The notes under the pieces: generated by a model
Databases searched by the model: none
Told to the model about the DNA's origin: nothing
The model's input: only the letters and a program-made list of their open reading frames with translations
Program-made: the position numbers and the translations under genes
Source: Pelagibius sp.
GTDB lineage: Bacteria > Pseudomonadota > Alphaproteobacteria > Kiloniellales > Kiloniellaceae
Assembly (NCBI RefSeq): GCF_028289705.1
Contig: NZ_JANQOI010000100.1
Coordinates: 1-64,000 of the forward strand
Reading direction: 5' to 3'
DNA length: 64,000 bases
In this document: positions 1 to 64,000 of the stretch, piece after piece
How positions within the stretch are numbered: the first letter of the stretch is position 1
Layout of the letters: every line of letters starts with the position of its first letter

Positions 1-594
1 CGCCTGGCCCAGAATCGCGCCGGCCTCGCAGGAAATCTGGATCAGGGCTCCGGTCTTGAGGCTCTGCAGGTGGGAAATCCCGGCCAGGTCCAGCGCGCTG
101 CGCTCCGGCGAGATGTCGATCATCTGGCCGCCCACCATGCCGGCTGCCCCGGCGGCGGCGGCCAGATGCTGCATCAGTTCCACGCGGACCGCAGGCTCCC
201 CGTGGGTTAGCGGATCGGCCAGCACGGCGAAGGCTTCGGTCAAAAGGCCGTCACCCGCTAGAATTGCCGTCGCCTCGTCGAAGGCGATGTGCACCGTCTG
301 CCGGCCGCGGCGCAGCGCACTGTCGTCCATCGCCGGCAGGTCGTCATGGATCAGGCTGTAGCAATGCACCATCTCGATGGCGGCCCCCGCCCGCAGCGCC
401 TGTTCCTCCGGCACGTCGAAGAGACGCGCCGCCTCCCGCACCAAGAAGGGTCGCAGCCGCTTACCGCCGGACAGTGCCGCATAGCGCATGGCCTCGATGA
501 CCCGGCCGCGCGGACCCTCGGCCGGCGGCAGCAGGCGATCGAGAATCGCGGACATGGTCTCGCCCTGATGGGTCAGAGCATCTTGCAGTTTCAT
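1..594 (-). CDS. ispA: Polyprenyl (farnesyl/geranyl) diphosphate synthase, C-terminus cut by window edge
   Basis: Cytosolic short-chain trans-prenyl transferase that condenses isopentenyl diphosphate with allylic diphosphates. Only the first 198 residues are inside the window. Visible family motifs are GGKRLRP (about 43-49), the first aspartate-rich motif DDLPAMD (84-90, the Mg-diphosphate site), GGQMID (155-160) and KTGALI (180-185). The second aspartate-rich motif lies beyond position 1. I chose the ATG at 594 because the ATG just upstream runs straight into a stop. It follows xseB by 28 nt on the same strand, the usual alphaproteobacterial HDAC-xseB-ispA order, where dxs often comes next. 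Family is certain. Exact chain length (C10/C15) cannot be read from this fragment. Confidence 0.93.
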   Translation of the reverse strand, partial: MKLQDALTHQGETMSAILDRLLPPAEGPRGRVIEAMRYAALSGGKRLRPFLVREAARLFDVPEEQALRAGAAIEMVHCYSLIHDDLPAMDDSALRRGRQTVHIAFDEATAILAGDGLLTEAFAVLADPLTHGEPAVRVELMQHLAAAAGAAGMVGGQMIDISPERSALDLAGISHLQSLKTGALIQISCEAGAILGQA

Positions 595-622
595 TGCATT
601 CGTCTCGGAGAAACTTAATGGA

Positions 623-874
623 TCATTCGACGTCCAGGGCAGCGGTCTCCGCGCTCCCGTCGGCCGAAAGACTGATCTTCTCGATCTTGGCCTGAGCCTC
701 GCGCAGCTTGGCATCGCAATGGCGCTTCAGGGCCGCCCCCCGCTCATAGTCGTCGATGGCCGTATCCAGGGCGCCCTGGCCCTGTTCGAGCTTGGCAACG
801 ATCTCCTTGAGCGCGTCCAAAGCCTCCTCGAAGGTGAGCTTTTGGATATCTTCCGGAATCGCGTTCTTTGCCAT
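623..874 (-). CDS. xseB: Exodeoxyribonuclease VII small subunit
   Basis: An 83-aa helical protein, the normal length for XseB, which binds in several copies to the XseA large subunit to form the single-strand-specific exonuclease VII. The family signature is visible: LTFEEALDALKEIVAKLEQG near residues 14-33, then a second helix with YERGAALKRHCDAKL. XseA is not in the window, which is common because the two subunits are often unlinked. The gene lies between the HDAC-like gene and ispA on one strand and is probably cotranscribed with ispA. Confidence 0.95.
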   Translation of the reverse strand: MAKNAIPEDIQKLTFEEALDALKEIVAKLEQGQGALDTAIDDYERGAALKRHCDAKLREAQAKIEKISLSADGSAETAALDVE

Positions 875-960
875 CGGCCGCCTCTCTCAGATTATTCAGG
901 CCCGGAACCGCCCCCGGCGCAAACAACACCGCATCCCTCTAGCGCAGCGCAGGGGTGAGG

Positions 961-1890
961 TCAAAGGTGCATAAGCGTGCGGACATGGGCGGCCACGGAG
1001 CGTGCCAGGGCGTGATGATCGTAGCCGCCTTCCAGCACCGAGACCAGCCGGCCGCCGCAGGCGCTTTCGGCCAGGGCCATAAGCTGCTCCGTCGCCCAGG
1101 CATAGTCCTCCTCGACGAAGTTCAGCCCCGCCAGGGGATCGTCGGCATGGGCATCGAAACCGGCCGAGATGAATAGGAAGTCCGGTTGGAAGTTGGTCAG
1201 CACCGGAACGATGGAATGGCGCATCGCATCGCGAAAGGCCGCCGAGCCGGCATCCGGCGGCAGGGGCACGTTCACAATGTTGTTCCCGACCCCGCGTTCC
1301 TGGGCCATGCCGGTGCCGGGATAGAGCGGAAACTGATGCGTCGAGGCGTAGAAGAGGTCCGGATCGTCCCAGAACATGGCCTGGGTACCGTTGCCGTGGT
1401 GCACGTCGAAGTCGACCACCGCCACCCGGTGGCAGCCGTGAACCTCTCTGGCCTGCAGGGCGCCGACGGCGACGTTGTTGAACATGCAAAAGCCCATGGC
1501 CTGGCTCGGTTCGGCGTGATGGCCCGGCGGCCGGACCGCGCAAAAGGCATTGTCCGCTTCGCCGGCCATCACCGCGTCGACCGCGGCGACCACGGCGCCG
1601 GCCGCCCGCAGGGCCGCCTCGCCGGAGCCCGGTGAGATGATGGTGTCGGCATCGAGCACCCGCTCGCCCTGCTGCGGAACGGCGGCCAGCACCTCCTGAA
1701 CGAAGCTTTCCGGGTGAACCCTGGCGATCTGCGCCGGCTCGGCAGGGGGCGCCTCGCGGCGCAGCAGCGGCGAGAATTCCGGGGCATCGAGGGCCTGCCT
1801 GATGGCTTTCAGACGGCCCGGATTCTCGGGATGGAGGGGGCCGGGATCGTGCTCTTCGCAGGCCGGATGACTGTAGAGGAGGGTGGTCAT
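961..1890 (-). CDS. Histone deacetylase-family (class II-like) zinc amidohydrolase
   Basis: A zinc-dependent deacetylase of the arginase/HDAC fold. Bacterial members remove acetyl groups from acetylpolyamines or other small amides, and the substrate here is unknown. With start ATG 1890 (309 aa), RPPGHHAE carries the tandem catalytic His at about 124-125. DFDVHHGNG supplies zinc ligands D162 and H164, and SAGFDAH supplies D246. A GTG at 1917 would add nine residues. I prefer the ATG because MTTLLYSHPAC begins exactly at the domain's first strand. It is upstream of xseB-ispA on the same strand and divergent from the RND adaptor gene across about 270 bp. Confidence 0.9.
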   Translation of the reverse strand: MTTLLYSHPACEEHDPGPLHPENPGRLKAIRQALDAPEFSPLLRREAPPAEPAQIARVHPESFVQEVLAAVPQQGERVLDADTIISPGSGEAALRAAGAVVAAVDAVMAGEADNAFCAVRPPGHHAEPSQAMGFCMFNNVAVGALQAREVHGCHRVAVVDFDVHHGNGTQAMFWDDPDLFYASTHQFPLYPGTGMAQERGVGNNIVNVPLPPDAGSAAFRDAMRHSIVPVLTNFQPDFLFISAGFDAHADDPLAGLNFVEEDYAWATEQLMALAESACGGRLVSVLEGGYDHHALARSVAAHVRTLMHL

Positions 1891-2164
1891 GAGGGACTCT
1901 GACGGTTGGGAATCCACCCATCATAGAGACGCCGGCCGCTTAAATTAACCGCTATTGCGCGGTGGTCGCGGCGCTCGCAAAAACGTGCGAATTGACGCGC
2001 GACAGGCACAAAGTGAACGCTTATGCTGCCTCTTCGGTTGATCGGGTCCATTGACTCCCCCGATGCCAGACGCCAAATCAGTGATCTCGCTGGATTTTTT
2101 GGTCCGATTTCATCGGCGGAGACGAAGCGCTCGGTCAGGCGGTGCCATGGAGGTCAAGCTGAAC

Positions 2165-3283
2165 ATGTGCCTCGAAACGGCGCGTCGCTGGGTGGCCGTT
2201 GCCTGCCTGTGCCTGCTTGGCGGCTTGGCGCCCTCGTCGGCGCCGGCTCAACAGAACCCCTCGCTGGTGCGTGTGGATTCCGTGCGCAGCGAGCCGATGA
2301 GCCAGACGGTGCCCGTGGTCGGGCGCCTGGTGGCACGGCAGGCGGGCTCGGTGGCCGCCCAAATCAGCGGGCCGATTCTGGAATACCGGGTTGAGGTCGG
2401 CGACCGCGTCACCGCCGGCGACGTCATCGCCGTGCTCGACAGTGCGACCATGCAGGCGGAGCGCGACCTGGCGGCGGCGGGTCTGTCGATGGCGCGCGCC
2501 GAATTGAAGACCAAAGAGGCCGAAGTGATCCTGTCGCGCCAGGAACTGCGACGGCTTGAGCGACTGAAGAAGTCCGCGGCCTTCAGCCAGGCGCGCTTCG
2601 AAGACGCCCGCCAGGAGGTCGCCATCGCCGAGGCCGCGGCGCGCGAGGCCGAAGCCGCAGTCACCAGCGCCAACGCCAGCCTGCGGCTTGCCGAAATCAA
2701 CCTGGAAGACACCCAGGTCCACGCTCCCTACGATGGTGTGATCACCCAGCGGCTGAGCGAGGCTGGCGCCTATGCGAGCGACGGCGACCCGCTGGTCCGC
2801 ATGATCGCCGACCAGACCTTGGAGGTGGAGGCCGATGTGCCGGCGAACCGCCTGCTGGGCCTCACGCGCGGGGCGGCAGTGGAGGTGCTGCTCGACGACA
2901 ACACCCTGATCGGTGCCACCGTGCGCGCAGTGATCCCCGACGAGAACCCGCTGACCCGCACCCGGGCGGTGCGCTTCATCCCGCGCTTCGGCGACCACAA
3001 GACCCCCTTGGCCAACGAGCAATCGGTGACGGTGATGGTGCCGGTCGGCGCACCGCGCCAGGTGGTCTCGGTGCACAAGGACGCGATCATCAAACAGCCG
3101 GGCGGCACCATCGTTTTCGTCGTCTCCGAGGGGCAGGCTCAGCCGCGGCCCATCGTCCTGGGGGAGCCGGTGGGCAACCGCTACGAGGTCATCCAGGGCC
3201 TGACCGAAGGTGAGCAGACGGTGGTGCGCGGCAACGAACGCCTGCGCCCGGGCACGGAAGTGCGCATAGACGGGGAGACCTGA
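2165..3283 (+). CDS. RND efflux periplasmic adaptor (membrane fusion protein)
   Basis: The periplasmic linker of a tripartite efflux pump. With ATG 2165 the protein is 372 aa and starts with a cleavable signal peptide (hydrophobic stretch, then SAPAQQ near residue 29). I favour this start because GGAGGT at 2149-2154 sits 10 nt upstream. An in-frame ATG at 2147 is the alternative. After the signal come a lipoyl half-domain, a long alpha-helical hairpin (about 85-150, rich in Ala, Glu and Arg), the second lipoyl half (INLEDTQVHAPYDGVI), and beta-barrel and membrane-proximal domains. Its TGA overlaps the ATG of the RND permease, so the two are translationally coupled. No outer-membrane channel gene is nearby. 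Substrate unknown. Confidence 0.92.
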   Translation: MCLETARRWVAVACLCLLGGLAPSSAPAQQNPSLVRVDSVRSEPMSQTVPVVGRLVARQAGSVAAQISGPILEYRVEVGDRVTAGDVIAVLDSATMQAERDLAAAGLSMARAELKTKEAEVILSRQELRRLERLKKSAAFSQARFEDARQEVAIAEAAAREAEAAVTSANASLRLAEINLEDTQVHAPYDGVITQRLSEAGAYASDGDPLVRMIADQTLEVEADVPANRLLGLTRGAAVEVLLDDNTLIGATVRAVIPDENPLTRTRAVRFIPRFGDHKTPLANEQSVTVMVPVGAPRQVVSVHKDAIIKQPGGTIVFVVSEGQAQPRPIVLGEPVGNRYEVIQGLTEGEQTVVRGNERLRPGTEVRIDGET

Positions 3284-6200
3284 TGAACCTGATCAGACTC
3301 GCCATCGAACGGCCCATCGCGGTCATCGCCGCGGTCCTGATGGTGGTGATGTTCGGCATCGTCGCCCTGCAGACCATCCCCATCCAGCTCGCCCCCGATG
3401 TGGACCGTCCGGTGATCTCCGTCGGCACCAGTTGGCCGGGGGCCGCCCCCGCCGAGGTGGAGCGCGAGATCGTCAACCGCCAGGAGGAGGAACTGAAGGG
3501 CATCGAGGGCCTGGAGAACATCACCTCGAATTCCAATCAGGGCGGCGCCCGCATCTCGCTGGAGTTTTCCGTCGGCACCAACATGGACCGCGCCCTGCTG
3601 CTGGTCTCCAACCGGCTCGACCGGGTCAACGGCTATCCCGACGAGGCCAACGAACCCAGCCTGGATACGGCGGGCAGCGAGGACAGTCCTATTGCCTGGT
3701 TCATCCTGACCCGCCTGGACGGCAACGACCGCCCGATCCACGAGTACGGCGACTTCGCATCGGACGTGATCCGCGAGCGGATCGAGCGGGTGCCCGGGGT
3801 CAGCGCAGTGAACGTCTACGGCGGCACGGAGCGCGAGATTCAGATCACCGTCGAGCCGCGGGTCTTGGCGCAGTACCGCATGACGGTGAGCGAAGTGGTG
3901 GACGCCCTGCGCCGCGCCAATGCCTCGCTGAGCGCCGGTGACGTGGACGAGGGCAAGCGCCGCTATGTCGTGCGCACCGAGGGCGAGTTGAACACCCTTG
4001 AGGCGATCCGCGACGTTGTGGTGCGCAGCGATTCCGACGACGACAGCGGGCGTGTCGCGCGGGTGCGGGTCGGCGACATCGCCGACGTCGCCTTCGCCTA
4101 CAAAGAGCCGGGCGCCTCGATCCGCATGCTCTCCGAAAACGCCATGGCCCTGAATGCCCAGCGCGAGACCGGGGCCAACGTCATCGAGACCATGGAGGGC
4201 ATCAAGGCGGCCGTGGCGGAACTGAACGCAGGCATCATTCCGGACTCCGGCCTGAAACTGCGCCAGGTCTACGACGAAACGGTCTACATCAACTCGGCCA
4301 TCGATCTGGTGCAGCAGAACATCTGGATCGGCGGCAGCCTGGCGGCCATCATTCTGCTGGTCTTCCTGCGCTCCATCGGCGCCACGCTGGTGGTCTCCAT
4401 CGCCATTCCGGTCTCGGTGATCGGCGCCTTCGTGGCCATGGCCGCCATGGGCCGTTCGATCAACGTGATCTCCCTGGCCGGCATCGCCTTTGCCGTCGGC
4501 ATGGTGGTCGACGCCGCCATCGTGGTGCTCGAAAACATCTACCGCATGCGCGAACAGGGCTACTCGCGCCGGGAAGCCGCTTTCCGCGGGGCCAAGCAGG
4601 TCTGGGGCGCGGTGCTGGTCTCCGCCCTCACCACGGTCATGGTCTTCATTCCGATCCTGGTGATGAAGCTGGAGGTCGGCCAGCTCTTCCGCGACATCGC
4701 CGTCGCCATCTCGGTCTCGGTGATGCTGTCGCTGATCGTCTCCATCACGGTGCTGCCGGCCCTCTCGAGCTGGCTGCTGGGCGGTGGCGGGAACAAACTG
4801 AGCGAGGACAGCGTGACGCGCCTGCGCTTGCCGGTGATCGACGAGCTGGCGTCCCTGTTCATTAAGCTGATCATGGGCTTCGTGCGCATGGTGGTGCGCA
4901 GCCGGCTCGCCGCTCTGCTGGTCGTCGCCTCGGTGACCCTCGCCGCCTCCCTCGGTGCCTGGCACTATCTGCCGAAGCTGGAGTACCTACCCGAAGGCAA
5001 CCGCAACCTCGTCTTCGGCGTGATCATCCCGCCCCCCGGCTACAACCTCGACACCACCACAGGCATCGCCGAGGAGATCGAAGGCGCCATCCGCCATCTC
5101 TGGGCCACCGAGTCCGGCCCCGAATCGGCGCCCGGCGAACCGCCGAAGATCGAGCGCTTCTTCTTCGTGGCCCGGCGCGCCAACACCTTCCTGGGCGCCA
5201 CCTCGGTCGATCCGCAGCGCGCATCGGAACTGATCCCCGTCCTGGAGGGGCCGGTGTTCCGCGAACCGGGGACCTTCGGCTTCATCAGCCAGCCGTCGAT
5301 CTTCGGCCGCGGACTGGGCGGCGGCCGCAAGATCGATCTGGACATCTCCGGTCCGGACCTGGAACAGATCCTCAGCGTCGCCCAGCAGGCGGTGGGGCGC
5401 ATCTCCGAGATCATGCCGCGCGACCAGGGCAATCAGATCCGGCCCAAGCCGGGCCTGGAACTCGGCGCCCCGGAAGTCAGGCTGTTCCCGGACCGCCTGC
5501 GGCTGGCCGACAACGGGGTGACGGCGCGCCAACTGGGCGAGGCCATCGACACCTTCAACGACGGCCTCAGGGTCGCCGAGGTGACCGATGGCTCCGAGCG
5601 GATCGACCTGACCCTGAAGGGGCCGGACCTGAACGTCGTCGAAACCCAGGGCATCGCCAGCCTGCCGGTGGTCACCCCCAACGGCGATATCATTCCCGCC
5701 TCTTCCCTGGCCGATGTCGTCCTCACCTCCGGGCCGACCCAGATCCGCCACCGCGAACGCCTGCGCACCGTGACCGTCGAGATCCGCCCCACCCAGGGCA
5801 TTCCGCTGGAAGCGGCGCTGGACCTGCTGCGCAGTGAAGTGATGGAGCCGATGCAGGCCGAGGGACTGCCGCCGGGCGTGCGCTTCGGCATCTCCGGGAC
5901 CGCCGACAAGCTGACCCAGACCTGGGAAGCCATGGTGGTGGACCTGCTGCTGGCCCTTGCCATCGTCTATCTGGTCATGGCGGTGCTGTTCGAGAGCTTC
6001 ATCTACCCGCTGATCATCATGCTCTCGGTGCCACTGGCGGCCGCCGGCGGGGTGGCCGGTCTGGCGATTCTGAATCTCTATGCCTACCAGCCGTTGGACA
6101 TGCTGACGCTCTTGGGATTCGTGATCCTCATCGGCATCGTGGTGAACAACGCCATCCTGCTGGTCCACCAGACCCTCTACCATCTGCGCGAAGAGGGCAT

Positions 6201-6486
6201 GAGCGCCGCGGCGGCCATCGTGGAGGCGACGCGCAACCGAATCCGGCCGATCTTTATGTCGACCCTGACCTCGGTGTTCGGCATGCTACCGCTGGTCTTT
6301 TTCCCCGGCGCCGGCTCGGAGCTCTATCGCGGCCTGGGGTCGGTGGTGGTGGGCGGGCTCTCGCTCTCCGCCGTGCTGACCCTGCTGATCATTCCGCCGA
6401 TGATGGCGATGCTGGTGGACGCGGTGGAAGGACGGCGGGCCAGGGCACCGGTTGCCGAGCCGCCGAGCCCCGTACCCGGCGAGTAA
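3283..6486 (+). CDS. RND family efflux permease
   Basis: Inner-membrane proton-driven pump of 1067 aa, full length for an AcrB-type HAE permease. It has an N-terminal TM1 (LAIERPIAVIAAVLMVVMFG), a large periplasmic loop, a TM2-6 block from about residue 345, a second loop, and a C-terminal TM block from about 885. The TM4 motif GMVVDAAIVVLEN keeps one proton-relay aspartate (D410) but has Ala where AcrB has a second Asp, as in many alphaproteobacterial relatives. The start overlaps the adaptor stop (TGATG). No dedicated regulator is adjacent, since the downstream tusA-like gene is convergent. Drug, solvent or metabolite specificity cannot be predicted from sequence alone. Confidence 0.95.
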   Translation: MNLIRLAIERPIAVIAAVLMVVMFGIVALQTIPIQLAPDVDRPVISVGTSWPGAAPAEVEREIVNRQEEELKGIEGLENITSNSNQGGARISLEFSVGTNMDRALLLVSNRLDRVNGYPDEANEPSLDTAGSEDSPIAWFILTRLDGNDRPIHEYGDFASDVIRERIERVPGVSAVNVYGGTEREIQITVEPRVLAQYRMTVSEVVDALRRANASLSAGDVDEGKRRYVVRTEGELNTLEAIRDVVVRSDSDDDSGRVARVRVGDIADVAFAYKEPGASIRMLSENAMALNAQRETGANVIETMEGIKAAVAELNAGIIPDSGLKLRQVYDETVYINSAIDLVQQNIWIGGSLAAIILLVFLRSIGATLVVSIAIPVSVIGAFVAMAAMGRSINVISLAGIAFAVGMVVDAAIVVLENIYRMREQGYSRREAAFRGAKQVWGAVLVSALTTVMVFIPILVMKLEVGQLFRDIAVAISVSVMLSLIVSITVLPALSSWLLGGGGNKLSEDSVTRLRLPVIDELASLFIKLIMGFVRMVVRSRLAALLVVASVTLAASLGAWHYLPKLEYLPEGNRNLVFGVIIPPPGYNLDTTTGIAEEIEGAIRHLWATESGPESAPGEPPKIERFFFVARRANTFLGATSVDPQRASELIPVLEGPVFREPGTFGFISQPSIFGRGLGGGRKIDLDISGPDLEQILSVAQQAVGRISEIMPRDQGNQIRPKPGLELGAPEVRLFPDRLRLADNGVTARQLGEAIDTFNDGLRVAEVTDGSERIDLTLKGPDLNVVETQGIASLPVVTPNGDIIPASSLADVVLTSGPTQIRHRERLRTVTVEIRPTQGIPLEAALDLLRSEVMEPMQAEGLPPGVRFGISGTADKLTQTWEAMVVDLLLALAIVYLVMAVLFESFIYPLIIMLSVPLAAAGGVAGLAILNLYAYQPLDMLTLLGFVILIGIVVNNAILLVHQTLYHLREEGMSAAAAIVEATRNRIRPIFMSTLTSVFGMLPLVFFPGAGSELYRGLGSVVVGGLSLSAVLTLLIIPPMMAMLVDAVEGRRARAPVAEPPSPVPGE

Positions 6487-6507
6487 CATCCACGAAGATT
6501 ACGGTGG

Positions 6508-6747
6508 CTATCCGGCCTTGCGGATCAGGAAGGTGAAGCGGCCCTCCCGCTCCTTCCAGGACAGCAGCTCGTCGCCGGTGGTCTCGCAAAACGACTGAAA
6601 GTCCGCCACGGCGCTGGGATCGGTGGCAATCACCTCCAGCACGCCCCCGGGATCCACGGTCTTCATGGCCTTGCGCGCGCGCAGCACCGGCAGCGGGCAG
6701 CGCAACCCGGTGGCATCCAGAACCGCGGAGGGCTTGGTCGCTGTCAT
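6508..6747 (-). CDS. TusA/SirA-like sulfurtransferase
   Basis: A 79-aa protein of the TusA family, small cytosolic carriers that take persulfide sulfur on one conserved cysteine. The signature LRCPLPVLRARKAM is present with the acceptor Cys at residue 17, followed by the usual beta-alpha-beta-alpha-beta layout ending FTFLIRK. It is transcribed divergently from a BigR/SqrR-like ArsR regulator starting 91 bp away, which suggests the gene serves sulfide or persulfide handling rather than tRNA thiolation. It is convergent with the RND permease, whose stop is 21 bp away. Confidence 0.85.
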   Translation of the reverse strand: MTATKPSAVLDATGLRCPLPVLRARKAMKTVDPGGVLEVIATDPSAVADFQSFCETTGDELLSWKEREGRFTFLIRKAG

Positions 6748-6838
6748 TTCAGTTCCACACCATTCTTATGTAATCACTCGCTAAAAAAAGTTCACCACAA
6801 GGCTTGACCCCGCCGGCCATCGACTAAGATTCGCTAAT

Positions 6839-7234
6839 ATGCCATACGGACCACTACTTCTGACCGCCGGTCGGGCGAGCCGCCTCCTCAAGGCCATGGG
6901 CAATGAGCGGCGGCTGATCATTCTCTGCCACCTGTCCGAGCGCGAGCACTCGGTGACCGAGCTTTGCCGGCTGGTGGGCCTGAGTCAATCGGCCCTCTCC
7001 CAGCACCTCGCCAAGCTGCGCCGCGACAATCTGGTCAAGACCAGGCGCAGCGCCCAGACGGTGTTCTATTCCGTATCCAGCCCGGAAGTGGGCAAGATGC
7101 TGATCGCTTTGAGCGATCTCTTCGCCAGTTGTGCCGCGGCGCGGCCGCTTTCCGCGGCGGACCAGGGCGCCGAGCGCTCCGGCGGCGCGGAAACGGCGGC
7201 TGAAGGGGCGGCCCTGCGCAAGCCCAGCGCCTGA
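6839..7234 (+). CDS. ArsR-family regulator, probable BigR/SqrR-type persulfide sensor
   Basis: A 131-aa winged-helix repressor. The HTH is ELCRLVGLSQSALSQHLAKLR (about 41-61) and the wing ends at YSVSS. There is no metal-binding CVC box. Instead Cys30 (RLIILCHLSE) and Cys98 (LFASC) are 68 residues apart, close to the 66-residue spacing of the redox cysteines of SqrR, so I infer a reactive-sulfur sensor. A third Cys is at 43. The last 30 residues look disordered. The ATG at 6839 has no Shine-Dalgarno, and a plausible TTGACC/TAAGAT pair ends only about 8 nt upstream, so the mRNA may be leaderless. It is divergent from the TusA-like gene, a likely target. Confidence 0.85.
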   Translation: MPYGPLLLTAGRASRLLKAMGNERRLIILCHLSEREHSVTELCRLVGLSQSALSQHLAKLRRDNLVKTRRSAQTVFYSVSSPEVGKMLIALSDLFASCAAARPLSAADQGAERSGGAETAAEGAALRKPSA

Positions 7235-7544
7235 AGCCGCGCCCAATCTCACCATCTGAAGGGAATTCGCACCCCGGAGCCCCGGAAAAGGCCTGTCTTT
7301 CCGGGGCGGTGTCCTGCCGCCTGAGGGTCGCACGCAACCGGCGGTGGCGCGCCGCAGCGGCGAATGCCAGGGTTGCACACAACCCTAAAGATGCGTGGCG
7401 AGAAGCTTGCTTTGGAAGTTATAAACAAATCACGCGCTTGATCGCTGGAAAGTTTGCGCAGTAAGTCTGCCCGGTCAAAGCTCCGCGACGTCGCCGCACA
7501 ACTGCCCTTCGCCGCAGGGTTTATTTGATGAAAGATCGAACAGC
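7235..7544. other. Intergenic region, 310 bp
   Basis: No credible gene. It holds a GC-rich hairpin (7280-7306), then a less GC-rich stretch before the XRE gene. No consensus promoter is convincing. TTGATC near 7438 with TAAGTC 18 nt later is the best pair seen. Confidence 0.5.
7280..7306. terminator. Hairpin downstream of the ArsR gene, possible terminator
   Basis: Perfect 9-bp inverted repeat CCCCGGAAA / TTTCCGGGG (7280-7288 and 7298-7306) with a 9-nt loop, 45 bp after the ArsR stop. There is no U-tract on either strand, so intrinsic termination is uncertain. Confidence 0.4.
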
Positions 7545-8033
7545 GTGTCTGATTTCCGCACGGCTGAAGCGGCCAAACCCGACCCTATTGATCTCTCCAT
7601 AGGGTCCAGGCTGCGGCTGCGCCGCCTGTCCTTGGGCCTCAGCCAAAACACCTTGGCGCAATCCCTTGGCATCACCTTCCAGCAGATCCAGAAGTATGAG
7701 CGTGGCAGCAACCGCATCGTGGCCAGCCGTCTGTTCCACCTCGCACGGGTGCTTCAGGTCCCGGTCCAGTACTTCTTCCAGGATCTCGTGGCCCAGGACC
7801 ACCTGCCCATCGCGGCCAGCGATCATCGCGACGCCCCCTCCTCACCCGATAGTGTTCCGGACCTCCTGACCCAGCGTGATACGATTCGCCTGATTCAGGC
7901 CTACAACAGGATCGAGGACGCAGGTGTTCGGCGGCAGGTCTACGCCCTGGTCAAGACGCTCGGCAATATGGCCAGTCCCAATCCGGTCAATCCCAATTCG
8001 GCCAATTCCATTCCGGGCGATCACGGTTCCTAG
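7545..8033 (+). CDS. XRE-family HTH transcriptional regulator
   Basis: A 162-aa DNA-binding protein. The N-terminal HTH_XRE domain (about 19-75) reads IGSRLRLRRLSLGLSQ, then LGITFQQIQKYERGSNRI, then LARVLQVPVQYFF. A variable linker follows, then a C-terminal helical segment (DTIRLIQAYNRIEDAGVRRQ). The start is GTG 7545. The nearby ATG at 7528 is out of frame. This is the architecture common among alphaproteobacterial regulators of about 130-160 aa. A clear paralogue lies at 27054-27503 beside luxR. No toxin partner is adjacent, so it is unlikely to be an antitoxin. Target unknown. Confidence 0.88.
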   Translation: MSDFRTAEAAKPDPIDLSIGSRLRLRRLSLGLSQNTLAQSLGITFQQIQKYERGSNRIVASRLFHLARVLQVPVQYFFQDLVAQDHLPIAASDHRDAPSSPDSVPDLLTQRDTIRLIQAYNRIEDAGVRRQVYALVKTLGNMASPNPVNPNSANSIPGDHGS

Positions 8034-8052
8034 GGACCGGGGGGACCACGGC

Positions 8053-8595
8053 ATGACCGCCCCGGCGCCCCGGTCATCGGTGCTGATTGCGCTGATCGTG
8101 TTGGCGCTTTCGGTCCCGCCCGCCGCCATGGCCGGAGCGGCCGACGACATCCGCGGCCAGGCCAGGATCATCGACGGCGACAGCCTGGAAGTCGCCGGCC
8201 AAACCCTCGACCTGGCCGGCGTCGACGCCCCGGAGATCGAGCAGCGCTGCGAGCGGCGCAATCGCCTCTACGACTGCGGCCGCCTGGCCCAGGCGGCGCT
8301 GATGGACCTGACCGCCGGAACCGAGGTGGCGTGCCGGCTGCTCGCCGCCGCCCCGGCCGGGACCGCCGCGCCGCCCCTGGCACGCTGCAGTGCCGGCGGC
8401 TACGACCTCTCCGAGGGCATGGTCTACACGGGCTGGGCGCTGATGCCGCCGGGCCCCCAGGCCGGGGGCAGGATCGCGGGTTTCGAGACGATCCAGGACA
8501 AGGCCGCGGAGAAGCAGCGCGGACTCTGGAAGGGCAGTTTCGTGAAGCCCTGGGAGTGGCGCAAAGGGGCCCGCCTGCCGCTGGAGACCCAGTAG
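8053..8595 (+). CDS. Secreted thermonuclease-like (SNase fold) protein, catalytic residues degenerate
   Basis: 180 aa with an N-terminal signal peptide (hydrophobic 10-25, AMA-GA near 27) and an SNase-like domain. IIDGDSLEV (39-47) and LAGVDAPE match the family's DGDT and VDTPE motifs, followed by GRLAQAAL and a C-terminal LWKGSFVKPWEWRK. The arginine that precedes the VDTPE loop in staphylococcal nuclease is Asp here (TLDLAGVDAPE), and the later GR catalytic arginine motif is also not clear. The protein may therefore bind rather than cut nucleic acid. ATG 8053 follows the XRE stop by 19 bp, so the two may be cotranscribed. Confidence 0.78.
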   Translation: MTAPAPRSSVLIALIVLALSVPPAAMAGAADDIRGQARIIDGDSLEVAGQTLDLAGVDAPEIEQRCERRNRLYDCGRLAQAALMDLTAGTEVACRLLAAAPAGTAAPPLARCSAGGYDLSEGMVYTGWALMPPGPQAGGRIAGFETIQDKAAEKQRGLWKGSFVKPWEWRKGARLPLETQ

Positions 8596-8719
8596 GGCGG
8601 CCCCTGCATTCCACGGCGCTTGATCGCTGCTCCTGACCAAACCGCTCTGGACGGCAGGGGCCCGTGGGCGCTAAGCAGTGATGCGACGGATTTGTCCCGC
8701 ACAGCCGAAGGAACTGACC

Positions 8720-9172
8720 ATGGCCTACCCCAAGGGATTGCGTCCGCGCTGCCTGCTTGGCGCCGTGCTGTCGGTCTGCGTCCTGCTCGTTCTGTCCGCG
8801 GCCGCTACGGCTGACGGTTTCTTCTCCCCCACCTACGCCACCTCGGCGGAAGGGTCGCCCTACAGCGGGGTCTATTCCCGGACCTTTGGCACCACCGGCG
8901 ACGTGCCACGCGGTTCGGTCCCCCAGGGCGACCCCGAGGGGCTGGTCTATGTCATCGACAGCAAAGGCCTCTCCACCTACCGGGCCACCGCGTTCGCCGC
9001 CGCGGAGACCCCGATCCCGCTGCGCAAGCCGCTGCCGGCAGGAACCCAGCTTGCCGCCCCGCGTTCGCGCGCCCAGGTGCCGACGGTGGCCGACACGCTC
9101 TATCTGCAACCGCCTCTGCCGACGGCGGCGGGACCCGACGCGCCCCCGCCGGCAGAGAGCGAGCCGCGCTAG
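8720..9172 (+). CDS. Hypothetical secreted protein
   Basis: 150 aa, not recognised. It has a signal peptide (basic MAYPKGLRPR, hydrophobic core 11-30, cleavage near ATA-DG). The mature part is Ser/Thr/Gly-rich at first (TYATSAEGSPYSGVYSRTF) and Ala/Pro-rich at the end, with no cysteines and no transmembrane segment. I use ATG 8720 because AAGGAA lies 8 nt upstream and the signal peptide starts exactly there. An ATG at 8678 would add 14 unlikely residues. It lies between the SNase-like and 2OG-oxygenase genes on the same strand. It is probably a periplasmic or surface protein of unknown role. Confidence 0.6.
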   Translation: MAYPKGLRPRCLLGAVLSVCVLLVLSAAATADGFFSPTYATSAEGSPYSGVYSRTFGTTGDVPRGSVPQGDPEGLVYVIDSKGLSTYRATAFAAAETPIPLRKPLPAGTQLAAPRSRAQVPTVADTLYLQPPLPTAAGPDAPPPAESEPR

Positions 9173-9185
9173 GCCCGGCACCTCA

Positions 9186-9836
9186 GTGGTCAGCCCAATT
9201 CAGCCTGCAGCCGTGACGGCGCGCTGGTCCTTCGAGAGCGATGCCCGGGACCTGGCCGAGGCGATTGCCCGCCTGCCGGAGGAGGACGCTGTCTCCCTGC
9301 CGCTGTTGGACGCGCAAAGCTGCCGGGCACTGTTGGAAGAGGCCGCGATCCTGAACTTCCGCCCGGCGCAGCCGGTCATCGGCGAGGGCGACAAGCGGGT
9401 CTGGCAGGACTGCGAGGTGAGCTGCGCGGTTCCCCCGGACGGCGCGCTCGGCGAGTGCGCGGCAGCCTTGGACGCCCACTTCGCGGCGGCTCTGGCCCTT
9501 CTAGCGCCCGATCCGCTGCCCCAGGGCTATCGCATCAACGATCTGATCTACCAGCGCTACCGGCAGGGCTCCGAGGGCATCACGCCGCACCGCGACCACA
9601 TCGCCTACCGCGGCCTGATTTCGGTGATCACGCTGAGCGGCCGCTGCCGCTTTGCGGTCTGCCGGGACCGCGGCGGCGCCGATGCGCGCGCCGTGCCGGC
9701 CCCGCCGGGCTGGCTGGTGCTGATGCGCGGTCCCGACCTCTACGGCCTGCAGGACCGGCCCTTTCACTTCGTCGACCGCTTTGCCGAGGCGCGGATCAGC
9801 GTCGGCCTGCGCTATGACCGCCGGATCGCGGCCTGA
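9186..9836 (+). CDS. 2OG-Fe(II) oxygenase, AlkB-like
   Basis: 216 aa with a double-stranded beta-helix oxygenase core. ITPHRDHIAYRGLISVITL supplies the HxD iron pair, and PFHFVDRFAEARISVGLRYD supplies the distal His and the 2-oxoglutarate-binding Arg. The region between (GWLVLMRGPDLYGL) fits AlkB-type proteins, which oxidatively demethylate nucleic acids, but substrate residues cannot be judged here. The open frame extends far upstream through the preceding gene. I place the start at GTG 9186, and GTG 9213 is an alternative. Neither has a good ribosome-binding site. Confidence 0.72.
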   Translation: MVSPIQPAAVTARWSFESDARDLAEAIARLPEEDAVSLPLLDAQSCRALLEEAAILNFRPAQPVIGEGDKRVWQDCEVSCAVPPDGALGECAAALDAHFAAALALLAPDPLPQGYRINDLIYQRYRQGSEGITPHRDHIAYRGLISVITLSGRCRFAVCRDRGGADARAVPAPPGWLVLMRGPDLYGLQDRPFHFVDRFAEARISVGLRYDRRIAA

Positions 9837-9914
9837 CACCGCCGCTCCGTGGACCTTGGCCTTAGGGCGGGCGGGTGATAGGACATCCGCCGATCCGTTC
9901 CTTGCTATCGGCCA

Positions 9915-10952
9915 ATGCACACCGACGATTTCGACTTCGACCTGCCCCGCGACTTGATCGCCCAACACCCGATCGAGCCGCGGGAGGCTGCCGGGCTGCT
10001 GCACGTCGGGCAAGGGCTCGCGGACCTCAAGATCGCCGACCTGCCGGACGTGCTGCGGCCCGGGGATCTGCTGGTCACCAACGACACCAAGGTCATCCCG
10101 GCGCGCCTCACCGGGCGGCGCGGCACCACGGGCATCGAGGTCACGCTCCACAAGTCGGTGAACGGCCAGTGCTGGCGGGCCTTCGCCCGCCCGGCGCGCA
10201 AGCTGAAGGCCGGTGACCGTCTGGACTTCGCCGAGGGCTTCGGCGCCGCGGTGGAGGCCAAGGGCGAGGCCGGGGAGATCACGCTGACCTTCGATGCCGG
10301 AGGGCGCGAGCTTCTGGCGGCCCTGGAACGTTACGGCGTGATGCCCCTGCCGCCCTACATCCAGCGCGGCGCCCAGGGCGATCCACGCGACCGGCACGAC
10401 TATCAGACCGTCTTCGCACGGCAGGAAGGCGCGGTCGCCGCACCCACCGCGGGGCTGCACTTCACCGAGCCGCTGCTCGAGAAGCTCGCCGAGGCCGGCA
10501 TCGAACGGGTCGCCGTCACCCTGCACGTCGGCGCCGGCACGTTCCTGCCGGTCAAGGCCGAAGACACCAGCGCCCACAGGATGCACAGCGAGGTGGGTGA
10601 GATCGGCACGGCCGCCGCCGAGGCGATCAACCGTGTCCGCGCCGCCGGCGGGCGCATCGTCGCGGTGGGCACGACCGCCCTGCGGCTGCTGGAAAGCGTC
10701 GCGGCGGAGGACGGGCGCATCGAACCCTTCGCCGGCGAAACCGACCTCTTCATCCTGCCGGGCTACCGCTTCAAGGCTGTGGACCTGTTGCTTACCAACT
10801 TCCATCTGCCGCGCTCGACCCTCTTCATGCTGGTCTGCGCCTTCGCCGGCAAGGCGCGCATGGAGGCGGCCTACGCCCACGCCATCGCCACGGGTTATCG
10901 CTTCTATTCTTATGGCGACGCCTGCCTGCTGGAACCGGAGGGGCCGCGATGA
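9915..10952 (+). CDS. queA: S-adenosylmethionine:tRNA ribosyltransferase-isomerase
   Basis: 345 aa, full length. QueA transfers and isomerises the ribosyl group of SAM onto preQ1 in tRNA to give epoxyqueuosine. Conserved blocks include [14 protein letters not shown] at the N-terminus, [44 protein letters not shown] and [17 protein letters not shown] near the C-terminus. The ATG of tgt overlaps its stop (ATGA), so queA and tgt are coupled. I looked for a preQ1 riboswitch in the 78 bp upstream and saw none. Confidence 0.97.
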
Positions 10953-12106
10953 GCGAAGCCACGCCCCTGCCCGGGGACAACCCCGGCATCGCTTTCGACC
11001 TCTTGGCCGAAGACGGCGCGGCGCGGCGCGGGCTTCTCACCACCGCTCATGGCCCGGTGCAGACCCCCGCCTTCATGACCGTGGGCACGGCGGGCACCGT
11101 CAAGGGCCTGACCAGCGAAGCGGTGCGCGCCAGCGGCGCCGAGATCATCCTCGGCAATACCTACCACCTGATGCTGCGCCCCGGTGCCGAACGTGTGGCT
11201 CGGCTCGGCGGGCTGCACCGCTTCATGAACTGGCCGGGCCCGATCCTGACCGATTCCGGCGGCTTCCAGGTGATGTCCCTGCAGGAGCTGCGCAAGATCA
11301 CCGAGGAGGGCGTGACCTTCCGCTCCCACTTCGACGGGGAGCGCCACGACCTGACGCCGGAGCGCGCCGTCGAAATCCAGGAACTGCTCGATGCCGACAT
11401 CACCATGGTGCTGGACGAATGCACGCCCTTTCCCGCCGGCGAGGGCGAAGCCCGGGAATCCATGGAACGCTCCATGCGCTGGGCGGCGCGCTGCCGGGAG
11501 GCCTTCACCCGCCGGCCGGGCTACGGCCTCTTCGGGATCGTGCAGGGCAGCGTCTACCCGGACCTGCGCCTCGCCTCCGCCGCCGCCCTCACCGCCATCG
11601 GCTTTGATGGTTATGCCGTCGGCGGCCTCGCCGTGGGCGAGGGGCAGGAGGCGATGTTCGAGGTTCTGGATGCCACGGTCCCGGCCCTGCCCACCGACCG
11701 CCCGCGCTATCTCATGGGTGTGGGTAAACCAGCAGACATTGTGGGGGCCGTGCAGCGCGGCATCGACATGTTCGACTGCGTGCTGCCGACCCGCTCCGGG
11801 CGCACCGGCCAAGCCTTCACCCGGCGCGGCAGCGTCAACCTGCGCAACGCCCGCCATATGGAGGACAGCCGCCCCCTCGACCCCGACTGCCCCTGCCCAA
11901 CCTGCGCCGACCACTCCCGCGCCTATCTGCATCATCTCTTCCGGGTCAAGGAGATGCTGGGCCCGATCCTGCTCACCCGCCACAATCTGTACTACTATCA
12001 GGAACTGATGGCCGGACTGCGCCAAGCGATCGAGGAGCAGAGGCTTGACGACTTCGCGGCAGACTTTGCGCAACAACAGGCGGCGGGCGACCTGCCGGCC
12101 CTTTAG
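10949..12106 (+). CDS. tgt: tRNA-guanine transglycosylase
   Basis: 385 aa. It exchanges guanine-34 of GUN-anticodon tRNAs for preQ1. [10 protein letters not shown] carries the general-base Asp. MFDCVLPTR carries the nucleophilic Asp. [18 protein letters not shown] near residue 310 is the structural zinc site (three Cys and one His). It overlaps queA by 4 nt and is followed by a striking inverted repeat, then queG on the same strand. This is a canonical queuosine cluster and there is nothing odd in the protein. Confidence 0.98.
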
Positions 12107-12135
12107 CGTTTTCGACATGCGTCGAAGCGGTTCCA

Positions 12136-12200
12136 GCCCGCTCCCCCACCCGGCCACCCAATACGATTATCCTGGTGGGTGGCCGGGTGGGGGAGCGGGC
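12136..12200. repeat. Perfect 25-bp inverted repeat between tgt and queG
   Basis: The arms at 12136-12160 and 12176-12200 are exact reverse complements over 25 bp, GC-rich, with a 15-nt AT-richer loop (12161-12175). It starts 29 bp after the tgt stop and ends 35 bp before queG. It is far longer than a usual intrinsic terminator and has no U-tract. It would form a very stable RNA hairpin separating tgt from queG, or could be a palindromic dispersed element. Confidence 0.9.
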
Positions 12201-12235
12201 CGGTGCCGTCAAAACACAAAGGACTCTGAAAACCC

Positions 12236-13369
12236 GTGAGCGCGCCGGCAATCCAGGAGCCGAAATCGGCGATCCGCGCGCAGGCGCTGGCGCTCGGGTT
12301 CGATGCGGTAGGCTTCGCGAAGGCGGAGGTGTCGTCGGAGGCCCGGGCCGGCCTCGCCGCCTTTCTCGCCGCCGGCTACCACGGGGAGATGGACTGGCTG
12401 GCGCGCCATGCCGAGCGCCGGGCCGACCCGCAAGTGCTCTGGCCCGAAGCGCGCAGCGTCGTGGTCCTGGGCCAGAACTACGGCCCCCGGGAAGATCCCC
12501 TGGCCCTGCTGGACCAGCCGGAGCGCGCCGCCGTCTCCGTCTACGCGCGCAACGCCGATTACCACGACCTGATGAAGAAGCGCCTCAAGGCCCTGGCGCG
12601 CTGGATGCACCAGGATCTGGGAGCGGACGTAAAGGTCTTCGTCGACACCGCGCCGGTGATGGAAAAGCACCTGGCCCAGGCTGGCGGCCTCGGCTGGCAG
12701 GGCAAGCACAGCAACCTGGTCTCCTGCGATCTCGGTTCCTGGCTGTTTCTGGGGGAGGTCTACACCACCCTCGCCCTGGCGCCGGACGCGCGCGAGCGCG
12801 ATCACTGCGGGACCTGCCGGCGCTGCCTGGACGTCTGCCCCACCGAGGCCTTTCCCGCGCCCTATCAGCTCGACGCGCGGCGCTGCATATCCTATCTCAC
12901 CATCGAGCATAGGAGCCACATCCCGCGGGAATTCCGCGCCGCCATGGGCAACCGGGTTTACGGCTGCGACGACTGCCTGGCGGTCTGTCCCTGGAACAAG
13001 TTCGCGCAGCCGACCAGCGAAGCGGCCTTCCTGCCCCGCGCCGAACTGACGGCGCCGCGGCTGGCCGACTTTCTCGACCTCGACGATGCGGGCTTTCGCA
13101 AGCTCTTCGCCGGCTCACCGATCAAGCGCATCGGCCGCGACCGCTTTCTGCGCAACGTGCTGATCGCCCTCGGCAACGCCGGCAATCCACAGGCGGCCGA
13201 CCGGATCGAACCGCTGCTCAGCGACCCCTCGCCTTTGGTGCGGGCCATGGCGGTCTGGGCCCTGGCGCAACTGCTGTCCCAAGAGGCCCTGGCCGGACTG
13301 CGTCTACGGCATACCGGAGCGGAGCAGGACCCCGAGGTGTTGGAAGAGTGGCGCCAGACCGGCGCTTAG
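12236..13369 (+). CDS. queG: Epoxyqueuosine reductase
   Basis: 377 aa. A cobalamin and iron-sulfur enzyme that reduces epoxyqueuosine to queuosine in tRNA, the last step of the pathway begun by queA and tgt upstream. It has an N-terminal cobalamin-binding domain with VFVDTAPVMEKHLAQAGGLGWQGKH. Two [4Fe-4S] motifs follow, CGTCRRCLDVCP (about 192-203) and YGCDDCLAVCPWNKF, then a C-terminal HEAT-like stretch (LLSDPSPLVRAMAVWAL). The start is GTG 12236, with AAGGAC upstream at rather long spacing. It is set apart from tgt by the 25-bp inverted repeat. Confidence 0.96.
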   Translation: MSAPAIQEPKSAIRAQALALGFDAVGFAKAEVSSEARAGLAAFLAAGYHGEMDWLARHAERRADPQVLWPEARSVVVLGQNYGPREDPLALLDQPERAAVSVYARNADYHDLMKKRLKALARWMHQDLGADVKVFVDTAPVMEKHLAQAGGLGWQGKHSNLVSCDLGSWLFLGEVYTTLALAPDARERDHCGTCRRCLDVCPTEAFPAPYQLDARRCISYLTIEHRSHIPREFRAAMGNRVYGCDDCLAVCPWNKFAQPTSEAAFLPRAELTAPRLADFLDLDDAGFRKLFAGSPIKRIGRDRFLRNVLIALGNAGNPQAADRIEPLLSDPSPLVRAMAVWALAQLLSQEALAGLRLRHTGAEQDPEVLEEWRQTGA

Positions 13370-13408
13370 AGCCCCCTGAAGGATCAGGCTTAGCTTAGGG
13401 TCAGGCGC

Positions 13409-13765
13409 TCAGGTGCCCGGCCAGCGCTTGGCCTTGTCCGGCGGATGGCAGACATAGCTCACGCGGTGCGGCTTGGTCAGCGAGCAGCCGTTCCAGAAGA
13501 AGTCCTCGTCCTGCCGCTCGAGCCGGCCGCCGTCGCACTGGTAGGCCGCCTCTTCCTCAAGGCCGGGGTTCTCGTCCAGGGTCGCGTTGTAGCAAAGACC
13601 GAAGGCATAGGGCTGGAGCCGTGGCAGCAGATCGCCCGCCTGCGCCTTTGCCGCTTCCTGCGCGGCGTCGGAGCCGTCGACCCGGAACGGCGCGCTGGAG
13701 CAGCCGGCAAGCGCGATCACGAGCACAATGGCGGCCAGGGGCCGGATCTGCAGACCGCGGTTCAT
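13409..13765 (-). CDS. Hypothetical lipoprotein
   Basis: 118 aa. A type II signal peptide with lipobox LAGCSS puts the lipidated Cys at about residue 22. The mature part has five more cysteines, consistent with disulfides in the periplasm, and no domain that I recognise. It is convergent with queG, with 39 bp between stops. Translation starts at the ATG at 13765, with GGAGGAG (revcomp of ctcctcc, 13770-13776) upstream. Function unknown. Confidence 0.7.
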   Translation of the reverse strand: MNRGLQIRPLAAIVLVIALAGCSSAPFRVDGSDAAQEAAKAQAGDLLPRLQPYAFGLCYNATLDENPGLEEEAAYQCDGGRLERQDEDFFWNGCSLTKPHRVSYVCHPPDKAKRWPGT

Positions 13766-14072
13766 CGGCGACTCCTCCCAAGGATTGCTCGTGCATTGAT
13801 ACGCAGAGCCGCTCGCGCTGTCACCCCTCGGAACCTATGGGATTTAATTTACATTCACAAACCGCATAATAATAGATTTATACAATTTCATGTGGACAAT
13901 TAAAACCAATCACCCTACCTTCATTGTGAAATTGGGCTCCTGCCGGACATGGGGTTCCGCAGAGGGCGGATACCGGCGGGACAAAGCCCGCAAGGCTTTG
14001 AATTTTAAGGAAACTGATCTCGCACCCGAAGCTGTCGGGGAGCCGAGACAGAGGGCAGCAAGAAGGCGGACG
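13766..14072. promoter_or_regulatory. cysG leader and promoter region, 307 bp
   Basis: An AT-rich block (13840-13915) holds a plausible promoter, TTTACA at 13848-13853 and TAATAG at 13870-13875, with 16 bp between. The downstream leader has two mutually exclusive hairpins: GCGGG/CCCGC (13976-13980 with 13987-13991) and CAAAGCC/GGCTTTG (13982-13988 with 13994-14000), the second followed by AATTTT. The layout resembles an attenuator, but no known aptamer was recognised. Confidence 0.35.
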
Positions 14073-15509
14073 ATGCGGTACTTCCCGGCATTCCTCGATC
14101 TCGCCAGCCGATCCAGCCTTTTGGTGGGCGGCGGCGAACTGGCTTTGCGCAAGTTGCGTCTGCTCCTCAAGTCGGGCGCCCAGGTGACCCTGGTTGCCCC
14201 CCGGCTGGATGGGGACATGGCCGAACTGGCCGCCGACAAGCGGGTCCAATGGATGTGCCGCCCCTTCATGGCCCAGGACGTTCTGGGACGGGCCCTGGTG
14301 ATTTCCGCAACCGGCAAGCCAGCGGTCGACGAGGCCGTGGCTGGCGCCGCCGAAGCGGCCGGCGTGGCCATCAACGTGGTGGACCGGCCGGACCTCTCCA
14401 GCTTCATCATGCCGGCCATCGTCGACCGCGACCCGGTGGTCATCGGCATTTCCAGCGGTGGCGACGCCCCGATCCTGGCGCGCCAACTGCGCGCGCGGAT
14501 CGAAGCTATGCTGCCGGCGCGTCTGGGGGCGCTCGCCCGCTTCGCCGGCGCCTTCCGCTCCGCGGTCGGCGCCACCGTCCCGGCGGGCGGCGCGCGGCGG
14601 CGCTTCTGGGAGCGCTTCTTCACCGGCCCGGTGGCCCGGCAGGTGCTGGCCGGCGAAGAGGTTGCCGCCCGGGAAACCATGCTGAGCCTGATCAACAGCC
14701 GCGCCGCGCAGGACCGCGAAGCGGGCTCCGTCGCCATCGTCGGCGCCGGCCCCGGCGATCCGGACCTGCTGACCTTCAAGGCCATGCGCCGGCTGCAGGA
14801 AGCCGATGTCATTCTCTACGACAAGCTCGTCGGCCCGGAGATCGTCGACTACGCCCGCCGCGATGCGGAGCGCATCTACGTCGGCAAGGCCAAGGCCAAC
14901 CACTCCAAGAGCCAGGACGAGATCAACGCCCTGATGGCGGAGCATGCCCTGGCCGGCAAGCGGGTGGTGCGCCTGAAAGGCGGCGATCCCTTCATCTTCG
15001 GGCGCGGCGGCGAGGAAATGGACTATCTGGAAGAGCGCGGCATCGCCGTGGAGGTGGTTCCCGGCGTGACGGCGGCGGCCGGCTGCGCCGCGGCAGCGGG
15101 CATCCCGCTGACCCTGCGCGGCACCGCCCTGGCGGTCACCTTCCTCACCGGCCATGCCCGTGACGGCGAACCCGATCTCGACTGGGCGAGCCTCGCCGGC
15201 GGCAAGCAGACACTCGCCATCTACATGGGCGTCTCCACCGCAGAGACGGTTTCGCAGCGCCTGATCGCGCACGGCCTTTCCGCGGCCACGCCGGTGGCGG
15301 TGATCGAGAACGGCACCCGCCCGGATCAACGCATCGTCACGGCCCGCCTGGACGAGCTGGGCACGCGGCTGCAGGACTCGGGGATCGAGGGCCCGGCGCT
15401 GATCATCGTCGGCGAGGTGGCGCGCAAGGCCATGACCGACGCCGAAGGGCCCCTGGCCGCCGAACTGGCCGCGCTGGCGCGCGAGCCGGCCCGCGCCCTG
15501 GCCGTCTGA
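14073..15509 (+). CDS. cysG: Sirohaem synthase (trifunctional CysG)
   Basis: 478 aa. It makes sirohaem, the cofactor of the sulfite reductase encoded two genes downstream. The N-terminal half is the precorrin-2 dehydrogenase/ferrochelatase: YFPAFLDLASRSSLLVGGG (NAD site), then NVVDRPDLSSFIMPAIVDR. The C-terminal half is the uroporphyrinogen-III methyltransferase: VAIVGAGPGDPDLLTFKA, then RLKGGDPFIFGRGGEE and VVPGVTAAAGCAA. I chose ATG 14073 because the family begins MRYFP and AAGAAGG precedes it. The open frame extends 61 codons further upstream without homology. First gene of the sulfite operon. Confidence 0.96.
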   Translation: MRYFPAFLDLASRSSLLVGGGELALRKLRLLLKSGAQVTLVAPRLDGDMAELAADKRVQWMCRPFMAQDVLGRALVISATGKPAVDEAVAGAAEAAGVAINVVDRPDLSSFIMPAIVDRDPVVIGISSGGDAPILARQLRARIEAMLPARLGALARFAGAFRSAVGATVPAGGARRRFWERFFTGPVARQVLAGEEVAARETMLSLINSRAAQDREAGSVAIVGAGPGDPDLLTFKAMRRLQEADVILYDKLVGPEIVDYARRDAERIYVGKAKANHSKSQDEINALMAEHALAGKRVVRLKGGDPFIFGRGGEEMDYLEERGIAVEVVPGVTAAAGCAAAAGIPLTLRGTALAVTFLTGHARDGEPDLDWASLAGGKQTLAIYMGVSTAETVSQRLIAHGLSAATPVAVIENGTRPDQRIVTARLDELGTRLQDSGIEGPALIIVGEVARKAMTDAEGPLAAELAALAREPARALAV

Positions 15510-15523
15510 GATCGGAGAGCAAG

Positions 15524-15853
15524 ATGCCGCAAAACGCAAAGACGCCCAAAGCACCGGCCCTGAAAGCGGTCACCGCCAACCGCTTGCGCGAGGGCGATGT
15601 GGTCTATCTGACGGGCAGCGGCCTCTGGTCGCCCTGGCTGAACCAGGCCGCCGTCAGCGATGACGCTGCGGTTCAGGAGGCCCTGCTGCAGCGGGCCGAG
15701 GCCGACGTCGCCGCGCGCAAGATCGTGGCGCCCTATCTGGTTGAGCTGGCCGAGGTGGACGGCATCCTCCGCCCCCTCTCCACCCGGGAGATCATTCGGG
15801 CTGCCGGGCCGACGGTGCGGGCCGACTACCGCACCGCGCCGCTGGTCGCCTGA
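15524..15853 (+). CDS. DUF2849-family protein
   Basis: 109 aa, small and soluble, starting 14 bp after cysG and ending 25 bp before cysI. It matches the DUF2849 proteins known for sitting between cysG and cysI in alphaproteobacteria (GDVVYLTGSGLWSPWLNQA near residues 25-43, PYLVELAEVDGILRPLSTREIIR near 69-91). The biochemical role is not established. Strict linkage suggests an accessory of sulfite reductase or its cofactor insertion. Confidence 0.85.
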   Translation: MPQNAKTPKAPALKAVTANRLREGDVVYLTGSGLWSPWLNQAAVSDDAAVQEALLQRAEADVAARKIVAPYLVELAEVDGILRPLSTREIIRAAGPTVRADYRTAPLVA

Positions 15854-15878
15854 GCGGACGCCTAGAGGACAATAGACG

Positions 15879-17534
15879 ATGTACCGCTACGACGAATTTG
15901 ATTCAGCCTTCGTGAAGCAGCGGGTCACCCAGTTCCGCGGCCAGGTGGCACGCCGCCTGGCGGGCGAGCTGAGCGAGGACGAGTTCAAGCCGCTGCGCCT
16001 GATGAACGGGCTCTACCTGCAGCTCCATGCCTACATGCTGCGGGTGGCTATCCCCTACGGCACCCTCTCCTCCCGCCAGATGCGCAAGCTGGCCCACATC
16101 GCGCGGACCTACGACCGCGGCTACGGCCACTTCACCACGCGCCAGAACATCCAGTACAACTGGCCGAAGCTGGAGGACGTGCCGGAGATCCTGGAAGAGC
16201 TGGCCGAGGTGGAGATGCACGCCATCCAGACCAGCGGCAACTGCATCCGCAACGTCACCGCCGATCACTTCGCCGGCGCCAGCGCCGACGAGATCGAGGA
16301 CCCGCGCATCTATGCGGAGATCATCCGGCAGTGGTCCAGCCTGCACCCGGAGTTCTCCTTCCTGCCGCGCAAGTTCAAGATCGCGATTACCGGCGCGCCC
16401 AACGACCGCGCCGCGGTGCGGCTCCACGACATCGGCCTGCAGCTCTGCCGCAACGACGCCGGCGCGGTGGGCTTCGAGGTGATCGTCGGCGGCGGCCAGG
16501 GGCGCACGCCCATCATCGGCACGACGATCCGCAAGTTCCTGCCCAAGGCCCACCTGCTGAGCTACCTGGAAGCCATCCTGCGCGTCTACAACCAGCTCGG
16601 CCGGCGTGACAACCTCTACAAGGCACGCATCAAGATCCTGCTGCAGCAGACCGGCGCCGAAGCGTTCGCCCGCCAGGTCGAGGAGGAATGGGTCCACCTG
16701 AAGGACGGGGCCCTGACCCTGCCGGCCGAGGAGATCGAGCGCATCGAGGCCTACTTCGCGCCGCCGGCCTTCGAGGGCCTTCCGCCGAGCGATCCGGCCT
16801 TCGACGTACGGCGCTTCGAGGACCGCGACTTCGCCCGCTGGGTGCGCAGCAACGTCGCCGCCCACAAGCAAAGCGGCTATGCCATCGTCAGCATCTCCCT
16901 GAAGCCCGAGGGCGAGGCCCCCGGCGATGCTTCCGCTGCGCAGATGGAGGCGGTGGCCGACCTCGCCGAGGCCTACAGCTTCGACGAGGTGCTGGTCAGC
17001 CACGAGCAGAACCTGGTGCTGCCCCACGTCAAGCTGAGCGACCTGCCGAAGGTCTGGGACAAGCTGGTGGCCTTTGGGCTGGCAACCCCGAACATTGGCC
17101 TGGTCTCCGACATCATCGCCTGCCCGGGCCTCGACTACTGCAACCTGGCCAATGCGCGTTCCATCCCGGTGGCGCAGCGCATCTCCCAACGCTTCCGCGA
17201 CCTCAACCGGCAGCACGAGATCGGCGATCTGAAGATCAAGATCTCCGGCTGCATTAACGCCTGCGGCCATCACCATGTCGGCCACATCGGCATCCTCGGC
17301 GTCGACAAGAAGGGCGAGGAGTTCTATCAGATCACCCTGGGCGGCAGCGCCGACGAAAACGCGGCCATCGGCAAGATCGTCGGGCCCGCCTTCTCCTACG
17401 ACGACGTGGTCGATGCGGTGGACAGCATCGTCGACACCTACCTGGGCCTGCGCCAGGACAACGAGAAGTTCAACGACACCTACGCCCGCGTCGGCATCAC
17501 GCCCTTCAAGGAGAAGCTCTATGCCGCTGCTTAA
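15879..17534 (+). CDS. cysI: Sulfite reductase haemoprotein (nitrite/sulfite reductase family)
   Basis: 551 aa. It reduces sulfite to sulfide using sirohaem and a [4Fe-4S] cluster. The cluster and sirohaem ligands are visible as C415-x5-C421 (CPGLDYC) and C458-x3-C462 (SGCINACGHH). The substrate-side basic and aromatic residues lie in YDRGYGHFTTRQNIQYNW and GNCIRNVTADHFAG. Operon context (cysG, DUF2849, DUF934, cysH) favours assimilatory sulfite over nitrite reduction. No flavoprotein CysJ is present, so the electron donor is probably a ferredoxin encoded elsewhere. Its 3' end overlaps the DUF934 gene by 14 nt. Confidence 0.94.
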   Translation: MYRYDEFDSAFVKQRVTQFRGQVARRLAGELSEDEFKPLRLMNGLYLQLHAYMLRVAIPYGTLSSRQMRKLAHIARTYDRGYGHFTTRQNIQYNWPKLEDVPEILEELAEVEMHAIQTSGNCIRNVTADHFAGASADEIEDPRIYAEIIRQWSSLHPEFSFLPRKFKIAITGAPNDRAAVRLHDIGLQLCRNDAGAVGFEVIVGGGQGRTPIIGTTIRKFLPKAHLLSYLEAILRVYNQLGRRDNLYKARIKILLQQTGAEAFARQVEEEWVHLKDGALTLPAEEIERIEAYFAPPAFEGLPPSDPAFDVRRFEDRDFARWVRSNVAAHKQSGYAIVSISLKPEGEAPGDASAAQMEAVADLAEAYSFDEVLVSHEQNLVLPHVKLSDLPKVWDKLVAFGLATPNIGLVSDIIACPGLDYCNLANARSIPVAQRISQRFRDLNRQHEIGDLKIKISGCINACGHHHVGHIGILGVDKKGEEFYQITLGGSADENAAIGKIVGPAFSYDDVVDAVDSIVDTYLGLRQDNEKFNDTYARVGITPFKEKLYAAA

Positions 17535-18060
17535 GGACGGCCAGGCCATCGACGATCCCTGGGCGGCGCTGCCCGAGACAGCGCCGGTGCAGGACGGCAC
17601 CACGGAGCCCGCGCTCGACGTCGACCTGATCGTGACGCTGGACCAGTGGCGGGCAAAACGCGAGGCGCTGCTGCAGCGCAACGGTCGCCTCGGCCTGCGA
17701 CTGCGCAGCGACCAGTCGCCGGCGGAGATCGCTTCGGATCTGGCGCACTTCGACCTCATCGCCCTGGAGTTCCCGAAGTTCACCGACGGCCGGGCCTACT
17801 CCTATGCCCGCCTGTTGCGGGAGCGCCATGGCTTCAGCGGCGAACTGCGCGCCGTCGGCAACGTGCTGCGCGACCAGCTCTTCTTCATGCTGCGCTGCGG
17901 CTTCGACTCCTTCGAGGTCGCCAGCCACGAGAGCATCGCCGCCTGGCATGCAGCCATCTCCGAGGTCACCGTGCTCTATCAGCCCGCCGGCAGCGGACCG
18001 GCGACCGGCGGCGTACTGGGCGGACCCCTCGGCCGTGCGCGGGCGGTCGCCGCCGAGTAG
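17521..18060 (+). CDS. DUF934-family protein
   Basis: 179 aa, soluble. Typical DUF934 features are FPKFTDGRAYSYARLLRER (about 80-98) and GNVLRDQLFFMLRCGFDSFEV. The family is nearly always adjacent to cysI and cysH in alpha- and betaproteobacteria, and it is proposed, without firm biochemistry, to help sulfite reduction. The ATG at 17521 lies inside the end of cysI, implying translational coupling. Open reading frame upstream of this ATG is only overlap with cysI. Confidence 0.87.
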   Translation: MPLLKDGQAIDDPWAALPETAPVQDGTTEPALDVDLIVTLDQWRAKREALLQRNGRLGLRLRSDQSPAEIASDLAHFDLIALEFPKFTDGRAYSYARLLRERHGFSGELRAVGNVLRDQLFFMLRCGFDSFEVASHESIAAWHAAISEVTVLYQPAGSGPATGGVLGGPLGRARAVAAE

Positions 18061-18072
18061 CGGAGCCCCACC

Positions 18073-18870
18073 ATGCTGGCCCCCAAACGGAGCAGATCCG
18101 ACCTGGTGGTGCGGCCGGCGGCCAACCAGGACCGGGCGCTTCGCCTCACGGAGCGGGCGCGCCTGCTGGAACGCCGCTACGGCGGTTATGACAGCGAGCG
18201 CGTTCTGGCCGCCGCGATCAACGACGTTTTCCCAGGCCGTATCGCCGTGGTCTCCTCCTTCGGCGCCGAATCCGCCGTCCTGCTGGACCTGGTGGCCCGG
18301 GTCGCCCCGGCGACCCCGGTGATCTTTCTGGAGACAGGCAAGCACTTTCCCGAGACCCTGGCCTACCGCGATACCCTGGTGGAACGGCTTGGCCTCACCG
18401 ACCTGCGTTCGGTGGCGCCCGCCGCCGAGGACCTCGCCTGGGCCGATGCCGACGGCACGCTGTGGAAGCGCAATCCCGATCTCTGCTGCCGCCTGCGCAA
18501 GGTGCTGCCGCTGGAGCGCGCGTTGAGCGGCTTTTCCGCCTGGATCAACGGGCGCAAGCGCTTCCAGGGCGCCCAGCGCAGCGCGATCCCGATCTTCGAG
18601 GCGGCGGAGAGCCGGATCAAGGTGAACCCCCTGGCAAGCTGGGATCCGGCCCGAATCCAGGACGCCTTCAGGGTGCGCGGCCTGCCGGCCCATCCCCTGG
18701 CCACAGCAGGCTTCAGCTCCATCGGCTGCGCACCCTGTACGACCCAGGGCGGCGGCGAGGCCGGCTCGCGCAGCGGCCGCTGGCAGGGCCAGGAGAAGAC
18801 CGAGTGCGGCATCCACAATGCCCCCTGGGCTGGCCGCCCCCGCGGCATCGGCGTTAAGCGCGTTTCTTAA
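18073..18870 (+). CDS. cysH: Adenylylsulfate/phosphoadenylylsulfate reductase
   Basis: 265 aa. It reduces activated sulfate to sulfite, feeding CysI just upstream. The nucleotide-binding VVSSFGAESAVLLDLVAR (about 57-74) and FLETGKHFPETL are clear. The paired cysteines C138-C139 (LCCRLRK) and C219-x2-C222 (GCAPC) form the [4Fe-4S] signature of APS-using enzymes. The C-terminal ECGIH holds the catalytic redox Cys. I therefore predict APS rather than PAPS as substrate. Last gene of the operon, 12 bp after DUF934. Confidence 0.94.
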   Translation: MLAPKRSRSDLVVRPAANQDRALRLTERARLLERRYGGYDSERVLAAAINDVFPGRIAVVSSFGAESAVLLDLVARVAPATPVIFLETGKHFPETLAYRDTLVERLGLTDLRSVAPAAEDLAWADADGTLWKRNPDLCCRLRKVLPLERALSGFSAWINGRKRFQGAQRSAIPIFEAAESRIKVNPLASWDPARIQDAFRVRGLPAHPLATAGFSSIGCAPCTTQGGGEAGSRSGRWQGQEKTECGIHNAPWAGRPRGIGVKRVS

Positions 18871-19404
18871 CCCTGCTGGCCCCTGCGGGCCCCGCCGCGG
18901 CCATGTCACAAATTTCGCCCCGCCACCCTGACGGGTGGCCCCGCCGGAGCATCGCCCAGTAATGATCGCCGGCCCGCCCGGCAAGCGAAGGACTCGTGGC
19001 CCCGGCCGGCAATAAACGGTGCCATATCTTCGGTTTTGCATTCGCGAAATCGAATGTAATCGGCAGGCACTCCCTTAGAATTCACGGCGCCACTAATGGC
19101 TATTTCTAAATAATAATACCCAGATATCACTACCATTTTGGTCAACATCAAGGACCAGGCAATTTTATTTCGTGCGAATAGCAAGTTCTTTCAAAATATA
19201 TTCAGTATAAATAGTTAATTTTCCTTAACTTTAGTGCAAATTTATCTAAAAATTCAGACGAAAGTTCTTGATATCCGGTATTAAGATTGTGTAAACCTTT
19301 ATGAGCGGCTAAAGCGTATGTCGGAAGTGTTAAGCCCGAGCGGCCCCTGAAGGGGCCACCCAGGGGGGCCCGCCACGGAAGACAGGACAAGGACGCGGGC
19401 CGCA
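18871..19404. other. Intergenic region of 534 bp with a low-GC core
   Basis: No gene supported. It begins with GC-rich hairpins after cysH, the best being GCCACCC-TGAC-GGGTGGC at 18922-18939, which may end the sulfite operon. 19050-19320 is unusually AT-rich for this genome and probably carries promoter or regulatory sequence for the downstream wall hydrolase. Near its end is a short hairpin, GGCCCCT/AGGGGCC (19342-19357). Confidence 0.45.
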
Positions 19405-20229
19405 GTGAGTTCACAGGGATCTAAAAGACTGATGCGGCAGTTTGAAGACACACACGCCCCCCAGGGGGCTCAGTTGGGACGCCGGTTCGCGCAAGCGCGC
19501 CGCGGCCTGCTGAGGCTGCGGATCAGGCTGGGCCTGACGCGCCGGGGTATCTCGAGCGCCGCCCTGACCTCTGCGCTCAGCGCCCCCATGGCCTGCGTGA
19601 TCGCCGGCACGGCGCTCGCCTTCGTCGGCACCAGCGACCGGGTGAACAGCGCCTGGCTGCGGATCGGCGCCGAGAGCTTCGTTCCGGTGGACATCAAGCA
19701 CGTCGACGCGGACCATCTCTACATCCGCCAGGTCGGCATCACCCCGCTGGACCTGGAAAACCACATCGCGGCGACCTTTACGCCGAACCCGGAGAAGCTC
19801 CAGGAAGAGCTGACCTGCCTGGCGCAGAACATCTATTTCGAAGCGCGCAACGAACCCCTGGAAGGGAAGCTGGCGGTCGCCCATGTGGTGATGAACCGCG
19901 TTGCCTCGCGTTACTATCCGGAATCGGTCTGCGGGGTGATCCACGACGGCAAAGAGCAGGGCCTGCACAAGTGTCAGTTCTCCTGGTACTGCGACGGCAA
20001 AGCCGACGAGGTGAACGACGCCCGGGCCTGGGAGGAGAGCCTGCATCTGGCCGGCCAGGTTTTCTGGGGCAGCGTCAGCGACAACTCCGGCGGCGCGCTC
20101 TGGTACCACGCGGACTATGTGAAGCCGCGCTGGCGCACGGCCTTCGCTCGCGGGCCGAAGTACGGCCGCCACATCTTCTATTCACGCAAGGCCAAGCTGG
20201 CACCGACCCAGGTGGCTCAGAGCCAGTAG
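19405..20229 (+). CDS. Cell-wall hydrolase, SleB (Hydrolase_2) family
   Basis: 274 aa. A basic N-terminus and one hydrophobic segment (about 50-72, SSAALTSALSAPMACVIAG) suggest an inner-membrane anchor with a periplasmic domain. The Hydrolase_2 domain runs from about 130 to 265. CLAQNIYFEARNEPLEGKLAVAHVVMNR carries the conserved catalytic Glu, and FSWYCDG and ALWYHADYVKP are also family blocks. It probably cleaves peptidoglycan glycan strands. In non-spore-formers the role is wall remodelling, not germination. Start is GTG 19405, and ATG 19432 would give a shorter N-terminus. Not in an evident operon. Confidence 0.85.
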   Translation: MSSQGSKRLMRQFEDTHAPQGAQLGRRFAQARRGLLRLRIRLGLTRRGISSAALTSALSAPMACVIAGTALAFVGTSDRVNSAWLRIGAESFVPVDIKHVDADHLYIRQVGITPLDLENHIAATFTPNPEKLQEELTCLAQNIYFEARNEPLEGKLAVAHVVMNRVASRYYPESVCGVIHDGKEQGLHKCQFSWYCDGKADEVNDARAWEESLHLAGQVFWGSVSDNSGGALWYHADYVKPRWRTAFARGPKYGRHIFYSRKAKLAPTQVAQSQ

Positions 20230-20268
20230 CGCCCCCGTCCGGCAAAGCGCCCAAGCGGGCAAACGAAA

Positions 20269-20292
20269 AGGGCTGCGTCACGGCGCAGCCCT
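20269..20292. terminator. Bidirectional terminator-like hairpin
   Basis: AGGGCTGCG (20269-20277) pairs perfectly with CGCAGCCCT (20284-20292) across a 6-nt loop. It lies between the convergent SleB and PilZ-like genes, with A-rich sequence (GAAA) on its left side, so termination of the leftward transcript is the better fit. Confidence 0.6.
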
Positions 20293-20313
20293 GTTGCATT
20301 CCGGCGAGGGTCC

Positions 20314-20688
20314 TTAGAGGCGGTGCGCGCGCCCGGTCAGAAGCGCTTCCACGAGCCGGTACTGTTCGTCGGATAGCTCGATGAAGCGCCCGCCGAAGAC
20401 ACCGTCCTCCGCCACCTCGCGTTCGATCTCGGCGTCGAGCCGCAGTTGCCGGCCGTCGTCCAGCCAGATGTCCAGCTTGGTGCGGTGGCCCACGGGAAGG
20501 CTCAGAGGCGTCGGTAGCGTGGGGTCGATGGCCGCGCCGAAGCTGACCACGGAAAGGTCGACCAGCGAAACCGCCTGCCCTTCGATCTCCGCCGAGAGGT
20601 CGAACGGACGGCGCCGGTCGCGGCGGCGGTCCATGGGTTTGACGCTGATGTTGCGGTTCACATCCGGCCTCGATGACTGGTTCTGCAA
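20314..20688 (-). CDS. PilZ-like domain protein
   Basis: 124 aa. The arrangement resembles PilZ cyclic-di-GMP receptors: an arginine-rich stretch MDRRRDRRRPFDLSAEI (19-35) that could supply the RxxxR motif, a strand with DLSVVSFGAAI in place of the usual D/NxSxxG, then LPVGHRTKLDIWLDDG and FGGRFIEL. The second motif has two extra residues before the glycine, so binding of c-di-GMP is not assured. The ATG at 20688 or the second Met (20634) could be the start. Convergent with the SleB hydrolase gene. Confidence 0.65.
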   Translation of the reverse strand: MQNQSSRPDVNRNISVKPMDRRRDRRRPFDLSAEIEGQAVSLVDLSVVSFGAAIDPTLPTPLSLPVGHRTKLDIWLDDGRQLRLDAEIEREVAEDGVFGGRFIELSDEQYRLVEALLTGRAHRL

Positions 20689-20778
20689 AGCGGATTCGCC
20701 CGCCTCCGGGCGAAGCGCAAGCAGCCTAGCCAGCCTTGGTATAGAAAGGGTTACCGCCCACTTTGCCCAATGGACGCG

Positions 20779-22317
20779 TCAGCTCAGGAGGTGGCGCGCG
20801 ACCTTTCCCGTGGGCGTCAACGGCAGGTTGGACTGGAACTGCAGAAGGCCCGGGCACTTGCCGTCGGGAAGCTCCCGGGAGAGCCAGCCGAGCAGGTCTT
20901 CGGCGTCCAGCGAACAGCCCTCCTTCAGTTCCACGAAGGTCTTCGCCTCCTGGCCCAGGTAGTCGTCCGGCACGCCGATCACCGCCGCCTCGCGGACGGC
21001 GGGATGGTCCTTCAGCACCGCCTCCACCTCGGCGGGATAGATGTGCTCCTCGCCGCGCAGGATCTTGTCGTCGACCCGCCCCAGCACCTCGAGGCCGCCG
21101 CGCTCGTCGAAGCGGCCGATGTCGCCGGTGCGGAACCAGCCGCCGCGCAGACGCTTGCGGGTCTCGTCCGGCAGGTTCAAGTAGCGCTTCATCACGCCGG
21201 GGCTGCGCACGAGGATCTCGCCCTGGTCGTAAAGCCCGGCCTCGCGTCCCGCCTCGTCCATCAGCTTCACCTCGACCCCGGGCACCACACGGCCGACCAT
21301 GGTCGAGCGCGTCAGCTTCGTCGCGTCGCCCCAGGCAACGATGGAGGAGACTTCGGTAAGGCCGTAGCCCGGCACGATCTCCAGGCCGAAGCGGTTGCGG
21401 AAGGCCTCCGCCAGTTCCGCCTGCAGCGGTGCCCCGCCGGTCGCGCAGAGCCGCAGGCTGCGGCGCACCGCCTGGGTGTCGACGCCGTCGGCGCGCTCCA
21501 GCATGTACTGGTAGAAGATCGGCATGTGGACGAAGTAGGTCACCGCATGCTCGACGATCAGGCGCCAGATCAAGGCCGGATCGAAGCCGTCGACCAGCAC
21601 CATGGTCTCACCGTTCAGAACGGCGAGATTGAGACCGCAGATCTGCCCCATGACATGGAACAGCGGCGTCGATACCAGACGCACCGCCGTGGCGTCGCGG
21701 TCCGCCAGGGCAGAGTTGATCATCACCATGGACGCCAGGTTGGCCTGGGTGAGTTCGACGCCCTTGGGCCGGCCGGTGGAGCCGGAAGTATAGAGCAACA
21801 CCGCCGTGTCCTCGGCGCCGTAACCATGGCTGTGGCAGCTCTCCGACTGTCCCTCCATGAGGTCCGAGAGGGCCGGATAGCCGGCGATGGTGGACGCTGC
21901 TGCGATCTCCGAGGGGATGATCCAGACTTTATCGCAGATGCCCGCTTCGGCTGCCGCGGGCAGGGCCTGGTCGGCGTAGGCGCGGTCGCCGCGGCCGTCG
22001 AAGGTGAGCAGCGCTTCGGCCCCCGAATCCCGCAGTTGAAAGGCGATGTCGCGCTGCCGCAGGGTAGTGCTCAGCACCACCGCCAAGGCGCCGATCTTGA
22101 GAATGCCGTAGTAGGCGGCGAGAAAACCCGGGCGGTTGCTGCACGCCAGGGCGATGCGGCTGCCCGGGCCGAAACCGCGGGCGCGCAGGCCATTGGCGAC
22201 CTGATTGGCCTGGCTCAGCACCGCCGCATAGCTGATGTGCCTGCCATCAAAGACCAAGGCCGTGGATTGGGGTGCGCGAGCCGCCGTCGCGTCCAGGAAG
22301 AAAGCGACATTCAACAT
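20779..22317 (-). CDS. ANL-superfamily acyl-CoA synthetase / AMP-dependent ligase
   Basis: 512 aa, full length. It activates a carboxylic acid as acyl-AMP and then transfers it to CoA. Motifs are LLYTSGSTGRPKGVE (P-loop, about 163-177), GYGLTEVSS (about 316-324), WFRTGDIGRFDERGGLEVLGRVDD (about 392-415) and the C-terminal PTGKVARHLL with the adenylation Lys. The acid is unknown. It is the last gene of a same-strand run from luxR through luxI, P450 and MFS, so I infer quorum-regulated secondary metabolism or supply of an acyl-CoA to the signal synthase. Confidence 0.9.
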   Translation of the reverse strand: MLNVAFFLDATAARAPQSTALVFDGRHISYAAVLSQANQVANGLRARGFGPGSRIALACSNRPGFLAAYYGILKIGALAVVLSTTLRQRDIAFQLRDSGAEALLTFDGRGDRAYADQALPAAAEAGICDKVWIIPSEIAAASTIAGYPALSDLMEGQSESCHSHGYGAEDTAVLLYTSGSTGRPKGVELTQANLASMVMINSALADRDATAVRLVSTPLFHVMGQICGLNLAVLNGETMVLVDGFDPALIWRLIVEHAVTYFVHMPIFYQYMLERADGVDTQAVRRSLRLCATGGAPLQAELAEAFRNRFGLEIVPGYGLTEVSSIVAWGDATKLTRSTMVGRVVPGVEVKLMDEAGREAGLYDQGEILVRSPGVMKRYLNLPDETRKRLRGGWFRTGDIGRFDERGGLEVLGRVDDKILRGEEHIYPAEVEAVLKDHPAVREAAVIGVPDDYLGQEAKTFVELKEGCSLDAEDLLGWLSRELPDGKCPGLLQFQSNLPLTPTGKVARHLLS

Positions 22318-22352
22318 GGCAAGTCTCCTCCAGAGCGTACTTGATCAGAACG

Positions 22353-23513
22353 TCATCGCCCGGCCGTCTGTGGCCGGGGGCGGTAGATCCAGATCGTCAT
22401 CAGCAGGGCCATCAGCGCCAGGGCGGCGCCGGAGAGGTAAGGCCAGCCGCTGCCCAGGCTGCCGAGGGCGAAGCCGCCCCAGACCGGACCCACGATCCGT
22501 GCGGCGCTCAGCACGGCATGGTTCAGCCCCATGGCCGTCCCCTGAATGGACGGCGGGGCCGCCTTCGAGAGCAGCGCCTGCAGGCAGGAAAGGCTCGTGG
22601 CGATGCCGCCACCCAGCAGCATCAGGGCGATGGCGATGGCCAGGTCGCTCGGCCAGACGACGAAGAGCGACATGCCGAGCCCCATGGAAAGGGCCGCCCC
22701 GGCCGCCACCACCTCTTCGCCGAGGCGGTGGCAGAGCACAGGGATGAGGACCCAGAGGCTGAACAGCGCCGCGATGCCCGCGCACATGAAGGCCAGCGCC
22801 ACGTCCGCCGCCCCCCAGGCGAGGATCCGCGCCGACCAGAGCCCCAGCGTGGTCTCCATGGACGCATAGGCAAAGGCCAAGACCGCCATCACCGCGATGG
22901 GGCCCAGGCAGAGCGGCGCAGCAATGACGCTGGCGGGATCGTGGACCACCAGCCTTTGGACAGGCGCCGGGCGCCGGGCCTCCCGCAACAGGGCGGCGGC
23001 CAGGATCACCGCGAGGACGGCAAAGCCGGCCGCGCCCAGGGCCCCGGCCCGATAGTCCGTGCCCTCCGGCCCCAGCAGCCACTCGCGCCCCAGCAGCGGG
23101 CCGATGATGAAGGCGATGGCAAAGGCCGAATTGACATTGGCCATGCCCCAGACACGGCGCCGGTCGCAGGTCGAGTCCGCCATCAGCGCCTGGATGACCG
23201 GGATCGCCGCGTTGCTGACACCGGCCAGCGCGCGCGCGGCGAAGAGCCAGAGAAGCGAGTCGGCATAGGCCAGCATCAGATAGGCGAAGGGCGCCGTGGC
23301 AAGCGCCAGGCAGGTGACGCCGCGGCGGCCGAAGCGGTCGCTGAGCCGTCCCAGCGCCGGGGCCAGCAGCAGCACCATGGCCGTGTCGGTGACCAGGATC
23401 AGCGACACCTGGATGGGACTGGCGCCCAGGGCCAGGGCCTGGAACGGCAAGGCTGGATAAACGATCCCAAGACCGATCAGATAGACCAGGGTAACGACGA
23501 CCGCTCCGGCCAT
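22353..23513 (-). CDS. MFS transporter
   Basis: 386 aa with about 12 hydrophobic segments. The conserved loop 2-3 motif is visible as GRLSDRFGRRGVT (about 59-71), and the loop 8-9 region as VLCHRLGEE. It resembles drug/metabolite exporters of the DHA1 type. It starts 4 bp after the P450 stop and ends 35 bp before the ligase start, so it belongs to the same transcript. Probable exporter of the cluster's product. Confidence 0.87.
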   Translation of the reverse strand: MAGAVVVTLVYLIGLGIVYPALPFQALALGASPIQVSLILVTDTAMVLLLAPALGRLSDRFGRRGVTCLALATAPFAYLMLAYADSLLWLFAARALAGVSNAAIPVIQALMADSTCDRRRVWGMANVNSAFAIAFIIGPLLGREWLLGPEGTDYRAGALGAAGFAVLAVILAAALLREARRPAPVQRLVVHDPASVIAAPLCLGPIAVMAVLAFAYASMETTLGLWSARILAWGAADVALAFMCAGIAALFSLWVLIPVLCHRLGEEVVAAGAALSMGLGMSLFVVWPSDLAIAIALMLLGGGIATSLSCLQALLSKAAPPSIQGTAMGLNHAVLSAARIVGPVWGGFALGSLGSGWPYLSGAALALMALLMTIWIYRPRPQTAGR

Positions 23514-23517
23514 GGTC

Positions 23518-24918
23518 TCAGCTTTCGCGCAGCGGCACGAGCTGCATCGTCAGCCCGCTGGGGCGCAGTGTGATCATCGGTTCCGGCTTGACCTCCTGGC
23601 CGGACAGCAGATGGAGATCGAAGTTCTGCACGATGCCGACCATGGCGATCAGCGATTCGAGGATCGCGAAGCGCTCGCCCAGACAGCTCCGCGGTCCGTC
23701 GCTGAAGGGGAAGTAGGCGAAGCGCCGGCGCGGGTCACCGGTCTCGGGATCGAAGCGGCCCGGATCGAAACCTTCCGGGTTGTCCCAGAGTTCCGGGCGG
23801 CGATGCACGGCAAACATGTTCATCATGACGTTGGTGCCAGCGGGGATATCCAGCTCGCCGATGCGGTCATCGGCCACCGCCGTGCGCGAAAAGGTCCACA
23901 AGGGGGGATAGAGCCGCAGCGCTTCGTCGAGCACGCAGCGCGTATAGGTCAGCTTCGACAGATCGGCGAAATCGGGCGCGCGGCCGCCCAGAACGCTTTC
24001 CACCTCCGCCTTCACGCGCCGGCGCGATTCCGGGTGCAGCGACAGGAGGTACCAGGTCCAGGCCAGTCCGTTGGCCGTCGTTTCGTGCCCGGCGAGGATC
24101 ATCGACAGCACCTGATCTCGGAGCGCCTTGTCCGAACGGCCGTTCTGATTGGCCATCATCAGGTCGAGAAGATCGCCCTCCGACTCTGGATCATGCTCGG
24201 CAGACCGGGCGGCGGCGCGGCGCCGGGCGATGAGGCCGTAGACGAAGTCGTCGAGGCTCGCCAGAGCGTCCTTTACGGCGCGGTTGTTGGCCGTCGGCAG
24301 CCAGCGCGGCAGGACGAAGGGGGACCAGATCCGCCTCTCGGCATCGCGCAGGACCCGGGTCATGGCAACATAGACCTGTTCGTGCTCGCCCTGCAGATGC
24401 ACCGAAAAGAGCGTGCGCATGACGATGTCCAGGGTCAGGCGCATCATCTCCGGCACCACATCGAGCGGTGCCTCCACCGCCGCCTGCTTCCGCCAGCGCG
24501 CCAGCATCTCGTCGACCGCCGTCTGCATGGCCTCGGTCATGCGCCGCAGTTGGCAGCCCTGGAACCCGCGCGCGGCGGTCTTGCGCTGATGCAGCCAGTC
24601 GTCGCCCTCGGCGAGGAAGATGCCTTCGCCCAGCACCGAGCGCATCATGTCGTAGAACTTGCTCTTCTCGTAGTTCAGCCGGTTGTCCTGCAGAACGTGG
24701 CGGATCATTGCCGGATCGTTCAGCATGACCACCCGGTCCGGCCCGAACCGCAGGGTCACGGCACCGCCGTGCTGCCGCGCGACACGGGTGAAGAAGCGCA
24801 AGGGGTCGCGGCGCAATGCCGGCAACACCCCGACCAGGGGCCAGCCTTTGAGTTCCGGCGGCCGCTCGCCGCCTTGCAGATGGTCGAGCGTAGAAAACTC
24901 TTGGACAGCCAGACTCAT
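23518..24918 (-). CDS. Cytochrome P450
   Basis: 466 aa. A haem-thiolate mono-oxygenase with I-helix AGHETTANGLAWTWYLLSLHPE (oxygen-activating Thr), K-helix ExxR (DEALRLYPPLWTFSR), and haem-binding loop FPFSDGPRSCLGERFA with the axial Cys at 412. Such bacterial P450s hydroxylate fatty acids, terpenes or polyketides, and the substrate here is unknown. It needs external ferredoxin partners, and none is encoded nearby. A GC hairpin (24954-24983) separates it from the upstream 86-aa gene. Confidence 0.95.
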   Translation of the reverse strand: MSLAVQEFSTLDHLQGGERPPELKGWPLVGVLPALRRDPLRFFTRVARQHGGAVTLRFGPDRVVMLNDPAMIRHVLQDNRLNYEKSKFYDMMRSVLGEGIFLAEGDDWLHQRKTAARGFQGCQLRRMTEAMQTAVDEMLARWRKQAAVEAPLDVVPEMMRLTLDIVMRTLFSVHLQGEHEQVYVAMTRVLRDAERRIWSPFVLPRWLPTANNRAVKDALASLDDFVYGLIARRRAAARSAEHDPESEGDLLDLMMANQNGRSDKALRDQVLSMILAGHETTANGLAWTWYLLSLHPESRRRVKAEVESVLGGRAPDFADLSKLTYTRCVLDEALRLYPPLWTFSRTAVADDRIGELDIPAGTNVMMNMFAVHRRPELWDNPEGFDPGRFDPETGDPRRRFAYFPFSDGPRSCLGERFAILESLIAMVGIVQNFDLHLLSGQEVKPEPMITLRPSGLTMQLVPLRES

Positions 24919-24953
24919 GGCTTCCCCCTCCGTTCCAGTGGCAGTGTTTCCCG

Positions 24954-24983
24954 GCCCGTGGCCTGCCGGATCAAGCCACGGGC
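24954..24983. terminator. Hairpin between the 86-aa gene and P450
   Basis: GCCCGTGGC (24954-24962) and GCCACGGGC (24975-24983) are a perfect 9-bp inverted repeat with a 12-nt loop. No U-tract follows on the minus strand. It could be a partial terminator or an RNA-stability element that lowers P450, MFS and ligase expression relative to luxI. Confidence 0.45.
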
Positions 24984-24993
24984 GGCCGGCAGC

Positions 24994-25254
24994 CTAGTGG
25001 CGCTGTTGCATCGGCACTTCGGCGACGCCAGAAAGCCGGGCCGAGCCCTTTTGTTCGACCTGGGCCACCGACTTCTCGGTCAGGGCGATCGAGTCCGACA
25101 CGGCCTCGGCGGCAACGCCGATCAGATGCGCGGCGAACGAAAGCCCGGTGCGCTTGGCTTCGATTCGCAGGTAGTCCAGGCAGCGCTTGATGGCCTCGGC
25201 GTCCTGCAGGGGGTCGCAAAGCTTCAACTCGATCGGCTTTTTCTCTTCGCTCAT
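24994..25254 (-). CDS. Hypothetical 86-aa protein downstream of luxI
   Basis: Not recognised. Soluble, mainly helical. The N-terminus is charged (MSEEKKPIELKLCDP), then YLRIEAKRTGLSFAAHLIGVAAEAVSDS, probably a helix pair. Start ATG 25254 is firm because GAGGAGAAAG lies directly upstream. It follows luxI by 38 bp and precedes the P450, so it is probably under quorum control. Small conserved genes next to luxI sometimes modulate signal synthesis, but nothing in this sequence shows that. Confidence 0.72.
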   Translation of the reverse strand: MSEEKKPIELKLCDPLQDAEAIKRCLDYLRIEAKRTGLSFAAHLIGVAAEAVSDSIALTEKSVAQVEQKGSARLSGVAEVPMQQRH

Positions 25255-25292
25255 AACTTTCTCCTCGTTGATGTGATCTGCCTCTTCCCGGC

Positions 25293-25913
25293 CTAGGCGA
25301 CTGCCGGCTGATCCAGAAAGAAGGCATTGCGAATGACGGATCCCTGAATGCCGGCGGTGGACCGCAGGCTGGCCAGGGTTGCGTGGTTCATGTCGAAGTG
25401 CCCGGCGAAGGCGATTTCGCCGTCGATGCACACGGGGCACGTCTGTTGCTTCGGGGGACAGCCGAGGCGCGGCAGTAGCCGCTCCATGCGGGCGTCGTAG
25501 ACGGTGATCAGCTCGCGGATGCCCATGGCGATGCAGGTTTCGGTCACCGCGCAGAGCAGCTCGCTGCTCACCCGCCCCCGGTTTCCCCTACCCTCGACCG
25601 CGAAGCGGCTGCCTTCCCAGATCAAGGGGTGGTAGGGGGCCCTCTCACCTTCCAGAAGCTCCGGGAAAACGTCCCGCAGCATGTAGGGGCCGGTGGTCGG
25701 CAAGAATCGCCAGCTGCCGAGCACCCGCTCCTCCGGATCCATGGCCAAGAGGTAAATCGGGTAGAGATTGTCGAAGGAGTCCCGCTCTTCGCCGTCCGAA
25801 ACCGCCACGTCCCACCCCAACCTCTGCCGGAACACGCGGCAGCGCTGGCGAAACATCTGGCTCAGCGCCCCGGCGTACTCCGCATAGAGATCTGGGGTAA
25901 CGACGTCGATCAC
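25293..25913 (-). CDS. Acyl-homoserine-lactone synthase (LuxI family)
   Basis: 206 aa from GTG 25913. It makes the diffusible quorum signal from SAM and an acyl-ACP or acyl-CoA. All hallmark residues are visible: MFRQRCRVFRQRLGW (R, F and W of the N-terminal helix), ERDSFDN (two Asp), GSWRFLPT (Arg), and LIWEGSRFAVEG with catalytic Glu and Arg. I prefer GTG 25913 over TTG 25931 because AGAGGG precedes it and the family begins directly with a short I-x-V-V strand. Its promoter carries a near-perfect lux box. The acyl chain cannot be predicted from sequence. Confidence 0.94.
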   Translation of the reverse strand: MIDVVTPDLYAEYAGALSQMFRQRCRVFRQRLGWDVAVSDGEERDSFDNLYPIYLLAMDPEERVLGSWRFLPTTGPYMLRDVFPELLEGERAPYHPLIWEGSRFAVEGRGNRGRVSSELLCAVTETCIAMGIRELITVYDARMERLLPRLGCPPKQQTCPVCIDGEIAFAGHFDMNHATLASLRSTAGIQGSVIRNAFFLDQPAVA

Positions 25914-25974
25914 AGGCCGACCCTCTCGCAATCCGATCTACCGGCGATTGGACTGCGGAAGGGGCTGCCTGACA

Positions 25975-25994
25975 GCCCCCCAGAACTGGGGGGC
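25975..25994. promoter_or_regulatory. Candidate lux box upstream of luxI
   Basis: GCCCCCCAGAACTGGGGGGC is a 20-bp dyad, perfect except for the central AA, with the CCAG-N2-CTGG core typical of LuxR-type binding sites. Its centre is about 71 bp upstream of the luxI GTG, which fits activation from near the -35 region. The neighbouring LuxR is the obvious ligand-dependent activator. Confidence 0.75.
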
Positions 25995-26058
25995 CACGGC
26001 CGGACGACGCCGGCGACGGCATCGTCGTCAGTGTAAAAACTTCAAATTTTTCAGGGAA

Positions 26059-26829
26059 CTAGGGGATAATGTGACCCAGCAGGATCGCTTTGACCACCGC
26101 GTGATGCTTGGAGAAGACCCCGAGCTTGCGCATGGTGTTCTTGAGGTGAAAGAGCACCGTTTCCTCGGAAATCGCCAGGATCTGGCCAACTTCCCAGGCG
26201 GTCTTGCCGCGGGCGGTCCACCGCAGGCAGTCGCGCTCGCGGTCGGTCAGCCGCACCCGCTCTTCCAGCGGAACATCGTGGGAGAGGCGCAGGAAGGCCT
26301 CGTGTGTCTGGGCCGCGATCCAGGTCAAGTCCTGGCAGCTCTTCTGGTAGGCGTCTTCGAATTCGGCCTGGGTGCCGCTGGTCGAGACGTTGAGGGTGGA
26401 AAGGCCGCTTTCAGGCCCGTGGATCGGAATGGTCGCACCCTTGGTCAGACCGAAATCGCCGGCCTCGTTGAAGACCTTCCGCTGGCCGTTGCTCAGATCG
26501 TTGCGGGTGCTGACATCCCGCCAGGTGAACGGCAGGATCGTCGCGGTCGCCGCCTGGAAGGTGGGATCCACGTCGCCGTAACCGCGCGAGAGATAGTGCT
26601 CGACCCAGTCGTCCGGATAGCTCGCCAAGAACTCATGAACGACCTGGCCGTCGGGGGAGGACTGAGGCACGAAAGAGCGGATGCGCTTGCCCAGGGGCGG
26701 GCGCACATGAACGTATGAATACTGGTCGAACCCAAGGTTTTCCAAGGTGTCCTGCAGGCCGGCACCGATCTCGGAAATGCTGCCGACGCCGGCAAGGGCA
26801 TCGACATAGCGTTCGACCAGCGGATTCAC
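26059..26829 (-). CDS. LuxR-family quorum-sensing transcriptional activator
   Basis: 256 aa. The N-terminal autoinducer-binding domain keeps the ligand residues W75, Y79, D88, P89 and W103 (DDWVEHYL, YGDVDPT, FTW), equivalent to W57, Y61, D70, P71 and W85 of TraR. The C-terminal GerE-type HTH spans about 193-240 (LTDRERDCLRWTARGKT, then VLFHLKNTMRKLGV). It lies directly upstream of luxI on the same strand, 145 bp apart, and probably activates luxI and the downstream metabolic genes through the lux box at 25975-25994. Confidence 0.94.
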   Translation of the reverse strand: MNPLVERYVDALAGVGSISEIGAGLQDTLENLGFDQYSYVHVRPPLGKRIRSFVPQSSPDGQVVHEFLASYPDDWVEHYLSRGYGDVDPTFQAATATILPFTWRDVSTRNDLSNGQRKVFNEAGDFGLTKGATIPIHGPESGLSTLNVSTSGTQAEFEDAYQKSCQDLTWIAAQTHEAFLRLSHDVPLEERVRLTDRERDCLRWTARGKTAWEVGQILAISEETVLFHLKNTMRKLGVFSKHHAVVKAILLGHIIP

Positions 26830-27053
26830 GAGAAGTAGGGCCGCCGCAGGGCAACCCTCCCTGTGGCAGCGGTCAGGCTGCGGCCCGGTCTGTCATCGAA
26901 GAAAGATCCGTCGGAGGGAGCAGGTCCGACGAAATCAAAAGGAGGGGTACCGCGGTGAGGAAGTGCCCGAAGACGGCTCACCCGCGGATGCAGTTCGGTG
27001 TATCCTACCGCTCTTGCCAGCTCCCCCTAGCCCTCCATCTGGCCAACCGCCGT

Positions 27054-27503
27054 CTACCCGTCGGACGCGCGGCCCAAGGTCTTCAGCAAGGATAGCACTT
27101 CCGCCCGCACCTTGGAGTCAGGAATTCTATAGTATGAACTGATGAGTTGCAGCGTCTCGCGCTGGTTGGTGAAATCGGGGTCGGAGGAATGAATGTGGGC
27201 GCCCGCACCGTTGCCGGCATCTGCGCCGGAGGACGAGGCCTCACTCTCGGACTCCACGCCCTCGAAGAAATAGGTAACGGGCACATTCAGGATGCGCGAA
27301 AGCTCGTAGAGCTTGCTCGCAGAAATCCGGTTCGCACCGCGTTCGTACTTTTGAATCTGCTGAAATGTCAGGCCGAGCGCGTTGGCAAGCTTCTCTTGAG
27401 AATACCCTAGAAATACACGCCGAAGCCTAACGCGTCCGCCGACATGAACGTCAACGGGATGTGCCTGTCTGGCTTTCCCCGCTGGTTGATGAGCAAGCAT
27501 CAT
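27054..27503 (-). CDS. XRE-family HTH regulator (paralogue of the 7.5-kb regulator)
   Basis: 149 aa. HTH_XRE at about 20-77: GGRVRLRRVFLGYSQEKLA, then LGLTFQQIQKYERGANRI, then SRILNVPVTYFFEG. A Ser/Gly/Ala-rich linker follows, and the C-terminal segment LQLISSYYRIPDSKVRAEVL matches the paralogue at 7545-8033. It is upstream of luxR on the same strand with 224 bp between, so it may influence the quorum locus, though that is only positional. A good sigma-70-like promoter is visible upstream (27542-27571). Confidence 0.88.
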   Translation of the reverse strand: MMLAHQPAGKARQAHPVDVHVGGRVRLRRVFLGYSQEKLANALGLTFQQIQKYERGANRISASKLYELSRILNVPVTYFFEGVESESEASSSGADAGNGAGAHIHSSDPDFTNQRETLQLISSYYRIPDSKVRAEVLSLLKTLGRASDG

Positions 27504-27898
27504 TTCACCCTACTATTCAGTGATTCCGTGACCCCGCGATGATTATATTCGATAGCCGGGGGAAACGACAAAGGAAAATCTCTCGCAAAGATGGTAAAAA
27601 TTTGTCTCTAGGTTTGCATATATGTGGAACTATCGACAAACGCGGGTTAACCGACTGATTCTGTAAGTAATAGTGGAAACTTATACTATTCCGTCAATTT
27701 ATTTCACTTAGACAACCTTAAAGCGAGTAGCGGTTGTATTCGCCCTGGAAACGCCGCCGCCACAGGAGGTGAAAGTGGGGCCTGGGGCGGCGGTCGTGGC
27801 TGCCGTCCGCAGGCGGATTATCGATGCGGGAAGGAGAGTGCGGCAGGGCCCGGCCAACAGGACACGCGCGCTTATCGGACAGGTGAACGCGCGCGCCG
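27504..27898. other. Intergenic region, 395 bp
   Basis: No gene supported. The left part holds the promoter of the XRE gene (see 27542-27571). 27600-27720 is AT-rich with several A/T runs. The right part is GC-rich downstream sequence of the histidine kinase gene without a convincing terminator. Confidence 0.5.
27542..27571 (-). promoter_or_regulatory. Sigma-70-like promoter of the XRE regulator
   Basis: Read on the minus strand: -35 TTGTCG (27566-27571), 18-bp spacer, perfect -10 TATAAT (27542-27547). The predicted start is near 27535, giving a leader of about 30 nt before the gene at 27503. Confidence 0.6.
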
Positions 27899-29554
27899 TC
27901 AGTCACCGATCGGCGGAGAGACCACCCGCAACACCTTCGCCGGGGTGGGCCAGCGCAGAACGAAGCGGGTTCCGACCTGAAGGTCGTCGTCCTCGATGGT
28001 GATATCGCCGTTCATGGAGCGGGCAGCGGAGCGGGCCACCGACATACCCAGGCCGGCGCCCTGGACGGCGACCGTAGACGCCCCGCGCCAATAGGGCTCA
28101 AAGACCGCTTCGCGCATCTCTTTGGGAATCCCGGGGCCGAAATCGCGCACCGAAATCTGGTAGCTGTCCTCGACCAGCGACAGCTCGACTTCAACACTTG
28201 GGGCGCCTTGCGAATACTTGATCGCATTCTGAAAGAGATTGGACAGGATCGTGTGGAGCATCACCGGCTGGCATCCCTCCGCCGGCAGGGCAATTCGGTC
28301 GCTCAGCTTCAGGGTCTGGCGGGCGCGCAGCGCCAGGGATGCCTCCCGCCAGACCGCGGAGCAGAGGTCGGCCAGATTGACCGCCTCGCCCTCGCGGGTC
28401 TTGCCCGGTGCATCGACGCGGCCAACCAGGAGCACATCGTCCACAAGGTTCGAAAGCGCGGACACGCCCTCGCGAATGGTCTCGGTTTCCTCGCGCCACT
28501 CCGCCTGGCTGAGTTTCTCGCCGCGGCGCTCCAGCATGTCCGCCGCCGACCTGATCGCCTGCAGCGGCGTCCTGAACTCATGAGAGACCATCGAGACGAA
28601 GCGTGACTTGTCCTCGCGCCGCTGGCGTTCGTGGTCGAGGGACAGGGCCAGGCGCCCTTCGTGGACGACCAGTGCATCGACCCTGCGGATCGTGAGCACC
28701 ATCAGCACGAGCAGGATCAGCAAGGCCAGGATCAGCAGTGGCGCGCCGCGCCACAGCAGATCGTCACCCGGCCGCCGTTCCTGCCAGACCACATGGCCGA
28801 CGGGGACTCCGTCGAGCCCCATAACCTGATGACCGGCAAGACCAGGGTCGGGTGGCGAATCGACGAACTTGGGCATCTCCAGCAGGCTGCCGAGGCTTGA
28901 GGCGGCGAAGAAGTCGTTGGCCAGAGGGCGGGTGAAGACGACGACCGAAGCGTCCTCAGGGGCCGGCGGATCTCCCACCTGCTCGAAGGGGGCGACGATG
29001 CTGGCGGCGATCACCTCCAACTGACCGTTCAAGGAGATGAACCCGGCCTCCGGGACCGCGTCGATGGTCCGGCCCTGGCGGGCCGCGTCGAGCAGCGTGG
29101 AAACGTTGGGCGGCAGCCGATCGAAAATCGGCACATCGGTCGGCCTGCCGTCGACGAAGGCGATCTTGGTTTCGTTGTCGGGGCCAACCACCCAGAGGCA
29201 GCGGATGCCAAAGGCCTCCAGCAGATAGGCGCCCAGCTCTTCACTGGCCCAGCGCTCGTCAAGCTCCTGATCGAGGACATAGATGACCTCGTCCCACCAG
29301 GCATAGTCGATCACCAGGGTGCGAAAAGCAGCGCGCCGGGCTTCGAGGGTCGAGGTGACAAGCATCACCTCGGTCTCGGCCTGGCGGCGGTTGAGGGCGT
29401 CGGCGCTCCAATAGAGCACCGCCACCATGGCCACCAGCGTCAGGATCACCAGCATCAGGATCGGCAACAGCAGGCCGCGGCGCCGATGCGCCACCAGGCG
29501 GCGCGTCTTGTCGACGCGCAGTGTCCGATTGTCCGCGCTTGTGGTTGCCGTCAT
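27899..29554 (-). CDS. Membrane sensor histidine kinase with CHASE4-like sensor domain
   Basis: 551 aa from ATG 29554. TM1 lies at about 27-47 (LLLPILMLVILTLVAMVAVL). A periplasmic CHASE4-like domain follows, with the hallmark DYAWWDEVIYV, then TM2 at about 272-292. The dimerisation/phosphoacceptor helix is SHEFRTPLQAI. The ATPase has N-box LFQNAIKYS, G1 VRDFGPGIP and G2 GAGLGMSV. No response regulator is adjacent, so it is an orphan kinase and partner and signal are unknown. A TTG at 29647 would add 31 residues. A 12-bp palindrome lies at 29659-29670 upstream. Confidence 0.92.
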   Translation of the reverse strand: MTATTSADNRTLRVDKTRRLVAHRRRGLLLPILMLVILTLVAMVAVLYWSADALNRRQAETEVMLVTSTLEARRAAFRTLVIDYAWWDEVIYVLDQELDERWASEELGAYLLEAFGIRCLWVVGPDNETKIAFVDGRPTDVPIFDRLPPNVSTLLDAARQGRTIDAVPEAGFISLNGQLEVIAASIVAPFEQVGDPPAPEDASVVVFTRPLANDFFAASSLGSLLEMPKFVDSPPDPGLAGHQVMGLDGVPVGHVVWQERRPGDDLLWRGAPLLILALLILLVLMVLTIRRVDALVVHEGRLALSLDHERQRREDKSRFVSMVSHEFRTPLQAIRSAADMLERRGEKLSQAEWREETETIREGVSALSNLVDDVLLVGRVDAPGKTREGEAVNLADLCSAVWREASLALRARQTLKLSDRIALPAEGCQPVMLHTILSNLFQNAIKYSQGAPSVEVELSLVEDSYQISVRDFGPGIPKEMREAVFEPYWRGASTVAVQGAGLGMSVARSAARSMNGDITIEDDDLQVGTRFVLRWPTPAKVLRVVSPPIGD

Positions 29555-30157
29555 TCGCCGCTTGCCGTCACGCCGCCGAATCCCCTCCGCCGGCCTCAGG
29601 AGCGCCCCCGACTGGGTAGCCCCCTCGATTCGCTCAGTCCATACCACCTTTCCGTCTAAGTGGCGCCACTATAGTTGCTAAATTGTGAACGACACAGCAC
29701 GTCAATCGCGAAATTGCACCCAGAATACCCGCAATGCGGCAAAATCCTTCGACTAGTATCGAGATTCGTAGACTCAATCTCAAATTACGCGAAACTTGAG
29801 TTCAAACTCTCCCTTTGCGTGAGGTCTCGCGTTTTTGATCCGCACAGCGGCGCCGTCTTCGGCCGGACCTGAACCAAACAACCGCCGGGAGAACGTTGCC
29901 GCGAAGCAGCCTTGCGGGAATGGCAGTGGAACGCCGGGCGCCGATTGGTATAAGGTCCGCATCGACGTCGCCGCGCAAATGGTACACTCTGGCCAACGCA
30001 GCATCCCGAGCATCACCGTCGTCCAACCACGTTCCCGCCATTTCGGCGAGACCCTTTTGCTGCCGTACCGCCCGGGCTTCGAACCGGAGCGGCCCGGCGT
30101 CGGATGACGGAGGCGCTTCGTTGAGGCCCGCGTGAACTGACTCTGTAAGGTTCGTTT
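29555..30157. other. Intergenic region, about 600 bp, between divergent kinase and ECF sigma genes
   Basis: No gene that I can support. It includes the perfect palindrome AGTGGCGCCACT (29659-29670), an AT-richer block at 29680-29800, and GC-rich sequence leading to the sigma gene. AAGG at 30145-30150 serves as its ribosome-binding site. The palindrome is the only obvious operator-like element. Confidence 0.45.
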
Positions 30158-30724
30158 ATGAAGCCTACGGCGATTCAGGATTCTTCCGAAAGGCTCGATC
30201 TTCTGCTGTCTCGATGCAGCCTGGGAGACCAATCCGCCTTCGCCGAACTCTACGAGGCCACGGCGGCGAAACTCTTTGGTGTTGCCTTTCGTATATTGAA
30301 ACGTGAGGCCTGGGCGGAGGAGGCTCTGCAAGAGGCCTACATGAAGATCTGGCGCTATGCGGACAGCTACAATCCGGGTCGGGGGCGGCCGATGACCTGG
30401 ATGATCAATGTCGTACGCAACCAGTCGCTGGATCTCCTGAGGAAAGCCGACTATCGCGCCGCTGAAGAGGAGTGGAGTCCTGAAAAGGACGCGCGCATGA
30501 GCGGCGACAACCCGGCAGCGATGGCCGAGACCAGCCAGGAATTGCAGCGCCTGATGGCCTGTCTTTCCGGGCTGAGCGAAGAGCAGCGCGACTGCATCCT
30601 GCTCTCCTACCATCAGGGCTATACGCCGAGCGAGGTCGCGGCCCGGATCGAGCGTCCGGTCGGGACCGTGAAGACCTGGATCCGCAGGGGCTTGATCAAG
30701 GTCAGGGAGTGCTTGGACCAATGA
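30158..30724 (+). CDS. ECF RNA polymerase sigma factor
   Basis: 188 aa. Region 2: AFAELYEATAAKLFGVAFRIL, then WAEEALQEAYMKIWRYADSYNPGRGRPMTWM (-10 recognition). Region 4: LSGLSEEQRDCILLSYHQGYTPSEVAARIERPVGTVKTWIRRGL (-35 recognition HTH). It is cotranscribed with an RskA-like anti-sigma whose ATG overlaps its stop (ATGA), the usual sigma/anti-sigma pairing. Such SigK/RskA-type pairs answer envelope or oxidative stress, and the signal here is unknown. Confidence 0.94.
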   Translation: MKPTAIQDSSERLDLLLSRCSLGDQSAFAELYEATAAKLFGVAFRILKREAWAEEALQEAYMKIWRYADSYNPGRGRPMTWMINVVRNQSLDLLRKADYRAAEEEWSPEKDARMSGDNPAAMAETSQELQRLMACLSGLSEEQRDCILLSYHQGYTPSEVAARIERPVGTVKTWIRRGLIKVRECLDQ

Positions 30725-31473
30725 GGTACGACGACCCAGAACTGCAGGAAGCGCTGGCCGGCGAATATGTCGTCGGCGCCTTGCAGGGTCCGGCCAGGCG
30801 GCGCTTCGAAGCGCTGATGCGCACGCGCCCCGCTCTGCGCCGGCGGGTCGAGGCCTGGGAGGACCGCCTGACCTCGCTGGCCGAGGAAACACCGCCACGC
30901 GAACCCCCTGCCCGCGTCCTGCGCGCACTCAGGCAGCGCATCAATCCGCAGAATGAAAGCGAACGCTCGAGCTTCTGGCACAGTCTCGCGTTCTGGCGGC
31001 CCTTCGGCGCCGCCGCGGCGGTCCTCGTCGTCCTGGTCGGCGGCTATGCCGGCTTCATCCTTTCCCAGCCGGGCCCGGCACCGCAGGTGGCGGAAACCGC
31101 GCCACAGCAGGTCCTGCCCAGCTATGTCGCCGTCCTGGCAGACGATGGCGAAGAACCGGTGCTGGTCGTCACGGCCTACAAGGGCCCCTGGCGGCTTTCG
31201 GTGAAGCCGCTGCGCAGCCTGAGTGCCTACGAGGGCAAGGCCTTCCAGATCTGGGCGGTCGAGCGCGGCAAGGGAACCACCCGCCCGCTGCTGCAGGTGG
31301 CCGGCGGCGACAGCCCGACCATCCCGCTGGACCAGGCCGGGTGGGACGCGGTCAAGACCTCGGAGTCGCTGGTGGTGACCCTGGAAGCCAGCGGCGCGGC
31401 GCCGGCAGCGCCAACCGGCCCGGTTCTTTTCTCGGGACCCTGCATTAATCTCTGGGAGGCCAGCGACACCTGA
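30721..31473 (+). CDS. RskA-family anti-sigma factor
   Basis: 250 aa. The N-terminal cytoplasmic part (YDDPELQEALAGEYVVGALQGPARRRFEALM, about 3-33) is the sigma-binding helical domain. One TM segment lies at about 94-115 (AAAAVLVVLVGGYAGFIL). The C-terminal periplasmic RskA domain contains AYKGPWRLSVKPL and AFQIWAVERGKG. There is no HxxxCxxC zinc motif, so regulation is probably by regulated proteolysis rather than ZAS chemistry. Overlaps the sigma gene by 4 nt. Confidence 0.9.
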   Translation: MRYDDPELQEALAGEYVVGALQGPARRRFEALMRTRPALRRRVEAWEDRLTSLAEETPPREPPARVLRALRQRINPQNESERSSFWHSLAFWRPFGAAAAVLVVLVGGYAGFILSQPGPAPQVAETAPQQVLPSYVAVLADDGEEPVLVVTAYKGPWRLSVKPLRSLSAYEGKAFQIWAVERGKGTTRPLLQVAGGDSPTIPLDQAGWDAVKTSESLVVTLEASGAAPAAPTGPVLFSGPCINLWEASDT

Positions 31474-31500
31474 GCACGGCGCGCGGAACGCCGGGCGTCG

Positions 31501-32172
31501 CTACACGTCCGACCAGAGCCGCATCAGGTTGGCGTGGGTCTTGCTCAGGAGATCGAACTCCTGGGTCTTGCCCTTTTCCTGAAACAGGCCGCGCCGGACC
31601 CGGTCGATGTCGTAAAGGACCTCGCGCTGCTCGGCGGAGCGGACGATGCTCTGAATCCAGGTCACCGCCACGTCGCGCCGTCCCCGGGTGACCTCCGCCA
31701 CCCGGTGCAGGGTGGTGGAGGGATAGAAGACCGCCGAGCCAGCGGGCAGCTTGTAGGTCAACTCGCTGCCGCCCATCGCCATCACCAGCTCGCCGCCGTC
31801 ATAGTCCTCCGGCGCGTTCAGGAACAGGGTCATCGAAACGTCGCTGCGCGCCAATTGCCCGCGCCCCATGATGGCGTCGTCGATGTGGGCGCCGTAGGAC
31901 ATGCCCTCGCGGTAGCGGCTGAACAGGATCGGGCGGAAATGGCTGGGCATCACTGCCAGGGCAACGGTGGCATTTGCCTGCAGCGCCTCCAGCACCAGCT
32001 TGCGGGCCTCCTGCGTTTTGGGGTTCCGGCCGTCGGACTGCTCGTTGGCCTTCACCAGCTTGGCGTGCCAGCCGGCGGTCTTGCGCCCGTCGATGAACTC
32101 GACGTCATCGAGCAGGCCCTTCAGTTGGGCGAGCCGCTCGCCCGCCAGAAGGTTATCCACGGTCAGAATCAT
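31501..32172 (-). CDS. PKHD-type Fe(II)/2OG hydroxylase, PiuC/YbiX family
   Basis: 223 aa. An iron- and 2-oxoglutarate-dependent dioxygenase usually found beside iron-uptake receptors. The iron ligands are in YGAHIDDAIM (HxD) and STTLHRVAEVTRGRR (distal His, then the 2OG-binding Arg). I use ATG 32172 since MILTVDNLL matches the family start. It lies 71 bp after the DUF1513 gene on the same strand, so it is probably the last gene of the Fur-controlled block that starts at 37.3 kb. Confidence 0.9.
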   Translation of the reverse strand: MILTVDNLLAGERLAQLKGLLDDVEFIDGRKTAGWHAKLVKANEQSDGRNPKTQEARKLVLEALQANATVALAVMPSHFRPILFSRYREGMSYGAHIDDAIMGRGQLARSDVSMTLFLNAPEDYDGGELVMAMGGSELTYKLPAGSAVFYPSTTLHRVAEVTRGRRDVAVTWIQSIVRSAEQREVLYDIDRVRRGLFQEKGKTQEFDLLSKTHANLMRLWSDV

Positions 32173-32243
32173 GGCGAGAGCTATAGCATGCCCCGAACCC
32201 TCCGGCCCAGGCATGATCAGGCACGAGGCAGCCCCGCCTCGAT

Positions 32244-33365
32244 TTACCGAAGCGCCGTCAGGTGATTGTCCCAGGCAAGGCCCTCGGCGCCATCGTCCCG
32301 CAGGGTCAGGGTCGCGCCGCGTCGCACATCGTGGATCAAGAGCTGACCGCGGCCGCTGGAAATGAGAAAGCGCCCGGTACCACCGGCGGGCGCCAGGCCG
32401 CAACCGTCCGCGACCGCAAGGGACGAGAGGTGGCGCTGTTCCGCCGTCGACCAGACGGTGACCAGGCCGCCCCGCGGGGCCGAGACCGCCAGGTAGGCGC
32501 CACTGCCGTCCACGGCGGCACTGCCGCAGTAGTGGCGCATGCGCCTCAGAACCTCTTGGGATGGCGCGGCCAGCGCGATTTCCCCCTCGCCCCGCTGGAA
32601 GCCGACCAGCGGCACCAGCCGGTCGCGCGGACCTTCGTTCTGCAAGGCGAGACAGACAAGGCCGTCGGCAGCGACCGCCAGATGACGGATCGAAAGCTTG
32701 TGGAATTCGGCCGGCAACGCGTGGCGATGCAGCAGCGCGCCGCCGTGGCTATCGATGTAGGCGAGGTTGGGCGCCATGCTGTCGAGGTTCAGCTTGCGCC
32801 GCCCGCTCTCAGGGTGGGTGCGGATGCCGCCATTCGCGACGACAAGCTGCCGTCCATCCGCCAGCAGGGTCAATTCATGCGGACCCACGCCATGGGATGG
32901 CAACTCCCCCGCGCGCCGATAGCCCGACGCCGCATCGTAGACCCCGATGACCCCGCGGCCCGCGGCGAAATCGTTCTCGCTGGCAAAGAGCCAACGCCCG
33001 TCCCGGCTGAACACCCCGTGGCCGTAGAAGTGGCGGGACGGCAGCGCCGCGATGCGTCGGGTGACTGCGCCTTCTGCCGCATCCACCACCAGCGCGAAGC
33101 GGCCGGGCCGGCGCGCCAGAATCACAAGCTCCCCGGATCCTGGACGCCAAGCCGCGCCGTGGCCGCGGGCGCTCAGCGGCAGACGCGCACAGTCGCGCCC
33201 CCGGGCATCGACGATGCGCGCGAAGTAGCCGCCGTCGCGGTCGCCACCGGCGCCGATGAACGCGGGCCTGGACGGCCCCGCATCGGCGTTGGCAAAAGCC
33301 GCCCGCGGGATGAGCGGCAGCCCCAGGGCCGCGCGCAGCAGGCTGCGGCGGTCAATCCCCGTCAA
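32244..33365 (-). CDS. DUF1513 protein, Tat-exported, beta-propeller-like
   Basis: 373 aa. The N-terminus IDRRSLLRAALGLPLIPRAAFA is a twin-arginine signal. The rest is repeated beta-strand motifs (HGAAWRPGSGELVILARRPG, FYGHGVFSRDGRWLFASEND, SHGVGPHELTLLADG), consistent with a seven-bladed propeller. DUF1513 proteins are typically the last partner of imelysin/di-haem oxidoreductase iron loci. The exact role is unknown, perhaps periplasmic iron handling. It overlaps the upstream imelysin-like gene by 14 nt. Confidence 0.85.
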   Translation of the reverse strand: MTGIDRRSLLRAALGLPLIPRAAFANADAGPSRPAFIGAGGDRDGGYFARIVDARGRDCARLPLSARGHGAAWRPGSGELVILARRPGRFALVVDAAEGAVTRRIAALPSRHFYGHGVFSRDGRWLFASENDFAAGRGVIGVYDAASGYRRAGELPSHGVGPHELTLLADGRQLVVANGGIRTHPESGRRKLNLDSMAPNLAYIDSHGGALLHRHALPAEFHKLSIRHLAVAADGLVCLALQNEGPRDRLVPLVGFQRGEGEIALAAPSQEVLRRMRHYCGSAAVDGSGAYLAVSAPRGGLVTVWSTAEQRHLSSLAVADGCGLAPAGGTGRFLISSGRGQLLIHDVRRGATLTLRDDGAEGLAWDNHLTALR

Positions 33366-34455
33366 AGCTGTTGAACCCCAGCGGCAGATCGAGGGCTTGC
33401 GACATTGGACCGCTCACCAGGTCCAGGAGGCCGCGCACCTCCTGCCGCAGCGCGTCGAGCCGCTGCCAGCCGTCCGGCTGGTCCAAAGCCGCCATGAGAG
33501 ACTCCGGCAAGGCTGTGAGTTTTTCCTCCGCCCGCTCGAACCCGGCCACCATCCGCGCGTCGATTTCGGAACCGCCCGGCTGACCTCGGACGAGCGCAGC
33601 GATGCCGCCGGAGCCGCCCGCATAGAGCGCCTCGGCCGCTGCGAGGTTGATCCTAACGTTGCGCAGGGAGCGGGCGCTGCGCCAGGACTCGGCGCGTTTG
33701 GGCTTTGCGGCTTTCTGGGATTTCCCCAGCGGCCGGTCGAGCTTGAAGTCCGCCACCAGCAACAGCGCCGAGCGCAGGGCCTTCACCAGTTCCAGCGACG
33801 CTTCCTTGGCATCGAGGTAGTGCGCATTGCCCCCGGGAGGCACCCGCAATACCGCGGCATAGGCGGAAGGGCCGTCGCGCCAATCGGCCAGCAGGCCGCC
33901 GGCGATGTCCTTGAGGTTGGCACCGATACGCAGGGCGACCTGACAGGCGAAGGCGGGATCGCTGCCCATCGGCAGCGCGAAGAGCAGACGCTCCAGCGCC
34001 GGCAGTCCCTGGACGGCCACCGAGCCCTTGGCAAATCGGTCCGGCTCCAAGACCGCCGGATCGGCTTCGGACAGCAGCCGGCCGAGATGCCGGCCGGTCC
34101 TGCCGCGCTTGTCCGGCCAGAACTGCACGCGGTCGGCGCGCAGGAAGAGTTCGCTGGGCCCGAACCGCAAATGCTGAACCGCCATCCAGCCGTCCGTCAT
34201 CCCGTGATAGGCCTCGCGGCTCGCCGGGTCGTTGAGGGCGCCATCGGCACAGTCTCGGCGCAGCGCTTCATCCAGGCCTTCGCCGGCAGCGGCAAAGGCC
34301 GCATAGCGCGGCACAAGATGGGCATCTACAGCCCCGTCGTTGAGCGTCGCAAAGTCCTCCATGGACGGGGCCGCGGAGGCCGGCGTGCCCTGCCCGCAAA
34401 CAAGCACCGCGCAGGCCAGAAGTCCAAGACCGATCCCTACGACCTTCGCTTTCAT
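33352..34455 (-). CDS. Imelysin-like periplasmic protein (second copy)
   Basis: 367 aa with an N-terminal signal peptide (hydrophobic 5-20, ASA-AP near 29) and an all-helical imelysin-like domain. The first copy's GxHxxE motif is absent here. The region aligned by context reads ALERLLFALP, so this is the divergent partner typical of such loci. It is probably a periplasmic iron-regulated protein. It lies between the di-haem oxidoreductase gene (16 bp upstream) and the DUF1513 gene (14-nt overlap), indicating one transcript. Confidence 0.82.
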   Translation of the reverse strand: MKAKVVGIGLGLLACAVLVCGQGTPASAAPSMEDFATLNDGAVDAHLVPRYAAFAAAGEGLDEALRRDCADGALNDPASREAYHGMTDGWMAVQHLRFGPSELFLRADRVQFWPDKRGRTGRHLGRLLSEADPAVLEPDRFAKGSVAVQGLPALERLLFALPMGSDPAFACQVALRIGANLKDIAGGLLADWRDGPSAYAAVLRVPPGGNAHYLDAKEASLELVKALRSALLLVADFKLDRPLGKSQKAAKPKRAESWRSARSLRNVRINLAAAEALYAGGSGGIAALVRGQPGGSEIDARMVAGFERAEEKLTALPESLMAALDQPDGWQRLDALRQEVRGLLDLVSGPMSQALDLPLGFNSFDGD

Positions 34456-34471
34456 GGCTCTCCCTTTCCGC

Positions 34472-35980
34472 CTAGAGCGAGTTCAGGAACGCCAGGAGGG
34501 CTTCCCGCTGGTCGCGCGGCATGGCTTTCACTTGCTCCATTGCCGCCTCGGCTTCCCCGCCGTGCCAGAGGATCGCCTCCAGCAGGTTGCGGGCGCGGCC
34601 GTCATGCAGGAATTGGCTGTGGCCGTTGACCGTCTCCGTCAGACCGATCCCCCAGAGCGGCGGCGTGCGCCACTCGCGTCCGCTGGCCCGTCCCTCCGGG
34701 CGGCCGTCGGCCAGCCCCTCGCCCATGTCATGCAGCAGGAGGTCGCTGTAGGGCCAGATCAGTTGGAAGGACTGCTCGGCCCCCAGGCTGTCGCGCCGGG
34801 TGACGAACTTCGGCCTGTGGCAGGCGATGCAGCCGCTCTCGTAGAACAGCCTCTTGCCCTCCAGGACCTGCGGATCCTCGGGGTTGCGCCGCGCCGGCAC
34901 TGCCAGATTGCGGCTGTAGAAGGTGATGAGGCGCATCATCTCCGCCGAGGCTTCCAGGTCGTCGTGTCGCGGACTGTTTCCGTGGGGCGCCTCGATGCAG
35001 GCCTCCTGGCGCAGCGTGCAGTCGCCGGCGGGCGCCGGGGCCAGGGGCGCAGAGAGGCCGATGTCACCGTTGATGGCATGGGTGCCTTGCTGCAGCAGGC
35101 TGGGTTCGCCCGCCTTCCAGCCGAAACGGCCGAGGGCGACCGCCTCGCGCTCCTTGTCCCAGACCCGGCTGATGCGCCCGGAGATGCCGTCGCCGTCACG
35201 GTCGTCGGGGTCGGCCCAGGCGACGATGTCGTCCTCGGCGATGGCTTCCAGAAGGCCAAGCCCGATCATCGGCGGCGCCACCCGGGGCGACAGCAGAACG
35301 TCGGGGTGCAGCGGTCCATAGCCCAGATCGGTGACGCTGTAGTGCGGCTTGCGCAGACTCACCGCGGTGCCGTCCCCCAGAATGATCTCCTGCTCCTCGT
35401 AGCGGATGTGCATCTTGCCTTCCGCCGCATGGCCCTGGATCGCCAGGTCCTGGAGCTGGCCGCCGTAGGTCGGTTCGGGAATGACGTTCTGGCGGTGGCT
35501 TGCCAGTGCCGCCCGATCCGCCTCGGTCTGGGGGGGGATGCTGAGGCGCAGGAACATCGAGACCGCTGAATCGCCCGGCCAGTTGGCCACCGGCGGGTGG
35601 CCGCGGCCGTCCTTCAGGTGGCAGCGCTGGCAGGAGCGGGCGTTGAACAGAGGCCCCAGGCCATCGGCGGAGTCCGTCGAGGCCGGCGACGACACCCAGA
35701 GCCGGCGGAAGAGGGCATTGCCGAGTTTGAAATCCAGCTCCCGCTCGAAGGTCATGTTGCCCGAACTCTGGGAAAAGGCGTTGGAGTCCAGGCTGCGCTT
35801 CTTGGAGGTGGCCGCGCCGGCCGGAAGCAACTCGAAGGGCTCGGCACGGCTGAAGTCCTCGGTGGGCCGCGTCACCTCAGCGATGCGCGCGGCCTCTTCA
35901 GGCGTCGGGCCGGCAAGCGAAGCCGCAGAACCGAACACAACAAAAAAACAGGAAAACAGGGATAGGGCACGTCTGATCAT
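34472..35980 (-). CDS. Di-haem oxidoreductase (DHOR) family c-type cytochrome
   Basis: 502 aa with a signal peptide (LSLFSCFFVVFGSAASLAGP). Two c-type haem sites are visible, CQRCHLKDGRGHPP near the first third and CIACHRPKF in the C-terminal third. Family blocks GLGLLEAIAEDDI and FGWKAGEPSLLQQ are present. DHOR proteins of imelysin loci are thought to be periplasmic electron-transfer partners in iron acquisition, perhaps changing the iron redox state. It lies 61 bp after the first imelysin gene. Confidence 0.9.
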   Translation of the reverse strand: MIRRALSLFSCFFVVFGSAASLAGPTPEEAARIAEVTRPTEDFSRAEPFELLPAGAATSKKRSLDSNAFSQSSGNMTFERELDFKLGNALFRRLWVSSPASTDSADGLGPLFNARSCQRCHLKDGRGHPPVANWPGDSAVSMFLRLSIPPQTEADRAALASHRQNVIPEPTYGGQLQDLAIQGHAAEGKMHIRYEEQEIILGDGTAVSLRKPHYSVTDLGYGPLHPDVLLSPRVAPPMIGLGLLEAIAEDDIVAWADPDDRDGDGISGRISRVWDKEREAVALGRFGWKAGEPSLLQQGTHAINGDIGLSAPLAPAPAGDCTLRQEACIEAPHGNSPRHDDLEASAEMMRLITFYSRNLAVPARRNPEDPQVLEGKRLFYESGCIACHRPKFVTRRDSLGAEQSFQLIWPYSDLLLHDMGEGLADGRPEGRASGREWRTPPLWGIGLTETVNGHSQFLHDGRARNLLEAILWHGGEAEAAMEQVKAMPRDQREALLAFLNSL

Positions 35981-36041
35981 CGTTGGAATCCTCAGCCGCC
36001 GCCGTCCCTACCCCAGCCCGGCGGCGGCCTTTCTCTGTGGC

Positions 36042-37319
<1,278 letters not shown>

Positions 37320-37497
37320 CAGACTATCCCCTCTCTTCGTCGATTCCATCGCCGCATGGCAGGCAAAACGGTCGCCGTGACGCGAATGCGTCTCACTCGC
37401 GTAGACTGGCCGGAAAGCGCTCCATGACAGGGTCCCCCGGGCCAAGCTTCGCCTCAAATCCCGCGTGAGAGGGCGATCTTACACGCAGATCCGCAAT

Positions 37498-37518
37498 TGA
37501 CAATCATTATCATTCTCA
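37498..37518. promoter_or_regulatory. Fur-box-like operator between imelysin and bfd
   Basis: TGACAATCATTATCATTCTC lies here. On the minus strand it reads GAGAATGATAATGATTGTC, a classical Fur/6-1-6-type iron box, in the divergent region between the imelysin block and bfd. It ends 25 bp before the bfd ATG, so it overlaps the bfd promoter. Iron-replete repression of both directions is expected. Confidence 0.85.
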
Positions 37519-37542
37519 TCATATTGCGGGGAGGAGGAGCTG

Positions 37543-37773
37543 ATGTACGTTTGTGTCTGTAACGGCTATCGCGACGGCGAAATCCGCGAAGTGGCGGAAA
37601 GCGGGGTCCGCTGCGCGCGCGAAGCCTATCTGACGCTGGGCAACGGCCCCTGCTGCGGGACCTGCCTGCCCCATGCCCAGGGCATCGTCGACGCGGTCCA
37701 TGACGATGCGGATCGCCCTGCCGCGGAGAACGATCCCGCACAGCGCCCGCCTACGCTCCTCGCCGCGGAATAG
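37543..37773 (+). CDS. bfd: Bacterioferritin-associated ferredoxin
   Basis: 76 aa. A [2Fe-2S] protein that reduces the bacterioferritin core to release stored iron. The cluster cysteines are C4, C6, C38 and C41 (MYVCVCNGY and GPCCGTC), the BFD-domain pattern. The last 25 residues are an acidic, proline-containing tail. The SD GAGGAGGAGC is 5-6 nt before the ATG. It is preceded by the Fur-like box and faces bacterioferritin (convergent, 37994-38476). Confidence 0.93.
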   Translation: MYVCVCNGYRDGEIREVAESGVRCAREAYLTLGNGPCCGTCLPHAQGIVDAVHDDADRPAAENDPAQRPPTLLAAE

Positions 37774-37788
37774 CGCTCCGGTCGCCCG

Positions 37789-37953
37789 ATGTACCTCTGG
37801 CGAAATCTTCCCGAAGGCCAGCTTGCGGCGGTGCTGGAGTGGATCTTCTTCCGCCGGCGCTTTGCAAAGGAAACCAGGGCGACCATCGCCTCAGCCGAAA
37901 GGTCCCGGGAAAAGCCTGATAAGCTGAGAGAGCTTCCGCCCGAACGGCCTTAG
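37789..37953 (+). CDS. Possible small protein of 54 aa
   Basis: An open frame starting MYLWRNLPEGQLAAVLEWIFF, followed by a basic tail, 15 bp after bfd on the same strand and ending 41 bp before the convergent bfr stop. One amphipathic or membrane-associating helix can be drawn (about 9-24). There is no convincing ribosome-binding site, and it could be chance in GC-rich DNA. Confidence 0.3.
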   Translation: MYLWRNLPEGQLAAVLEWIFFRRRFAKETRATIASAERSREKPDKLRELPPERP

Positions 37954-37993
37954 CCTCCCCTTCGGTCCGGCCGCCGTCCCTTTGCAGAAATCC

Positions 37994-38476
37994 CTATGAG
38001 CTCTCTTCGTGGCCGCTGTGGTGCTGCACGAAATTCTGCAGGCCCATCTTGTCGATGAGGCCGAGATTGGTCTCCAGCCAATCCACGTGCTCTTCTTCTG
38101 ACTCGAGGATGTCGACGAAGATCTCCCGGGAGACGTAGTCGCTGACCGACTCGCAATGGGCAATCGCCTCGCGCAGATCGGGGATTGCCGCCATCTCGAG
38201 CTTCAGGTCGCACTCCAGGATCTCCTTGACGTCCTCGCCGATCAGCAGCTTACCCAGATCCTGGAGGTTCGGCAGGCCTTCGAGGAACAGGATGCGCTCG
38301 ATCAGCTTGTCGGCATGCTTCATCTCGTCGATGGACTCGTGGTACTCGTACTCGCCGAGCCGCGTAAGGCCCCAGTCCTTCAGCATCCGCGAGTGCAGGA
38401 AATACTGGTTGATGGCCGTCAGCTCATTCTTGAGCACCCGGTTCAGGTGTTCGATGACCGTCTTGTCGCCCTTCAT
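37994..38476 (-). CDS. bfr: Bacterioferritin
   Basis: 160 aa. A 24-mer haem-containing iron-storage protein. [21 protein letters not shown] (about 17-37) and [25 protein letters not shown] supply the ferroxidase Glu and His ligands and the haem-binding Met (M52 region). The C-terminal part has [16 protein letters not shown]. The normal length is about 158. Convergent with bfd, its ferredoxin partner. Confidence 0.97.
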
Positions 38477-38562
38477 CGGCTGATCTCTCCGCGAATCGTT
38501 CCTCGTTCACTAAGAACACCATCCTAGTGACCGCCCTCTGCCTTGACCAGCGAACGCGGTGA

Positions 38563-39207
38563 TTAGCCCTCCGCGTCCGGCTGGCGCTCCGGCGCCGCTT
38601 CGGCGAAGGCGGGAATCGCCATGCAGGCCTCATGGATGCGCATGATGGTCGGATAGGGCGTCATGTCGCAGTCGAAGCGCCGTCCGTTCACCACCTGAGG
38701 CACCAGGCAGAGGTCGGCCAGGCCAGGCCGGTCGCCGTGGCAGAAGCGCCCGGTCTCCGGCTCCTCGCTCAGGCGCTGTTCCATCGCCGCGAACTCCACC
38801 GCCACCCAGTGGCGGAACCAGTCCGCCTGGGTACCGGCGTCGTGGCCCAGCGGATCGACCAGATACTTGAGCACCCGCAGATTGTTGAGGGGGTGCAGGT
38901 CGCAGGCGATGGCATAGGCCAGCCCGCGCACCCGCGCCCGGGCCAGAGGCTCCGCCGGCAGCAGCGGCGGGTCGGGATAGACCTCCTCCAGATATTCGAC
39001 AATGGCCAGCGATTGGGCGAGGCGGTCGCCGGCCTCGGTCTCCAGGGTCGGGACCAGGCCCTGGGCGTTCAGCGCCAGGTAGACCTTGTCGCGCTGCTCA
39101 CCCTTGCGCAGGTGGTAGGCGACATAGTCGTAAGACAGCCCCTTCAGACCCAGGGCGATGCGCACCCGGAAGGAGGTGGAGCTTCGGAAGTAGTTGTGCA
39201 GCTTCAT
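38563..39207 (-). CDS. maiA: Maleylacetoacetate isomerase / zeta-class glutathione S-transferase
   Basis: 214 aa. The N-terminal thioredoxin-like domain has MKLHNYFRSSTSFRVRIALGLKG with the zeta-class SSxS-type active-site Ser/Thr. QSLAIVEYLEE is the glutathione-binding SNAIL-like motif. The C-terminal helical domain contains LADLCLVPQVVNGRRFDCDM. It catalyses glutathione-dependent cis-trans isomerisation in tyrosine degradation, but hmgA and fahA are not adjacent, so another substrate is possible. ATG 39207 is chosen over an upstream in-frame codon because the domain starts there and a GAGG motif precedes it. Confidence 0.9.
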   Translation of the reverse strand: MKLHNYFRSSTSFRVRIALGLKGLSYDYVAYHLRKGEQRDKVYLALNAQGLVPTLETEAGDRLAQSLAIVEYLEEVYPDPPLLPAEPLARARVRGLAYAIACDLHPLNNLRVLKYLVDPLGHDAGTQADWFRHWVAVEFAAMEQRLSEEPETGRFCHGDRPGLADLCLVPQVVNGRRFDCDMTPYPTIMRIHEACMAIPAFAEAAPERQPDAEG

Positions 39208-39444
39208 GGGACTCCTCTCTGCGCCCGCCCTCCACAAACCGTCTTGAGGACTTCGGGCCTAGCTGAGCGGGGCCCGCCCGACACTGCCTCCACACCGGCC
39301 ATGGCACCGCCGTTCTACGTTTGTCATTCGCCCGTTGCGTCCATAAGATCGCCCATCCATACCGCCGGAGCAAAGCCGCCGGAACGGCACGTGGACAGGC
39401 GATAGTCTAACGCCACGGAAGGGGCTGAACAGGGAGGTCTCAAG

Positions 39445-40515
39445 ATGCTGAGGATCATTGACGGCTGGGCGCGGCGGGCGCTGCCCATGGCCCTTGTTGC
39501 CGGCGTTCTGGCGGGTTTCGGGGCGGCTCTCGCCACTGCCCCCGCCGTGGCTCAGGAGATCACCCTGCGGGTGCATCACTTCCTGCCGCCGCCCTCGACG
39601 ACCCACAAGGACTTCATCGTCCCCTGGGCCGAGACGGTCGAGGCGGAGTCCGACGGCCGCATCAAGATCGAGATCTATCCCGCCATGCAGCTCGGCGGCA
39701 AACCGCCGCAGCTCTATGACCAGGTGCGCGAGGGCGTGGCCGACATCGTCTGGACCCTGCCGGGCTACACGGCAGGGCGCTTTCCCACGGTGGAGGTCTT
39801 CGAGCTGCCCTTCATGGCGGCCTCCGCCGAGGCCACCAGCCAGGCCGCCCACGCATTCTACGAAAAGCATGCCCGAGAGGAGTTCGCGGACGTCCACCCC
39901 CTGATGGTCCATGTCCACGCGCCGGGCACCTTCCACATGCGCGGGCGCGAGGTGCGCAGCCTGGAAGATCTGAAGGGCCTGAAGGTCCGCGCACCGACCC
40001 GGATGACCAACATCGCCCTCAAGACCCTGGGCGCCACACCGGTGGGCATGCCGGTGCCGGCGGTCCCCGAGGCGCTGTCGCGCGGCGTCGTGGAGGGAAC
40101 CATCCTGCCCTACGAGGTGACCCGCCCGCTGAAGGTCCACGAACTGACCCAGAGCCACACCGAGATCGGCGGCGAGCGCGGCCTCTATACCGCGGTCTTT
40201 CTCTTCGCCATGAACAAGGCGCGCTACGAGTCTCTGCCCGCCGACCTGCGCCAGGTGATCGACGACAACTCCGGCATTCCCCTGGCCAAGAAGATCGGCC
40301 GCCTCTGGGACGAGGCGGAACAGCCGGGCCGCGAGGCGGCAGCGAAGCTGGGCGACAGCTTCTTCACCATCGAGGGCGCAGAGCTGGCCCGCTGGCAGGC
40401 CGCCACCGCCAGCGTCGCCGATACCTGGATCGCCGAGATGGACAAGGCCGGCAAGGACGGCAAGGCCCTCCTCGAAGAAGCCCGCGCCCTCATCGCCAAA
40501 TACGCCGCGGAGTAG
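39445..40515 (+). CDS. TRAP transporter substrate-binding protein (DctP family)
   Basis: 356 aa with a signal peptide (PMALVAGVLAGFGAALATAPAVA, cleavage near AQE). A DctP fold follows, starting ITLRVHHFLPPPST. It contains LKGLKVRAPTRMTNIALKTLGATPV with the conserved Arg that binds the substrate carboxylate. It captures small organic acids for an inner-membrane DctQM pair. No dctQ or dctM is in the window, so it works with a distant transporter or is an orphan. A dispersed hairpin-rich repeat begins exactly at its stop codon. Confidence 0.92.
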   Translation: MLRIIDGWARRALPMALVAGVLAGFGAALATAPAVAQEITLRVHHFLPPPSTTHKDFIVPWAETVEAESDGRIKIEIYPAMQLGGKPPQLYDQVREGVADIVWTLPGYTAGRFPTVEVFELPFMAASAEATSQAAHAFYEKHAREEFADVHPLMVHVHAPGTFHMRGREVRSLEDLKGLKVRAPTRMTNIALKTLGATPVGMPVPAVPEALSRGVVEGTILPYEVTRPLKVHELTQSHTEIGGERGLYTAVFLFAMNKARYESLPADLRQVIDDNSGIPLAKKIGRLWDEAEQPGREAAAKLGDSFFTIEGAELARWQAATASVADTWIAEMDKAGKDGKALLEEARALIAKYAAE

Positions 40516-40695
40516 CGTCCCGCTTCGCGGGACGCCCCCTCACCCAGCTCCGCCTAAGCTCGCCGCAGGCTCGCCAAGGCTGCGCAGCCCTCTCCCACGC
40601 TGGGGAGAGGGTTTGATCGAAGCGGCTTCAGTTTCTTTCTCCTCTCCCCTGGCGGGAGAGGAAGGGGCCCGCGTCAGCGGGAAGGTGAGGGGGCG
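40515..40695. repeat. Hairpin-rich intergenic repeat
   Basis: Nested inverted repeats fill the gap between the TRAP gene and the peroxiredoxin gene. GCGTCCCGC-TTC-GCGGGACGC is at 40515-40535. Outer arms CGCCCCCTCACC (40533-40544) and GGTGAGGGGGCG (40684-40695) enclose CCCTCTCCC/GGGAGAGGG (40588-40596 with 40603-40611) and TCCTCTCCC/GGGAGAGGA (40640-40648 with 40654-40662). The layout matches the dispersed intergenic palindromic repeats common in alphaproteobacterial chromosomes and may serve both convergent genes as a terminator. Confidence 0.75.
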
Positions 40696-40713
40696 CTTTG
40701 CTTCAGGCGTCCC

Positions 40714-41238
40714 TCAGGCCTCGCCGCGGGCGGGGTAGTTGTTGGCGTTGATGAAGTCGATGGCCTTCAGGATCTCTTCGAACTTCGGGCGCGCGAAGGG
40801 CGTGGTCTGGATGAAGGCGGAGTAGAGGGTGCCATCGGGCTTCACCAGATAGAGGCCCGGCTCGTTGAACTTCGCCGGCTCCTCGATGCCGATGGAGGTC
40901 TTGCCGCGGCTGGTGGAGATGTAGAGTCCCATCCTGCGGGCGTCGTCGATGCCGAGGTCGTAGCCGATGGCGAGGTTCGGCAATTCCCAGTCGGCCTTGG
41001 CGGCGCGGGCCCGCTCCTCACCGTCGGTGCTGACGGCGACCAGCTCCACGCCGCGCTCGGCGAACTCGTCGGCGCGGTCGTTCAGCTCCTTCAAGTAGCC
41101 GCGGCAGACCGGGCAGTGCAGGCCGCGATAGGCGACCACCATGGAGAGATTCTCCGGCTTGCGCTCCGACAGGGTCCAGGTCCCGCCATCGACGGTAGGA
41201 AAGGACATTTCGGGGGCGGCTTCGCGCGGCTTCAGCAT
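40714..41238 (-). CDS. Peroxiredoxin-like (AhpC/TSA) protein
   Basis: 174 aa, thioredoxin fold. VVAYRGLHCPVCRGYLKELN places a CxxC pair at 42 and 45. The first is the likely peroxidatic Cys and the second the resolving Cys. WELPNLAIGYDLG and EPGLYLVKPDGTLYSAFIQTTPFARP are also typical. A thiol peroxidase role is likely. The promoter contains a copy of the operator also found before the adjacent TetR gene, so it is probably TetR-regulated. Confidence 0.88.
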   Translation of the reverse strand: MLKPREAAPEMSFPTVDGGTWTLSERKPENLSMVVAYRGLHCPVCRGYLKELNDRADEFAERGVELVAVSTDGEERARAAKADWELPNLAIGYDLGIDDARRMGLYISTSRGKTSIGIEEPAKFNEPGLYLVKPDGTLYSAFIQTTPFARPKFEEILKAIDFINANNYPARGEA

Positions 41239-41294
41239 CGAGGGAACTCCTTTTCTTTGCTGTGTTGGTTCTTGACAGTGTTGAAGGGGATTTT

Positions 41295-41308
41295 AGAACG
41301 CTCATTCA
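41295..41308. promoter_or_regulatory. TetR operator copy in the peroxiredoxin promoter
   Basis: AGAACGCTCATTCA, whose complement TGAATGAGCGTTCT differs at two of 14 positions from the TGAACGAACGTTCT site at 41942-41955. It lies 57 bp before the peroxiredoxin ATG and just beyond the end of the TetR gene. Matching sites at both promoters suggest one repressor for both. Confidence 0.65.
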
Positions 41309-41344
41309 ATTACTTGGCATAAGGGCAAGCAAACAACGGTACTG

Positions 41345-41938
41345 TCAGTCCAGGGACTGCAAGGCGATGCGCACGACGCTCTTCAGGGCCGCACGCTCCG
41401 GGGAGACCTTGGCCATGACCCGAAGGCCGTTGGCCGTGGCCGTCAGGAAGCGCGCCAGGTCGCGCGGCGACTTCTCCGGCGCGAGGTCGCCCTCCTTCCG
41501 GGCCGCGGTCAGCAGGCGGCGGAAAGTCTTCTCCATGGCGCCCATGTTGGCGGCCACCGCCAGCGCGGTATCCCGGTCGTGGGGTGCCAGCTCGACGGCG
41601 GCATTGGTCATCAGGCAGCCCAGCAGGCGGCCCTCGCCAACCGAGAACTCGATCACTTCGTCGAAGAACCGCGCCAAGCGCTCGCGCACGCTACCCGGCC
41701 CCTCCAGGAGGGCGAGACGGCGGGCCGTCACCTGCCGGCGATAGTAGGCGACCACCTCCAGAAACAAGCCGTGCTTGTCGCCGAAGGTGTCGTAGAGCGA
41801 CCCACGGTTGATCCCGGTCGCCTCCACAAGGTCCTGGATCGAGGTGGCCTGATAGCCCTGACGCCAGAAGACGGCCAGCGCCGCCTTCACCACCTCTTCC
41901 TCTTCGAACTCGCGCGGCCGTGCCACCGCCTTCTCCAT
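41345..41938 (-). CDS. TetR/AcrR-family transcriptional regulator
   Basis: 197 aa. The N-terminal HTH spans about 12-55 (VVKAALAVFWRQGYQATSIQDLVEATGINRGSLYDTFGDKHGLF). The helical C-terminal ligand/dimer domain matches the TetR_C group seen in AcrR relatives that control redox or detoxification genes (LGCLMTNAAVEL). A palindromic site overlaps the region just before its start codon and recurs before the downstream peroxiredoxin gene, so autoregulation and control of peroxiredoxin are likely. Confidence 0.92.
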   Translation of the reverse strand: MEKAVARPREFEEEEVVKAALAVFWRQGYQATSIQDLVEATGINRGSLYDTFGDKHGLFLEVVAYYRRQVTARRLALLEGPGSVRERLARFFDEVIEFSVGEGRLLGCLMTNAAVELAPHDRDTALAVAANMGAMEKTFRRLLTAARKEGDLAPEKSPRDLARFLTATANGLRVMAKVSPERAALKSVVRIALQSLD

Positions 41939-41941
41939 TTT

Positions 41942-41955
41942 TGAACGAACGTTCT
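41942..41955. promoter_or_regulatory. TetR operator upstream of the TetR gene
   Basis: TGAACGAACGTTCT contains the dyad GAACG/CGTTC and begins 4 bp before the TetR start codon (41938), a position where binding would block expression. A near copy is at 41295-41308. Confidence 0.7.
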
Positions 41956-42033
41956 ATAATCGATGAAGCCCCGTCCGTCAAGCGGCGGGCGGTTGTCACG
42001 GTCTCGTGTCCAACCGCCCGCGCGTCGCGCTCT

Positions 42034-42327
42034 CTACGCCGCCTCCTTCATCACGAAGATCGAGACGTCGGCGCCGTCGCGGCGCAGCTTGTGGGTCTCC
42101 GCCAGGCTGGGATCGGCGTGCCACTGCTCGGCCCCCTCGGCGGTCTCGAAGGCCAGCAGCACCAGACTGTCCGGGGCGACGAGGGAGCCTTCCAGGCGCA
42201 GCGGCTGGGGCGCCACCGCGGCGATCCGGCCGCCGTGCTTGGCCAGCGCCGCGCCAGCTTTCTCGCGGTAGGCCTGGAACGTCTCTCTGTCCTGAACGTT
42301 CAGGTAGGCGACAGCGTAAGTGGTCAT
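42034..42327 (-). CDS. DUF1330 domain protein
   Basis: 97 aa, ferredoxin-like (dimeric alpha-beta barrel) fold. It begins MTTYAVAYLNVQDRETFQAYREK and contains SLVLLAFETAEGAEQWHADPSLAETHKLR, typical of DUF1330. Function is unknown and related proteins are small cytosolic dimers. ATG 42327 has AAAGGACACCC upstream. It is divergent from a LysR regulator 103 bp away, which is the natural candidate to control it. Confidence 0.85.
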   Translation of the reverse strand: MTTYAVAYLNVQDRETFQAYREKAGAALAKHGGRIAAVAPQPLRLEGSLVAPDSLVLLAFETAEGAEQWHADPSLAETHKLRRDGADVSIFVMKEAA

Positions 42328-42430
42328 CGGTTGGGTGTCCTTTCTGCGGTTGCGATGACCGGCATATGGGTGCCGGAAGGCTGTGCGAGAATTGTTGAAT
42401 GCTGCACAACTCTCGTGCAAATCTGCACGG

Positions 42431-43330
42431 ATGCACGATTGGGACGACCTGCGCTACGTGCTGGCGGTGTGCCGTGGCGGCGGCGTCACCGGGGCGGCCC
42501 GAGCCCTTGGTGTGAACCATTCCACCGTGTCGCGCCGCATCACGGCGCTGGAGGAGCGCCTGGGCGCCCGGCTGTTCGACCGCCTGCCCACCGGCTACCG
42601 CCCGACGGCGGCCGGTGAGGACGCGTTCATCGCAGCGGAAGAGATGGAGCGCTCCGCGGCTCTTTTCGGGCGGGCCGTCGCCTCACGGGACCGCCGGCCC
42701 AGTGGCGTGGTGACGGTGACCGCGCCGCTGATGATCGTCATGGGGCCCTTCGCCAAGGCACTCGCCGGCTTTCGCGAGACCTACCCAGAGATCGAGGTGC
42801 GGGTGCTGGCCACCACCGACCTTCTGAACCTGCACCGCCGGGAGGCGGACGTGGCCCTTCGCGCCACCGACGCACCGGACGAGAGCCTCTTCGGCCTGCG
42901 CCTCTGTGAGCAACGCGCCGCACTCTATGCGTCCCGCGGCTATCTGGAGCGCCGTGCGGCGGCCATCGCCGAGGCCCCCGGCGACCTGCCGATCGACTGG
43001 ATCGGCCGCAACGACCAGGAACGCCCGCCCCCGGAGGTGACGGCCGTCTTCCCCAAGGCGCGCACTTCGGTCTGCATGGACGACAAGCTGGCGGCCATGG
43101 CCGCCGTGCGGGCGGGGCTCGGGCTCTGCCGCCTGCCCTGCTTCCAGGGCGACAGCGAGCCGGAGCTGCGCCGCGTGCCGGGCTTTCCCCTGGTTCCCTA
43201 TCCCGACAAGTGGGTGCTCACCCATCCGGATCTGGCGAAGGTCGAGCGCGTGCGCCTGTTCATGCGCTTTGCGGCAGAGGCCATCAAGCCCATGCGTCCG
43301 CTGTTCATGGGCCAATTGCCCCAGGCCTGA
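42431..43330 (+). CDS. LysR-family transcriptional regulator
   Basis: 299 aa. N-terminal HTH at about 3-60: WDDLRYVLAVCRGGGVTGAARALGVNHSTVSRRITALEERLGARLFDR. The C-terminal effector-binding domain starts at about 90 (GVVTVTAPLMIVMGPFAKAL). The start ATG 42431 fits the family. In-frame codons upstream add nothing recognisable. It is divergent from the DUF1330 gene and upstream of the nap operon, but the FNR-like box, not this gene, is the likely nap regulator. Confidence 0.93.
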   Translation: MHDWDDLRYVLAVCRGGGVTGAARALGVNHSTVSRRITALEERLGARLFDRLPTGYRPTAAGEDAFIAAEEMERSAALFGRAVASRDRRPSGVVTVTAPLMIVMGPFAKALAGFRETYPEIEVRVLATTDLLNLHRREADVALRATDAPDESLFGLRLCEQRAALYASRGYLERRAAAIAEAPGDLPIDWIGRNDQERPPPEVTAVFPKARTSVCMDDKLAAMAAVRAGLGLCRLPCFQGDSEPELRRVPGFPLVPYPDKWVLTHPDLAKVERVRLFMRFAAEAIKPMRPLFMGQLPQA

Positions 43331-43372
43331 CACTGCTGCAATCGAACATTCTCTTTATCGTTTTGATTACAA

Positions 43373-43386
43373 CTGATAAAGATCAA
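43373..43386. promoter_or_regulatory. FNR/Anr-like box upstream of napE
   Basis: CTGAT-AAAG-ATCAA matches the TTGAT-N4-ATCAA consensus at nine of ten positions. Its centre is 88 bp before the napE ATG, which leaves room for a start site about 41 bp downstream. Oxygen-responsive control of a nitrate reductase operon is expected. Confidence 0.7.
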
Positions 43387-43467
43387 GGATCGTTGTCGCG
43401 ACATCTTGTACCTGTACGAACAAAGCCGCCGCTTAGAACGGCCGGTCGATGGATCAGGAGCAGGACA

Positions 43468-43644
43468 ATGTCCGCAAGTGTGTCGAAGCAGGAAGAAGAG
43501 ACTCCCTCGCGCAAGCGCGACGAGACCTCGGCTTTCATTCTCCTAACGGTTTTTCTCGCTCCCCTGCTTTCCGTCATTATCGTCGGGGGCTACGGCCTGC
43601 TGGTCTGGATCCATCACATGATCTTCGGTCCTCCAACGAGCTGA
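43468..43644 (+). CDS. napE: Periplasmic nitrate reductase subunit NapE
   Basis: 58 aa with one TM segment (about 22-45, AFILLTVFLAPLLSVIIVGGYG) ending in WIHHMIFGPP, the conserved NapE C-terminus. A small inner-membrane protein of unclear function at the head of many alphaproteobacterial nap operons. ATG 43468 has AGGAGCAGGA upstream. It is 13 bp before napF. Confidence 0.9.
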   Translation: MSASVSKQEEETPSRKRDETSAFILLTVFLAPLLSVIIVGGYGLLVWIHHMIFGPPTS

Positions 43645-43657
43645 GGGGGCGCGCGCC

Positions 43658-44005
43658 ATGGGCCAGGACGCCAGGGAACCGAAAGCCGGAGCAGAACTGC
43701 TCTCCCGGCGCCGGTTGCTGTTGGGGCGCGCTGCCGATGCGCCGCGAGAGGACGTCGCCAGCGTCGGTTCGGCCTGCTTCATGGCCCGGGGGATCGCCTG
43801 TCGGCTCTGCGAGGATACCTGCGACACTGGCGCCTTTCGCTTCCGCCCGCTGCTGGGCGGAAGGGCCGAGGTGACGGTGGAGGAGAGCCGCTGCACCGCT
43901 TGCGGGGACTGCCTCGACATCTGCCCGGCCGGCGCTATCGCACTGACTGCCGCGAGCCGGCCGGCAGAGCCTGCGCATGCACCCGCGGAGGGCGGCCATG
44001 GCTGA
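43658..44005 (+). CDS. napF: NapF-like ferredoxin, shortened
   Basis: 115 aa, shorter than the usual NapF of about 160 aa. The N-terminus SRRRLLLGRAADAP keeps the arginine-rich NapF start. Cysteine groups are ACRLCEDTC (about 47-55) and CTACGDCLDICPAGAI near the C-terminus. Thus one complete and one probably irregular [4Fe-4S] site replace the usual set. NapF is a cytoplasmic maturation factor for NapA. The start of napD overlaps its end by 8 nt. Confidence 0.85.
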   Translation: MGQDAREPKAGAELLSRRRLLLGRAADAPREDVASVGSACFMARGIACRLCEDTCDTGAFRFRPLLGGRAEVTVEESRCTACGDCLDICPAGAIALTAASRPAEPAHAPAEGGHG

Positions 44006-44318
44006 CGAATTCCACGTCGCGAGCCTCCTCGTCCATGCGCTGCCGGAGAAAGCAGCGGCGGTGGCGACAGCGATCGAACGCATGCCGGCGAGTGAACTGC
44101 ACGGCCGCAGTCCGGAAGGCAAGATCATCGTCGTCGTCGAAGCCGGCAACGAACAGACCATTACCGACCGATTGAACGCCATTCAGAGCCTGCCGGGGGT
44201 TCTCTCCGCCGCGCTCGTCTACCACGAGGTGGACGACACGGGCGCACACGACAGCGTCGCCCGATCGGAAGGGGAGTCCGCCTCCAGGTCCGAACCCGCA
44301 AAGGACGCAGCGCCATGA
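43998..44318 (+). CDS. napD: NapD chaperone for NapA
   Basis: 106 aa. A small cytoplasmic chaperone that binds the Tat signal of NapA and delays export until the molybdenum cofactor is inserted. Family features are [21 protein letters not shown] and the ferredoxin-like beta-alpha-beta fold with [15 protein letters not shown]. The last 25 residues are a polar tail not usual in NapD. Overlaps napF (8 nt) and napA (4 nt). Confidence 0.9.
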
Positions 44319-46810
44319 AGCTGAGCAGACGCGAATACATGAAGGCCAATGCCGTCGCCGCAGCGGCCGCCGCAGCCGGCATGGCAACCCCCGCCGCCGC
44401 CCAGAACCTGGTCACCGACTCGGCCTTGACCCAGTTGACCTGGTCAAAGGCGCCCTGCCGCTTCTGCGGCACCGGCTGCAGCGTCATGGTGGCGACCAAG
44501 GACGGCCGCGTCGTGGCCTCCCACGGCGACGTCAAATCCGAAGTCAACCGCGGCCTGAACTGCGTGAAGGGCTACTTCCTCTCCAAGATCATGTACGGCA
44601 AGGACCGGCTGACCCAGCCGCTCCTGCGCAAGAAGGACGGCGCCTACCACAAGGAGGGCGCCTTCGAACCGGTGAGCTGGGACGAAGCCTTCGACGTCAT
44701 GGCAGAGAAGTTCAAAAAGGCCCTGCGCGAGAAAGGCCCCACGGCGGTCGGCATGTTCGGCTCCGGCCAATGGACGGTCTGGGAGGGCTATGCCGCCTCC
44801 AAGCTCTACAAGGCCGGCTTCCGCTCCAACAACATCGAGCCCAATGCGCGCCACTGCATGGCCTCCGCCGTCGCCGGCTTCATCCGCACCTTCGGCATCG
44901 ACGAGCCCATGGGCTGCTACGACGACTTCGAGCATGCCGATGCCTTCGTGCTCTGGGGCTCCAACATGGCGGAGATGCATCCGATCCTCTGGACGCGCCT
45001 CACCGACCGCCGGCTTTCGGCGCCCCACGTGAAAGTCGCCGTGCTGTCGACCTTCGAGCATCGCTGCTTCGATCTGGCCGACATCCCCATGGTGTTCACG
45101 CCGCAGACCGATCTGGCGATCCTCAACTACATCGCCCGCCACATCATCACCACCGGCCGGGTGAACGAGGATTTCCTCCGCAAGCACGTCAACATCCGTC
45201 TCGGCAACGCGGACATCGGCTACGGCCTGCGCCCCGAGCATCCCTTGGAGAAGACGGCGGCCAATGCAACGAAAGCCGGCGGCTCCAGCGAGATGAGCTT
45301 CGAGGACTACGCCAAGTTCGTCGACCGCTACACGCTCGAGTATGCCTCCGATCTCTCCGGTGTACCGGCCAACCGGCTGGAGGCCCTGGCCGAGCTCTAT
45401 GCCGACCCGGACACCAAGGTCATGTCGCTCTGGACCATGGGCTTCAACCAGCACACCCGCGGCGTCTGGTGCAACAACCTCGTCTACAACATCCACCTGC
45501 TGACCGGGAAGATCTCGGAGCCGGGCAACAGCCCCTTCTCGCTGACCGGCCAGCCCTCGGCCTGCGGCACGGCGCGGGAGGTGGGGACCTTCGCCCACCG
45601 CCTGCCGGCGGATATGGTGGTTGCCAATCCGGAGCACCGCAAGACCGCGGAAAAGATCTGGAAGCTGCCTGAAGGCACCATCCCGCCGAAGCCCGGCTAT
45701 CACGCCGTGCTGCAGAACCGCATGCTGAAGGACGGTAAGCTCAACGCCTATTGGATCCAGGTGAACAACAACCTGCAGGCGGCGGCCAACCTGATGGAAG
45801 AGGGTTTCCCGGGCTACCGCAATCCGGAGAACTTCATCGTCGTCTCCGACGCCTATCCCACGGTGACGGCCCAGGCCGCCGACCTGATCCTGCCGACGGC
45901 CATGTGGGTGGAAAAGGAAGGCGCCTACGGCAACGCCGAGCGGCGCACCCAGTTCTGGCACCAGCTCATCGATGCGCCGGGCGAGTCCCGCTCCGATCTC
46001 TGGCAGACGGTGGAGTTCTCCAAGCGCTTCACCACCGACGAGGTCTGGCCGCCGGAATTGCTGGACGCCAACCCGAGCTACAAGGGCAAGTCGCTCTACG
46101 AGGTGCTGTTCAGGAATGGCCAGGTCGACGCCTTCCCGCTGGAGGAGTCGAGCCCCGACTACGCCAACCACGAGTCCGAGGACTTCGGCTTCTACATCCA
46201 GAAGGGCCTGTTCGAGGAATACGCCTCTTTCGGCCGAGGCCACGCCCACGACCTCGCGCCCTTTGCCGTCTATCACGAAACCCGCGGCCTACGCTGGCCG
46301 GTGGTCGACGGCAAGGAGACCCGCTGGCGTTTCCGCGAAGGCCACGACCCCTATGTCGAGGCAGGCAGCGAGATCCAGTTCTACGGCCATAAGGACAAGA
46401 AGGCGCGCATCTTCGCCCTGCCCTACGAGCCGCCGGCGGAATCGCCCGACGAGGACTATCCCTTCTGGCTGGTCACCGGGCGGGTGCTGGAGCACTGGCA
46501 TTCCGGCTCCATGACCCAGCGCGTGCCGGAACTCTACAAGGCCTTCCCCGACGCGGTCTGCTTCATGCATCCCGACGACGCGGAGGCGCTGAACCTGCGC
46601 CGCGGCTCAAGTGTTCGGGTGAAGTCGCGCCGCGGGGAAATCGTCACCCGGGTTGAAACGCGCGGGCGCAACCGCGTGCCCCGGGGCCTGGTCTTCGTGC
46701 CCTGGTTCGACGCCAGCCAGCTCATCAACAAGGTGACCCTGGACGCCACCGATCCCATCTCCAAACAGACGGACTTCAAGAAATGCGCGGTTACGATCGA
46801 AGCCGCCTAG
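44315..46810 (+). CDS. napA: Periplasmic nitrate reductase catalytic subunit
   Basis: 831 aa, full length. It reduces nitrate to nitrite in the periplasm. The Tat signal is [11 protein letters not shown], then an Ala-rich core ending ATPAAAQ (about 30). The [4Fe-4S] ligands are C48, C51, C55 and C83. The molybdenum ligand is Cys181 in ARHCMASAV, and bis-MGD-binding blocks such as [16 protein letters not shown] follow. It overlaps napD and napB, so the operon is tightly coupled. Nothing looks damaged. Confidence 0.98.
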
Positions 46811-47259
46811 CCCTGGCGCTTGCCTTCGCCGCCCTGACCGGGGTGGCGACGGCGGCCGTCGGGCAGGGCATCACCGAGGACGACCTGGCGACCCTGCGCA
46901 AAACGGCGGTGGTCGACAATCCCGAGCCGCCTGTCATGCGCCCCCAGGGCAACACCGACCTGCGCCAGGTGCGCAACTACCCGGAGCAGCCGCCGGTCAT
47001 CCCCCATAAGATCGAGGGCTATCAGGTCGACGCCAGCTTCAATAAGTGCCTGACCTGCCACAGCCGCACGGCGATCGAGGAATCCCAGGCGCCGATGATC
47101 TCCATCACCCACTTCATGGACCGCGACGGCCAGTTCCTGGCCTCGATCTCGCCGCGGCGCTACTTCTGCAATCAATGCCACGTGCCCCAGCACGAGGTGA
47201 GGGACCCGGTGGAGAACACCTTCGTCGACGTCGATTCCCTCCTGCAAGACGGACAGTAG
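46783..47259 (+). CDS. napB: Di-haem cytochrome c subunit of periplasmic nitrate reductase
   Basis: 158 aa with a signal peptide ([19 protein letters not shown]). Two haem c sites, CLTCHSR (about 88-92) and [11 protein letters not shown] (about 129-137), and the SxxFMDRDG region are characteristic of NapB. It passes electrons from NapC to NapA. Its ATG lies 28 nt inside the end of napA. Confidence 0.95.
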
Positions 47260-47271
47260 GAGCCCGGCGCC

Positions 47272-47907
47272 ATGTGGAGCTTCGCGAAACGGATCTGGAC
47301 GACCCTGCGCCGCCCCAGCGCCTATTTCAGTCTGGGGTTCCTCACCATCGGCAGTTTTGTCGCCGGCATCATCTTCTGGGGCGGCTTCAACACCGCCATG
47401 GAACTGACCAACACCGAGACCTTCTGCGTCGGCTGCCACGAGATGCGGGAGAACGTCTTCGCCGAGTTGAAGACCACCATCCACTACGCCAACCGCTCCG
47501 GCGTGCGCGCCACCTGCCCCGACTGTCACGTGCCCCACGGCTGGACCGACAAGATCGGCCGCAAGGTGGCGGCGAGCAAGGAGGTCTGGGGCAAGATCTT
47601 CGGCACCATCAACACCCCGGAGAAGTTCAACGCCCATCGCCTCACCATGGCCCAGCACGAATGGGCCCGTTTCAAGGCCAACGACTCCCTGGAGTGCCGC
47701 AACTGCCACAGCGAACAGTCCATGGACTTCACGCGGCAAAGCCTGCGCGCCGCCGAAGCCCATCAGCGCTTTCTGGTGACCGGAGAGAAGACCTGCATCG
47801 ACTGCCACAAAGGCATCGCCCACCAACTGCCCAAGGGCGTGGCGACGACCTATCCGCAAGACCGCGGCGATCAGGCAGCGGACCTCAAGACCTACCTGAG
47901 CCAGTAG
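47272..47907 (+). CDS. napC: NapC/NirT tetrahaem quinol dehydrogenase
   Basis: 211 aa. One N-terminal TM anchor (about 18-38, [21 protein letters not shown]), then a periplasmic domain with four CxxCH haem sites: CVGCHEM, CPDCHVP, CRNCHSE and CIDCHKG. It oxidises membrane quinol and feeds NapB. Last recognised gene of the nap operon. After it the base composition falls and unrelated accessory genes begin. Confidence 0.96.
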
Positions 47908-48334
47908 CGCGTATTGAATCTGGGCTTACGCCGTCGCCAGCAACTCAGCATGGCATCGACCATCCAAGTTTCGACATGCCTCCCTTCCGCCCCGCTGTTC
48001 ACCAGGGGACGCCACGCGACTGTGAAGCATTGGATGTGATGCTCGCAAAACGGGCCTCTCCGCGCCAGCGTCGCTCCGAAGGGGAAAACTCCTCGCAGCG
48101 CTTGAGTCACGCGGTCAGCAAGGATAGATCTCGCAGCCGGATATGACCGGGAATCGGACTGCGCAAACGTTGGCTGAAGGCCTCGAAGGGGCGAAAAGCG
48201 GGCATTCGCTCCCGACGCAAATCTGTTACACTCTTACTTGGTGAAAAGATTCGCCATAAATACGCGCATCGCCGTTAGGCACCAAAATAAGTTCATACGT
48301 TCCAATCGAACGAATTCTGAAGGATCTCATAGAA
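47908..48334. other. Left boundary region of the accessory island, 427 bp
   Basis: No gene supported. A 72-codon frame on the minus strand (47892-48110) has a protein-like look but no recognised family and overlaps the napC end. GC content falls across this stretch. No tRNA gene, direct repeat or integrase was recognised that would mark an attachment site. Confidence 0.4.
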
Positions 48335-48970
48335 TTGCACATTCAGGGAAAGCGCAATGCGGTACGCATTCTGTTTATCCTTGCTAAGGCTGGCGAGCCA
48401 GTCAAGCGATCGGCGCCCGCGGATACATGTCTTGTTGTGCATGCCGAGAAAAGGTTGCAAGCGCTAGACTTTTGGATGCGCAATCCTGATTATCTTGCAT
48501 CTGAAATCCTAAACCAGTTCGATGCCGATCCGACCCAGAAAAAGCTTCTGAAGATTGCCGAAACCGTGATGGACGGGGATGAACCCGATATTCGCAGATT
48601 GGCTATGCAACGCTTTCTGTTCGGTGCTTGGGAAGCACTTGATGACGCCATAGCCACGCTGTCACTTCCTGGTCTGGTAAAGATGGAACGAAAGTACTCG
48701 GCCGATGGATCTAAGATCCGGCAGACTAGTTATTATCTTACGGTCGAAGGCAAAACGAAAGCGGCAGAGTTGGAGAAGGTCGAACCACTCGATTGGTATG
48801 CCAAACGCGCAGAAGTCGTCGCAGAGATAGCCGGCACTCGTACAGGGAATCAGCTGAAATCACTGCAATATCAAGTCGCACAGTATAACGATGCAAGGCA
48901 CGGGTCGCTCATCGCACCCATCCGCGCCGAAGTTGAAGAACGCCTCGCAAAGCTGCAAGTGTCGGCATGA
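48335..48970 (+). CDS. Winged-helix-like component of an SMC-type putative defence operon
   Basis: 211 aa, no exact family recognised. The middle (about 120-150) reads DDAIATLSLPGLVKMERKY, then TSYYLTVEGKTKAAEL, the helix-wing pattern of winged-helix domains. The rest is helical, with acidic DADPTQKKLLKIAETVMDG. The start is TTG 48335 with AAGGA 10 nt upstream. The frame stays open to 48260 but without ATG or GTG. Its stop overlaps the ATPase ATG (ATGA). By position and size it is like the small partner (LmuC or 'middle component') of SMC/ABC conflict systems, which is inference. Confidence 0.65.
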   Translation: MHIQGKRNAVRILFILAKAGEPVKRSAPADTCLVVHAEKRLQALDFWMRNPDYLASEILNQFDADPTQKKLLKIAETVMDGDEPDIRRLAMQRFLFGAWEALDDAIATLSLPGLVKMERKYSADGSKIRQTSYYLTVEGKTKAAELEKVEPLDWYAKRAEVVAEIAGTRTGNQLKSLQYQVAQYNDARHGSLIAPIRAEVEERLAKLQVSA

Positions 48971-50907
48971 CCGATAGGAGAGCTAAAGAACTGCCGTTTC
49001 CAAAGGCCGTTTCCGCAGCTACAGGCTGCTCGGTGAAGGAAGTCAACGAAATACTTGCACAGTATTCGATTGAGCCTGCCGGTACAGCGCCTTCAGCGCG
49101 CCCTCTTCGTGTCGTACGGATTGCATTTTCTGGCCAAAAAGAAATCAACAGCGAGTTCGAACCGTTTTCGTTTGAATGGGAGGTTGATCGAAATGGCGTG
49201 TGGGGAATTCTTGCTGCAGAAAATCTTGTCGGCAAGTCCTCCATTCTTCAGATTGTCCTTTGGGCTTTGCGCGGTCGGTACAAGAGCTTAACCGCAACAG
49301 TTAGAAACTGGATCGAACACGTAGACGTCACGTTTCGCGTCGACGGCCGGTTCCTTCGTGTAGAGTTTGATGTCGAAGACGGGGAGCCGCTGGGAGTAGT
49401 TCGCTATGGTAGCTCACCTGATACTGCGACTGATCGCGTGTTTGACGGTACCGAAGAGTTTCAAGATGTAATGCAAGAGATCATGTTGTCCGCCTTGGGC
49501 TTGGAGCCGATTCCGGCAAGCCAAGTCGCAGCTGGTCGCATTGTGCCCTACGATGATGGATGGGCTGCCTACACCGGTGCTTTTCTAACCGATGCGGAGA
49601 GTGATGCCATAATTGGGGAAAATGTAGGCGGAGATCTTATCCAACGGTTACTCCAAGTCTACATTGGAATTCCCTGGGTAAGAACCTATTTTCAGGCTAA
49701 GAGGCATACACGCCTACTGGAGCAAGATAGCGCTGCCCGCCGACGTAAACTGCAAGGTCTTGGTGGAAGGTCCCTCGATGATCTCGAAGCTGAACTCATG
49801 GAGATCAACGCCAAATTACAAGAAGAGGGTGCGAACAATCTCGCCTCACAACAACTAAATTCCGCTCGCACCGAACGGGATGATCTGACAACGCGTGTTC
49901 AGGCGCTTTCAAACTCACTGACAGATGCGAAGGACACGGCAGCGACTTGCCGGCAATCCCGAATTGTCGCAGAGCAAGTGGTCAACGCACTTGCAGAAGA
50001 AAGCGCAGCATCGCACTTCTTCGGACTTCTCAAGCCGCACTCATGTCCGCGCTGCAGCGCGAAGATTGAGGCCGTACGGTTCAAAAAAGAGCAGGAAGAC
50101 AACGAGTGTTCGGTTTGTGCCGAAAAACTCGTGAAAGTGGATCCAAAAGAGCTGGAGGCTGAACGAGCGCAAGCTGAAGAGCGGCTAAAGGATGCGAAAA
50201 AGACTGATCGCGATGCGGAGCGTTTCGTGAAGAGACTTGAGACGAAGCTTCAAGAGAGTCGCAATCGACTTAATGACGTCGGCCTCACACTCAATCAGCT
50301 CGCTGCAGCGGGCACTGCAGCAGATGCTGGTATTCTCCAGTCCGAAAGAGACCACCTAGAGGGAATGATCCAGGCAGCTACTGCCATCCTTGAAGCTGAG
50401 AACGACTCGGCCAATGATTTGTTGGTCGTCCGTGCAGCTCGAGACGAAGCAGAGCACCGCGTAAAGCAAGCTTCCATCGAAATCATGGCTGAGGTTTCCT
50501 CCGAGGTTACGCGACTGTGCAAGGGGCTCGGAATACGTGATGTGGAGTCCGTGACTCTAAAGCGAAACGCTCATGTTGATGTTGTCAAGGGTGGAAGCCT
50601 GTCGAAGTGGAAAGACCTCTCTCCCGGCGAAAAGCTACGCCTTCGCATCGCAACGGTCATCGCCCTATCGCGCGGTGCCCAATCGCTCGGTATGGGGCGC
50701 CACCCCGGGCTTCTTCTGATTGACTCGCCCGGACGCGAAGAAATTCAACCCGAGCATCTTCACGAGATCATTTCCGAGCTTGTAAAGCTAACTGCCGACT
50801 ATCCCGATTATCAGATGTTCATATCCATGACAGGAGTTCCGTCTGATCTGGATGGAGTTCCGAGTAGTCGCATTCGTTATGCAGAAAAGGGCAGCTCCCT
50901 ATGGTAG
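48967..50907 (+). CDS. Rad50/SMC-like ABC ATPase with paired-CxxC zinc hook
   Basis: 646 aa. An unusual 45-residue N-terminal extension is followed by an ABC half-domain. The P-loop is AENLVGKSS (84-92, Ala instead of the first Gly). Two coiled-coil stretches (about 258-350 and 388-510) flank a hook with C360-x2-C363 and C381-x2-C384. The signature is LSPGEKLRLRIA (551-562) and Walker B is LLLIDSPG (582-589), with Ser where the catalytic Glu usually follows Asp586. It resembles the SMC subunits of Lamassu and ABC-three-component systems in plan. Codon and base use are less GC-rich than the flanks. Presumed DNA-sensing motor of the operon. Confidence 0.85.
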   Translation: MTDRRAKELPFPKAVSAATGCSVKEVNEILAQYSIEPAGTAPSARPLRVVRIAFSGQKEINSEFEPFSFEWEVDRNGVWGILAAENLVGKSSILQIVLWALRGRYKSLTATVRNWIEHVDVTFRVDGRFLRVEFDVEDGEPLGVVRYGSSPDTATDRVFDGTEEFQDVMQEIMLSALGLEPIPASQVAAGRIVPYDDGWAAYTGAFLTDAESDAIIGENVGGDLIQRLLQVYIGIPWVRTYFQAKRHTRLLEQDSAARRRKLQGLGGRSLDDLEAELMEINAKLQEEGANNLASQQLNSARTERDDLTTRVQALSNSLTDAKDTAATCRQSRIVAEQVVNALAEESAASHFFGLLKPHSCPRCSAKIEAVRFKKEQEDNECSVCAEKLVKVDPKELEAERAQAEERLKDAKKTDRDAERFVKRLETKLQESRNRLNDVGLTLNQLAAAGTAADAGILQSERDHLEGMIQAATAILEAENDSANDLLVVRAARDEAEHRVKQASIEIMAEVSSEVTRLCKGLGIRDVESVTLKRNAHVDVVKGGSLSKWKDLSPGEKLRLRIATVIALSRGAQSLGMGRHPGLLLIDSPGREEIQPEHLHEIISELVKLTADYPDYQMFISMTGVPSDLDGVPSSRIRYAEKGSSLW

Positions 50908-50938
50908 AGGCCGGTTTAGTTAGACGTCGGCACCCAAG

Positions 50939-52138
50939 GTGCGGTTCGTCATTGTGAGCGAGCTAGGCCAAGCCATTATAGACTTGGAAGCGGCAGGGCA
51001 ACCCGTGACGATTACTGCCTTAGGTGGAATTGATAGCCTGCTGAAGTCTGATTTTCACACGACATCTACATTTGGAGTCGTTTCTGCGGCTATAAGCAAT
51101 GAATGGAGTACAATTAGCGATCACGGACCCATGCTGGAGCGCCTTGCAGACGGCCTCAAACTCAATGCTGATCGTTTGGTCTTGCGCGAAAGCGTTCAAG
51201 CCCTTCAGTCTTTGCCTCAAGATACGTTTCGTATGTTCGTCTTAGCACTTGAGGGCCGAACACGTGATGCATCTGAGCACCCTCTTATGCAGGCGGAAGC
51301 ATCTGCAGGGCTTGTCCGCTTTGCTTTGGTAGATCATCGTTGGAGTGTTAACGCGTGCGCCGCTCTGCAGGCCTACGAACCTGGGACCGATCCCCTTGCT
51401 GATCCGATGTATTGCCGTTTGGTGTCAGTGGCTCACGACTTCTTCGACTTCACGTATGCCGTTTCGCTTCTTGAAGAATTTGCAAAGCTTCAAACCTCTG
51501 CGGCACAAGCAAAACTTGAACGCGGACTTGTTGAGGTTTCGCTCGCTTTGTCGAGTGCTTCCTTACCAGATATTGAGCAGCGATTAGCCGAAGCGGAAAG
51601 ATGGTTGGCGCGGGCGGTCGAAGCCGATGATGAGCGGCGCGACACACGTAGTTATCACTTGTTGGTCAAGTCTATTCTGAGCCTACAAAGCTCCGAGAAA
51701 TCTGATTTGAGCCAGTTGGTCGATGAACTCCGAACTGAAGCTTTCGTGGGCGACCTCTGGGACCGACCATCGCCAGGTATGGAGTGGCTCGTTTCGCCGT
51801 CTTACTCATTGTCGGCGTGGGTACCAGTTGTTGAGAGTCTTGGCCATATAGCAAATCAGCTCAGCAAACCAAGCTGGCTTGATGCGTCTGGTGTTCTTGA
51901 GCATGTACATCATCTCTACAGTGTTAGTCGGTCTGTGCGGCCCGGATCCCCTAGTCTAGGGATGTACTTTAAGCCGATCATAGAATCCGCCTTTGTCCGG
52001 GAATTCGGACTTGCGGCGCATTTGAGAGACTGGCTGGATGCAGCCCCACCAGATCACATACGACGACAAGACGCCGAACGCCTCCAAGCAAATGTCGAAA
52101 GGTATTCGAAGGATCATGACCCGCCAAAAAAGCTCTGA
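50939..52138 (+). CDS. Unrecognised helical protein, N-terminal part of a probable frameshift fusion
   Basis: 399 aa from GTG 50939, and GTG 50954 is an alternative. I recognise no domain. It is almost entirely predicted helix, with heptad-like segments (AAQAKLERGLVEVSLALSS, IEQRLAEAERWLARAVEAD), so a repeat (TPR/HEAT-like) scaffold is possible. It starts 31 bp after the ATPase. It ends with codons CCA AAA AAG CTC TGA, where A AAA AAG is a -1 slippery heptamer. A slip would carry ribosomes into the nuclease frame and give a 630-aa fusion. It may supply the recognition or regulatory part of that effector. Confidence 0.65.
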   Translation: MRFVIVSELGQAIIDLEAAGQPVTITALGGIDSLLKSDFHTTSTFGVVSAAISNEWSTISDHGPMLERLADGLKLNADRLVLRESVQALQSLPQDTFRMFVLALEGRTRDASEHPLMQAEASAGLVRFALVDHRWSVNACAALQAYEPGTDPLADPMYCRLVSVAHDFFDFTYAVSLLEEFAKLQTSAAQAKLERGLVEVSLALSSASLPDIEQRLAEAERWLARAVEADDERRDTRSYHLLVKSILSLQSSEKSDLSQLVDELRTEAFVGDLWDRPSPGMEWLVSPSYSLSAWVPVVESLGHIANQLSKPSWLDASGVLEHVHHLYSVSRSVRPGSPSLGMYFKPIIESAFVREFGLAAHLRDWLDAAPPDHIRRQDAERLQANVERYSKDHDPPKKL

Positions 52139-52169
52139 GGGGTGGTCCAGCTGGTCCTACGTCCACCCC
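52109..52169 (+). promoter_or_regulatory. Candidate programmed -1 ribosomal frameshift cassette
   Basis: The elements, in order: SD-like AAGGA (52109-52113); 12 nt; slippery heptamer A AAA AAG (52126-52132) in the frame of the helical protein; the zero-frame stop TGA (52136-52138), within the 6-nt spacer (52133-52138); and a perfect 7-bp stem GGGGTGG/CCACCCC (52139-52145 with 52163-52169). This is the E. coli dnaX arrangement. The -1 frame continues through a Gly/Pro linker (RGGPAGPTSTP) into the nuclease. Confidence 0.7.
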
Positions 52170-52176
52170 CAAGACG

Positions 52177-52830
52177 TTGCTGGAGGGGCTCTCATCTAAT
52201 GGCAGACATTTGGTTGCATCGGTTGAGAATACCTTCTGGATACGTACTGACATTACAGCTGTTCAACAAAAACTCTTTCGCAAGATCGTCGAGAAGCTCG
52301 AAAATGCGCCGGACTACGAAAGTGAAGTCAAGGCCGAGTTTGATCGACTGGTCCTTTTGTTAGTCAAATTTCTGACCGAGAGGATCGACGGTGAGAGTAA
52401 GAGATTTCCCTATTTGAAGCGGATCTCAAACAGCTCGAAGGCACCAAAGGAGAGCGCGCTTCAGGACGATCTCCATAACTATTTGCTTTCTATTTTGGCC
52501 TCAGAGGTAGAGAAAGTAGACATAAGTTCGGGTCGCGCCGACATCTACATTCCACGAACTTCTTTTAGATTGATCATTGAATTGAAAAGGGTGTTTAAGT
52601 GGAATGATGAAACTCTGAAACCTTTTCTCACCCAAACCGTCGCATACAGCCAAGCGGACATACGCTTGGGGGTGCTCGGTGTGCTCGATCTTTCTGATCG
52701 CCCCCCTGGTGTCCCACACATAGACAAGTGTTTCGAAGTTACCAGCCGCCAAATTGAGGGTGAAGAGGATCGAACGACGCTCGTAATGCGGGTGCCAGGT
52801 AATGTGCGAACACCATCAGATTCGAAGTAA
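52177..52830 (+). CDS. PD-(D/E)XK nuclease domain, probably translated by -1 frameshift from the preceding gene
   Basis: 217 codons from TTG 52177, but the frame is open from 52120 and has no ATG or GTG before the catalytic core. A restriction-endonuclease-like fold is clear: E92 (KESALQDDL), D122 (GRADIYIP), E135-L-K137 (LIIELKR) and Q153 (TQTVAY), the E...D...ExK...Q pattern. TTG 52177 has no ribosome-binding site. The overlapping frameshift cassette at 52109-52169 is the likelier route, making these residues 414-630 of a 630-aa fusion. If the shift is a fixed indel, this would be a pseudogene half. Likely effector nuclease of the SMC system. Confidence 0.72.
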   Translation: MLEGLSSNGRHLVASVENTFWIRTDITAVQQKLFRKIVEKLENAPDYESEVKAEFDRLVLLLVKFLTERIDGESKRFPYLKRISNSSKAPKESALQDDLHNYLLSILASEVEKVDISSGRADIYIPRTSFRLIIELKRVFKWNDETLKPFLTQTVAYSQADIRLGVLGVLDLSDRPPGVPHIDKCFEVTSRQIEGEEDRTTLVMRVPGNVRTPSDSK

Positions 52831-53276
52831 GAAATTTTGACCGGCTCGCTTGTGGTTTGGCGGTACTCGTACGGCACATCAGTGCTTGAATAATGCTGCG
52901 GCTCGTTATCATGAAATCTCACCTGTGTTTGGAGTGAGCCGAGATCTCCCGTCCCTACGCTGGCTTTAACGTCAGCATCGAGATCGAAGCGGTCAGTGCA
53001 ACCGTCCGATTGGTGGATCGTGACTCTCGAAGAATTACATGCATTCATCGGCAAAGCACCTGGGCGACCACGCTTGCGAACGGGTGAGGGCGCCCTCGCG
53101 GCGTTGGCCCCTCCCCTGCCGCTCCCAGGACAGCGTTGCGGCATCCTCTGGCTCCGCACACCGGGACGACGCAATCCGGTTCGGCCATGGAGCGCAATTG
53201 ACAAGCCGTGAACCAGCCGTAGTCTCCCCGTTACGTCCAAAACAAAAAAATCAAAGCGGATCGGAAGGGGACCTGA
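52831..53276. other. Intergenic region, 446 bp, right of the SMC operon
   Basis: No gene supported. Short open frames (for example 52996-53211 on the plus strand) lack recognisable features. Composition is mixed, AT-richer at the left and GC-rich from 53060. No terminator with a U-tract was seen. It may contain decayed sequence left by insertion of the operon. Confidence 0.4.
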
Positions 53277-53594
53277 ATGAAGACGCTGCACCTGCTCACT
53301 GTCTGCGCGGCCCTCGCGCTCACAGCGCCGGAGGCCGCGGCCGGGGACGCCGCCGCCGGAGAGGCGCGCTATGCGGAAACCTGTATCAACTGCCACGGTA
53401 AGGCAGGAAAGGGCATGGCGAGCTTCCCGTCGATTGTCGGCAGGGATGCAGACTACGTCGCGGGGCGGCTGATGAAGTACCGCGCCCGGGAAAAGGTGGG
53501 GCCCAATTCCGCCATCATGATGTCCTGGGCCGAAAAGCTGTCCGACGAAGAGATCGCCAATCTGGCCGCCTACATCTCGAAAACCTTTCAGTAG
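53277..53594 (+). CDS. Class I cytochrome c
   Basis: 105 aa. Signal peptide (LHLLTVCAALALTAPEAAA), then one haem site C36-I-N-C39-H40. The distal ligand is probably a Met in SAIMMSWAEKLSDEEI, and the C-terminal helix is LAAYISKTF. A small soluble periplasmic electron carrier. It is 311 bp upstream of a PQQ-type sugar dehydrogenase on the same strand, for which it could be the acceptor. A U-tract terminator is not seen between them. Confidence 0.9.
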   Translation: MKTLHLLTVCAALALTAPEAAAGDAAAGEARYAETCINCHGKAGKGMASFPSIVGRDADYVAGRLMKYRAREKVGPNSAIMMSWAEKLSDEEIANLAAYISKTFQ

Positions 53595-53905
53595 ACCGCG
53601 GTCCGGCACGGGTTTCGACATCGACGGGCGCCTGGCGGGCGACCGCCATGTGGTCCGGGTCGACGAGCAACGCTGCGCGTTGCCGGATGCCGCCGTCATC
53701 GGTGAACAAGATGGATCGCAGGGCACCAGCGCGCGCGCCATCCGTTTCCTCAGCGGCCTGACTTTCAACTCTGTCTCGCAATCTTGAGCCGGTGATGTCG
53801 ATCCTCGCCGACGAAAGCAGTTGAAGTGTATTCCGTCTGAGTTACGATCTTCTCCCCCCAGACTCAAATGGGAAAAAAGCATAAAGACTATGGGAGGACT
53901 CTGAA
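53595..53905. other. Intergenic region, 311 bp, with a possible gene remnant
   Basis: A plus-strand frame without a start codon runs from about 53600 to a TGA at 53785-53787 and reads like protein (GFDIDGRLAGDRHVVRVDE, then RAIRFLSGLTFN). It may be the decayed 3' end of a lost gene. Family not recognised. The last 80 bp are AT-richer and hold the promoter and GGGAGGA ribosome-binding site of the next gene. Confidence 0.35.
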
Positions 53906-55222
53906 GTGAGAAGAAATCTGACTCTATGGTCGCTCGGTGCCGTCATGGCCTCCGCCGTGCTCTATACGCCCGCTCTTGCGGATGGTCACGAAGGCATGGA
54001 CGTGCCCAAGATCGCGGCATCGGTTGTCCTGGAAGGCCTCGAGAACCCTTGGGACATGGCTTTCTTGGCCGACGGCACAATGTTCTTCACTGAAAAGTGC
54101 AAAGGGCTCTCGGTAAGAACCAGTGATGGAACCGTGCATGCCTTGTATGGAATGAAGGGGTCCACGGGCTTCGCTGATAGCGGCGATGATCTCTTCTGTG
54201 AAGGACAAGCAGGTATGCTTGGGGTCGTTCCAGATAGGCACTTCGCAAAGAACCGCACCCTCTACGTCTACTCGTCTTCAACCAAGTATCACGGCTCTGG
54301 CTGCAAGACCAACTTTGAAAAGTGCGACGGCAACATCGTGATGAGGTTCACGGTCAGCGAAGACCTTCAGAGCGTCTCGGACCGGACCGATATCGTCACG
54401 GATATTCAGTACAAGCCGTTCGAATCCAATCAGCCGTTCGGCGGTCCGGGTGCCCACAATGGCGGCCGGCTCCGCGTTGGGCCCGGGGGTTACCTCTGGG
54501 TTGCCGGTGGCGATCGTCACAGGGGAGTCTGCCCTCAGGACGGAACGCTCCTCTGTGGCAAGGTTCTGCGGATCGATGGCGACGGGAATGCTCACCCGGA
54601 CAACAGTCCTCCCGAAGGCTTTGACAAGCGCATTTACACCTATGGGCACAGAAACGTGCAGGGCATCGATTTCCGCCCCAGCGACGGCAAGGCGTTCACG
54701 GCAGAACATGGCCCATGGCACAACGATGAGATCACCGCGCTTGTCAACGGCGGCAATGCCGGGTGGGACCCCGCAGAGAACACAGGCGGTCGAGGGGCAT
54801 GCCCGGACAAGTACTGCGGCTACGAGCCAAATCAGATGGACGGGATGGACCCGGCACTTCGTGCTGCTTACACCCCGATGAGTGACACCCGCTTCGCAGA
54901 TTTGATGCCGGCAACGTGGAACAACAATGGCTACTCCCAAGGAACTGGCTCTGCCGCGTTCCTCAAAGGCAGCAACTGGGGCATCTACGAGGGTCGTTTG
55001 GCGGTCGGCATCATGGGTATTGGTTTTGGTGGCACACCGCCGGGCCAAAGAATTGACATGATCAGCATCACGCCCGATGGCTTGGGAATCAATGGAATCA
55101 CGCGCATGCCTCTTGGATTTTCGAAGAGGTTCCGCGGTCTCGTCATGGGACCGGATAGCGCGCTTTACGTTGCCGTTGATTCAGGCGAGATCTACAAAGT
55201 GACAGCCGAAAGCATGAAGTAA
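53906..55222 (+). CDS. PQQ-dependent sugar dehydrogenase-like protein
   Basis: 438 aa with a signal peptide (LWSLGAVMASAVLYTPALA). A beta-propeller of the soluble glucose/aldose dehydrogenase family: GLENPWDMAFLADGTMFFTEK at about 44-64, GGPGAHNGGRLRVGPGGYLWVAGGD with the catalytic His near 185, and YTYGHRNVQGIDFRP. Several cysteine pairs (CKTNFEKC, CPQDGTLLC, CPDKYC) suggest disulfides and are not general in the family. The start is GTG 53906 with GGGAGGA 9 nt upstream. Base composition is lower in GC than the flanking chromosome, so transfer is likely. Confidence 0.85.
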   Translation: MRRNLTLWSLGAVMASAVLYTPALADGHEGMDVPKIAASVVLEGLENPWDMAFLADGTMFFTEKCKGLSVRTSDGTVHALYGMKGSTGFADSGDDLFCEGQAGMLGVVPDRHFAKNRTLYVYSSSTKYHGSGCKTNFEKCDGNIVMRFTVSEDLQSVSDRTDIVTDIQYKPFESNQPFGGPGAHNGGRLRVGPGGYLWVAGGDRHRGVCPQDGTLLCGKVLRIDGDGNAHPDNSPPEGFDKRIYTYGHRNVQGIDFRPSDGKAFTAEHGPWHNDEITALVNGGNAGWDPAENTGGRGACPDKYCGYEPNQMDGMDPALRAAYTPMSDTRFADLMPATWNNNGYSQGTGSAAFLKGSNWGIYEGRLAVGIMGIGFGGTPPGQRIDMISITPDGLGINGITRMPLGFSKRFRGLVMGPDSALYVAVDSGEIYKVTAESMK

Positions 55223-55254
55223 GCCTCCAACGTCCGAGGCAGTTCTCCAGGATC

Positions 55255-55292
55255 AAGTGCCCGTGCTACAAAGGTAGTGCGGGCACTTTCTT
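55255..55292 (+). terminator. Intrinsic terminator after the sugar dehydrogenase gene
   Basis: AAGTGCCCG (55255-55263) pairs with CGGGCACTT (55280-55288). The stem extends inward with TGCTAC/GTAGTG including two wobble pairs, leaving a 4-nt loop, and TTTCTT follows. It starts 33 bp after the stop codon. Confidence 0.75.
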
Positions 55293-55348
55293 GCAAACAC
55301 CTTCGGTGACAAAACCCGATAAAGACGGATCAGCGAATAGACGCTTTT

Positions 55349-55762
55349 CTAATCGCACAGGATTTCAACAAGGCGCTCCGTCTCTGATCCCGCCGCGATC
55401 CGGCGCTTCGGCCTTTCCGTCGTGTCCGTCATCATCGCAGGCTTCTTCCAGTGCCTGTCTGTGAAAAACGTACTCTGCAATACTCTCTCCGTGCGCTCGG
55501 AGCAGTCGATCTCCAACAGGCTGAGATAGCTCGACGCCCCCATGACTGACGTCTTGTACCTGATCCCACTCCAAACTCTGCGAAAACTGTCGTTTCTTTC
55601 CACTCTTGAGGGATCAAAATAATAGACATCGCCGTTCGGCTTTTGGACGTATTGGACCCACTCGCCTTCTCGCGCGTCAGTGGCTGAAGCTTCACCCGTC
55701 ATGACGATCGATACCGTGGCACAGGTCAAAAGAAGAGCTGCTAGCTTGGTTTTGGTCATCAT
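55349..55762 (-). CDS. Surface-adhesin-E-like secreted protein
   Basis: 137 aa. Signal peptide (LAALLLTCATVSIVMTGEASA), then a domain like Surface-adhesin_E: WVQYVQKPNGDVYYFDPSRVERN, VWSGIRYKTS, YLSLLEIDCSERTERVLQS, and a conserved terminal Cys (ILCD) that probably bonds to the Cys in EIDC. Such small beta-rich proteins are periplasmic or surface-exposed and of uncertain role. Start at ATG 55762 (ATG ATG). A long in-frame extension upstream is not convincing. Less GC-rich than the genes to its right. Confidence 0.72.
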   Translation of the reverse strand: MMTKTKLAALLLTCATVSIVMTGEASATDAREGEWVQYVQKPNGDVYYFDPSRVERNDSFRRVWSGIRYKTSVMGASSYLSLLEIDCSERTERVLQSTFFTDRHWKKPAMMTDTTERPKRRIAAGSETERLVEILCD

Positions 55763-55856
55763 GAAGATACTTCGTGTACAGAGAGGGTATTGGCCTGACA
55801 GTCGCCGCTCCTGGCGTGCTTGGCTAAGCGGCTTCGCCACTAAAAGCAGCCGCCTG

Positions 55857-56279
55857 CTAAAGCGTGATGATCTCCGCCGGCGTCCACCTGGCGCGGCGGC
55901 GGGCGCGGCGGGCCGCCTCGTCCTCGGCGGAGTAGTCCATGCCCATGGGTGGACGGTCGAAGCGTTCGGCCTCGTCCAGCGCGCCGACGATGACGATGGC
56001 ATAGTGTTTGCCCGCCTCCTCCATCACCGCCGAGACGTAGACCCCGCAGCGCCCGCAAAGCAGGTAGTCGGCGGTCGCCAGGCCGAAGCGGTAGCACTGC
56101 ACCACCGAGGGGTCCCTGATCGTCACGCGCACACTCCCGGCCGGGTCGGAGAGCGCACGGGAGTTGTGCTTGCGGCAGAAGCTGCAGAGACAGGCGCGCA
56201 CCTCCATCTCGGCCGGCGGGATCTCGCTGGTAAACTCGACGGTCACCGCGCCGCAGTGGCATCCTCCCTTGTGCAGCAT
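55857..56279 (-). CDS. GFA-family (CENP-V/GFA fold) zinc protein
   Basis: 140 aa. Zinc-binding cysteine motifs GGCHCGAV (6-13), CLCSFCRKH (about 30-38) and CGRCGVYV (about 75-82) define the glutathione-dependent formaldehyde-activating family fold. Actual formaldehyde activity is unproven for most members. It lies 35 bp downstream of the TauE/SafE gene on the same strand, possibly cotranscribed. Confidence 0.88.
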   Translation of the reverse strand: MLHKGGCHCGAVTVEFTSEIPPAEMEVRACLCSFCRKHNSRALSDPAGSVRVTIRDPSVVQCYRFGLATADYLLCGRCGVYVSAVMEEAGKHYAIVIVGALDEAERFDRPPMGMDYSAEDEAARRARRRARWTPAEIITL

Positions 56280-56314
56280 CCCAATCCTCCCCTGATCAAC
56301 CGCCGGTCATTCTC

Positions 56315-57094
56315 TCACTCCAGAGCCTGCACCACCAGCATGGAACCGGACAGCAGCAGCAGGCCCAGCACCACTCTGCGGAAGGTCGCCTCGCTGGCGC
56401 GGCGGTAGAGACGGGTACCCAGCCAGGCACCGAAGACCGTGGCGGGCACCGAGAACAGCAAGGCGCTCAGCACTAGGCCGTTGACCTGTCCGGCGACCGC
56501 CATGCCGGCGGAGGCCAGGGCCAGTACGATGAGGTTGAAGGGCTGATAGACGGCGCGCTGGCCGACGGAGGGGCCGCCGCGCAGTTGCAGCCAGATCAGC
56601 GGCAGCGGCCCCGACAGCCCGGCGAAGCCGCCGAGCACCCCGCCGCCGACCCCCACCGCGGCTTCGGAGGGCCGGCCGCCCCAGGCGCCGATGCTGAGCC
56701 GCGTCAGGCCGCTGAACTGCAGGCTGGCGTAGAACATCAGGAAGAGACCGACGGAGAGGCGCAGGGCGTCGGGCGAGGCCTGCGCCAGGGCCAGCACGCC
56801 AAGGGGAACGCCCAGAGCGCCGCCGATCAGGTAGGGCGCGGCGCGGGGCCAGTCGAAGCTGGGTCTGAGGCTGGTGAGGCTGACCAACTGCGCGGTGACC
56901 GAGGCCATCACCACCAGCGGCGGCACCACGCCCGCCGGCAGCACGTGGAACCAGAACCCCGAGGCCACCAGGCCGGTGCCGAAGCCGGCAAATCCGGTCA
57001 CGAAACCCGCCGCCAGGGCGCCGAGCAACAGGAAAGCGAGGTGGGAGAGGTCCGGCAGGCTGGCGAGCATGCCGCCGCATAGCACGCCGGGCAT
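56315..57094 (-). CDS. TauE/SafE (TSUP) family membrane transporter
   Basis: 259 aa from ATG 57094 with eight hydrophobic segments in two halves. Each half opens with the family motif, AAGFVTGFAGFGTGLVASG in the first and GVGGGVLGGFAGLSGPLPL in the second. TSUP proteins export or import sulfite, sulfoacetate or related anions, and substrate cannot be told here. A TTG at 57133 and an ATG at 57070 are alternative starts. Divergent from the methyltransferase gene. Confidence 0.87.
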   Translation of the reverse strand: MPGVLCGGMLASLPDLSHLAFLLLGALAAGFVTGFAGFGTGLVASGFWFHVLPAGVVPPLVVMASVTAQLVSLTSLRPSFDWPRAAPYLIGGALGVPLGVLALAQASPDALRLSVGLFLMFYASLQFSGLTRLSIGAWGGRPSEAAVGVGGGVLGGFAGLSGPLPLIWLQLRGGPSVGQRAVYQPFNLIVLALASAGMAVAGQVNGLVLSALLFSVPATVFGAWLGTRLYRRASEATFRRVVLGLLLLSGSMLVVQALE

Positions 57095-57192
57095 GGAAGG
57101 CCAACGTCGGTGATCTGCCGCGGGCCGCTTCAATCTCTGGCTCAGGCGCGCCGCAAGGCTGTTACACTGGCGGCCAGGAGGACATCGAGTTT

Positions 57193-58059
57193 ATGGAGCA
57201 GAGTCTGGACGAGGCGCGCCGCTGGTATGCGGAGGATCTGCGGGCGGTCGGCCCGGTGGTCCACAACGAGGCCGTGGTGGAGGCCTTCGCCCGGGTGCCG
57301 CGGGAGCAGTTCTGCGGCCCCGGGCCCTGGCATGTCTTCGGGCACCGCCGGGGCGCGCCCGCCTTCGCCACCCGCGACGGCGACCCGCGCCATCTCTATC
57401 ACGACGTCCTGGTGGTCATCGACGAGGCGCGGGACCTGAACAACGGGCGGCCCTCGCTCTGGGCCTACATCTTCGACCAGCTCTCCCTCGCGCCGGGCGA
57501 ACGCGTCCTCCAGGTCGGCGTCGGCGCCGGTTACTACACGGCGGTGCTGGCCGATATCGTCGGCCCCGAAGGGCGGGTCGATGCCGTGGAATTGGATTCG
57601 GAACTGGCCGGGCGCGCCGCCGAGAACCTGGCCCCCTGGCCGCAGGCATCCGCCTACCAAGGCAACGGCGTGGCGATCCAGGGCAGCGCCACCTTCGACG
57701 TCATCGTCGCCTTCGCCGGCGCCACCTATCCGCCCAAGGCCTGGCTTGAGCGGCTGAACCCCGGCGGCCGGCTCCTGGTTCCCCTGACCGCCCAGAACGG
57801 CTGGGGCTTTTTCCTGCTGGTGGTGAACACGGTCCTGGGCTTCGCCGCCAGCTCCCTCGGAAGTTGCGGTTTCTTTCCTTGCGAGGGCGCCCGCCGGCAG
57901 GCGGAAGGCCAGCGGCTACGTCAGGCCCTGGCCAATCTCGGCAATGCGGAGGTCCCGGTCCATTCCCTGCATCTGGGCAACCCGCCGGCCGATGCCAAGG
58001 ATCTCTGGTTTGCCGGCGACGACTACTGGCTCTCGACCCAGCCGCCGCCCGAACAGTGA
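57193..58059 (+). CDS. Protein-L-isoaspartate O-methyltransferase-like methyltransferase
   Basis: 288 aa. A Rossmann SAM-binding domain: VLQVGVGAGYYTAVLADIVGPEGRV (motif I, about 104-128), VDAVELDSEL, and LNPGGRLLVPLT. The N-terminal half includes FARVPREQF, typical of PCMT proteins, which repair isoaspartyl residues. The normal PCMT length is about 210, so the C-terminal extension of about 75 residues is atypical and the substrate may differ. Convergent with mtnN with only 3 bp between stops. Confidence 0.82.
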   Translation: MEQSLDEARRWYAEDLRAVGPVVHNEAVVEAFARVPREQFCGPGPWHVFGHRRGAPAFATRDGDPRHLYHDVLVVIDEARDLNNGRPSLWAYIFDQLSLAPGERVLQVGVGAGYYTAVLADIVGPEGRVDAVELDSELAGRAAENLAPWPQASAYQGNGVAIQGSATFDVIVAFAGATYPPKAWLERLNPGGRLLVPLTAQNGWGFFLLVVNTVLGFAASSLGSCGFFPCEGARRQAEGQRLRQALANLGNAEVPVHSLHLGNPPADAKDLWFAGDDYWLSTQPPPEQ

Positions 58060-58062
58060 TCC

Positions 58063-58767
58063 TTACCCCAAGACGGGGATCAAGTGGTTCATCAACTGGT
58101 AGGAATTCTGGCAGACGGTTTTCAGGTTGGACTTGAAGTCGTCGGGCGCGGACTCGTTGGCGGTGTCGGAGAGCCCGCGCACCACGACAAAGGGCAGCTT
58201 GTTGAGCTGGCAGGTATAGCCCACCGCCGCCCCCTCCATCTCGGTGGCCAAGGCACCGAACTCCCGCTGCAGCCAGCGCAGGGTCTTGGAGTCCTCGACG
58301 AAGCGGTCGCCGGAGACCACGGTGCCGATCATCAAATTCGGCTCGGCCTCCGCATTCTCGAAGGCGGTGTCGAAGGCCTCGGCGGTCTTCTCCACCAGGC
58401 CCGGGTCTGACTGGATCATGCGGTCGGCATCGGGCAGTTCGCCGTGGCGCCGGCCGAAGGCCGTGAGGTCGATGTCGAACTGGATGAGGTGGCTGGCGAT
58501 CACCAGGTCGCCGATTTGCATGTTGGGCAGCAGCCCGCCGGCCACGCCGCTGAAAACCAGGGCATCGGGCTTGTAGAGATCGATCATCATCTGGGTGCAG
58601 ATGGCGGCGTTCACCTTGCCGATGCCGCACTGGGCCAGGGCGATTTCGTTGCCCTTGAATTCGCCTCGCGCCACCGGAATGCCGGCGTGCCAGGCATCGG
58701 TGAGCCCGGTCATCCCATCGCGCAGCAGGCTGATCTCCTCCTCCAACGCGCCCATCACAGCAAGCAT
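58063..58767 (-). CDS. mtnN: 5'-methylthioadenosine/S-adenosylhomocysteine nucleosidase
   Basis: 234 aa. It hydrolyses MTA and SAH to free adenine. LVFSGVAGGLLPNMQIGDLVIA (about 75-96) is the phosphorylase-superfamily signature. ATEMEGAAVGYTC carries the ribose-binding Glu. RGLSDTANESAPDDF carries the catalytic Asp. In a strain with LuxI this enzyme also clears the MTA left by acyl-homoserine-lactone synthesis, though the two loci are 33 kb apart. Confidence 0.93.
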   Translation of the reverse strand: MLAVMGALEEEISLLRDGMTGLTDAWHAGIPVARGEFKGNEIALAQCGIGKVNAAICTQMMIDLYKPDALVFSGVAGGLLPNMQIGDLVIASHLIQFDIDLTAFGRRHGELPDADRMIQSDPGLVEKTAEAFDTAFENAEAEPNLMIGTVVSGDRFVEDSKTLRWLQREFGALATEMEGAAVGYTCQLNKLPFVVVRGLSDTANESAPDDFKSNLKTVCQNSYQLMNHLIPVLG

Positions 58768-58827
58768 GGTCTCAGATCCCCCAAGGTCGGTCCGACCGGA
58801 CCGGTCTAGCAGAAATAGCTGAAGTGA

Positions 58828-59538
58828 TTATGAATGGGCCGGGGCGACCCTCAAGGTATCCAGCAGCGCCGGCAGGTCGCCGAGGTGCTCCAGGCGGTGA
58901 AATCGCTCGCTCACCGGGTCCTCGTCGTGGGCCTCGTGGGCCCAGAGGATGGCGTAGGGCACGTGGACGGCAAAACCGCCGAGCGCCAACACCGGCAGAA
59001 TGTCCGAGGGCATGGAGTTGCCCACCATGACGGTGCGCGCCGCATCGATGGCGTGGCGTTCGAAGACCTGGCGGTAGGCAGCGGCGTCCTTGCGCGGCAC
59101 GATCTCCACCTGATCGAAGTGGCCGGCAAGGCCGGAGCGTTCGATCTTGCTGGTCTGGTCTACCATGTCGCCCTTGGTAATGAGGATGGTGCGGTAGCGG
59201 CCGGCAACCGCTTGCAGCACCTCCTCCACACCCTCCAGCAAGTCCACCGGCGCCGTCATCATGGTCTTGCCGAGCTGAACGATCTCGTGGATCTCCGCCG
59301 AGGTGATGCGGGACTCGGTCAACTCGATGGCGGCTTCGACCATAGAGAGGGTGAAGCCCTTGATGCCGTAACCGAAGAGCGCCAGGTTGCGCATCTCCAT
59401 GGCATAAAGGGCTTCGATGGTGTCCTCCCCGCCTCGGTAGCGCCCGACGATCCCCGCCAGCTTCTCCTGCGTATCCTGAAAGAGATGCTCGTTGTGCCAG
59501 AGGGTATCGTCGGCATCGAAGGCGAGGGTGTCGATCAT
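58828..59538 (-). CDS. HAD-superfamily hydrolase
   Basis: 236 aa. Motif I DTLAFDADDTLWHNEHLF (nucleophile and acid Asp, about 6-10). Motif II TILITKGD. Motif III Lys region in VEIVPRKDAAAYR. Motif IV MVGNSMPSDILPVLALGG. A helical cap lies between motifs I and II. It is probably a small-molecule phosphatase. ATG 59538 is favoured over TTG 59550 because GAGGGG lies 6 nt upstream. It overlaps the end of the 5'-nucleotidase gene (stop at 59547) by no coding bases and is probably cotranscribed. Confidence 0.88.
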   Translation of the reverse strand: MIDTLAFDADDTLWHNEHLFQDTQEKLAGIVGRYRGGEDTIEALYAMEMRNLALFGYGIKGFTLSMVEAAIELTESRITSAEIHEIVQLGKTMMTAPVDLLEGVEEVLQAVAGRYRTILITKGDMVDQTSKIERSGLAGHFDQVEIVPRKDAAAYRQVFERHAIDAARTVMVGNSMPSDILPVLALGGFAVHVPYAILWAHEAHDEDPVSERFHRLEHLGDLPALLDTLRVAPAHS

Positions 59539-59546
59539 GAAACCCC

Positions 59547-61100
59547 TCAATCCACCGCCGTCACCCGGCCTTCGGCCTTGGGCGAGATCTCGCCGGCGGC
59601 GGCGACGAAGTCCATCACCATGGTGGCCATGAAGCGCGCCGCGGCGGCATCGATCAGCATCGGCGCCCCCTTGAAGACCGCATAGCCGTCACCGCCGCGG
59701 GCCACGAAGTCGTTGGTGGCCAGGGTGTAGGTCGCGGCAAGGTCGATGGGCTGGCCGCCGATGGTGATCGATTTCACCCGCTGGCCCGGCGGTGCGGCGC
59801 GACTCCAGGTCACGGTCATGCCGGAGATGCTGGGGAAGCGGCCGGCCCCCTCCTCCACCTTGCTGAAGCCGTTCTCCAGGGCCTCGTGCAGTTGCGCGCC
59901 GGTCAGCGAGAGCTTCACCGTCTTGTTGCCGAAGGGCAGCTCGGTCTGGATGTCCCGGCGCGTCAGGGTGATGCCCGCCGCATAGGTCTTGTCGCCGCGG
60001 ATGCCGCCGCCGTTGGTGAGCGCCACGTCGGCCTCCACACCCTCGCGCATGGCATCGGCAATGAGGTTGCCGATGGCGTTCTCCTCGCCACGCACAACGG
60101 CACGGCGACTGTCCAGCGGAGTCAGGGACTTGCCGATGGGCACATCCAGTTCCTTGCTGAGTTGGTCGAGGTAGACCTGCACCTTGGCGGCCATGGCCGG
60201 GTCCGGTTCGACCGTCGCACTGTCGTGAATGCGAAAGGCCGGATGCCAGACGAAGCGCTGGCGCCCGCGGCTTTCCACCGTATCCATGGTGACCTCGACC
60301 ACCATCATGTAGTCGCCTTGCGCTCCGGCCTCGACGAAGGCGCGGGTGCCGTCGTAGTAGGTGACCAGCAGGTGGTCGTGGCCGGAGAGCAGGATGTCGA
60401 TGCCGCTGTCGGCCCGCATCAGCAGCAGATCCTCCTGGATTCCGGTGTGCCCCAGGGCCACGACCAGATGGGCGCCCTCGTCGCGCAACTGCTGGGACAG
60501 CGCGCGGGCGGTCTCCAGCAGCGGTTCGAAGGTGACGGTTCCGGGACTGGAGATGTCCGCGGTTTCCGGCGTCGTCAGGCCGAAAAAGCCGACCTTGTAG
60601 GGCCCGACTTCGGTGGTCCAGGTGGTGACCGTTCCGTCCAGAGGTTCGCCGTCGCTGTCCCTGGTGTTGCTGCCGAGCACGGGGAAACGCGCTTCGCCCA
60701 CCCGCTCCTGCGCCACCATGGGACCGAAGTCGAACTCGTGGTTGCCCAGCACCATGAGGTCCAGTTCGCCCTCGTTGAGGAGGTCGATCATGTGGGCGCC
60801 CTTGTCGAAGCCGGACAACAGGGAGGGCGAGATGGTATCGCCGCCATGGATGAAGAGCGCTTGGTCGGCGCCCGCCCGTTCCTGTTTCACCAGGGTCATG
60901 ACCCGGGCCATCCCGCCTCTGCCTTTCGACTCTTCGAGGCGGTCCAGGTCGTTGACATGGAGCAGGGTCAGCTTGACCGGCTCGGCCCCAGCCGGCGCGG
61001 CGAGCGCAAGGGCCACCACCATCAGCGCTGTTGCGAGAAGCCAGGCGCAATGCCCGATGCCTCGTCCGAAGATTCGCATGTTCGTCATAATCTTCTCCAT
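59547..61100 (-). CDS. 5'-nucleotidase / UshA-type bifunctional metallophosphoesterase
   Basis: 517 aa with a signal peptide (LLATALMVVALALAAPAGA, near residue 39). The N-terminal metallophosphatase domain has LLHVNDLDR (the usual NDxH reads NDLD, so one metal ligand is changed), IHGGDTISPSLLS, LGNHEFDFG, ALGHTGIQ and LLSGHDHLL. The C-terminal 5'-nucleotidase substrate domain has GENAIGNLIADAM, GGGIRGDKTYAAG and ARGGDGYAVF. Periplasmic nucleotide salvage is the likely role. ATG 61088 (MTNMRIF) could be the true start. Confidence 0.9.
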   Translation of the reverse strand: MEKIMTNMRIFGRGIGHCAWLLATALMVVALALAAPAGAEPVKLTLLHVNDLDRLEESKGRGGMARVMTLVKQERAGADQALFIHGGDTISPSLLSGFDKGAHMIDLLNEGELDLMVLGNHEFDFGPMVAQERVGEARFPVLGSNTRDSDGEPLDGTVTTWTTEVGPYKVGFFGLTTPETADISSPGTVTFEPLLETARALSQQLRDEGAHLVVALGHTGIQEDLLLMRADSGIDILLSGHDHLLVTYYDGTRAFVEAGAQGDYMMVVEVTMDTVESRGRQRFVWHPAFRIHDSATVEPDPAMAAKVQVYLDQLSKELDVPIGKSLTPLDSRRAVVRGEENAIGNLIADAMREGVEADVALTNGGGIRGDKTYAAGITLTRRDIQTELPFGNKTVKLSLTGAQLHEALENGFSKVEEGAGRFPSISGMTVTWSRAAPPGQRVKSITIGGQPIDLAATYTLATNDFVARGGDGYAVFKGAPMLIDAAAARFMATMVMDFVAAAGEISPKAEGRVTAVD

Positions 61101-61159
61101 CGCTAGTGAGCGTTATGCGGCAGGCGGGGCGCAGCCGAAGACCCCGCGCACCCAACAAA

Positions 61160-62098
61160 CTAATACGGCGTCTGGACACCCCTGGCGGCAAAGCCGCGCA
61201 GGGGCAGCCCGGCATCGCGTTGCAGCCAGTTGTCAGCCGGATAGCGGCAGGCGCCGTCGATCACGTGAAGCGTATAGGCGTGGCGCGAGCGCGCCGAGCG
61301 GTTGGGCAGGCTGCCGTGGGGCAGCTTGCCGTGCAGCAAAACGAGACTGCCCTTGCGCGCCTCCAGGGGCACCGCCGTCTCCTCGGGCCAGGGCGTCGCG
61401 TCCAACTGATCCATCATCAACGCCTCGCACTCACGCCGCCAGCGCTGCCGCAAGGGGCCTTCATGGGCACCCGGCAGGGCCCAGAGGCAGCCGTTCTCCA
61501 GGGTCGCGTCCTCCAGGGCGAACCAGAAGCCGATCACCGAAAGCGGCTCGGTGTAGAGGAAGGTGGAGTCCTGATGCCAGCCCACCTCCCCGCCGATGCG
61601 CGGCTGCTTGAAGATGTACATGGACTGCAGCAACAGCGGTTCGGCGATGCCGATGCCGGCGGCAACCGCGCCGAGGGCTTCGCTGCGCGAGAACGCGGCG
61701 AACACCGGGTCCAGATCGTGCTGGGCATGGCCGATCTTGTTGATGGAGAGCGCCTTGGCCTGGCGCAGTTCGCCGGACTCGTCGAAGGCTTCCTCCTCGA
61801 AGAAGAAGCGGATCTTGTCGCCGGAGTCCTGGAAGTAGCGGTCGCGCCCATGCACTTGGCCGCGGGTCGAGAAGATCGAGGCGATGCCGCTGGGATCGAA
61901 GCCTTCGACCAGCACCTCGGCGCGGGCCATGAGGGCATCGCAGGCCTCCGGCGGGACCATGTCCTCCAGAAGCAGGAAGCCGTCACGCCTGAAGGCCGTC
62001 TGCATCTCCGGGGTCAGGCGGCCCTCCGGCGGCGCGGCAAAGCGCGCCGGTTCCCGCGTCCCACCCCTGCGTTTCAAGGTTTCTGCCGTATCAAGCAT
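61160..62098 (-). CDS. Phytanoyl-CoA dioxygenase (PhyH) family protein
   Basis: 312 aa. A non-haem Fe(II)/2-oxoglutarate oxygenase with HxD in VGWHQDSTFLYTEP (about 170-180) and the distal His and Arg region in KLPHGSLPNRSARSRHAYTLHV. EAFDESGELRQAKALSINKIGH is typical of bacterial PhyH. Substrate unknown and not necessarily phytanoyl-CoA. It stands between deoA and the nucleotidase on the same strand with gaps of 35 and 59 bp. Confidence 0.88.
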   Translation of the reverse strand: MLDTAETLKRRGGTREPARFAAPPEGRLTPEMQTAFRRDGFLLLEDMVPPEACDALMARAEVLVEGFDPSGIASIFSTRGQVHGRDRYFQDSGDKIRFFFEEEAFDESGELRQAKALSINKIGHAQHDLDPVFAAFSRSEALGAVAAGIGIAEPLLLQSMYIFKQPRIGGEVGWHQDSTFLYTEPLSVIGFWFALEDATLENGCLWALPGAHEGPLRQRWRRECEALMMDQLDATPWPEETAVPLEARKGSLVLLHGKLPHGSLPNRSARSRHAYTLHVIDGACRYPADNWLQRDAGLPLRGFAARGVQTPY

Positions 62099-62133
62099 GC
62101 CCGGCCCCGGGCGATCCCTTAGATGTCTTCCGC

Positions 62134-63480
62134 TCAGATATCTTCTGCGGCAATGCGTTGGCGGACAATCGGCGTCATGAGCGGATCGTCGCCGTCCTCA
62201 GTCTGACCGATCACAAAGGCGTCCTGCAAGCATCGGCTTGCCGCCTCGGCGGCCTCGGCGTTGGCCGCATGGACCACCCCCAGAGGATCGCCGGCGTTCA
62301 CCGCGCTGCCCAAGGCCACGAGATCGCTGAATCCGACGGTATAATCAATCCGGTCCTCCACCCGCCGGCGCCCGCCCCCCAGTTCCACCACCGCCAGGCC
62401 GACGGCGCGGGTATCGCAGGCAACAAGCTGCCCCGCCGACGGAGCCGGCACCGGGCGCTGCACCGGCGCCTCAGGGAGATAGTCCGCAGCGCGCTCGACG
62501 AAATCGGTGGGACCGCCCAGGGCTGCCACCATGGCCCCGAACCTTTCCGCCGCGCGCCCGGAGGTCAGCGCCGTCACTGCCAGTTCGGCCGCGTCCTCAG
62601 GACCGGCAGCGAGACCGCCCAGCAGCAGCATCTCGGCGGCCAGCATCAACACGACTTCCAACAGGCCCGGATCGGCGCCGGATACTTTCAGAACCTCCAC
62701 GGCCTCGGCGACTTCCAGGGCGTTGCCGGCTGTCGTTCCCAGCGGCTGGCTCATGTCGGTGATCAGGGCGGTGGTGGGTAGGCCGGCGCCGCCGGCGACG
62801 GCGACGATGCTCTCGGCCAATGCCCGCGCGTCCTCTTCCCTGGCGGCGAAGGCGCCGCTGCCGGTCTTCACGTCCATCACCAGGCCCTGCAGGCCGGCAG
62901 CCAGTTTCTTCGACAAGATGGAGGCGGTGATCAGGGGAATGGACTCCACCGTCGCGGTGACGTCGCGGATGGCATAGAGCCGCCGGTCCGCCGGCGCCAG
63001 GTCCCCCGTCTGCCCAATGATAGCGCAGCCGGCGTCCTTCACCGCGCGGCGAAAGACTTCGACGTCCGGCGCGGTGTCGTAGCCGGGAATGGAATCCAGC
63101 TTGTCGAGGGTGCCGCCGGTGTGGCCGAGGCCGCGGCCGGAGATCATCGGCACGAAGGCCCCACAGGCGGCCAACAGCGGGCCCAGGATCAGGCTCACCT
63201 TATCGCCGACGCCGCCGGTGGAATGCTTGTCGAGGCAGGGGCCGGGGAGGTCCAGGGCGTCCCAGCTCAGTTGCTGGCCGGAGCGGGTCATGGCGCGGGT
63301 CAGCGCCACCGCCTCCTGCCGGCTCATGCCCTTCAGGAAAACCGCCATGGCAAAGGCCGCCACCTGGCCCTCGCCGATACTCTGGTCGGCGATGCCCGCA
63401 ACGAAGTCGGCGATTTGCGTCTCGGTCAGGCTCTCGCCGTCGCGCTTGCAGCGGATCACCTCCTGGGGCAGGAAGACCAT
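62134..63480 (-). CDS. deoA: Thymidine phosphorylase
   Basis: 448 aa. It phosphorolyses thymidine to thymine and 2-deoxyribose-1-phosphate. LDKHSTGGVGDKVSLILGPLLAACG (about 83-107) is the phosphate- and pyrimidine-binding signature, followed by MISGRGLGHTGGTLDKLDSIPG and LVMDVKTGSGAFA. It overlaps the deoC stop by one base (TGATG), so deoC and deoA form a deoxyribonucleoside catabolism operon. Confidence 0.97.
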   Translation of the reverse strand: MVFLPQEVIRCKRDGESLTETQIADFVAGIADQSIGEGQVAAFAMAVFLKGMSRQEAVALTRAMTRSGQQLSWDALDLPGPCLDKHSTGGVGDKVSLILGPLLAACGAFVPMISGRGLGHTGGTLDKLDSIPGYDTAPDVEVFRRAVKDAGCAIIGQTGDLAPADRRLYAIRDVTATVESIPLITASILSKKLAAGLQGLVMDVKTGSGAFAAREEDARALAESIVAVAGGAGLPTTALITDMSQPLGTTAGNALEVAEAVEVLKVSGADPGLLEVVLMLAAEMLLLGGLAAGPEDAAELAVTALTSGRAAERFGAMVAALGGPTDFVERAADYLPEAPVQRPVPAPSAGQLVACDTRAVGLAVVELGGGRRRVEDRIDYTVGFSDLVALGSAVNAGDPLGVVHAANAEAAEAASRCLQDAFVIGQTEDGDDPLMTPIVRQRIAAEDI

Positions 63481-64000
63481 CAGTAGCCCTGCTTTGCCGC
63501 CGGCGGCGGTGCCTCGCCGCCCAGCACGGCCAGCAGATCGTTCAACAGGCCGGAGGCGCCAAAGCGAAAGCGCCGGGCATCGGCCCAGTTGGCACCCATG
63601 ATGCGGTCGGCCAGCGCCAGATAGGCGCCCGCAGCCGCCGTGTCGCGAATGCCGCCGGCGGCCTTGAAGCCGGCGTCGGCGCCGTGGTCCTTGATCGCCT
63701 TCAGCATGGCTTCGGCCGCCTCCAGGGTCGCCGATACGGCGATCTTCCCGGTGGACGTCTTGACGAAGTCGGCGCCGGCGACGATCACGGCCGTCGCGGC
63801 GTCGTAGATGACCGCCGGATCCTTCAGTTCCCCGGTCTCCAGGATCACCTTCAGCGACGCCTGGCTGCCGCAGGCCTCCTTGCAGGCGGCTACCATCTCA
63901 CAGGCCAGGGGCGTGTCACCGGCAAGCCAACGGCGATAGGGCATCACCAGATCGACTTCGTCGCCGCCGGCGTCGACAATCTCGCGGGTATCGCGGAGCG
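63480..64000 (-). CDS. deoC: Deoxyribose-phosphate aldolase, N-terminus cut by window edge
   Basis: About 172 C-terminal residues are inside the window. The aldolase splits 2-deoxyribose-5-phosphate to acetaldehyde and glyceraldehyde-3-phosphate. GADFVKTSTGK has the Schiff-base Lys, VILETGEL and GFKAAGGIRD are conserved, and the frame continues upstream as VDAGGDEVDLVMPYRRW past position 64000. It ends in a short Pro/Ala tail. Coupled to deoA by the TGATG overlap. Confidence 0.94.
   Translation of the reverse strand, partial: LRDTREIVDAGGDEVDLVMPYRRWLAGDTPLACEMVAACKEACGSQASLKVILETGELKDPAVIYDAATAVIVAGADFVKTSTGKIAVSATLEAAEAMLKAIKDHGADAGFKAAGGIRDTAAAGAYLALADRIMGANWADARRFRFGASGLLNDLLAVLGGEAPPPAAKQGY

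Follow-up and report, generated by a model that had tools for sequence, protein, structure and literature searches.

Pairing of luxI with a cytochrome P450 gene in Pelagibius and other Alphaproteobacteria: a candidate route to oxidised acyl-homoserine lactone signals

It is proposed here, with somewhat more confidence than doubt, that a locus of the marine bacterium Pelagibius (family Kiloniellaceae, with P. litoralis and P. marinus as named relatives) encodes an acyl-homoserine lactone (AHL) circuit with a dedicated cytochrome P450, which would tailor the signal by oxidising its acyl chain, whether on the AHL or on the acyl precursor. The inheritance of luxI together with a P450 gene, or its fusion to one, in many unrelated Alphaproteobacteria points to oxidation of the signal itself, before or during its use. 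The window analysed is the whole of a 64,000-nucleotide stretch of one Pelagibius genome, and all coordinates refer to it.

Organisation and conservation of the locus

Read along the minus strand, the locus consists of a PraR-like HTH gene, luxR, luxI, a gene for a protein of 86 aa, and genes for a P450, an MFS transporter and an acyl-CoA ligase, all of them co-oriented (Table 1). Every gene that the earlier note had named proved to be real and to lie in one direction, and the gaps from luxI onward are as short as it had described (4-75 nt): 38 nt separate luxI from the 86-aa gene, 75 nt the 86-aa gene from the P450 gene, 4 nt the P450 gene from the MFS gene and 35 nt the MFS gene from the ligase gene. 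The luxI call of that note was also sound, but its start codon (TTG at 25931) has been replaced by the GTG at 25913 that the orthologues share. An XRE/HTH gene at 27054-27503, inside the same interval, was missing from its gene list. The LuxR protein has AHL-binding and GerE domains and is LasR-like in a PDB sequence search, and its gene adjoins luxI.

Table 1. Features of the Pelagibius luxI-P450 locus, with positions in the window
Feature	Position	Strand	Evidence or remark
XRE/HTH regulator, PraR-like, 149 aa	27054..27503	(-)	HTH_3 3e-13
luxR, AHL-binding transcription factor, 256 aa, start tentative	26059..26829	(-)	Autoind_bind 4e-31, GerE 5e-18
lux-box-type dyad GCCCCCCAGTTCTGGGGGGC	25975..25994	(-)	centre 71.5 nt 5' of luxI GTG
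luxI, AHL synthase, 206 aa from conserved GTG	25293..25913	(-)	Autoind_synth 9e-38
86-aa small protein, predicted two-helix hairpin	24994..25254	(-)	without family match; kept in 9/9 loci
cytochrome P450, 466 aa, luxI-linked lineage	23518..24918	(-)	p450 2e-97; motifs; tree
MFS transporter, 386 aa, lineage-specific addition	22353..23513	(-)	MFS_1 3e-36
acyl-CoA ligase (AMP-binding), 512 aa	20779..22317	(-)	AMP-binding 1.5e-85

The whole gene order and its flanks are preserved in all eight Pelagibius genomes (the source and seven sisters), and a short contig of G011, which belongs to another genus of the Kiloniellaceae, preserves luxR through the ligase gene. Neither an internal terminator nor a second conserved dyad separating luxI from the P450 gene was detected at the locus, with no intrinsic terminator found in 20300-28000 and, when orthologous loci were compared, no second conserved dyad in the gap between the 86-aa gene and the P450 gene. 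As to unlinked relatives, which the earlier note had named along with a separating terminator or promoter as what would count against its reading, the genes are linked throughout the genus, but outside the family the MFS gene is unlinked and the ligase gene is too, save for one exception. The MFS gene is linked in Pelagibius and G011 only and is absent from the other luxI-P450 loci viewed, while the ligase gene is linked in these two and otherwise only in G242, where the locus (L158) reads luxR, luxI, 86-aa gene, P450 and a ligase that is 41% identical. The MFS and ligase genes are best explained as lineage-specific features that were added later.

The dyad before luxI

The sequence GCCCCCCAGTTCTGGGGGGC, 20 bp in total, has two 9-bp arms, 2 nt apart, that match perfectly as an inverted repeat. 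It forms a clearly conserved block in all nine orthologous loci, the rest of the luxR-luxI gap being poorly conserved, and a dyad-shaped pattern with up to three mismatches is expected by chance only 0.05 times per window. Its earlier nomination as a lux-box candidate is thereby strengthened, as judged from its conservation, its length within the 18-20 bp type, its place in the luxI promoter and its rarity by chance. Related dyads lie at about the same place in other families, namely CCCGCCAGTTCTGGCGGG (L117) and CCCCCCAATTCTGGCGGG (L066), and further ones precede luxI at L068 and L069 (CTGTCAGAACTGACAG) and at L071 (ACCTGTCAGTTCTGACAGGT). The last of these has what we take to be the classical lux box form, and because it belongs to the same series the Pelagibius dyad is most readily understood as a lux box that has drifted. 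It very probably drives the entire operon from luxI to the ligase gene.

The strict form of the box stands before luxI in all eight genomes of the genus and is essentially single-copy in each; a single sister genome out of the seven has an extra copy, with one mismatch, and beyond the box before luxI the source genome has only look-alikes with three mismatches. Since the strict box is found essentially only before luxI, the direct target of LuxR is probably its own operon, and weaker sites are possible.

LuxI and its acyl donor

Within the genus LuxI is 74-78% identical, and its conserved R, F, W, D, D, R, F, E and R residues are all intact. It has basic residues at both of the ACP-helix positions, R151 and R155, which correspond to K150 and R154 of LasI; BjaI has P and E there. 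The published criterion that separates the ACP from the CoA users is that the CoA-dependent clade is without a basic residue at ACP-helix position 9, that of LasI R154 (PMC4234381). In our tree BjaI groups with the protein of L106 in a supported set, apart from the Pelagibius LuxI clade. By its residues, then, LuxI is probably ACP-dependent, and a LuxI of the CoA type was considered and rejected on the ACP motif and on this separation from BjaI.

The 86-aa protein and the HTH regulator

Neither Pfam nor NCBIfam holds a match to the 86-aa protein. It is modelled as a two-helix hairpin (mean pLDDT 79), and a structure search with this hairpin returned no match at E under 2. In Rhizobium and Methylobacterium a small protein encoded behind luxI (CinS and MmaP, respectively) binds PraR (PMC4149787, PMC10790750), and the position of the gene makes it plausible that the 86-aa protein is an effector of this kind. 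Its relatives follow luxI even at L088, where luxR, luxI and the small gene have no P450 gene within reach, and at L067 a similar small gene adjoins a PraR-like gene. PraR-like genes near luxI also occur at L067, L159 and L161. Across the seven sister genomes the HTH gene of Pelagibius is syntenic, with 86-91% identity. Its product (P0007) and the paralogues in the genome are XRE/HTH proteins that are PraR-like by layout. Any of them might be the partner of the 86-aa protein, because the HTH gene at the locus is preceded by its own conserved region and has paralogues.

The P450 and its pairing with luxI

The motifs AGHETT (AGxxT of the I-helix), EALR (ExxR) and FSDGPRSCLG (FxxGxRxCxG) are all present in the P450. 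Its best sequence match in the PDB is 7wzl, labelled CYP184A1 in the structure search, which was run on the fusion model described below; 7wzm is the complex with oleic acid. To our knowledge, the substrates of a P450 cannot be read from its sequence. A P450 can act on AHLs: CYP102A1 hydroxylates those with C12-C20 chains near the chain end (PMC3355433). The marine alphaproteobacterium MOLA 401 makes polyhydroxylated AHLs, for which a P450 was proposed (PMC5479921).

Outside the family, about eleven family-level groups (f1, f6, f7, f8, f23, f50, f58, f71, f102, f121 and f142) have luxI paired with a P450 gene that points the same way. The hosts are uncultured Alphaproteobacteria, Minwuiaceae, Ferruginivarius, Rhodospirillaceae MAGs and G035, together with G242, three f142 genomes, G328, G102 and G034; loci L064-L071 and L039 are among the pairs. 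In every pair the P450 gene lies directly 3' of luxI, or of luxI and the small gene, and the operon often comprises luxI, the small gene, the P450 gene and nothing more. On a Bradyrhizobium japonicum plasmid the luxI and P450 genes overlap. A P450 gene neighbours luxI at 9 of 30 sampled luxI loci, a proportion that is biased in that the profile was made from linked loci and the matches are not independent.

A class-wide search with the P450 profile placed eight luxI-linked proteins at the top, above the unlinked P450s; seven of these linkages were seen directly, and the eighth (G154) is at a contig end, with luxI and the small gene on its presumed partner contig. Three of the eight, those from f142, were absent from the profile. 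On the P450 tree the linked or unlinked label requires two changes against 16.5 when shuffled, and a supported set of 20 linked proteins stands apart from another that holds 22 of the 23 unlinked ones, in trees that were quick ones and with an unlinked set made up of the next-best matches to a profile of linked sequences. The distance matrices of LuxI and the P450 correlate (r 0.70-0.90), as they would also from shared species history. More distant linked P450s, those of L019, L102, L112, L071 and the fusions, are weakly placed in the tree, and these pairs and the Bradyrhizobium one may be independent pairings.

P450-LuxI fusion proteins

In three genomes the two enzymes are encoded in one reading frame with the P450 first: G207 and G449, of the same genus (686 aa), and G029, of another order (665 aa). 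One of the fusion genes occupies 835-2895 of L132, on the minus strand. The fusions of the two lineages are 46% identical, without internal stops and with the LuxI catalytic residues intact. Pfam detects both domains, and an AlphaFold model has a mean pLDDT of 82.6 and a pTM of 0.85. A frameshift or assembly artefact as their source was ruled out by their occurrence in three genomes and two lineages and by the identity between the latter. At the fusion loci a luxR gene points away from the fusion gene, which in G207 and G449 is followed by a PraR-like HTH gene. When plasmids were searched with the fusion protein, no place covered 80% of the query.

Judged by their sequences, the fusions are strong evidence that both enzymes serve one pathway, and they leave the order of action undefined. 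Linkage and fusion together show a shared pathway and do not give the direction of the reaction.

Proposed mechanism and alternatives

From the gene order, dyad, pairing, fusions, and active-site and ACP-type residues that were observed, we infer all of the chemical and binding steps as follows. LuxI would join S-adenosylmethionine to a fatty acyl group, probably delivered by ACP, and the co-transcribed P450 would oxidise the acyl chain, either of the finished AHL or of the acyl donor. The oxidised AHL and LuxR would then bind the dyad and induce the operon of luxI, the 86-aa gene and the P450, MFS and ligase genes. Export of the signal, now more polar, is the probable role of the MFS protein in Pelagibius, where the ligase may activate or recycle the fatty acid. 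The 86-aa hairpin probably relays the response by binding a PraR-like HTH protein, perhaps the product of the gene that precedes luxR. We put at about even the broader proposal that two-step synthases of LuxI and a P450, sometimes a single polypeptide, are widespread in Alphaproteobacteria and that chain-oxidised AHLs are the true ligands of LuxR.

The earlier note had favoured a quorum-sensing-run route in which ligase, P450 and MFS protein produce a metabolite. The LuxR/LuxI circuit and the lux-box dyad of that scheme are borne out, but the metabolite pathway is weakened by the retention of the P450 without the MFS protein and ligase. That luxI is autoregulated and these three proteins serve to produce and release an oxidised fatty-acid derivative other than the signal now seems unlikely, if still worth keeping in view. 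The ligase and MFS genes, which a model of signal tailoring does not need, could point to another product, as they are co-linear with the P450 gene at gaps of 4-35 nt and kept in the genus and G011, and in G242 too a ligase gene lies behind the P450 gene; however, the P450 stays with luxI where neither of them is present, two lineages have it fused to LuxI, and no condensing or scaffold-building enzyme is encoded in the operon. Because the P450 gene remains beside luxI, or fused to it, where the operon holds little else, the P450 appears to be tied to the signal and not to a separate product.

A tie to the signal would also suit an enzyme of signal turnover, whereby the P450 oxidises the AHL and so damps or ends the response, a negative feedback built into the circuit. 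Oxidation by CYP102A1 does lower AHL activity in a reporter (PMC3355433), and the level of a P450 encoded together with luxI would increase along with the signal, but a synthase fused to its own inactivator would be self-defeating, and we hold this to be improbable. Least probable is the suggestion, also made in the earlier note, that the ligase makes an acyl-CoA for LuxI in the manner of BjaI and RpaI. Linkage of the ligase gene in the genus, G011 and G242 would accord with it, but R151 and R155 of LuxI and the position of BjaI elsewhere in the tree speak against it, as does the lack of a linked ligase gene at most luxI-P450 loci.

If the P450 does oxidise the signal, as we prefer to think, P450-made AHLs would be a class of signal that is missed by heterologous expression of luxI alone, and they could explain the polyhydroxylated long-chain AHLs of a marine alphaproteobacterium. 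Oxidation by a dedicated enzyme could make the signal a private one, unread by neighbours with ordinary AHL receptors, which bears on the evolution of signal specificity. With the fusion proteins, a single gene is enough for a direct test of the idea.

Relationship to known systems

In the open-access literature that our search covered, no description of a luxI-P450 pair, a fusion or such a circuit was found. Separate parts of the proposal have precedents. CYP102A1 makes P450 hydroxylation of long-chain AHLs a possibility, but this Bacillus enzyme was assayed for AHL oxidation and is not the partner of a luxI (PMC3355433). MOLA 401 demonstrates that oxidised AHLs exist; in the accessible part of that account, however, the P450 is noted in the genome only and linkage to luxI is not reported (PMC5479921). 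The BjaI and RpaI synthases belong to the LuxI family, and a CoA ligase is relevant to RpaI, whereas the Pelagibius LuxI differs in its ACP-motif residues and in its position in the tree (PMC4234381).

Closer in arrangement is the R1-I1-crotonase circuit of Mesorhizobium japonicum, in which an enzyme gene also lies right behind luxI and is needed for an unusual acyl chain (PMC10470506). That enzyme is of the crotonase family, a CoA substrate is proposed and no fusion is mentioned in the portion of the paper accessible, whereas Pelagibius has a P450 and a LuxI of the ACP type. The CinR-CinI-CinS/PraR and MmaI-MmaP/PraR systems similarly have a small gene right after luxI and a PraR-like HTH gene nearby or in the genome; in Pelagibius, however, it is luxR that the HTH gene adjoins, and the small gene is followed by a P450 gene. 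The likeness in position is good. With canonical AHL quorum sensing, as in the ACP users of the LasI/TraI type, the locus shares the LuxI and LuxR domains, the catalytic residues, the dyad and the basic ACP-type helix, and loci of the Pelagibius type differ from it in the co-oriented P450 gene that stands behind luxI and in some lineages has become fused to it.

Flanks of the luxI operon

The region upstream of the gene for the PraR-like HTH regulator (27503-27770 of the window) is unusually strongly conserved throughout the genus, with conserved blocks in the genus comparison that include TTACCA..GAGATTTTCCTTTG and GGGGTCA, and this conservation suggests that the HTH gene is under regulation of its own. 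At the other end, the acyl-CoA ligase gene is followed after 90 nt by a co-directional open reading frame (20314-20688), the sequence of which reads as PilZ-like. This frame is retained in relatives and so may belong to the luxI-ligase transcript, although its distance from the ligase varies.

Related loci elsewhere

Natural fusions of P450 and LuxI occur in two alphaproteobacterial lineages.

Natural P450-LuxI fusions
Feature	Location	Strand	Note
P450-LuxI fusion	L018:76-2073	+	one of three
P450-LuxI fusion	L132:835-2895	-	one of three
P450-LuxI fusion	L153:1498-3558	+	one of three

On a Bradyrhizobium japonicum plasmid (L143:4914-6807) luxI and the P450 gene overlap by 41 nt, with luxR divergent from the pair; the existing annotation has the two as separate genes only.

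Relatives of the 86-aa protein are also found without luxI (loci L051, L052, L053, L054 and L056). Several of these lie near genes that, read by eye, look YcaO-like and near short repetitive 'DPGDxxSARV' proteins. Such a neighbourhood is possibly a RiPP locus.

Elsewhere in the window's own genome, a 287-aa frame has a marginal Autoind_synth match (L024, G000:C151:48791-48973; 24.4 bits, counted with its neighbours). Beyond the Alphaproteobacteria, LuxI-family open frames of ~190-240 aa are present on Nonomuraea contigs (L077, L078, L079 and L082; E 1e-45 to 1e-21 with an alphaproteobacterial profile), and their occurrence in several genomes of this actinobacterial genus suggests horizontal transfer.

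Follow-up and report, generated by a model that had tools for sequence, protein, structure and literature searches.

A conserved -1 frameshift signal at the domain linker of the Lamassu effector LmuA

The Lamassu operon and its two-frame effector

The window, by which we mean the whole 64,000-nucleotide stretch of Pelagibius sp. DNA analysed here (contig NZ_JANQOI010000100.1), carries an LmuC-LmuB-LmuA locus that PADLOC profiles identify as a Lamassu defence system. All three components are recognised at the level of sequence profiles, and a role in defence against phages or plasmids is inferred from this. The features of the locus are as follows.

48335..48970, + strand: LmuC, middle Lamassu component, TTG start as listed (PADLOC PDLC03872, E 5.8e-72)
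48967..50907, + strand: LmuB, Rad50/SMC-like ATPase (PADLOC PDLC03864, E 4.2e-173, residues 11-646)
50939..52138, + strand: LmuA zero frame, helical part without nuclease, predicted product LmuA-S, 399 aa ending in DPPKKL before the stop
52109..52113, + strand: SD-like AAGGA, 12 nt 5' of the heptamer, role doubtful
52126..52132, + strand: slippery heptamer A_AAA_AAG, in the zero-frame phase (CCG CCA AAA AAG CTC TGA)
52132..52830, + strand: LmuA -1 frame, linker and restriction-endonuclease-like domain, 232 aa after the slip
52136..52138, + strand: zero-frame stop TGA, 3 nt past the heptamer (TAG at the equivalent place in the Pseudovibrio locus L019)
52139..52169, + strand: stem-loop, GGGGTGG (52139-52145) with CCACCCC (52163-52169), a perfect 7 bp with a 17-nt loop and a 6-nt spacer

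LmuC and LmuB are adjacent with overlapping ORFs, and the zinc-hook-like cysteines of LmuB (C360, C363, C381 and C384) are invariant in six sequences. Pfam and NCBIfam returned no match above their cut-offs. The PADLOC model for LmuA (PDLC03853, 655 positions) is matched by both frames, at 3-402 (E 1.3e-65) and at 453-652 (E 3.1e-53), so that the helical protein and the nuclease described in the sequence-only reading are one effector in two frames. The GC content of the operon is 50-55% (48-53 kb), while most of the window is above 60%; the region at 53.5-56 kb is also lowish, with 55-61%. The low-GC Lamassu stretch (window 48000-53000) lies between napC-like and cytochrome c genes, names that were given by eye only. 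A tRNA scan of the whole window found no tRNA genes in it.

In AlphaFold2 models, the zero-frame part of LmuA is a confident all-helical domain (pLDDT 89.7) whose final helix covers residues 376-392, ahead of the slip codons 397-398. The -1 part (mean pLDDT 79.5) begins with 34 residues of pLDDT <50, which are followed by a nuclease-like domain, and the slip site, as modelled, sits between two separately predicted domains. Residues G134, R135, D137, E150 and K152 of the -1 part are invariant in 16 sequences, and we take the conserved D...ExK to be the PD-(D/E)XK nuclease motif. The best structural neighbour of the -1 part was BamHI (VIA-align Z 6.9, rmsd 4.8, 149 aligned), with OkrAI, McrC and others as further neighbours, all below Z 7. 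Foldseek returned no match at E <= 0.001 for the -1 part and only weak helical-repeat matches for the helical domain, and sequence searches of the PDB with both parts found no clear relative, the best match being TOM20-3 with the helical part (E 0.0089).

The AAGGA, the in-phase heptamer, the rapid TGA and the 7-bp stem all lie exactly where the sequence-only reading had placed them. The -1 frame opens only past a TGA at 52117-52119, which leaves an overlap of 19 nt between the frames (52120-52138), and A_AAA_AAG is the sole in-phase X_XXY_YYZ in this overlap. The -1 frame, translated as ALRGGPAGPTSTPK..., continues into the nuclease up to a stop at 52828-52830. The nuclease had also been described as lacking an ATG or GTG start, and this holds for the inspected portion of the -1 frame, where neither codon occurs; the first listed start is a TTG at 52177, with no SD sequence visible by eye before it. 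The predicted slip product, LmuA-L, would join 398 zero-frame residues to the 232 aa of the -1 part, giving 630 aa.

Taken alone, the window offers limited support for the elements around the heptamer. An overlap of five codons would contain a heptamer by chance in ~1.5% of cases (132 in-phase X_XXY_YYZ per 45,100 LmuA codons of the relatives). A probability estimate over four overlaps assumed an independence that is absent among related sequences, and a synonymous null and a phase test were relied on instead. When compared with shuffles, folding of the window sequence gave z values of -0.79 (40 and 45 nt), -0.33 (42 nt) and -0.40 (50 nt), and longer stretches folded less stably than shuffles (+1.52 at 60 nt, +1.16 at 80 nt). 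Against synonymous recodings the stem did not stand out (z -0.67, p 0.25). On the window alone, neither the stem nor the SD-like element is beyond chance, and both gain weight only through comparison. The genome of the window has one confirmed gene each for tRNA-Lys UUU and tRNA-Lys CUU, and since CUU is present besides UUU the efficiency of E. coli dnaX cannot be assumed; tRNA-Lys CUU may lower slipping on AAG, leaving an efficiency perhaps below the E. coli value.

Relatives with LmuA split at the linker

LmuA is split by a -1 change of frame at the linker in the window and in three relatives (L019, L096 and L058), and each of the four overlaps has an in-phase X_XXY_YYZ. The only close relative found is L019, from Pseudovibrio denitrificans, in which LmuB is 75% identical to that of the window. 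Its heptamer is again A_AAA_AAG (11158-11164, in the context CCC CCA AAA AAG CAC TAG), and the stem GGGGTGG/CCACCCC and the loop length are those of the window. The alignment of homologues that had been proposed as a check therefore came out in favour of the signal, since heptamer, phase, rapid stop and stem are kept despite a changed stop codon and changed loop letters. The SD-like element was not seen in the 20 nt 5' of the L019 heptamer, and there are no statistics behind either its presence in the window or its absence there. All three of the proposed dnaX-style elements are present in the window, but L019 does not support the SD-like one, and the stem and the SD-like element are weak when taken alone. 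Comparison of the four longer LmuA pieces between the window and L019 gave a divergence of 0.61-0.73 at third and 0.13-0.24 at second codon positions, a pattern that vanishes in the other reading frames of the C part; for the last short piece of LmuA-N only 12 codons could be aligned.

The locus L096 was found in a search of the Azospirillum family and shows 41% identity in LmuB, 36% in LmuA-N and 41% in LmuA-C. Its -1 split contains an in-phase G_GGA_AAA (5576-5582). Similarity in the zero frame reaches the last base of this heptamer (query residue 398 corresponds to L096 5582), but the window query ends one residue past 398, so the similarity is not shown to stop at the heptamer; the -1 frame matches the window from 5600. 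The distant L058 has its -1 split with an in-phase G_GGA_AAC, a heptamer outside the efficient class. The window, L019 and L096 form one clade in the tree (support 100/100). L058 branches near that clade, although on a long branch of uncertain placement, and the split label needs two changes on the tree. Three other rows of the tree (L050, L067 and L068) had internal stops, and the placement of L067 is untrustworthy. Compared with synonymous recodings, the stems of the three split relatives were no stronger either (z -0.70 for L096, -1.12 for L019 and -1.21 for L058; p 0.13-0.22); against dinucleotide shuffles L058 reached z -4.5, unlike its value under the synonymous null.

Searches for closer relatives covered 385 and 348 genomes of the class, 398 of the phylum, 143 of relatives and 61 of the window's order, and further searches covered 87 genomes of the Pseudovibrio family, 397 of its order and 82 each of the Azospirillum family and order. 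Beyond L096, these gave only distant LmuB or weak matches, including G1295 (L102) and G930 (L109). A tblastn search with LmuA-N found no match in plasmids and phages, and scans of viral contigs gave two distant LmuB matches (L105 and L106).

A split of this kind could also reflect an ordinary frameshift mutation or an assembly error, in which a length change in the A run marks a decaying or misread gene. The run of six As is a homopolymer prone to indels, and in the draft assembly the LmuA of L019 (9967-11876) is interrupted by three more frame breaks, possibly draft-genome errors, which make it weaker evidence than a clean genome would be. LmuA is also broken in L076 from Brucella endophytica (8800-10736), where a small indel shifts the frame within the helical domain, off the linker; this break resembles an ordinary mutation or an assembly error and serves as a contrast case. 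However, the linker break is the same in the window and L019, the window copy is otherwise intact and the coding pattern is retained in both frames between the two. No long homopolymer accompanies the breaks of L096 and L058, which lie at the same linker, and the relatives described below conserve heptamer, phase and hairpin. An accident in the A run is, on this evidence, a very improbable source of the split.

Slip heptamers and hairpins in continuous relatives

The first six relatives, with LmuB 25-31% identical to that of the window, all have LmuA in one frame (6/6), and five of these six recur among the genomes of a larger set of 70 loci obtained from an LmuB-alignment scan of genome contigs. 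In 66 of the 70 loci LmuA is one ORF of at least 600 aa; the others are the split L019 and L058, L062 at a contig end and L076, broken elsewhere. L018 and L096 came from another search and are not among the 66. A second set consists of 18 plasmid loci, picked from 30 of the 36 LmuB records before their linkers were read. The gene tables cover the locus in 14 of these 18, and all 14 give LmuA as a single hypothetical CDS; the records without an LmuA locus in the gene table are L135, L137, L138 and L139.

The 84 continuous LmuA ORFs of both sets carry V_VVA_AAR in 31 cases, A_AAC_CCY in 17 and another heptamer in 4, with none in 32. The relatives' linker heptamers align at the window's slip column, and the two main classes are found there in the slip phase in 48/84. 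Homologues with a continuous frame had been named in advance as what would refute the frameshift, and on its face this was met, by the first six relatives and then by all 84 ORFs. It does not refute the frameshift, because 48 of the 84 have a slip heptamer at that very place, together with covarying hairpins.

The kind of heptamer differs between groups of bacteria. G_GGA_AAA is the type seen in alphaproteobacteria and also in some actinobacteria, others of the actinobacteria have C_CCA_AAA, and A_AAC_CC(C/T) occurs in a group rich in beta/gamma members; 12 of the 18 plasmid loci have G_GGA_AAA or C_CCA_AAA. In measurements made in E. coli, V_VVA_AAR is among the most efficient bacterial heptamers (PMC4066793; this and the other articles cited by PMC number were available to us in part, and what is said of them holds for those parts). 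This class covers A_AAA_AAG, G_GGA_AAA and C_CCA_AAA. In the same study C_CCU and C_CCC stand higher among the C tetramers than C_CCA and C_CCG do, and A_AAC_CCA is one of three motifs that stay below threshold even with a strong stimulator (PMC4066793). The LmuA sites end in CCC or CCT, not CCA, and no value for A_AAC_CCY was found in the available part of that article. In the two beta/gamma tree groups, which make up 20 C_CCY rows without the Providencia L067, placed elsewhere in the tree and left out, the site is C_CCC or C_CCT in 20/20 and a -1 stop follows one codon past it in 20/20. The residue before this stop varies (T, P, S, G, I, L) and one row has TAA instead of TGA. Three of the 20 (L042, L059 and L081, counted within the 32 without a heptamer) have lost the full heptamer and kept C_CCY and the -1 stop.

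Under a synonymous null, in which the amino acids were kept and new codons were drawn according to the usage of the ORF concerned, 11.8 linker heptamers were expected in the first set and 40/66 were observed (P 2.4e-19), and in the plasmid set 12/18 were observed against 2.75 expected (P 5.6e-9). With one sequence per 60% cluster the counts were 16/33 against 4.6 (P 1.9e-8) and 7/12 against 1.8 (P 4.0e-5), and when Y was limited to A or T the per-cluster counts were 9 and 7, with 1.35 and 0.55 expected. Sliding 30-column windows over 45 representatives found 21-23 heptamers at the linker, 6 at the next best place and a median of 1. The phase of the linker heptamers was equally uneven, with 59 in the slip phase and 9 and 15 in the others across the 84 ORFs, compared with 102, 119 and 123 in the rest of the same ORFs. 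On the frequency, the synonymous null and the phase counts, an origin of the linker heptamers by chance alone was rejected.

The linker signal is not universal, and in the 36/84 without the main heptamer classes it is lost, replaced or was never present. Planctomycetes are among these 36, and so is a Roseobacter-rich group (L026, L035, L038, L055, L068, L072 and L077) in which the linker has neither V_VVA_AAR nor A_AAC_CCY and LmuA is still one open frame; L068 has T_TTC_CCG at this place. The signal of the Roseobacter-rich group is lost or of another kind. A Rhizobiales-rich group (L079, L069, L073, L136, L138 and L139) has C_CCY close to the slip column, which may be a tetramer signal of lesser strength, and in L138 a -1 stop also stands one codon beyond it.

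These counts bear on the possibility that translation of the nuclease begins at a site of its own close to the zero-frame stop, whether independently or by coupling, and gives a separate subunit. The TTG at 52177 could serve as such a start, the -1 frame of L096 contains both a GTG and a TTG close to the junction, and in L058 an AGGAGG follows the stop. Nevertheless, the inspected -1 frames of the window, L019 and L058 contain no ATG or GTG, the TTGs of the window and L019 are at different codons with no SD visible by eye before them, and the two domains form one chain in 84 relatives, with the slip heptamer in place in 48 of them. Separate initiation can be given little credence on this evidence.

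The hairpins were examined in the 42 nt past the 48 linker heptamers. Mean z was -2.39 against dinucleotide shuffles, with -0.07 in 96 control stretches, and -2.2 against synonymous recodings, with -0.14 in the controls; under the synonymous null, 25/48 linker sites and 4/96 controls were at or below -2. The eight A_AAC_CCC rows were weaker (z -0.8 to -1.2). For the 15 sequences of the alpha group the stem has 9 bp and begins 4 nt past the heptamer, with 91.9% of cells paired and double changes, AU to GC and UA to CG, in three of its pairs. For the 17 sequences of the A_AAC_CCY group, 12 of them distinct, the stem has 12 bp, with 88.2% of cells paired and three pairs changed on both sides. Slid versions of these stems paired at most 71.9% and 66.7% of cells, respectively; the structures were drawn from the tested sequences, which gives them an advantage over the slid versions. 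Double-change cells numbered 11 in the alpha and 10 in the A_AAC_CCY group, against 3.7 and 5.0 in shuffles, and for these cells and the covariation score only 0 to 4 of 500 shuffles reached values as high, while the count of double-change pairs (3 and 3) and of pair types showed no excess over shuffles in either group. As judged from covariation and the synonymous null, a putative stimulatory structure downstream is supported at the family level, and not by the window alone.

Transcriptional slippage on the A run, giving mRNAs of both frames, is barely credible here: it is known for Thermus dnaX with its nine As, has been proposed for two-ORF dnaX genes and may also act on two shorter homopolymers combined, which the GGGAAAA of L096 resembles (PMC3711429), but the A6 of the window and L019 is shorter than the usual eight or more (PMC3711429), slippage of this kind has no need of the ribosomal phase that the linker heptamers keep, and the covarying hairpin points to the ribosome.

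Predicted LmuA forms and comparison with known systems

Our results indicate, with high though not full confidence, that LmuA with and without its nuclease arises from conserved -1 programmed ribosomal frameshifting; the products, their ratio and their role are not shown. What the comparison of relatives does establish at the sequence level is the conservation of heptamer class, phase, position and hairpin, and it is this conservation that backs the original claim that the helical protein and the nuclease are connected through a programmed -1 frameshift. Without a slip, translation would end at TGA 52136-52138 and yield only the helical domain, LmuA-S; ribosomes that move back one base on A_AAA_AAG, probably helped by the stem 6 nt downstream, would make the nuclease form LmuA-L. 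In the continuous relatives the zero frame would encode the full nuclease and a slip would give a truncated helical product, whereas in the window's clade the frames past the slip site appear to be swapped, so that the slip gives the full nuclease. Both layouts would yield two proteins from one gene, which suggests that selection keeps making both forms. Only if ribosomes were already slipping at that place would the nuclease survive a frame swap, and since both products would be kept, programmed -1 frameshifting was chosen as the cause.

The best-known bacterial cases of programmed -1 frameshifting are those of dnaX, mobile elements and phage genes. E. coli dnaX has a stop close behind the heptamer, a downstream stem and an upstream SD sequence, and the -1 frameshifts of phage tail chaperones use the same heptamer classes, often with a downstream structure. 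The tau and gamma products of E. coli dnaX resemble the LmuA forms in the A_AAA_AAG heptamer and in being a long and a short product with a common N-terminal part (PMC3711429). However, the zero frame of E. coli dnaX encodes the long form, which fits the 84 continuous LmuA relatives and is reversed in the window, and an upstream SD sequence is not shown to be conserved in LmuA. The likeness to dnaX put forward earlier thus extends to the heptamer but not to the polarity, as slipping would lengthen the product in the window. Two-ORF dnaX genes found with GeneTack offer another parallel, with one- and two-frame genes at the same site in one family, but they have runs of 7-10 As and are ascribed to transcriptional slippage (PMC3711429), unlike LmuA with its several kinds of heptamer, phase bias and hairpin. 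The -1 frameshifts of IS elements also share the heptamer classes and often a downstream structure (PMC4066793); both these and those of tail chaperones concern mobile-element or virion proteins, not an antiphage effector. In Lactococcus, the pseudogene LLNZ_RS02295 is read through a slippery heptamer created by a deletion, and as in LmuA an indel at a slippery X_XXY_YYZ is tolerated through ribosomal frameshifting (PMC10986495); that case, however, is a single gene compared with other strains, while the LmuA slip site is family-wide and occurs with both layouts.

The window locus shares with the Lamassu, DdmABC and ABC-3C systems the gene order LmuC-LmuB-LmuA, a Rad50-like LmuB and a nuclease effector, and the consulted part of the account of Lamassu makes no mention of frameshifting (PMC10586767). 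As far as the available part of the Lamassu review goes, LmuA effector domains are N-terminal and docking is C-terminal; in the window the helical part comes first and the nuclease last, so that a slip at the linker would remove the nuclease only. No report joining Lamassu or antiphage defence with ribosomal frameshifting was found among titles and the beginnings of abstracts in the open-access literature searched, and four articles with words of both topics (PMC12799240, PMC12409362, PMC10986495 and PMC11100668) did not, in the parts available, report frameshifting in Lamassu or antiphage defence.

In Vibrio-type or DdmABC systems, activated LmuA is released and its homo-tetramer switches on a nuclease of the Cap4 kind, according to the part of a review at hand (PMC12409362). 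By analogy, nuclease-free subunits would be expected to blunt the tetramer step of LmuA. We infer that LmuA-S may take LmuA positions on LmuB/LmuC or join the LmuA oligomer as a nuclease-free subunit, and that it could in this way limit firing and act as a safety ratio for a toxic effector, none of which is shown. A bolder proposal, that the ratio of LmuA forms is itself the sensor or safety of the antiphage complex, a recoding switch that sets effector firing, is speculative and in our judgement unlikely. Phage takeover would then alter charged tRNA or ribosome load, and with it slipping and the armed fraction, and the swapped-frame clade of the window would respond with the opposite sign to its relatives.

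If the two forms are made, the annotated full-length LmuA would be only part of what many such operons produce, and a natural subunit may be absent from the reconstituted complexes, structures and toxicity assays of this type of Lamassu system. The frame swap in the window's clade would be a rare natural test, in which a frame change that abolishes the nuclease is tolerated if a slip site pre-exists, and it raises the question of whether nuclease-free LmuA restrains autoimmunity. Divided genes at these loci are not limited to LmuA. LmuB lies in two annotated CDS in L124 (3417-5326, Roseovarius sp. AK1035), and in L018 it lies in two frames (8070-9796).
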